Source: a virus
Virus record (IMG/VR): IMGVR_UViG_3300010883_000570
Span: 1-21,946 of that record
Length of the DNA: 21,946 nucleotides
Reading direction: 5' to 3' (one strand)
Of the stretch, positions 1 through 21,946 are shown piece by piece. A program made the position numbers and the translations under genes. The notes below the pieces were generated by a model. That model had not been told where the DNA came from. It saw only the letters and a list, made by a program, of their open reading frames with translations, and searched no databases. Position 1 is the stretch's first letter, and each line of letters starts with the position of its first letter.

Positions 1-1239
1 GCCTGTTAGATTTGTCGCCGCACCTGTTGTAGCATTATATATTGTATAAGTTGCACTATCAAAAAGAGTATAGGTAAAGGATACAGATCCATACCCACCA
101 TGACACGGGGGAGCTAAAGCAACAAGATTAGAAATAGATGGAATACCTGTACCGTTTATTATTTCCGATATACTAAAAGTTATTGTAACAGGGCAATTAT
201 TACCATAAATATCAGGGGTAATTAATATTGTATAAGTTCCTGCTGTTAAATTTTCAATTTTACCATTCAGTATTGGTCCAAATGGTGCACTTTCCCCATT
301 TGAAGTATAAGTTGCTAAAGTCCAATCTCCACCAGCGGATACAGCACCCTGTGTAAATACAGGCGTAGGACCAAAATTTAATTGTCCAAGATTAGTAAAA
401 GTTATACTTCCATCGGTACCAGGGAATGTACAAATAGCAGTTGCTGCAGTTGTTGTATAACTAGGTGTAATACAAACACTTTTATTAAAGAAAAAACTTG
501 GATTCATATAGTATTGAGGAACATTTCCCCATAAATATGTAGTTTGGATAGGAGGAAAGAAATTATAATTTGCAGTTCTCCAAGCAAAGGATAAAGATTT
601 AAAATGATCAACATATTTATAATCATTAACTGATAAAGGAGAACCTAGATCATATACTGGATCTTGAGATTCATAGAATCCAGGTTCAGTACAAGTACAC
701 CCAGCTAACGGAATATCACACCCAGGACTTATAATAACAGGAAAAGTTGCATTATTAACAAAACTATAATTATTTTGTCCGTAATAAATCTCCCCTTTAG
801 TTTGAGGGGTTGATGAGATGTTATTACCAGTATCACTCGGTTCTCTTATTATATAAAAGTTCTCATCGTCTGAAGACGTGGTAGTTGTATTTAGATTTAC
901 ATTTTCAATTCCAGTAGCAGGCATTAGATTTGTTGAACAAGTTCCTGAAGCGCCACCAGTAGTAAAAGAAGGCCATATCCCTGAAGGAGTTTGAGGCCCA
1001 TAACCGGAATAACAATTAAACTGTGCAACATCAGAAGAGTAATTTAATCCTGAACTATAATCTAGAACTCCTGTAGTATTTGCATAATGCGAACTTCCAT
1101 TATTATTTATCATAGGTTGTATAAACCTATTATCTAAACGCAATCCACTAAACATATTAAGATTACCAGCATCTTCTATACGCTTATGTTTAAATCCGCC
1201 AATATGTGCCTGTACACCAATTTGTAATGGACTACTCAT
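1..1239 (-). CDS. Tail/adhesin-type virion protein with SprB-like repeats (3' end outside window)
   Basis: An open frame of 413 codons runs from an ATG at 1239 to the window edge with no stop, so the C-terminus is missing. The first ~260 residues match no family I recognise; they are rich in Asn, Thr, Ser and Tyr with scattered Cys. Residues ~268-358 read like an SprB repeat of Bacteroidetes gliding adhesins: a Cys, then GTDGSIT, and at the end LTAGTYTILITP, a second Cys and a beta-rich tail. A second copy begins near residue 366 (CHGGYGSVSF) and is cut by the edge. SprB repeats are known from large surface adhesins of gliding Bacteroidetes. Here they probably form a beta-sandwich stalk of a tail fibre or receptor-binding protein. 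The start lies 12 bases beyond the previous stop, so the gene belongs to the same operon. Coding is secure, the repeat call fair, the receptor role inferred. Confidence 0.85.
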   Translation of the reverse strand, partial: MSSPLQIGVQAHIGGFKHKRIEDAGNLNMFSGLRLDNRFIQPMINNNGSSHYANTTGVLDYSSGLNYSSDVAQFNCYSGYGPQTPSGIWPSFTTGGASGTCSTNLMPATGIENVNLNTTTTSSDDENFYIIREPSDTGNNISSTPQTKGEIYYGQNNYSFVNNATFPVIISPGCDIPLAGCTCTEPGFYESQDPVYDLGSPLSVNDYKYVDHFKSLSFAWRTANYNFFPPIQTTYLWGNVPQYYMNPSFFFNKSVCITPSYTTTAATAICTFPGTDGSITFTNLGQLNFGPTPVFTQGAVSAGGDWTLATYTSNGESAPFGPILNGKIENLTAGTYTILITPDIYGNNCPVTITFSISEIINGTGIPSISNLVALAPPCHGGYGSVSFTYTLFDSATYTIYNATTGAATNLTG

Positions 1240-1250
1240 ATTATCTTTTT

Positions 1251-2777
1251 TTAATTATTAGTGATCCCATAGTTACTTATTGTATAATTCATTAATATTG
1301 CTCCTTCTCCCATTGGAGTGTTACTTTCCTCGCATCGTGCATCTCCAAATTGATGAGTTGAAGTTCCATTAGTAACAATTAAATTCCATTGCGGATTTAC
1401 AAAAGAAACAGCCCCAGGACATCCCAGAGTTTGATTACACCCTTGATTATTTGACATGAGATGAGGAAATCCATAATATAAAGAATCATGATGCCCATGA
1501 AATAGCATATGCATGCTAGTACTTACACTATTATCATCAAGACCATAATTCTTTGTATCCCAAGTTCCATTCCAATGGTTTATAAAAAAGCTCCACGGAA
1601 CTGTTCGCTCCCATTGCTGTTCTGATTCACCATCACAATACGATTCTCGCAATAAAGGTAAAGGTTCTTTTGATATCCAAACTCTTTTCTTTTTATCATC
1701 CATAGTAAGATTAGCAAAAGCAGGATCACTTATATCTAATTTCTCAAATAATGCTATAACCATTCTATCTACTTGAGATACAGCACCAGTTGTTCCTAAA
1801 ACTGATTGTGCTGAAGGATTAACAAAATGATCAAACCTATCATATAATCCAAAACTTTGTTCTACTTCTCCATTATCTTCTCTAATAAAATCAAAATTAT
1901 CTAATTCTGGATTTAAATTTAGTAAGTTAGTATGATCATATACAGCTACCATTTCTATATAATAATCCAATTTACCAGCATCTTGTGCAGGAATATTATC
2001 AACAGTCAATGTGGGAAATACACCTAGCGTATCTACAGCATTTTGTAATGCAGCTGTGTCAAAATGGGGAGCAGAATTAAAAATATTTTGTAAAAAGAAT
2101 TTCCAATCAGTAGGATCATGATATTCAGTATCATTAGAATAATCTACTAAAATATAATGTTGATATGGTCCACTAGGAGGTCTAGCACCATAACAAGGAT
2201 CACCACCACCAGTTGTACAACCAGCAGTTCCACTATGATATCCATTACTATTTTGAGTACATCCAGCTCCACCATCACCCATAGGATCCCAACATAGTCC
2301 ATGAAAGCCTTTTCTAGAATTAAAATCTTGACAGCTAGAATCTGTGGAGGTCATATTTATAAATTCTGCATATGCAGTTTTATCTCTTAATCCCCAATAA
2401 TCATGATAATAATATGAGTTAGTGAATGCATTATCAAAGGTTCTAAATGACGCTTTGTGCTCTCTAATCTGAGTAGGATACACAGATAATCTATGATAAT
2501 CAGAATTTCCACCACTTTGAACAGCTACAAAAGACCAATCTTGAGCTCCTATATTTCCCTGTCCACTTCCTCCTGATGTTAATATAGGATTGCCCCATCC
2601 TTGAGGGGTTCCTTCAGACCCACAAAGTGCAGGACTATTATTATCTAAAGCTTGTAATAAAAATCTAAATCCTTTAAACTCCTCAGGTAACCCATCGGAA
2701 TCTGTTAGTCCATATGGTTGTAAATTTTGGCCAGTTACTGGATGGCTATAGTTATCTCTAAAATAATATAATGACAT
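1251..2777 (-). CDS. Cys-containing virion or tail protein of unknown function, 508 aa
   Basis: This 508-residue protein is not recognised. It is rich in Asn, Asp, Gly, Tyr and Trp, and most of its Cys residues cluster around residues 150-200 in Gly-rich, CTQNSNGYHSG-like stretches. No signal peptide or membrane segment is seen. Composition (aromatic and polar, few Lys) and position between two other Cys-bearing proteins of the tail region suggest an extracellular virion component such as a tail spike or baseplate part; this is inference. The ATG overlaps the TAA of the preceding gene by one base (TAATG), which implies translational coupling and a matched copy number. No catalytic motif was found; a depolymerase cannot be excluded because such enzymes have few linear motifs. 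Confidence 0.85.
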   Translation of the reverse strand: MSLYYFRDNYSHPVTGQNLQPYGLTDSDGLPEEFKGFRFLLQALDNNSPALCGSEGTPQGWGNPILTSGGSGQGNIGAQDWSFVAVQSGGNSDYHRLSVYPTQIREHKASFRTFDNAFTNSYYYHDYWGLRDKTAYAEFINMTSTDSSCQDFNSRKGFHGLCWDPMGDGGAGCTQNSNGYHSGTAGCTTGGGDPCYGARPPSGPYQHYILVDYSNDTEYHDPTDWKFFLQNIFNSAPHFDTAALQNAVDTLGVFPTLTVDNIPAQDAGKLDYYIEMVAVYDHTNLLNLNPELDNFDFIREDNGEVEQSFGLYDRFDHFVNPSAQSVLGTTGAVSQVDRMVIALFEKLDISDPAFANLTMDDKKKRVWISKEPLPLLRESYCDGESEQQWERTVPWSFFINHWNGTWDTKNYGLDDNSVSTSMHMLFHGHHDSLYYGFPHLMSNNQGCNQTLGCPGAVSFVNPQWNLIVTNGTSTHQFGDARCEESNTPMGEGAILMNYTISNYGITNN

Positions 2778-3337
2778 TAGCAGTTACAATTACAATTAGC
2801 TGCTCCACACATTTCTTTTGCTTTCTTATATTTATTATAAGCTTTTTGAAATTGCTCTAAAGTAGAGACACAATCATGTGCATTTATCTCTGAACCTTTA
2901 AGCAATAAATATATTTTACTTGTTTCATCTAGTAATGTAGTGCACTCTTCACATGATGCGCAATTACATTCTAATAATTTTTCTAATTTTTTTGCTAAAC
3001 AACATTTTATATCGCACGAACTAACAAGTCCAATACTTGACATGTCTCCTGCCCCATCTGTTATAACTAGAAAAAATACACCATTCATCTTTTCTTCTAA
3101 AGCATTTCCAATATTATTACTGGTTAAACTTATACCTCCACTACTATTTAATGTAGGGGATGATACCTGTACATAAGGATTATTAACAGGGTCATAAGGA
3201 TCAAGAGGAATTGTTAATTCCCAAATGTCTGAAATTGAAATGAAATTATTATAATATAATTGATAAGTACCCAGTGAAGGTCCATCAGTTACATGTAACG
3301 TTTTACAGTCTTGCGACATAGATACTTCTGTAGCCAT
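2777..3337 (-). CDS. Small virion protein with Cys-rich C-terminus, 186 aa
   Basis: The 186-residue product has two parts. Residues ~1-100 look beta-rich, with Tyr, Asn, Ser and Gly. From about residue 105 it becomes a helical, Lys/Glu/Leu segment with about a dozen Cys (CDIKCC, CNCASCEEC, final NCNCNC). The Cys spacing suggests metal binding or disulphide cross-linking in the mature particle. It is the first gene after the strong terminator at 3360-3391, so it needs its own promoter or read-through; a TAACTTTA sequence about 15 bases before the ATG is one base from the Bacteroidetes -7 box but lacks a clear -33 partner. It is coupled to the 508-aa gene through TAATG. No function is claimed beyond probable virion or tail protein. 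Confidence 0.82.
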   Translation of the reverse strand: MATEVSMSQDCKTLHVTDGPSLGTYQLYYNNFISISDIWELTIPLDPYDPVNNPYVQVSSPTLNSSGGISLTSNNIGNALEEKMNGVFFLVITDGAGDMSSIGLVSSCDIKCCLAKKLEKLLECNCASCEECTTLLDETSKIYLLLKGSEINAHDCVSTLEQFQKAYNKYKKAKEMCGAANCNCNC

Positions 3338-3359
3338 AGAAAAATTTTTAAAGTTAAAG

Positions 3360-3391
3360 AAAAAAAGGAAGGGGGACCAGCCCCCTACCTT
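3360..3391 (-). terminator. Rho-independent terminator
   Basis: On the minus strand a stem of five G-C pairs (GGGGG/CCCCC, loop CTGGT) is extended by AAGG/CCTT across a small internal loop and followed by a run of seven T. It lies just past the stop of the 332-aa gene and should end the head/neck transcript before the Cys-rich tail genes. Confidence 0.85.
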
Positions 3392-3400
3392 AATTGTTAA

Positions 3401-4399
3401 TTATACTTGAAATACGTGAGTTTTGTTAGCTATTGATCCAGCTGGTAAAGCTAAAATCGTATCTAACGTAGTGTCACCGTGCGCCATTGCTGTTGAACTG
3501 TCTGCTACATAAATTCTTATAACATTCAATTCACCTGCAGGAACAATTCCTGTTGAATTAGGCCAGTTGTGTCTGTATAAAACATCACATCTGTGGTATT
3601 GATATGCAGTAGTTGCATAAGTTTCTGCTGTTCTTGGTAAATACAATCTATTGTGATGTCCATATTTTCCTTGAACTTTTTTCTCATCACTTAATACTTG
3701 CGCGTAATTTCCTACTCCAGTAGTTGGAGCGAAAGAACCAATACATGTATTAGCTGAAAATGCTAAAGCTACTCCTCCTAGAGTTACACCATCATCAATT
3801 ACTTGAAATACAGATCCTTGATCTTTAGCAGTAAGTAAAATCTTACCTGCACCAGTTTGAGATGCAGTAACAATTGCTTTTGAATCCGCATTAATTGCTG
3901 CAATTAAACCATCCGCGATTCCATCTGCAGTACCTGCAGTAGATGTGAATGAATAATTTCTAATTTCTCCAAGTCTGTCATTTAACGAGTTTGAAGGATT
4001 TGCATACTCGTCATAATCATTGATATGTCCAGTATACTTTAATATGAGTTTTAATCCATATGTATTATTAGCTGTAGAACTTATTGTTGCTTCTGTATTT
4101 GCAGCTGCTGCTGAAGCTACAAAAGCTGTCCATTCTACTCTAACGATTTCCGCAGTGTCTATAATTGGAGATGCAATAGGATTTCCAGCAGTTCGCCCTT
4201 GAGCAAATTGAACTTGATCAACAATCCATTGTGGAGCACCTGCTACTGTTTCGTCTACTTTAGCTGTTACAGTAGATGAGTTAGTTCCATTTTTATAAAC
4301 ACCTATTCTTCCTGAAGCTAAAGAACCCATTGCGGTAGCGTTAACTACATCTGCATTAGCTACTAAAACTTGTGATAAATTTGTTCCGTTTCTTGCCAT
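3401..4399 (-). CDS. Structural protein, tail-tube or head-decoration candidate, 332 aa
   Basis: A 332-residue protein rich in Ala, Thr, Asn and Val with a virion-like composition. Residues ~150-205 have a pattern common in tail tube and sheath proteins: an ADGLIAAINADS helix, then IVTASQTGAG, then ILLTAKDQGS, with alternating strands. The C-terminus (RIYVADSSTAMAHG, then a short helix) looks beta-rich. It is the last gene before a strong terminator and follows the 427-aa gene by 36 bases, so it closes the capsid-neck transcript. High expression of a major tail or capsid-decoration protein would suit that position. It could also be a minor capsid or fibre protein; no sequence motif decides. 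Confidence 0.85.
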   Translation of the reverse strand: MARNGTNLSQVLVANADVVNATAMGSLASGRIGVYKNGTNSSTVTAKVDETVAGAPQWIVDQVQFAQGRTAGNPIASPIIDTAEIVRVEWTAFVASAAAANTEATISSTANNTYGLKLILKYTGHINDYDEYANPSNSLNDRLGEIRNYSFTSTAGTADGIADGLIAAINADSKAIVTASQTGAGKILLTAKDQGSVFQVIDDGVTLGGVALAFSANTCIGSFAPTTGVGNYAQVLSDEKKVQGKYGHHNRLYLPRTAETYATTAYQYHRCDVLYRHNWPNSTGIVPAGELNVIRIYVADSSTAMAHGDTTLDTILALPAGSIANKTHVFQV

Positions 4400-4435
4400 T
4401 TTTTCTAATTTTTATTTATTAATAACTTTAATTAT

Positions 4436-5719
4436 TTATTCAGTCCGAGTTAATTCATTCTGAAAACTTTGATATCTAACATCTTGAATACCTTCTAAAA
4501 TACTTGCTATTGCAATATCAACAATTTCTTGATGAGTATGCATTGGCAGTAAACAATTTTGAGCCGGAGTTATAGATATCGTTCTAGGTAATTTAATGTA
4601 CGTAACTTTTACATTAGGTACAAAAAATGTATTATTCGTATATACGTCTATATTTCCTCCTACAATAGTAGTAAGAGGACTAGTATGTTTTGTTGTATTA
4701 AAAGGGTCATCTAACAAAGTATAAATATCATCATGTTGTGACCATCGATTTTTTGAAGTTGCTGTTACAAGTTCTAATTCTTGTAATTGTGATATATCAT
4801 ATGAACTTGCTAAATCTCTTGAAGTTTGTGCTATTCCTTGGTTTGACGCAGTAAAAATATTTACTTGTCCTAAACTTATAGTTAAATCAGTATGTGTTAA
4901 AGTTGGGTATGTATTACAAGTATAATCTATCATAGACAGTTGTATTTGTCCGAAACCATTTGGGTTCATAGTATTAATATAATTATATGTTAGATCTGGT
5001 AAAGTGTATCCTATTGGTAATAGAACACAAATAACACCTCCAGTAGTTGGTACTGTAGTTGGAGCATCTCCATTAACATCTGTTGCTGAAAATTCAAAAC
5101 CTGTTGTAGAAGTTGGAGCACTATTATAATTCTGGATACCCCAAGTTGTAGGATTTCCTGTTGGACTTCCTAATGTAAGGGAAGTTGGATTAAAATTCTC
5201 ATCCAGACAGTCAATAGTAATTCCAGATATTGCCCAAAAATAAGGCGCTGTACATCCAGTCCCAATAGGTATAATTGGTGTATTAAGAGATTGTTGTAGG
5301 CTATCAGATGGCAATTCATTTGTTGGAATTTCAATCCATACTCTATCAACATTAACTTCTCCAAATTCTATAGGATGACAATTATTATGTGCTGTTAAAC
5401 TTCTTTGATTTATTAAAAACATATAATCATCTGGTAATACACAAGTATCTATATAATGTTTAGAACTTATCTGTCCTTTAAATGTTGTTGGAAGAGATTG
5501 CTCTTTAAGTAATGTTCGTAAATCATCTATACGTTTTTGAGATTGTTCAAATCCTCTCATATATCTATTACTATATGTACCATACCTTTGTTTAATAAAA
5601 TTCATTTGAGCTTTATTAAGTTCATGGTCAATTTCGGCAGGTAATAAGACGTCAACCTGGTGGGATGCAATTTTTTGCACCCCGTGGTTGACTGATATAT
5701 GCATATCTGTTACATTCAT
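4436..5719 (-). CDS. Virion protein, neck/ring candidate, 427 aa
   Basis: The 427-residue product starts with an ATG overlapping the previous stop by four bases (ATGA), so it is translationally coupled to the 269-aa gene. The N-terminal ~75 residues are helical and charged, the middle is Asn/Thr/Pro-rich and beta-like, and the last ~40 residues form a helix opening with MHTHQEIVDIAIASILEGIQ. I recall similar His-x-x-Ile-Val-x-x-Ala endings in structural proteins of Bacteroidetes phages lying between capsid and tail genes, but cannot name the family with certainty. Position downstream of capsid suits a head-tail connector or tail ring. Coding is secure, the role is inference. Confidence 0.85.
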   Translation of the reverse strand: MNVTDMHISVNHGVQKIASHQVDVLLPAEIDHELNKAQMNFIKQRYGTYSNRYMRGFEQSQKRIDDLRTLLKEQSLPTTFKGQISSKHYIDTCVLPDDYMFLINQRSLTAHNNCHPIEFGEVNVDRVWIEIPTNELPSDSLQQSLNTPIIPIGTGCTAPYFWAISGITIDCLDENFNPTSLTLGSPTGNPTTWGIQNYNSAPTSTTGFEFSATDVNGDAPTTVPTTGGVICVLLPIGYTLPDLTYNYINTMNPNGFGQIQLSMIDYTCNTYPTLTHTDLTISLGQVNIFTASNQGIAQTSRDLASSYDISQLQELELVTATSKNRWSQHDDIYTLLDDPFNTTKHTSPLTTIVGGNIDVYTNNTFFVPNVKVTYIKLPRTISITPAQNCLLPMHTHQEIVDIAIASILEGIQDVRYQSFQNELTRTE

Positions 5720-6525
5720 GAAATAGTTACTTCTTTAAGTTTTGCTCTTAATATTGTTAATGTTCCTGAATTCTTCTTATCTTTCATATAAACAATAGTA
5801 TTTTCCATATTTTCACCTATTACCTCATCTATGTAAATAAGTTGATTTCCAATTTTTCTTAAAACTCCAGCTGAAACGAACTCTTCAATTTCTGCTTTTA
5901 ACTTTAAATTTTTATCTCTAGCTACTTTAATAAATCTAGCTGGATCTTTATCTTTTAATTCATACAAAAGAGTTTCTTTTTGTTCTAAAGTTAAAGTTTC
6001 TGGTTTACTTTCTGAAAGCAAACGAAGTAATCTATCAATAGTTACAACCTCACTAGATGCTTTTATATATTCTTTATCTGCATCTTTCTTAAGTCTAACT
6101 TTTGTAGCTTTAACCATTTGATCTTTCATAGGATCATGTAAATAAAATCTATTATTACTTAACATGTCGTCCTTAGTTGGTGCTACATGAGGATGTTTAA
6201 TCGCAAATCTGTATTTTATATAATCGTCAATACTCAATGGAAAATCATTCTCATCTTTACCAATTTCAAGCTCAACACCTTCAAAAGGAACCTTAACAGC
6301 TAGTTCAGCCCAATAATTTTTTTCATGTTTAGGCCAATCTACGTGATCAGGATTTACATCTAATATTCCTTTCATTAATGTATGTGCTTCTGAACCTTCA
6401 ATCCCTTTTAAAGGTTGTCGGCCAACAAATACGCTCCCCAATCTTGTTTGAGCAGCAATTCTAACAGCTTCAGGTAAATGCCCTAAAGTGTTTTCTTTTC
6501 TTCTAAGATATACTTTCTTTGTCAT
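5716..6525 (-). CDS. Conserved-looking head-to-tail protein of unknown function, 269 aa
   Basis: A Lys/Glu-rich 269-residue protein, soluble and without Cys. The N-terminus is basic (MTKKVYLRRKEN); residues ~120-160 hold FYLHDPMKDQMVKATKVRLKK, and the centre (~165-215) is helical (LTLEQKETLLYELKDKDP). The C-terminal third looks like a small alpha/beta domain ending with short strands. It is the first gene after the capsid terminator and the first of the pair coupled by ATGA to the 427-aa gene. It is not a protease by any motif I can see. A head-completion or neck protein is likely from position only. Confidence 0.83.
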   Translation of the reverse strand: MTKKVYLRRKENTLGHLPEAVRIAAQTRLGSVFVGRQPLKGIEGSEAHTLMKGILDVNPDHVDWPKHEKNYWAELAVKVPFEGVELEIGKDENDFPLSIDDYIKYRFAIKHPHVAPTKDDMLSNNRFYLHDPMKDQMVKATKVRLKKDADKEYIKASSEVVTIDRLLRLLSESKPETLTLEQKETLLYELKDKDPARFIKVARDKNLKLKAEIEEFVSAGVLRKIGNQLIYIDEVIGENMENTIVYMKDKKNSGTLTILRAKLKEVTIS

Positions 6526-6594
6526 AATTGTAGTTCTTTTAAAGTTTTAATTAGTCGGATGTAAAGAATAACTCTCCTAATTTTGTAATCTATA

Positions 6595-6630
6595 AATTAA
6601 AATAGAGGGGGAGGTTAATCCCCCACTACT
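6595..6630 (-). terminator. Terminator-like hairpin after the capsid gene
   Basis: On the minus strand GGGGGA and TCCCCC pair around the loop TTAACC, followed by CTCTATTTTAATTT, a broken T-run. It lies about 60 bases past the capsid stop. The weak T-tract suggests partial termination, which would raise capsid mRNA over the neck genes. Confidence 0.6.
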
Positions 6631-6661
6631 TTAAAACTAAATATATAGACTACGATGCAAC

Positions 6662-6685
6662 ATATTACTAGCCTCCTAGTAATAT
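6662..6685 (-). other. Perfect 10-bp hairpin just past the capsid stop
   Basis: ATATTACTAG and CTAGTAATAT pair perfectly around a four-base loop (GAGG on the minus strand). It begins four bases after the capsid TAA (6690-6692). No T-run follows, so it is not a standard terminator. It may protect the 3' end of capsid mRNA or be a protein-binding site. Confidence 0.7.
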
Positions 6686-6689
6686 TCTT

Positions 6690-8105
6690 TTATGATTTTA
6701 CACATGTAATATCTAGTGATGTATCAAATCGTCTAAGTATAATACCTGCTGTTTTCAGCATGTGTACACTAGCACCATCAATATCAGAAGCTCTAGCATC
6801 TCCTTGGTCGAAACCTCTAGGAACTACAGAACCACCAACTGCCCAACGTAATAATTCACGACCTTTTTTATTGATCATTTGAACATTAGATTGGCCATCA
6901 TAATTAGATTGATCCACGAAAACCATTCGGTAAGACTCCATAGAGTAACCAGTCACTGGATGCTTTTTAGCAGCATCAGCAACAGGACCATGATCAAACA
7001 TAGGATGTTTAACTACATTTACTGAGTGACCATCAATATGATCATACTTAGTAAAGTAACCTGTTAACCCTAGAGATCTCCCTGATCCAGTAATGAAATG
7101 GCTATCAGCATTTATAGTCCAAGAAGCGAAACCACCTGTATGAGCCTTCATAGCTGCATCAAATTCTCTCATTCCTCCTGTACCTGTAAATAAAGTAACT
7201 TGTTTATCATTACCGTCAGTCATTCCATAAAATAAATCACCGATTATATTTGTTAATTTAGCCTCTGTCATTGTAGAGTAAGTGTCCTTATTAACAATTT
7301 GTTGTAAAAGACCAGGACCTGTAATTACAGGTTGACTGTTCTCATCCAGCATCATTGTTAAACCATTATTGTCATAACTCATCTCACCATACCAATACAT
7401 TAACTCACATTCTTCTTTAAATCGAAGTAAGTGTGTGTACTCTTCATAGTCCATCCAAAGTTTAGTAGTTTTTCCTCCCTTCGTTGGAAGAGAAAATTCA
7501 GCTACATAATCTTTAGCATTACCAGCGAAGTGATACGATTTACGAACTGTGCCAATTTTATTTCTTACCATACCTGGAGCAGACCAATTAGAAGCGTTAC
7601 CTCTAGAGAAATCTAATCCAACATTAGCATACATTTGTGCCCAATTAGAACCAACTTCAAAATCACCTGCGGCTAAACCAGTTGATCCTGGCTCAATCAT
7701 CTGCATTGAATATGAATATCCACCTGCAGTTGGTGTAGGTTCAGACATTATTCTTGCCTGAGTACCGTTTGCTGAAATTAGTGTGTATGGAAAAATAAAC
7801 CACTTATCCGGAAAGGTCAATGTGAAAGGAGCTCCTGACGCACCATCACCTGATGATGCAGCAGCTACCAATGGACGTACGTTAACTTCATGTGTTTTTA
7901 CTCGGTACTCATATTCCCATCTATCGATGGATTTAGTGTTACCAACACCTTCAGTTAGCATAGTCAAAGGGAACTTTCTATCTTCTTTTCCAGCTAAGTG
8001 CGTTATTATGGGAGAGAGCTCAGTTGGCTTCTCCAATAGTGCATTTGCCAGACTGTTAGAATCTGTCATTTGCGCGTCATTATAATACGTCCTTAATACT
8101 TGCAT
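6690..8105 (-). CDS. Major capsid protein (HK97-fold candidate)
   Basis: This 471-residue protein is the best candidate for the major capsid protein. It follows a scaffold-like acidic protein, is isolated from the next gene by hairpins, and has the size and even composition of an HK97-type shell protein. The region around residues 300-345, with LFTGTGGMREFDAAMKAHTG and then a Gly-rich SHFITGSGRSLG stretch, resembles the P-domain and A-domain region of capsid proteins from Bacteroidetes phages. Residues ~205-245 (EYTHLLRFKEECELMYWYGE) fit a long spine helix. The C-terminus (GIILRRFDTSLDITCVKS) is beta-like. No N-terminal protease-like domain is fused and none is encoded beside it. Confidence in coding is very high, in the capsid role high by context and pattern. 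Confidence 0.88.
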   Translation of the reverse strand: MQVLRTYYNDAQMTDSNSLANALLEKPTELSPIITHLAGKEDRKFPLTMLTEGVGNTKSIDRWEYEYRVKTHEVNVRPLVAAASSGDGASGAPFTLTFPDKWFIFPYTLISANGTQARIMSEPTPTAGGYSYSMQMIEPGSTGLAAGDFEVGSNWAQMYANVGLDFSRGNASNWSAPGMVRNKIGTVRKSYHFAGNAKDYVAEFSLPTKGGKTTKLWMDYEEYTHLLRFKEECELMYWYGEMSYDNNGLTMMLDENSQPVITGPGLLQQIVNKDTYSTMTEAKLTNIIGDLFYGMTDGNDKQVTLFTGTGGMREFDAAMKAHTGGFASWTINADSHFITGSGRSLGLTGYFTKYDHIDGHSVNVVKHPMFDHGPVADAAKKHPVTGYSMESYRMVFVDQSNYDGQSNVQMINKKGRELLRWAVGGSVVPRGFDQGDARASDIDGASVHMLKTAGIILRRFDTSLDITCVKS

Positions 8106-8121
8106 TTAACTTAATATTTGT

Positions 8122-8147
8122 AGGGCCCCTATCTCCCTGTTCCGGGG
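8122..8147 (-). other. GC-rich hairpin between scaffold-like and capsid genes
   Basis: The 42 bases between the scaffold-like stop and the capsid ATG hold an unusually GC-rich patch. On the minus strand CCCC pairs with GGGG around a 14-base loop and a GGGCCC palindrome follows. There is no T-run. It could be an RNA-processing or stabilising element that separates capsid from scaffold expression; this is an inference. Confidence 0.4.
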
Positions 8148-9251
8148 TTATATTGTAAGATCTAGATCATCTAAATCAAAACCTTGTGCAGACGAGGTAC
8201 CTAAACCTTTATTTGCACTTTTTATCTTATTATTAGATTTTATTCTAGACTTAAGATCTCTTGTGATCTTTGTTGTAGCTTTTGTCTTAATAATATCATC
8301 TAATTTAAATCCTTTATACATTAAATAATCAATCGCTAGTTTAACATCTACACTAGCTTCAGTATGATCTACATCTCTTTGCGTTATACCATTTTGATTT
8401 ATTGGTTTAGAAATGTAAGTAAAAAATCCATTTTTTTCTTTTTCAGGAATTGTAACTCCTGAGAATTCTTTATTTGTATTTATTGTAGTTTGTATCTCTG
8501 TCCAAAATGTTTTTTGTTTTTCTTCTAACGCAGTAGATTTTTCTTTTTGCGCTTTTGCTTCAATCTCATTTTGAGATTTATAATATTTTACTAAAGCTTC
8601 TTGTGCTTTTACTGATTTATTATATAATTTACCAGTATCACTATAATCAGTTAATAGTTCATTAATAAACTCATCATCATGCCCCTTTGTTTTAAAATAT
8701 TCTCCTAGTAAAGCTCTTTGCATTGCTGTATTATCTTCTGCTACGGTTAAAGCTTCAATATCTTTAACGTTGTTAGTTGAATTAACAAATTGTCTTGAAT
8801 CTCCTCCTGCCATCACATATTCTAAATGTGCTTTAACATCTGGATGAGACTCAAATAATTTATCTAATTGTTCATTAGCTACTTTATCTGCTATTTCTTT
8901 AGTCATTTCAATCAATCCTTCTGATGTATCTTCATACTCCCCTTCTAGATTATATCCAAATTTTGTAGCTATTTCAGAAACTAAAGTTTCTTCTGAGTCG
9001 CTAGATTTTTCTTCAATAGGTGGTGCAGGTTCTTGAGGTGCAGGTTCTGATACAGCAACCTCCTCAACCGCTGGTGTTGCCTCCACCTCTTTTTTATCTT
9101 CTATATCTGAGTCTAAAGTTTCTTCTTTAGGTTCTTCAGTTTTTACTTCTTCTTTTACAGCTTCTTGTTCAGTTGCTGTGTCGATGCCATCACCAATGAA
9201 GTCTTCAAAAGTAATGTCATCTAGTTTAATTTTGTCTGTTGCGTCTGCCAT
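8148..9251 (-). CDS. Scaffold-like acidic protein, 367 aa
   Basis: This 367-residue protein sits directly upstream of the capsid gene, the usual place of a capsid assembly scaffold. Residues 1-95 are very acidic and rich in Glu, Pro, Val and Ala, and probably disordered. Residues ~95-270 are helical with coiled-coil character (for example the Lys/Glu/Gln stretch near 225-260). The last ~50 residues are basic (KSRIKSNNKIKSANKG), ending with FDLDDLDLTI. An acidic disordered N-terminus, helical middle and basic C-terminus is the usual look of scaffolding proteins, which are poorly conserved, so the call rests on composition and order. A TAAATTTG promoter-like box lies 8 bases before the ATG. Confidence 0.8.
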   Translation of the reverse strand: MADATDKIKLDDITFEDFIGDGIDTATEQEAVKEEVKTEEPKEETLDSDIEDKKEVEATPAVEEVAVSEPAPQEPAPPIEEKSSDSEETLVSEIATKFGYNLEGEYEDTSEGLIEMTKEIADKVANEQLDKLFESHPDVKAHLEYVMAGGDSRQFVNSTNNVKDIEALTVAEDNTAMQRALLGEYFKTKGHDDEFINELLTDYSDTGKLYNKSVKAQEALVKYYKSQNEIEAKAQKEKSTALEEKQKTFWTEIQTTINTNKEFSGVTIPEKEKNGFFTYISKPINQNGITQRDVDHTEASVDVKLAIDYLMYKGFKLDDIIKTKATTKITRDLKSRIKSNNKIKSANKGLGTSSAQGFDLDDLDLTI

Positions 9252-9258
9252 AATTTTA

Positions 9259-9266
9259 CAAATTTA
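9259..9266 (-). promoter_or_regulatory. Possible -7 box before the scaffold/capsid pair
   Basis: TAAATTTG on the minus strand fits the Bacteroidetes TAnnTTTG -7 consensus. It is so close to the ATG at 9251 that the transcript would be nearly leaderless, and no TTG-type -33 element is visible. A weak candidate. Confidence 0.25.
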
Positions 9267-9334
9267 GTTAATATTTAGTTGTTATTAAAATTTTTTTTTC
9301 ATTTTACTCTAGTCTTTAATATATACCACTTTTA

Positions 9335-12300
9335 TTAGGCTTTATTCATATTAATAGACATGCTTTTCCTTAATAAAGGATCTTTTACATTAGGAAACGT
9401 TTTTTCTAATTTTTTAAATTCTTCTAGTCTAAATTGTTTCCAGTTCATTTTATTTTCTTTTTTTGCTGTAAGTTTATTATAATGTTCTAATACATTTTTG
9501 GCGTAATTTGATTTACCATCGCCCCCATAATAATTTTCTAGCATTTTTGTTAAAACATTTTCCCCTTCTTTTATACCAGATTTAGCTCTTCTATACTCGC
9601 CTTCCAATATTTTAAGTGCTAATGTTTTATATTTTTTTTGATTGTCGTCTGAAGATAAATCACCTGACTGCCCATAATCATAACGTTCAAATCCTTTTAC
9701 CATATCATCCCCACCATATTTTAAAAAGTTTTCAGATTGTGTTAATAGATTTTTATGAAATGCAACATCTACATTTTCTATATCATAAAATCGTCTAACT
9801 CCAGGAGTAGTTAAATTCTTTAACATTGTTCCAGTTAATTGTACATCACCATAAGCTGATGATCCACTACCTTTAGCTGTAGTTCTAATATTTGTTTTAT
9901 ACTTAGATTTTAATGTAAATGTTCCTTCTTCATAACCACCTCTATGTTCATGTCTAGTTATAGCTTTGTATAAATCTTCAAAATTTACACCAGATATATC
10001 CATACTTTTTACTGGATCATCGTCACCTCTTATTATACTATATCCTGACGGATTATCTGTACTTACACTTCCACCATTCTCATAAGTTTTAATAAATCCA
10101 CCCATTTTATAACCATGGTCTGCCATTGGTTCAATCATTTCTCTACCGGTAGTTCCTATAGCATCAACTATTTGTTGAAACGTTCCGGTATTATAATTAG
10201 TCGCTTCTTGAATTATTCCATTGGCAGCATTAACAAGATTATCTTGAGCCATACCTTCTAATATCATATTATTATTAAAACTACCTCCCATTTCACTCCG
10301 TTCCATTTCTCCCCGACTATCATAAATCCTTTCACCTCTTCCATGTTGCGTTTTTGTTAACTTAGAATCGTCCATGTTATATTCAATATAACCTTCGCTA
10401 TAAGATGTAGCACCTTTAGGATCATAGAACGATTCCATAAATGTTGGATTCCCATATACTTTCTTCATAGAAGATCCATGACTAACACCTCTCCATGATC
10501 CAACAGATCCAGTAGATGTTACTCCAGATTCCTCTGTAAATGTACCAGCATAAGTATCTCCTGGTTTCATCTCTCCTTGTGGTACCTCAGCATCAGCACG
10601 TTCAGATCGTCTCATAACACTTGCCATACTACAAGATCCCCAAATACAATTACCTTGATATCCTTCTGGTGCATATTCTGCAAAAATTTCAGACCATGTA
10701 TCTACTTCAGGTGTTGTAGATCCTCTTTCTGTTGATTGAGACGCTACAGCTTCAGAAACCCATAAACCATTAACTTTACTCATATTATGTCCTAAAACAA
10801 TAACATCATCGTTCTTTTCTAATTTAGATATATATGTTTCGCCAAGGTCTACTGCTTTTGCTTCATCAAATGCAGATAATGCCTCCTGAAATGCTCCTTC
10901 AAAAGCCGCTATTTTTGATTCAACGTCCCCATACCACGTTTCAATACCTGCATATATCGCGCGAGTTCCTCTATTCTCCGTCAACATTTTTGTTAATTTA
11001 TCTCCTGCTTTAATAGTCTCATTATGTTTATTGCGATACCCTGCTTCATATTGAGCATATCTAGAATACATATCCGCCTCCCCATAACGTGTGCTCCGAT
11101 CGCCGGTAGCATCAAATGTTATTCCATTATAACTTGTTGCATCTGGATGATCTTCAAACCACGTTTCTTCTATATCTATATTATATGCCGGATACATTAA
11201 AGTTACTGCACTATTTATTTTATTATCAACCATTTCTTTAGCCATCTCTACATCATACCTTATCTTTATAAAATTATTCATTATTGTAGATGCCAAATGA
11301 TATCTCGCCTGATCCTCTTTAGAAATTTCATCACTAAGTGTACTCATATCAATTATAGAATAATTACCTTCTCCATATTCTTTATCTAGATCAGGTTTCA
11401 TTCTATTAAATTCTGACAAAAAAGAAGTAGGAGTATTCTCACCCCATTCAAAATCACCACGATCTGCAATTATATCATCATCATTAATTCTTCCATCATT
11501 ATTTTGATCTATAGGACCATATTCGTAAGCTTGATTTATAACAATATATGCATGTTTTGGCTTATCAGTAAATCCGCCAGTTACAAATTTAGATTTAGCT
11601 CTAACAAGAGGTTTATTAATTAGATTCTTAGGTAATATCTTTTCATTTGGTGTCGAAGCTATACCTCCATTTTTATAATATTGTTTAACTTTTTCAACAA
11701 ATCCTCCATTCAAAAATACTTCTCCTACTTTTTCAGGATTTGTACCAGTGTTAAATGCCATCTCAGAGTTAGATGATGGAGATGTAGCTTTAAAAGGATA
11801 TCCTAAATAATTTTGTATATCTGAAACTTCCTGTTTAATCTGCCCATCCATAGGATAAGATTGTTGATAATGTTTTTGAAGATCTTCTCCTCTATAAAAT
11901 CCTTTCTTTCCCCCATGAAAAGCTTGTTGTAAAGCACTAGTTCCATTTGGTACCATGCTTCTAACGAAATCATTTAAATAAGTTCTATCTATAAAATCAC
12001 CAACATTTTCTTTTTCATTTTTTCTCTGCTCAGGATAAACTCTATTACGAACATTATCTTTAACTGTAGGTGGGAAAGCGTTCCAAATCTCATTTTTCAT
12101 TTCTTTGGCATTCTCATCTCGATCTGTTATACCATGAAGAACATCTCCTAAAATTAAAGATCTTAATTCGTCTGAACTCATATCTGAATTATGATATGCA
12201 TCTGGATTAATAAATAATTCTACCACATCTTTTCCTGGATCCGGATGTTCTAAATTATTCTCAGTGTCATCAGCTCCCCAAAATTGAATATGGCCTTTCC

Positions 12301-12643
12301 ATGAATCTGGCTTAAGAGCCACTCTATTATTATCAGCTACTACAATATTAAAATTTGTATCATTATATAAATTACTAAAAACAGGATTATTATAGAGATC
12401 TCTTTTTACTCTATGTATGATAGATTTCATACTTTCTTTTTCGTCTCTATCTTTTTGGGGTTTAGATCTTGCAAGGGCTTGTTTTACTCTTTCTACTTTT
12501 TCAGGATCTAGTTTTGGAGCAACTGCATTATTAGCCTCATCAGCTTTGCTATTATCATAATTTCTAAATAGATCTACATAACTACCTTCATAGCCATTCA
12601 TCTTAGCATTTCTTATTATCGCTTTTCTTTCTGAATTATCCAC
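9335..12643 (-). CDS. Large modular virion protein with EF-hand loop and lysozyme-like region, 1102 aa
   Basis: At 1102 residues this is the largest product in the window. The N-terminal ~250 residues are charged and helical. Residues 379-390 (DQNNDGRINDDD) fit the EF-hand or dockerin calcium loop with Asp/Asn at positions 1, 3, 5, 12 and Gly at 6. Residues 661-675 (GYQGNCIWGSCSMAS), followed by MKPGD at 692-696 and His722, faintly recall a papain/NlpC-like Cys-His hydrolase. Residues ~890-990 look like a transglycosylase/lysozyme domain: candidate catalytic Glu899 in TRHEHRGG, then TTAKGSGSSAYGDVQLTGTM, which parallels the soluble transglycosylase pattern of a conserved Gly-x-Gln-hydrophobic turn. 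Short GGF...YxNGG motifs recur at 312-327 and 847-858. Its ATG is adjacent to the portal stop (one-base overlap). A role as an internal or ejected protein that opens the peptidoglycan is inferred. Confidence 0.83.
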   Translation of the reverse strand: MDNSERKAIIRNAKMNGYEGSYVDLFRNYDNSKADEANNAVAPKLDPEKVERVKQALARSKPQKDRDEKESMKSIIHRVKRDLYNNPVFSNLYNDTNFNIVVADNNRVALKPDSWKGHIQFWGADDTENNLEHPDPGKDVVELFINPDAYHNSDMSSDELRSLILGDVLHGITDRDENAKEMKNEIWNAFPPTVKDNVRNRVYPEQRKNEKENVGDFIDRTYLNDFVRSMVPNGTSALQQAFHGGKKGFYRGEDLQKHYQQSYPMDGQIKQEVSDIQNYLGYPFKATSPSSNSEMAFNTGTNPEKVGEVFLNGGFVEKVKQYYKNGGIASTPNEKILPKNLINKPLVRAKSKFVTGGFTDKPKHAYIVINQAYEYGPIDQNNDGRINDDDIIADRGDFEWGENTPTSFLSEFNRMKPDLDKEYGEGNYSIIDMSTLSDEISKEDQARYHLASTIMNNFIKIRYDVEMAKEMVDNKINSAVTLMYPAYNIDIEETWFEDHPDATSYNGITFDATGDRSTRYGEADMYSRYAQYEAGYRNKHNETIKAGDKLTKMLTENRGTRAIYAGIETWYGDVESKIAAFEGAFQEALSAFDEAKAVDLGETYISKLEKNDDVIVLGHNMSKVNGLWVSEAVASQSTERGSTTPEVDTWSEIFAEYAPEGYQGNCIWGSCSMASVMRRSERADAEVPQGEMKPGDTYAGTFTEESGVTSTGSVGSWRGVSHGSSMKKVYGNPTFMESFYDPKGATSYSEGYIEYNMDDSKLTKTQHGRGERIYDSRGEMERSEMGGSFNNNMILEGMAQDNLVNAANGIIQEATNYNTGTFQQIVDAIGTTGREMIEPMADHGYKMGGFIKTYENGGSVSTDNPSGYSIIRGDDDPVKSMDISGVNFEDLYKAITRHEHRGGYEEGTFTLKSKYKTNIRTTAKGSGSSAYGDVQLTGTMLKNLTTPGVRRFYDIENVDVAFHKNLLTQSENFLKYGGDDMVKGFERYDYGQSGDLSSDDNQKKYKTLALKILEGEYRRAKSGIKEGENVLTKMLENYYGGDGKSNYAKNVLEHYNKLTAKKENKMNWKQFRLEEFKKLEKTFPNVKDPLLRKSMSINMNKA

Positions 12644-14955
12644 TATTTACTTTTCGGTGAGTCATTATTTTTTCTAGAATCTACATTGATCTTTCTTCTA
12701 TCATTAGCTATTTTCTGTTTTTCTAAATTTTCTTGAGCCATATTAGATCTAACTTCCTCTTCTTGGTCTTTACTTTTAACTTGAATTTCTTTTTCTTTAG
12801 TTTCAGCAGTTTGTTCTATTTTTCTAATATCTATATCAGTATTGTCAGATGCATCTGCAGAAATTAATGCTTTTTCAATCTCAACTTGTCTGTCTCTTTC
12901 TTTATTCATATTCTCATTCTCCATTTTCTGCTGTTCCATTTGCATTGCTTGTTCTTGCATTTGTTGTTGAGCTTGTTGCTGTTGTTGAGCTAATTGTTCC
13001 ATATGATCTTCAGCTTTCTTAATTTTATCTTTAATTTTAATAAAGCTTTCAGCATCAATTGCTTCCGCAACAATAGATGCAGGGGTACCATTTTGAATCA
13101 TAGATTGCGCTAAGGATTCTATTTTCAATTTCTTATCTAGATCCATTCCAGCATCAGAAACAAATACTCCATAGTTACTTTCTAAATGGCTAGTAGGATC
13201 CATAGATAAAAATTCAGGTGTACCATCAGGCATTACATACATTGTTTTCTTACCATTAATCCAAGCTTGTTTAGAATAATCTATCATAGCTTGAAGATCT
13301 CTTTGTTCTAATCTACCAAATTTTCTAAATAAATCTTCAGTAATATGAGATGACTGCATAATAGCTTGTTGTGATGTAGCCTTTCCTTCATACTGCCCAA
13401 CTTCACCTTGACGTTGTCTATTAACTCCAGATATTCTTTCCCATTCTAATACAATGGATTCTAATAGAACTATATATTGTTCAATAGTTTTAATAGACAT
13501 ATCTAAAACAGATTGATGTTGAGGTGATAAAGTAATTCCTTCTTTATTATAATCTACCCAAGCAATACCTGTAGCATCTACATAGTACATAAACTTATCC
13601 ATATCCCATTTTTTAGGGATCATATTAATATCAAACTGTGCAATTATATCTTTAGATTTAGCAATAGCCACTTCTAATCGATATTTAAATATATTATAAT
13701 TTAATTGGTAGGGGATACCCAAAGAGACTAATGAAATATTTTTGGAATTATAGTCAGAATAACGTCTTCCATTAATAGGGAGTTTGCATTTAGAGGGGTT
13801 ATCCATTGAGTCTCTTTGATTAGGTATCGGGCGTAATTGAAGATACATCTCGTTACCTCCAGTATCCCCACCAATTTTAGTACCTTCCCAAACTTCGTTG
13901 AGCCATTTCCATTCAAGAACAGCTCCAATTTCTTTTAATTCTGGAGGCATTTTAAATCCATCTTCTACCATCATTTCTTCCAACTCTCCAGTCATAGGGT
14001 CTAAAAAAGTTAAAAACCCAAGTTTTTTTCTAGATTTCCAATATACAGTAATAACTTCTATTAATCTAGTTTCATTTCCATTTGGATTTTGAGTTCTCTC
14101 ACTAATGTATAATTGATTATCTTGATACATTATTGGATCTTCTAATCTTGCTACTTGTTCTGGAGTAAGTTCATCATGAAAATGATCTATAATAGTTGAA
14201 GCATGTGCATACTTTCTAATCGATGCCCAGTCACCATCCTCTACAAATTCTAAATCTGGATCAAGATCATAGTCAACATCCATAGGATTTAATATTTCAT
14301 AAAAAGGTTCATCATTTCTTACACCTCTGTGGGTATATACTTCTCCAGTAACTAAAAAATGAAACCATCCTTTATTAAATTTATCACTTATTTCTTGTTC
14401 TTGTAAAATATAATTAAGAGAACTTTGTCCTTTATTCGCTCTTATGTCTACATAACTTTGATCAAATTCTTTAACGATATGTTCAGGTAAGGGAATTTCT
14501 TCAGGGGGAGGAACATCTACACCTTGCATTTGTCCTTGCGCTTGCATTTTTACTATAAACTTTTGATGCAACACTTGCATGATTTGTTGTTTTTTCTCTT
14601 CTTCCCTAATATCTACAGAGTCAGAATTGGTAACAATAACAGAATAGTTTAGAGGTCTTTTAGATTTTTCTCCTAATAATAAATCTACTACAGGTTTTAT
14701 AATTGGATAGTTTCTAAGTTTAGAAGGAAAATTACTTCTTGACTTACCATAAGGTTTTAAGACATAATTGTAATCAATTTTATCTATATGACCATTATAA
14801 AAATCGTATAATTTTTTAATTTCTGATCTTCTACCACTTATATTATAAGCATACTTATCCTTTAAATCTATAAAAGCTTTAACGCAGTTTTCTGCCCACT
14901 TTGTAGTTTTTTTAGATGCGGATATTTTTTGCTTAGGAATTCCGTTATTTTCCAT
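12643..14955 (-). CDS. Portal protein
   Basis: The 770-residue product has the size and layout of a portal protein, the dodecameric ring at the head vertex through which DNA is packaged and ejected. Residues 80-104 (LRNYPIIKPVVDLLLGEKSK and on) form the helix-rich segment typical of portals from Bacteroidetes phages. Around residues 520-545 ISGVNRQRQGEVGQYEGKAT resembles the stem/clip approach where many portals keep an SGxxxxxxG signature. From residue 647 on it is a long Gln/Glu/Lys coiled coil, with Gln runs, probably the barrel or crown. It follows terminase and the SET protein and precedes the large internal protein, the normal late-gene order. A TATATTTG promoter-like box precedes it. 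High confidence. Confidence 0.92.
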   Translation of the reverse strand: MENNGIPKQKISASKKTTKWAENCVKAFIDLKDKYAYNISGRRSEIKKLYDFYNGHIDKIDYNYVLKPYGKSRSNFPSKLRNYPIIKPVVDLLLGEKSKRPLNYSVIVTNSDSVDIREEEKKQQIMQVLHQKFIVKMQAQGQMQGVDVPPPEEIPLPEHIVKEFDQSYVDIRANKGQSSLNYILQEQEISDKFNKGWFHFLVTGEVYTHRGVRNDEPFYEILNPMDVDYDLDPDLEFVEDGDWASIRKYAHASTIIDHFHDELTPEQVARLEDPIMYQDNQLYISERTQNPNGNETRLIEVITVYWKSRKKLGFLTFLDPMTGELEEMMVEDGFKMPPELKEIGAVLEWKWLNEVWEGTKIGGDTGGNEMYLQLRPIPNQRDSMDNPSKCKLPINGRRYSDYNSKNISLVSLGIPYQLNYNIFKYRLEVAIAKSKDIIAQFDINMIPKKWDMDKFMYYVDATGIAWVDYNKEGITLSPQHQSVLDMSIKTIEQYIVLLESIVLEWERISGVNRQRQGEVGQYEGKATSQQAIMQSSHITEDLFRKFGRLEQRDLQAMIDYSKQAWINGKKTMYVMPDGTPEFLSMDPTSHLESNYGVFVSDAGMDLDKKLKIESLAQSMIQNGTPASIVAEAIDAESFIKIKDKIKKAEDHMEQLAQQQQQAQQQMQEQAMQMEQQKMENENMNKERDRQVEIEKALISADASDNTDIDIRKIEQTAETKEKEIQVKSKDQEEEVRSNMAQENLEKQKIANDRRKINVDSRKNNDSPKSK

Positions 14956-14972
14956 ATTCTGACTTTAACAAA

Positions 14973-14980
14973 CAAATATA
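14973..14980 (-). promoter_or_regulatory. Promoter -7 box for the portal transcript
   Basis: TATATTTG on the minus strand matches the Bacteroidetes TAnnTTTG box and lies 18 bases before the portal ATG, in the only sizeable gap (89 bases) of this part of the operon. The -33 region is AT-rich without a clear TTG. Confidence 0.45.
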
Positions 14981-15044
14981 CGAAATTATTTTAAGTAAGT
15001 GCATAGTTTAATATATTTTATTTTTTTGTTTAATAATATAACAC

Positions 15045-15377
15045 TTATAAATAATTACACATATCATATAAACTGTATTTTAGTGTTAATTCTTTTCCTT
15101 GTTCTATTTTATTTAAGGTCTTCAATTGCTTATAATCATCATTTTCATCATCAATTAATTCACAATTAGGAATATCTGAATGATTTACAAATCCTCCTAA
15201 AGGAGTTCTAATATAATCATGTTGAAAATTAGGATCATATACATGTGTTATTCCAATAACTACTTCTGCAGGAATATCTTCTTGTGCTATTATACCTGCT
15301 CCATGAATCTCTGAAGGACCTATTGAAAGATATTCTGGAAGAGGACTGTAAGGTTTCTTTTTAATTTCTTTTGTCAT
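15045..15377 (-). CDS. SET-domain protein (putative protein-lysine methyltransferase)
   Basis: A compact 110-residue SET domain. The signatures are in order: IHGAGIIAQEDIPAEVVIG, an early GxG strand-turn that binds S-adenosylmethionine; GGFVNHSDIPNCEL, the NHSxxPN motif that forms the knot and the cofactor contact; then LKTLNKIEQGKELTLKYSLY, the GxELTxxY motif with the catalytic Tyr. No pre-SET, post-SET or other domain is attached. I chose the ATG at 15377, one base after the terminase stop (TAAAATG); an ATG at 15395 would add six residues overlapping terminase. SET proteins occur in some phages and giant viruses, but their substrates are mostly unknown. Lying between terminase and portal, it may methylate a packaging or virion protein; that is speculation. 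Confidence 0.87.
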   Translation of the reverse strand: MTKEIKKKPYSPLPEYLSIGPSEIHGAGIIAQEDIPAEVVIGITHVYDPNFQHDYIRTPLGGFVNHSDIPNCELIDDENDDYKQLKTLNKIEQGKELTLKYSLYDMCNYL

Positions 15378-15378
15378 T

Positions 15379-17352
15379 TTAATAATTTTGATCAAACCAT
15401 TTATCTGTAGCTCTATCTTCTAGTATTGTTTTAACTTCTGAATTATACAATTCTCTTGTATGATACATCCCAATCATTAACGCCATTACCCTATCAAAGT
15501 TTCCCTTTTGATTAAATTTCATAAGTTCAGTTAGTAGTGCTGTATCATATATTCTATTTAAATTTAATACAGTATGTCCGTCAGCATCTGTATGTCTGGG
15601 AGTCATTAGCCAATCTCTAATATATAGTTCTCCTTGTCTTTTTCTTGCTTCAGTCATATGCATACCATATTGTCTCCTTACTTTTCTAGATTGTAATTCT
15701 CTTTTATCTAACATTTCAAATTCTTCTTGAAGTTTATGCATCTTTCTATATCTTTTTGCGTAAGGTATAATCTCCCCACGATCATTCTCAAATCCTATTC
15801 TAGCTCCATAGTATTCAGCAAGCATAAATAAATTTCTATTATACTCATCACTAGTAGCAGGTCTTCCTACATAAGATGCTACTATAAGATCATCCGGTTG
15901 AGATATATTATTGGGCCGTTTAATTACATAAGCAGCTCCTAAAGATGTAGAGTCTGCTGATTGATTTTGACCATAAGGGTCATGGCATACTACATATAAA
16001 TTTCTTGGAACTTGACCTTCCTCATTTTTAAAAGGAGATTCGTATATAACAATACATCCTGAATTATCATCATCTTTTTTATGAGGGAATTTTAATACAG
16101 CACTTATATTAGGATTAGGTTTAAATTTAATTTCATTTTCTTTTCCATAATAAAATTCTCCTGTAGTCCCCATATCATATAAATCATTTACCCTTACTCT
16201 ATTGTATTGCTCTTTTAATGAGGCAACATCAAATAAATTAGCACTAACTTGCAATGTAGCTTCAGCAGGACTATAAGGATGTTCAGCTATATATTGATCT
16301 AAAGCTTTTGGATCTGTACTTTGTTTCTTTTTAATTCTTTGGCTATTTTCAAATTCCTGAGCTTGATTGGCATTTGAATTTCCATCTGTATCTATAAATC
16401 CATCTAAGTTTTCATAAATAGGAATGAAGTATCCACAAGTAGTTCCTATTGCTCCCTCATCCCATACATTTTTATAACCTATACAATCATATGCTTCAGG
16501 ATTATAAAAAATTTCTTCCATAGCTTCAAAGTCTGCTCCTTCAGTTCCTCCTGTACCAAACGCTACCATAGTACCTAATGTTTTAGACCCCTGTCTCATT
16601 GTTGGCATTGTTACCTCCCAAGCTTTTAATAGCCCAGGAAAAGAACCAGCTTCCTCAAAGAAGATAAGTTCTCCTGCTTTACCCCTTACTTTATCCGGGG
16701 CATCTTTAAGACTTACTCCTATAATTTGAGACTTCATACCTAATTCTACATCAGCCCCATTAACATTTCTCTTATACCCAGACATTTTACTCATCTCTCT
16801 ATCTCTAATTCTTGGTTGTGTCCAAGCAGTATTATCATCTATAAAAGATAAGAACTCCCATGCTTTAGATAAAAGTCCATCCCCAATTAAATATTCTTTC
16901 TGAGCAGCAAAAACAAAGTTCTTTGAATTTTTAACAAAGAAATAATTTCTAGCTAACATTGATCCAGCTTTATATGAATACCCTTTACGTCTAGCCTTAA
17001 GGACAATCATATGTTTATCTTCCCGTCTAGCTCTATTTATCTCATTAAAGTATTTATAATCTCCATCATAAAAAGCAGGAAATGTTCTTTCACGTTTAGC
17101 TTGAACAGTTCCATCCGGAAGTACTTCGTCTACAGCTCTATCTATTGGACAATAGTTTAAATAAAAATAATGAAATCCAGTTATAGTTATAGGGTCAGTC
17201 CCTTCTGTAGTATACCCATGCAAACATCTATTACGTTCTCCATCCCAGAAATCATAATATTCTTTGGTCCCTTCTATAGCTGTATTATAGGTTCCTTTCT
17301 CCTTGAATACGTTAGCAGCGGGAGTTACTCTATGTATATTAGTAAATTTAAT
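15379..17352 (-). CDS. terL: Terminase large subunit (start codon non-standard)
   Basis: This is the ATPase-nuclease motor that packages DNA. Counting from the TTG at 17223, residues 76-85 (KARRKGYSYK) are a Walker A-like motor motif, 185-193 (ELIFFEEAG) Walker B with the catalytic Glu, and AFGTGGTEGADF near 221-232 the coupling motif. Nuclease acidic residues are D415 (CHDPYG), E479/D481 (FENDRG) and a late Asp in NFDRVMAL. The frame stays open and plainly coding upstream of 17223 (TNIHRVTPAANVFKEKG, EYYDFWDGERNRCLHGY) up to a stop at 17374-17376, but has no ATG, GTG or other TTG. I place the start at an ATT at 17352, overlapping the previous TAA, which gives 657 residues. The N-terminal extension matches the pattern before the FHYFYLNYCPI segment in related terminases. 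If 17223 is used, 43 residues are lost. Confidence 0.88.
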   Translation of the reverse strand: MKFTNIHRVTPAANVFKEKGTYNTAIEGTKEYYDFWDGERNRCLHGYTTEGTDPITITGFHYFYLNYCPIDRAVDEVLPDGTVQAKRERTFPAFYDGDYKYFNEINRARREDKHMIVLKARRKGYSYKAGSMLARNYFFVKNSKNFVFAAQKEYLIGDGLLSKAWEFLSFIDDNTAWTQPRIRDREMSKMSGYKRNVNGADVELGMKSQIIGVSLKDAPDKVRGKAGELIFFEEAGSFPGLLKAWEVTMPTMRQGSKTLGTMVAFGTGGTEGADFEAMEEIFYNPEAYDCIGYKNVWDEGAIGTTCGYFIPIYENLDGFIDTDGNSNANQAQEFENSQRIKKKQSTDPKALDQYIAEHPYSPAEATLQVSANLFDVASLKEQYNRVRVNDLYDMGTTGEFYYGKENEIKFKPNPNISAVLKFPHKKDDDNSGCIVIYESPFKNEEGQVPRNLYVVCHDPYGQNQSADSTSLGAAYVIKRPNNISQPDDLIVASYVGRPATSDEYNRNLFMLAEYYGARIGFENDRGEIIPYAKRYRKMHKLQEEFEMLDKRELQSRKVRRQYGMHMTEARKRQGELYIRDWLMTPRHTDADGHTVLNLNRIYDTALLTELMKFNQKGNFDRVMALMIGMYHTRELYNSEVKTILEDRATDKWFDQNY

Positions 17353-17620
17353 TTGTAAGTGATTTTTTAATCTTCACTAATTCTGCACATTTCTCATACT
17401 CTTCAGATTCAGTAAAATGCTCTATTAATGTTTCTAATATAATAGTTGTTCTACCATCTTCCGTAGTAGGATCAAACGGTAAAGCAAACCTATTAAAGTT
17501 ACCTGTCTTTAAATATTTGTCATATATATCATCTACCGTTACTTTTTTAGTAACAAATAGATAAGCATTTTCCATAGCTTCGTTTAATAATTCAATATCT
17601 TCAAAAAATTCATCTCCCAT
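17348..17620 (-). CDS. Small acidic protein of unknown function, 90 aa
   Basis: A 90-residue acidic, helical protein with FFEDIELLNEAMENAY at the start and a C-terminal helix TEDGRTTIILETLIEHFTES followed by EEYEKCAELVKIKK. I do not know a named family; the layout looks like a small helical regulator or packaging accessory. The ATG overlaps the TAA of the 181-aa gene by one base. Its own stop overlaps the proposed terminase start. A single-base deletion in the six-A run at 17364-17369 would fuse it to the terminase frame, so either a +1 frameshift or a sequence error is possible, though a separate protein seems likelier. Confidence 0.78.
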   Translation of the reverse strand: MGDEFFEDIELLNEAMENAYLFVTKKVTVDDIYDKYLKTGNFNRFALPFDPTTEDGRTTIILETLIEHFTESEEYEKCAELVKIKKSLTN

Positions 17621-18165
17621 TATTGGCTGTATTTATTTATTTCTACTCCTCCTCTTACTTTAGAGCTTTTCTGTTCTTCTCTTTTAACTAGTTCTTCTAG
17701 TTTTGATAATCCTTGTACTACATCCCCTACCCTAGATAAGTTCATGACAAGATCTTTTGCATTGTATATAGGCTTGCCATTATCGTCTGTTAATGTTAAA
17801 TCTATATCTTCAAAGTATTTTTGCAATTTAGTTATAGAAGCTGTAGCAGAAATTAATAATTTTACTGCTGCAGTTTCTTTTAGTTTCATATATGTTTTAC
17901 AAGCTGTTTGAACTTTAGAATCTGGAGTCCATTTACTGTCTTCTCCAAAAACACTCTTGATAACTTCTTGTACTCTTTCTTTTATTGAGTACATAATAAA
18001 CGGAGATGTATGATCACTATAAAAATAAATATATCCTAATTCTTTAATTGCTTTAGATTTATCCTTACTCTTATCTCTATCATATAAAATTTTAAAATCA
18101 GTTATACTTAAAGCATATTCAGATGGAATTACTTTATGGTTATTTACTATCAATAAGTCTTTCAT
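17620..18165 (-). CDS. Conserved-looking protein in small-terminase position, 181 aa
   Basis: A 181-residue helical protein encoded two genes upstream of the large terminase. The N-terminal half holds IKELGYIYFYSDHTSPFIMY and a helix ERVQEVIKSVFG; the middle DSKVQTACKTYMKLKETAAV; the C-terminal half VDL-like DIDLTLTDDNGKPIYNAKDL, then a helix and a basic tail KVRGGVEINKYSQ. I recall proteins of this pattern near the terminase of Bacteroidetes phages, without an assigned role. A small-terminase function would fit the position and helical nature but no HTH is evident, so it is only a candidate. The start overlaps the previous gene by 26 bases; no later in-frame ATG lies close by. Confidence 0.78.
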   Translation of the reverse strand: MKDLLIVNNHKVIPSEYALSITDFKILYDRDKSKDKSKAIKELGYIYFYSDHTSPFIMYSIKERVQEVIKSVFGEDSKWTPDSKVQTACKTYMKLKETAAVKLLISATASITKLQKYFEDIDLTLTDDNGKPIYNAKDLVMNLSRVGDVVQGLSKLEELVKREEQKSSKVRGGVEINKYSQ

Positions 18166-18367
18166 TCTTTCTATTTAGTTTATCCAATTCTAATGCTGCT
18201 ATTAATTTTTTCTTTGTTAGTAAAAGTCTAGCATGTGGTTGTTTTCTATATTCTGCTGCATTATATACTTGTTTAACTTCCCTTATAAATCCATTCTCAT
18301 GAAATTTTAAAAACCACCTTTCTTCAGGATTTACATTTATTCTTTTTATCATTGCTAAAAAACTCAT
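18140..18367 (-). CDS. Small basic protein of unknown function, 75 aa
   Basis: A basic 75-residue protein (many Lys and Arg) with an aromatic N-terminal segment EERWFLKFHENGFIREV and a helix-rich C-terminal half rich in Leu and Lys. No known motif was found. It starts in an ATGA overlap with the HU-like gene and overlaps the following gene by 26 bases, so it is part of the packed operon. The positive charge suggests nucleic-acid contact, but nothing proves it. Confidence 0.7.
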   Translation of the reverse strand: MSFLAMIKRINVNPEERWFLKFHENGFIREVKQVYNAAEYRKQPHARLLLTKKKLIAALELDKLNRKNERLIDSK

Positions 18368-18585
18368 TTTTTATTTTCTTTTAATTTATTTATATGTTTA
18401 ACTCTATTACTATTAACAATAAATTTACCAAAATAAGGTAACCGTATTGTTTCTAAATTTCCTTTTTTCATAATTTTAACTACATATTTAAATTGATGAT
18501 TTACTATCTCTTCTATTTTTTTAAAAGGTAAATCATGTTTATATGATAAGTATCTTATTATTTCTTCTTTATCTCTGTTCCCCAT
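18364..18585 (-). CDS. HU/IHF-like DNA-binding protein, 73 aa
   Basis: This 73-residue protein looks like a shortened HU/IHF subunit. It has an N-terminal helix pair (EEIIRYLSYKHDLPFKKIEEIVNHQF), then KKGNLETIRLPYFGKFIVNS, which matches the HU pattern of a Gly-turn, then Gly-x-Phe (FGKF) that starts the beta arm. A basic end (RVKHINKLKENKK) replaces the long arm of full HU (~90 residues). HU/IHF proteins bend DNA; a phage copy may help packaging or DNA architecture. IHF-like genes occur in the crAss-like phages. It overlaps the zinc-ribbon gene by 28 bases and the 75-aa gene by ATGA. Confidence 0.75.
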   Translation of the reverse strand: MGNRDKEEIIRYLSYKHDLPFKKIEEIVNHQFKYVVKIMKKGNLETIRLPYFGKFIVNSNRVKHINKLKENKK

Positions 18586-18800
18586 TTATCTATTGGACAT
18601 TTAGAAGTACCAAATTTAGCTTTTAAAGTCATATTACATCCACATTGCCCACAAGAAAATGTTTTATGTCTAATGTGTTCACAAGCATTACATATTCCAA
18701 TTCTTGTTTGATACTGCCCTTTAGTTACTATTGGGGCACCATTCCTTACGAATTTAGCTATGTCTGTGCCAAACTGTTGAATCATTTTAACTATACTCAT
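18558..18800 (-). CDS. Small zinc-ribbon protein, 80 aa
   Basis: An 80-residue protein with a helical N-terminus (~1-33) and a Cys cluster: C37, C40, then C50, C53, C55, and C68 in KCPIDKWG. The pairs at 37/40 and 50/53 form a CxxC-x9-CxxC zinc knuckle or ribbon. The pattern of a Cys knuckle followed by a Lys-rich stretch and CPxxxW is common in small phage proteins near packaging genes; I recall it as a widespread family of unknown role. The ATG follows the winged-helix gene's stop after one base. Zinc binding and maybe protein or nucleic-acid contact are inferred. Confidence 0.8.
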   Translation of the reverse strand: MSIVKMIQQFGTDIAKFVRNGAPIVTKGQYQTRIGICNACEHIRHKTFSCGQCGCNMTLKAKFGTSKCPIDKWGTEIKKK

Positions 18801-18801
18801 A

Positions 18802-19125
18802 TTAAATTATTGTAATATTAACCTCTTCTATTGTTGGTAATAATAATTTCGGGAGTGTGTATTTTTTATTAGTATACGTTAAAGCTCCTTTATCTTTTAA
18901 TTTTTTAACATAGTTATTAAGTGTGTTATGATCTTCTATCCCTAAAAGACCTGCCGCTGTTTTTTTGTTCTTTATACTACATATATTAGAAGTTAATTTG
19001 GGGGAGTTTTCTATTAATACGGAAAGAACTTCTAATTCCATTTTTGTTAAGTCAAATATTCCATTCCAGAATTTAATCTTCTTATATATACTATCTAAAG
19101 AAACTGTCATTTTTACTTTATTCAT
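18802..19125 (-). CDS. Winged-helix-like DNA-binding protein, 107 aa
   Basis: This 107-residue protein has a helix LTKMELEVLSVLIENS, then NKKTAAGLLGIEDHNTLNNY as helix-turn-helix, then VKKLKDKGALTYTNKKYTL as recognition helix end plus wing, the usual winged-helix order. Such proteins bind DNA as repressors or activators, or may serve as small terminase-like proteins. It overlaps the 88-aa gene by eight bases and lies near the head of the late operon, so it may regulate late expression or bind the packaging site. HTH score not computed. Confidence 0.78.
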   Translation of the reverse strand: MNKVKMTVSLDSIYKKIKFWNGIFDLTKMELEVLSVLIENSPKLTSNICSIKNKKTAAGLLGIEDHNTLNNYVKKLKDKGALTYTNKKYTLPKLLLPTIEEVNITII

Positions 19126-19384
19126 TTTTATAAATCATTTTTATTTTAGCTTTCCCATCCTCTATTATTATCTTAGAAGTTTGGGATTGCATATTATACT
19201 TTGATATAAAAGGTAATATATCTATTCTACTACATAGATATGATAAGAATATCTCTAACTCAGTAGCAGCATTTTGCAATTTAGTTTCTAATGCTAGTGC
19301 GTGCTCAAATTCATCTGATAATAAAGTATAATCAGTTAATGTTATAGTAACTGTACCTGATATTTTCTTCTTCTTTTTAGCCAT
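19118..19384 (-). CDS. Lys-rich N-terminus, unknown 88-aa protein
   Basis: An 88-residue protein with a run of Lys at residues 3-7, then TVTITLTDYTLLSDEF, a helical middle with Cys51 and a beta-like end. No family recognised. Its ATG abuts the GroES-like stop (TAAATG) and its end overlaps the winged-helix gene by eight bases, so it must be translated from the same message. Real by context rather than by homology. Confidence 0.7.
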   Translation of the reverse strand: MAKKKKKISGTVTITLTDYTLLSDEFEHALALETKLQNAATELEIFLSYLCSRIDILPFISKYNMQSQTSKIIIEDGKAKIKMIYKNE

Positions 19385-19669
19385 TTACAAGATACCTAGT
19401 ATCATAAATTCAGCTACTATTACATAAGACTTCTTATCAAGTTCAATTATATGCCCTTTTCCAGAAGGATCTATCATAACAGTATCACCAACTTTAACCC
19501 ATTTACATTCTGGGCCAACAGCTAGTGCTTCTAGTATATTTGTTTTGAGGGTTGCTTGTACAGACTCAGGTAGGATTATACCACTCTCTGTTTCTTCTTT
19601 TCTTGGATCTGGTAGTAAGACCCAATCCCTAGTTGGTTTAAATTTAATCTTTTTTGTTGCTTTTGTCAT
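19385..19669 (-). CDS. groES: GroES-like co-chaperonin
   Basis: A 94-residue protein of normal GroES length. It begins IKFKPTRDWVLLPDP, the beta-strand start of GroES (usual PLxDRVLV), then the mobile loop EETESGIILPESVQ, whose IIL triad is the GroEL-binding tip. Residues ~50-75 (LAVGPECKWVKVGDTVMIDP) match the Gly-Pro/VKVGD segment. It ends with YVIVAEFMILGIL, like the GroES C-terminal strand. No GroEL is encoded here, so it likely partners host GroEL, as T4 gp31 does, probably to fold the capsid protein. It is first in the late operon behind a strong promoter. Confidence 0.93.
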   Translation of the reverse strand: MTKATKKIKFKPTRDWVLLPDPRKEETESGIILPESVQATLKTNILEALAVGPECKWVKVGDTVMIDPSGKGHIIELDKKSYVIVAEFMILGIL

Positions 19670-19691
19670 AGTTTATTATATTTAGTTTATG

Positions 19692-19723
19692 CAAAGATAT
19701 AAAAACTTTTATTATAAATACAA
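19692..19723 (-). promoter_or_regulatory. Bacteroidetes-type promoter of the late operon
   Basis: Minus strand reads TTG, a 21-base spacer, then TATCTTTG, a full match to the Bacteroidetes TTG/TAnnTTTG pattern. The G of the box lies 23 bases before the GroES ATG, giving a short leader of about 17 bases. Confidence 0.75.
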
Positions 19724-19739
19724 CTCTTTTAAAAAAAGA

Positions 19740-19822
19740 TATTATTCCCCCTAGGAATTTTTATCTTTCAAGTTTGATTTCGCTCTAGCAGTGCTCCTCA
19801 TTTAGGGGACCCAGGGATAATA
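19740..19822. other. Structured non-coding segment A
   Basis: TATTATTCC (19740-19748) pairs with GGGATAATA (19814-19822) and, just inside, CCCTA (19749-19753) with TAGGG (19803-19807). The T:G pair in the outer stem is a wobble in a plus-strand RNA but a mismatch on the minus, which slightly favours plus. On the minus strand a run of seven T follows the outer stem, as in a terminator. Together with the next element it fills the divergent control region, where no credible gene is seen. Confidence 0.5.
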
Positions 19823-19837
19823 TAATCGATGTTAATT

Positions 19838-19987
19838 CACCGCACCTACTAATGTGCTTTCTATCCCAACTAGAGTTTATACATTACTCTTTTTGCAATT
19901 ACCGGAGAAAATCTCAGCTTTATTTAAGCCTACCAATCCGATGTCTTTTCCCTTTTTTGGTTACCGAGGGATGATAATATTGCGGTG
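19838..19987. other. Structured non-coding segment B
   Basis: CACCGCA (19838-19844) is complementary to TGCGGTG (19981-19987), enclosing 136 bases that hold further small stems (AGAGT/ACTCT, GAGA/TCTC, GCTT/AAGC, ACCAA/TTGGT). On the minus strand a TATATTTG promoter-like box abuts the outer end (19988-19995). A minus-strand RNA from there to segment A's T-run would be about 245 bases, but the start site would fall inside the closing stem. Strand and existence of an RNA are unproven. Confidence 0.4.
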
Positions 19988-19995
19988 CAAATATA
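19988..19995 (-). promoter_or_regulatory. Possible -7 box facing the structured segment
   Basis: TATATTTG on the minus strand matches TAnnTTTG, with no recognisable -33 TTG upstream. It would drive transcription through segments B and A. Confidence 0.25.
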
Positions 19996-20047
19996 TAAAC
20001 TTTATTTGGAATAAAAAAATAAATGGGAAAAAATTTTTAGAAAGTTA

Positions 20048-20058
20048 GTGAGAGCGTG
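20048..20058 (+). repeat. Repeated motif GTGAGAGCGTG, copy 1
   Basis: It starts 122 bases before the 140-aa gene's ATG, flanked by GTT and AAC that could close a loop. The identical 11 bases occur at 20646-20656, 121 bases before the next gene. It sits in a GC-rich patch that stands out from the AT-rich surroundings. Confidence 0.75.
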
Positions 20059-20084
20059 AACCACCTCAAAGCGTAACCCCTGCC

Positions 20085-20108
20085 GGGAATGCGGATTTGG
20101 CATTACCC
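20085..20108 (+). other. Hairpin in the leader of the 140-aa gene
   Basis: GGGAATGC pairs with GCATTACCC (one bulged A) around a seven-base loop. Nothing like a T-run follows. The region 20048-20110 is clearly GC-richer than the rest. A TTTG at 20096-20099 followed after 18 bases by TAGGTTTC (20118-20125) is a weak candidate promoter for the gene. Confidence 0.5.
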
Positions 20109-20169
20109 CCATTTTCGTAGGTTTCAGATAATACCTTTAAATTATCATAACCCATAAAAACAATTAAAA

Positions 20170-20592
20170 ATGGGAACAACAAAAAAGGTTGCGAAAACAA
20201 CACAAACTACTAGTCAATTACCTGAGGGAAACTTTGGTACATACAAGTCATCTGATGTAGACGATTTAATTAAATTAGTACCATCGGACAACTTGTTTCT
20301 AGATGGGAAAGGAAGTGAAAGTCCTTTTGATTTAGACACTACTACTGAGGTAGTTAACGAAGATATCGTTAATGTTATCAAGTGGAGTGATGGTTCAGGT
20401 AAAGAGAACTATCTATTTTTACAGGGTGTGAAGTGTATCAATACAGGACTAACAGATACATTCCCATTTAACCCTAATCAAGTAGAACAAAGACAACTTA
20501 CTAAGGTAGGTATGACTAATTTCATCATTACTAAAATGGTTGGTAGAGGTGATAAGAGAAAGAAAAGAAGTCAAAATGTAGAAATCAAGTAA
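20170..20592 (+). CDS. Hypothetical 140-aa protein, first gene of the right arm
   Basis: A 140-residue protein not recognised. The N-terminus is Thr/Gln-rich and basic (TTKKVAKTTQTTSQ), the centre acidic, and the C-terminus ends in a Lys/Arg patch (GRGDKRKKRSQNVEIK). Segment ENYLFLQGVKCINTGLTD may be a beta hairpin. A strong terminator follows within 7 bases of the stop, so it is probably a single-gene transcript, and copy 1 of the repeated motif lies 122 bases before its ATG. A small nucleic-acid-binding protein is possible from the basic ends; nothing proves it. Confidence 0.82.
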   Translation: MGTTKKVAKTTQTTSQLPEGNFGTYKSSDVDDLIKLVPSDNLFLDGKGSESPFDLDTTTEVVNEDIVNVIKWSDGSGKENYLFLQGVKCINTGLTDTFPFNPNQVEQRQLTKVGMTNFIITKMVGRGDKRKKRSQNVEIK

Positions 20593-20598
20593 AATATA

Positions 20599-20623
20599 GG
20601 AGAGAGAAATCTCTCCTTTTTTT
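20599..20623 (+). terminator. Rho-independent terminator
   Basis: GGAGAGA and TCTCTCC pair perfectly around a GAAA tetraloop, followed by seven T. It lies seven bases after the 140-aa gene's TAA. Confidence 0.92.
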
Positions 20624-20626
20624 CTG

Positions 20627-20673
20627 GAACGACAAACTGATATTCGTGAGAGCGTGTATCAGGTTGTTAGTTC
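20627..20673 (+). other. Large hairpin presenting the repeated motif in its loop
   Basis: CTGATA pairs with TATCAG around a 14-base loop that contains GTGAGAGCGTG (20646-20656). The stem extends outward past one A/G mismatch through GACAA/TTGTT to GAAC/GTTC. It begins just after the terminator. It may be a DNA or RNA recognition element for the next gene. Confidence 0.7.
20646..20656 (+). repeat. Repeated motif GTGAGAGCGTG, copy 2
   Basis: It starts 121 bases before the 116-aa gene's ATG and fills the loop of the hairpin at 20627-20673. No other sequence similarity of note is seen between the two upstream regions. Confidence 0.75.
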
Positions 20674-20766
20674 TATTTTTTAACCAAAATACAATGATGA
20701 TCAATGATCAACATTATAATATAACATAAACAACTAATCTAATTATCAACTAACACATTAAAAGAC

Positions 20767-21117
20767 ATGAAATCATACACAATAAAGATCTATCCTCATA
20801 AATATATGGATAGAGTTAAACAAGATCATTTTGCAGCAGATAACATAGCTTATGAAGTATCAAAAGTTATTAAACTTATGCTTAGAGCTACTGAAGTAGT
20901 TAAGTATCAAGATAACAGTACTAATGAAGGTTATGAGTATGAAATACATAATCCAGATGATATTAGAACTAAGATTGTAAGAACTGAGATAGAAACAGTA
21001 TTTCCTGAAGTATGTTTTAATCAATGTTGGATAGAATCTCAATCAATTCTTTCAGATGAAGAATCTAAGGAATTAGAAGATTTATTAAATACAGTAACAA
21101 TTCCATATGAAGATTAA
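20767..21117 (+). CDS. Hypothetical acidic 116-aa protein
   Basis: A 116-residue protein with an N-terminal beta-like segment (SYTIKIYPHKYMD), a helix around 25-40, two Cys near 90-95 (VCFNQCW) and an acidic C-terminal helix (SDEESKELEDLLN). No family recognised. The leader holds two tandem ATGATCA copies (20697-20710) and an ATAACATAAA element (20721-20730). A short frame MMINDQHYNIT ending in TAA lies in the leader (20694-20729) and could act as an upstream reading frame. Coding is supported by normal codon use and the regular spacing of small genes. Confidence 0.8.
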   Translation: MKSYTIKIYPHKYMDRVKQDHFAADNIAYEVSKVIKLMLRATEVVKYQDNSTNEGYEYEIHNPDDIRTKIVRTEIETVFPEVCFNQCWIESQSILSDEESKELEDLLNTVTIPYED

Positions 21118-21136
21118 TGATAACATTAAAGATAAT

Positions 21137-21172
21137 GGTGGTGATAGTACTTGCTTGGATACTATCATCACC
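21137..21172 (+). other. 13-bp hairpin between small genes
   Basis: GGTGGTGATAGTA pairs with TACTATCATCACC around a ten-base loop; the single imperfect pair is a G:T wobble in the plus RNA. No T-run follows, so it is not a simple terminator. It may be a processing or stabilising element between the 116-aa and 65-aa genes. Confidence 0.75.
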
Positions 21173-21207
21173 AATAACCAATAATAACAAGCATAAAATA
21201 ACATAAA

Positions 21208-21405
21208 ATGAAAACATTTAGTAAGGAGTGGTGTTCCGTAACACTAATGAACAAATTTAAGATTTGTTTAAAGTTTGAATTTAGCTTAAAACAAGCTGAT
21301 TTAATAATGATAGGTATTAAACTAACAGATGGAGTAGGATTCTCTTTGTTAGGAATAACACTTGGAATAGATTGGAAAGTAGTTGGTAAAACTGAAGGAT
21401 TATGA
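21208..21405 (+). CDS. Hypothetical 65-aa protein
   Basis: A 65-residue protein with a basic N-terminus containing two Cys, and a hydrophobic stretch around residues 31-54 (LIMIGIKLTDGVGFSLLGIT) that could be a weak membrane segment. Not recognised. ATAACATAAA immediately precedes its ATG. Its TGA overlaps the next ATG (ATGA). Small size and unknown family keep confidence moderate. Confidence 0.65.
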   Translation: MKTFSKEWCSVTLMNKFKICLKFEFSLKQADLIMIGIKLTDGVGFSLLGITLGIDWKVVGKTEGL

Positions 21406-21506
21406 TAAAGTTATTCAAGATGTGTAACCTTTATGGTTTCTGGAGAGTAATGAAAAACCCTGAGTTTTATCATAATAAATATGATTGTTGGTATCACAAT
21501 CATTAA
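21402..21506 (+). CDS. Possible 34-aa peptide coupled to the 65-aa gene
   Basis: A 34-residue frame starts at an ATG overlapping the previous TGA by four bases. It is rich in aromatic residues, His, Cys and Lys (LYGFWRVMKNPEFYHNKYD). The ATGA junction is the same kind that joins real genes elsewhere in the window, which supports it; no homologue is known to me. It could be a small toxin-like or regulatory peptide or a chance frame. Confidence 0.45.
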   Translation: MIKLFKMCNLYGFWRVMKNPEFYHNKYDCWYHNH

Positions 21507-21516
21507 GATATCTTTG
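21485..21516 (+). promoter_or_regulatory. Bacteroidetes-type promoter inside the end of the 34-aa frame
   Basis: TTG, exactly 21 bases, then TATCTTTG: the same boxes and spacing as the promoter of the late operon. It would start transcription near 21522 into the gene-free region. Confidence 0.6.
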
Positions 21517-21775
21517 ACTGAATAAACCTGGTTTTGGTAATTTCATGTCAAAAGTGTGGAAGATAATAGATAATATGTAAGAGTATTGTCGCACCTAAAG
21601 AACATACAAATCGATTGTATGATGGAAAGTGTTAAAATATGAGACAAGTATTATGACGCATAATTCTAGGTAAAATGTGGTGATGTCCATAATCCACTAC
21701 ACACTTAATATAATTAATTATTGTTAGGTTTACTTAATAACCTAAACATTTATAAAATGAAGAGATAATTGATTA
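21507..21775 (+). other. Gene-free region with several hairpins, first part
   Basis: No reading frame above 15 codons is credible here. Inverted repeats are CATACAA/TTGTATG (21603-21621), ATTATG/CATAAT (21650-21664), a bulged TGTGGTG/CACTACACA stem (21676-21703) and TTAGGTT/AACCTAA (21724-21745). With a promoter at 21485-21516 the segment could be a non-coding RNA or a long leader of the next gene. Confidence 0.5.
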
Positions 21776-21839
21776 AAAGAGTGAGCTTGAGTGAGGACAG
21801 GTTATATTGGAGGAATGATATATGTCCTTCTCACTCTTT
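21776..21839 (+). other. Bulged long stem with doubled GAGTGAG
   Basis: AAAGAGTGAG (21776-21785) pairs with CTCACTCTTT (21830-21839); inside, AGGACA (21794-21799) pairs with TGTCCT (21823-21828). GAGTGAG occurs twice in the left arm, so either copy could pair with the single right-hand partner, allowing two alternative folds. Confidence 0.65.
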
Positions 21840-21844
21840 AGAAC

Positions 21845-21920
21845 AGAATAGAATGAGTAAAACACATAATACTTGTTAGTGTCGTAAAATCAGGTTGAGA
21901 TTCCATCTCAATTCTATTCT
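21845..21920 (+). other. Three-way-junction-like fold before the window edge
   Basis: AGAATAGAAT (21845-21854) pairs perfectly with ATTCTATTCT (21911-21920). Within it TTGAGAT/ATCTCAA forms a hairpin with loop TCC (21895-21911, sharing one base) and ACAC/GTGT (21862-21882) a weaker one. An ATAACATAAA element follows at 21936-21945, as before the 65-aa gene, so this fold probably sits in the leader of the next gene, whose ATG would begin at 21946. Confidence 0.55.
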
Positions 21921-21946
21921 TATTTAACTGAATTAATAACATAAAA

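Follow-up and report, generated by a model that had tools for sequence, protein, structure and literature searches.

A Conserved 94-bp Element Preceding the Early Arm of crAss-like Phages, a Candidate Promoter for the Virion RNA Polymerase

In phage N4, early hairpin promoters serve the virion RNA polymerase, and phage T7 is an example of phages with transcript-primed origins. For the Thermus phage P23-45, whose virion RNA polymerase is of the same class as that of the crAss-like phages, the use of a conserved AT-rich promoter has been proposed, according to the accessible part of the report (PMC10770324). In the crAss-like phages themselves the virion RNA polymerase (vRNAP) drives the early and middle genes; as stated in the sections at hand of a review, early and middle transcription of phi14:2 is resistant to rifampicin, and the host enzyme likely drives the late genes (PMC10136315). 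The corresponding part of the crAss001 paper agrees on the role of the vRNAP in transcription of the early operon (PMC8375218). No description of a promoter of a crAss-like vRNAP, nor of the way in which it locates start sites, was met in the literature searched, although a motif published earlier may exist; the word "promoter" is absent from the available main text of the review (PMC10136315).

The window, i.e., the whole stretch of 21,946 nucleotides analysed here, is an IMG/VR record derived from a crAss-like phage, as indicated by Pfam (crassvirus capsid protein) and PHROG (terminase, portal, GroES), and constitutes a fragment of the phage genome. The left-arm genes are located on the minus strand and end with the GroES gene (19385–19669), and the right-arm genes occupy the plus strand from position 20170. 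The first two genes of the right, or early, arm taken from the ORF list, both on the plus strand, encode proteins of 140 aa (gene 1, 20170–20592) and 116 aa (gene 2, 20767–21117), for which Pfam and PHROG gave no known family; a scan for terminators placed an intrinsic terminator-like site directly 3' of gene 1 (20598–20623, plus strand). The starting point was an 11-mer, GTGAGAGCGTG, noticed in the initial annotation ahead of both genes. Its two exact copies are located on the plus strand, copy 1 at 20048–20058, 122 bases 5' of the ATG of gene 1 (20170), and copy 2 at 20646–20656, 121 bases before the ATG of gene 2 (20767), and the record contains no further copy. Among 4000 dinucleotide-shuffled pairs of the two leaders none shared an 11-mer with at least six G/C, and 88 shared any 11-mer at all. 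Both copies are present in a contig 99% identical to the window, which is too close to be informative. In the 114 locus files the exact 11-mer occurs 16 times in 11 files, several of which are overlapping copies of one contig, and each of three control patterns occurs 0 times; beyond the near-twin of the window, all exact 11-mers precede the first right-arm gene. Genome-wide, the core does not recur in excess in the marine genomes, with 48 matches, the leader-1 sites included, versus 46 in the reversed sequence.

Alignment of relatives indicates that copy 1 is one stretch of a longer conserved block, L1, a rigid 94-bp element that heads the right arm (20017–20110, plus strand). It is composed, in this order, of an A run and a T run (the A/T tract, 20028–20038), the core near TTTGTGARCGTGTGAACC (GTGAGMGYGTG-type), an ACCCC box (first C box, 20076–20080), and, close to the end of the block, a second C box (20105–20110), all on the plus strand and followed by gene 1. 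The suspicion that the repeat marks a cis-element shared by right-arm genes is therefore borne out for copy 1, which forms the core of an element that many crAss-like phages conserve at the right-arm head. Alignment A1 comprises 44 leaders of 94 bases with zero gaps; in it the A run followed by the T run is conserved, G34, A35, G38, and C61–C63 are invariant (the CCC of the first C box in 44 of 44, this box being present in named phages too), and C89 and C91 of the second C box are nearly so. Model R1 matches the window at 20022–20109 with an E value of 9e-14, the window sequence itself being among the 44 rows.

The relatives were collected from IMG/VR by a terminase search (the best 80 of 555) and by a GroES search (33 loci), with some contigs in both sets. 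Of the 56 distinct stretches that carry the neighbouring RNA described below, 46 yielded a leader 1, L077 being kept below the score cut; four stretches with enough sequence (L022, L028, L062, and L069) gave no leader 1 with the PWM, first seeded with 17 leaders mostly located by eye, and six had fewer than 100 bases left for it. R1 later recovered L1 in the record of L022, which the PWM had missed. Of the 46 leaders 45 are distinct, and 44 entered A1, the truncated L099 being left out. The scan with a strict L1 pattern matched 18 contigs. A second model, R2, was built after adding five named sequences, and A3 includes cr4_1, found by eye and missed by R1; since R1 and R2 were built from A1 and A3, they necessarily match the rows of these alignments.

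In the window, the marine relatives, phi14:2, cr6_1, and cr115_1, L1 lies where the early arm diverges from the left arm and points into it. From its core to the first right-arm ATG there are 78–162 bases, with a median of 98 (37 sequences), so that the nearly equal distance of the two copies from their start codons is not a rule among the relatives. The distance from the core to the left neighbour is 35–834 bases (45 sequences), and the narrow spacing on one side versus the variable one on the other shows that L1 travels with gene 1. At E ≤ 0.1 R1 matched 17 of 19 longer records, 16 of the 17 with a single strong site; the exception, G040, has two sites, the second of them partial (model positions 22–49).

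L1 is also present in named phages. Among 11 named records R1 matched those of the Flavobacterium phage FpV4 (E 1.1e-6), the gut phage cr6_1 (6.2e-6), and the Cellulophaga phage phi14:2 (2.0e-4), with a weak match in cr115_1 (0.16). All four matches lie where the two arms diverge and are directed away from the terminase arm; in phi14:2 L1, at positions 97948–98043 of the record, directly precedes g111, the first right-arm gene, and in FpV4 the first annotated gene on the L1 strand begins about 415 bases downstream. An L1-like arrangement was seen by eye at the junctions of cr4_1 and cr10_1, and at that of crAss001 without a clear core, with a T tract and C boxes near position 120–240 of the record. 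In the cr10_1 junction (L203, minus strand, about 7400–7270) two tandem copies of the core, TTGTGAGTGTAGAG and TTTGAGTGTAGAG, precede the C boxes. R2 was run on 14 named records, none of them used in its construction, and matched cr50_1 (1.6e-8), cr56_1 (1.4e-7), cr60_1 (2.6e-6), cr113_1 (1.0e-4), and DAC17 (3.8e-4), all five, as judged by strand, opposite to the terminase. Weaker matches were found in cr272_1 (0.006 and 0.12), both inside the early arm and away from its junction, and in cr10_1 (0.013). At E ≤ 1 six of the 14 records gave no match; crAss001, Carjivirus, jaberico, Dulem 42, and cr118_1 are without an R2 match. The R2 match in cr112_1 (0.007) was judged false because of its terminase orientation and terminator-like look, and the second matches in cr6_1 (0.37) and phi14:2 (0.60), together with that in cr130_1 (0.97), were taken as chance. 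BLAST of the leader with the intergenic DNA against the named phages returned nothing besides one match at chance level.

The location of L1 beside the minimum of the GC skew raises the question of whether it is all or part of a replication origin at the boundary of two replichores, in which the A/T tract would melt and an initiator would bind the core and the C boxes. In all four long genomes computed the minimum of the cumulative GC skew lies close to L1 (78, 76, 612, and 108 bases away), which makes an origin possible, either alone or primed from L1, and L1 occurs once per genome, gap-free and with an A/T tract. In addition, the accessible part of the review places the GC-skew inversion between the two replichores (PMC10136315), and the first gene past the junction of Carjivirus, a phage in which no L1 was found, is annotated as the RepL replication initiator. 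However, the switch of gene strand at the same place can alone cause the skew, L1 holds a narrow spacing towards the first ATG but none towards the left neighbour, and the cr272_1 sites, being within the early arm, fit a promoter better than an origin. Taken together, we consider an origin unlikely; a transcript-primed origin would possibly unite it with the promoter reading set out below.

Another question is whether the conserved part acts as DNA or as RNA. It could be a signal carried by the 5' leader of gene 1, serving for instance for recognition of the C boxes by a protein or for antitermination, with transcription starting at the core or upstream of it. Consistent with this, the C boxes lie between the core and the ATG in all L1 elements, terminators are located 3' of gene 1, and small hairpins are possible in some subgroups, as seen by eye. 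On the other hand, neither a conserved fold nor covariation was detected: RNAalifold predicted zero pairs on the 44 rows of A1, and in a 45-row version of L1 no pairs were predicted and no pair of columns stood out as Watson–Crick covarying. Single L1 leaders fold no better than shuffled sequences (mean z −0.35, n = 45), and the leader around copy 1 not much better (z −1.0). A hairpin common to all was rejected, as the small hairpins formed by the subgroups differ and none is shared, and the searches of the region with Rfam 15 and for tRNAs gave no match for L1. The same tool revealed strong covariation in the neighbouring RNA, hence the method works on such material. The hairpin pointed out around the repeat is consequently not a part of the conserved element; the repeat may still be an RNA-binding site, though structure is not conserved. 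The conserved A/T tract, which precedes the core at an equally rigid spacing, also speaks against an RNA signal, a reading to which we give a low probability, comparable to that of an origin. Being conserved as sequence at rigid spacing, L1 looks like a stretch of DNA contacted by a protein complex or a signal read in single-stranded RNA.

The neighbouring RNA, of about 250 nt, is encoded to the left of L1 on the minus strand (19746–19996) and has 56 distinct homologous stretches. In it, 25 of 48 predicted pairs show, in one sequence or more, changes of both partners that preserve the pairing, and the strand test favours the minus strand (312 G-U versus 55 A-C cells, as compared with 116 versus 97 for the plus strand). 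It has no match in Rfam 15, and 19 named crAss-like records gave none at E < 0.05. We regard it as a candidate new structured RNA, separate from L1, and possibly more novel than the L1 finding itself. As a side observation, a GOLLD RNA (Rfam RF02032, 212 bits, E 7e-59) is present on the crAss-like contig L105 (3054–3436, minus strand).

The 5' edge of the neighbouring RNA bears at a fixed place a left-facing box, TATATTTG (19988–19995, minus strand), of the type TAnnTTTG, which we take to be the consensus of the −7 box of Bacteroidota host promoters. This box is found on the left-facing side in 46 of 54 relatives. The GroES gene apparently has a host-type box of its own, TATCTTTG (19692–19699, minus strand, read off the sequence), so GroES and the neighbouring RNA may be separate transcription units. 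As L1 is located at the start of an operon, it might also be an ordinary host promoter read with a Bacteroidota sigma factor; nevertheless, TAnnTTTG occurs in just one of 45 right-facing L1 stretches, about the level of shuffled sequences (0.028 expected per sequence), as against 46 of 54 on the other strand, which makes a host promoter very improbable.

The explanation that we favour, with a chance that we put at about even, is that L1 is the promoter plus leader of the early arm in crAss-like phages, most likely read by the vRNAP. The polymerase, which enters the cell together with the phage DNA, would recognise L1 and start early-arm transcription there, the place of the transcript start being likewise proposed from the sequence; the C boxes, which follow the core, may be part of the RNA. 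This proposal is based on the host-type box being largely confined to the left-facing side, the early role of the vRNAP, a vRNAP homologue in a relative of the window, and the P23-45 precedent. The homologue, a 2276-aa protein with DFDID encoded by G033, matches the structure of the phi14:2 vRNAP (6vr4, E 7.5e-18) in a PDB search. Giant ORFs of 2276–4335 aa with D(F/Y)DID are present in the marine crAss-like contigs G029, G033, G035, and G036 and adjoin ORFs of about 1640–1840 aa. Pfam, PHROG, and a narrow motif all failed to match a vRNAP in the relatives, and it was the wider motif together with the PDB search that found it. Also phi14:2, itself a carrier of L1, has an annotated vRNAP, gp66. 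Several observations argue against a promoter: there is only about one L1 site per genome despite the length of the early arm, the GC-skew minimum lies as close to L1 as it would to an origin, copy 2 lacks most of L1, and crAss001, Carjivirus, jaberico, Dulem 42, and cr118_1, in which R2 gave no match, should need vRNAP promoters too. That L1 represents the first promoter class for the giant vRNAP family of Crassvirales and related Flavobacterium phages, marine and gut, and perhaps also a transcript-primed replication origin, seems to us a little short of an even chance. L1 offers one defined, testable sequence per genome, including those of the cultured phages phi14:2, FpV4, and DAC17. If this reading is true, promoter recognition by an RNA-interference-like polymerase becomes directly testable, and early operons could be annotated throughout this abundant order of gut phages.

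The status of copy 2 is different. It directly follows the terminator of gene 1 (20598–20623) and comprises the core only, with neither A/T tract nor C boxes, and among the relatives L113 alone has a second core that clearly compares with it; the part of the original suggestion that extended the shared element to gene 2 was not supported. Copy 2 is indeed embedded in a strong hairpin (20625–20675, plus strand; z −3.8 for the 101-nt stretch folded), where it forms an apical CGU-GAGA-GCG stem-loop plus flank and not an open loop as supposed initially. This hairpin, predicted by folding and followed by TATTTTTT, is a possible second terminator, not listed by the terminator scan. A coincidence or relic within a terminator-like hairpin, with no role of its own, is nearly as probable as not. 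The gene-2 leaders of many relatives contain a hairpin with the arm GTGAGTGTG paired to CACATTCAC and a T run after it, the best opposite-strand match to the core is also significant in several relatives, and a second core is absent or just partial in L007 and L011, the closest distinct relatives. Against coincidence speak the shuffled leader pairs, none of which in 4000 shared so G/C-rich an 11-mer, the second core of L113, GTGAGAGTGTGAACC, at the same place (E 0.003), the slightly greater likeness of own-genome pairs than of permuted ones (p 0.011), and the enrichment of the core over 36 leaders, with a combined p of 2e-22 that is confounded by hairpins. Leader 2 was testable in 36 of 45 sequences, and a core-like word reached p ≤ 0.01 in 14 of the 36, many of these words being hairpin arms before T runs. 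Copy 2 is thus at most a degenerate second site, which we weigh about equally with coincidence or relic; if a site, it is probably a weaker or decaying, core-only one between gene 1 and gene 2. The recurrent hairpin between gene 1 and gene 2 with the arms GTGAGTGTG and CACATTCAC was observed in L013, L044, L056, L060, L081, and L110, followed by a T run in several of them and with at least one compensatory change (L044); it is perhaps a conserved terminator.

Of the systems described, the P23-45 promoters are similar to L1 in being conserved sequences that precede the first-expressed genes, are unlike host promoters, and have a virion RNA polymerase of the two-barrel class as the proposed reader, the motif being common to phages with a virion polymerase of that class, according to the part of that report at hand (PMC10770324). 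However, P23-45 has many promoters, with starts mapped and ChIP-seq performed (PMC10770324, part available), while L1, a putative promoter recognised by its sequence, is present in about one copy per genome; compared with the P23-45 promoters as presented in the same part, the L1 block is longer, its core contains G/C, and it has C boxes. The Bacteroidota host promoter differs in that its box, at the same junction, faces left (46 of 54) and is absent from the right-facing L1 in all but one of 45 cases. L1 resembles the N4 promoters as a putative early promoter of a virion RNA polymerase, and copy 2 is, like them, located in a hairpin; unlike in N4, L1 has no conserved hairpin, that of copy 2 is not conserved, and the polymerase is of another class. 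With origins of the T7 type L1 would share an A/T tract beside a possible phage promoter, placed at the minimum of the GC skew.
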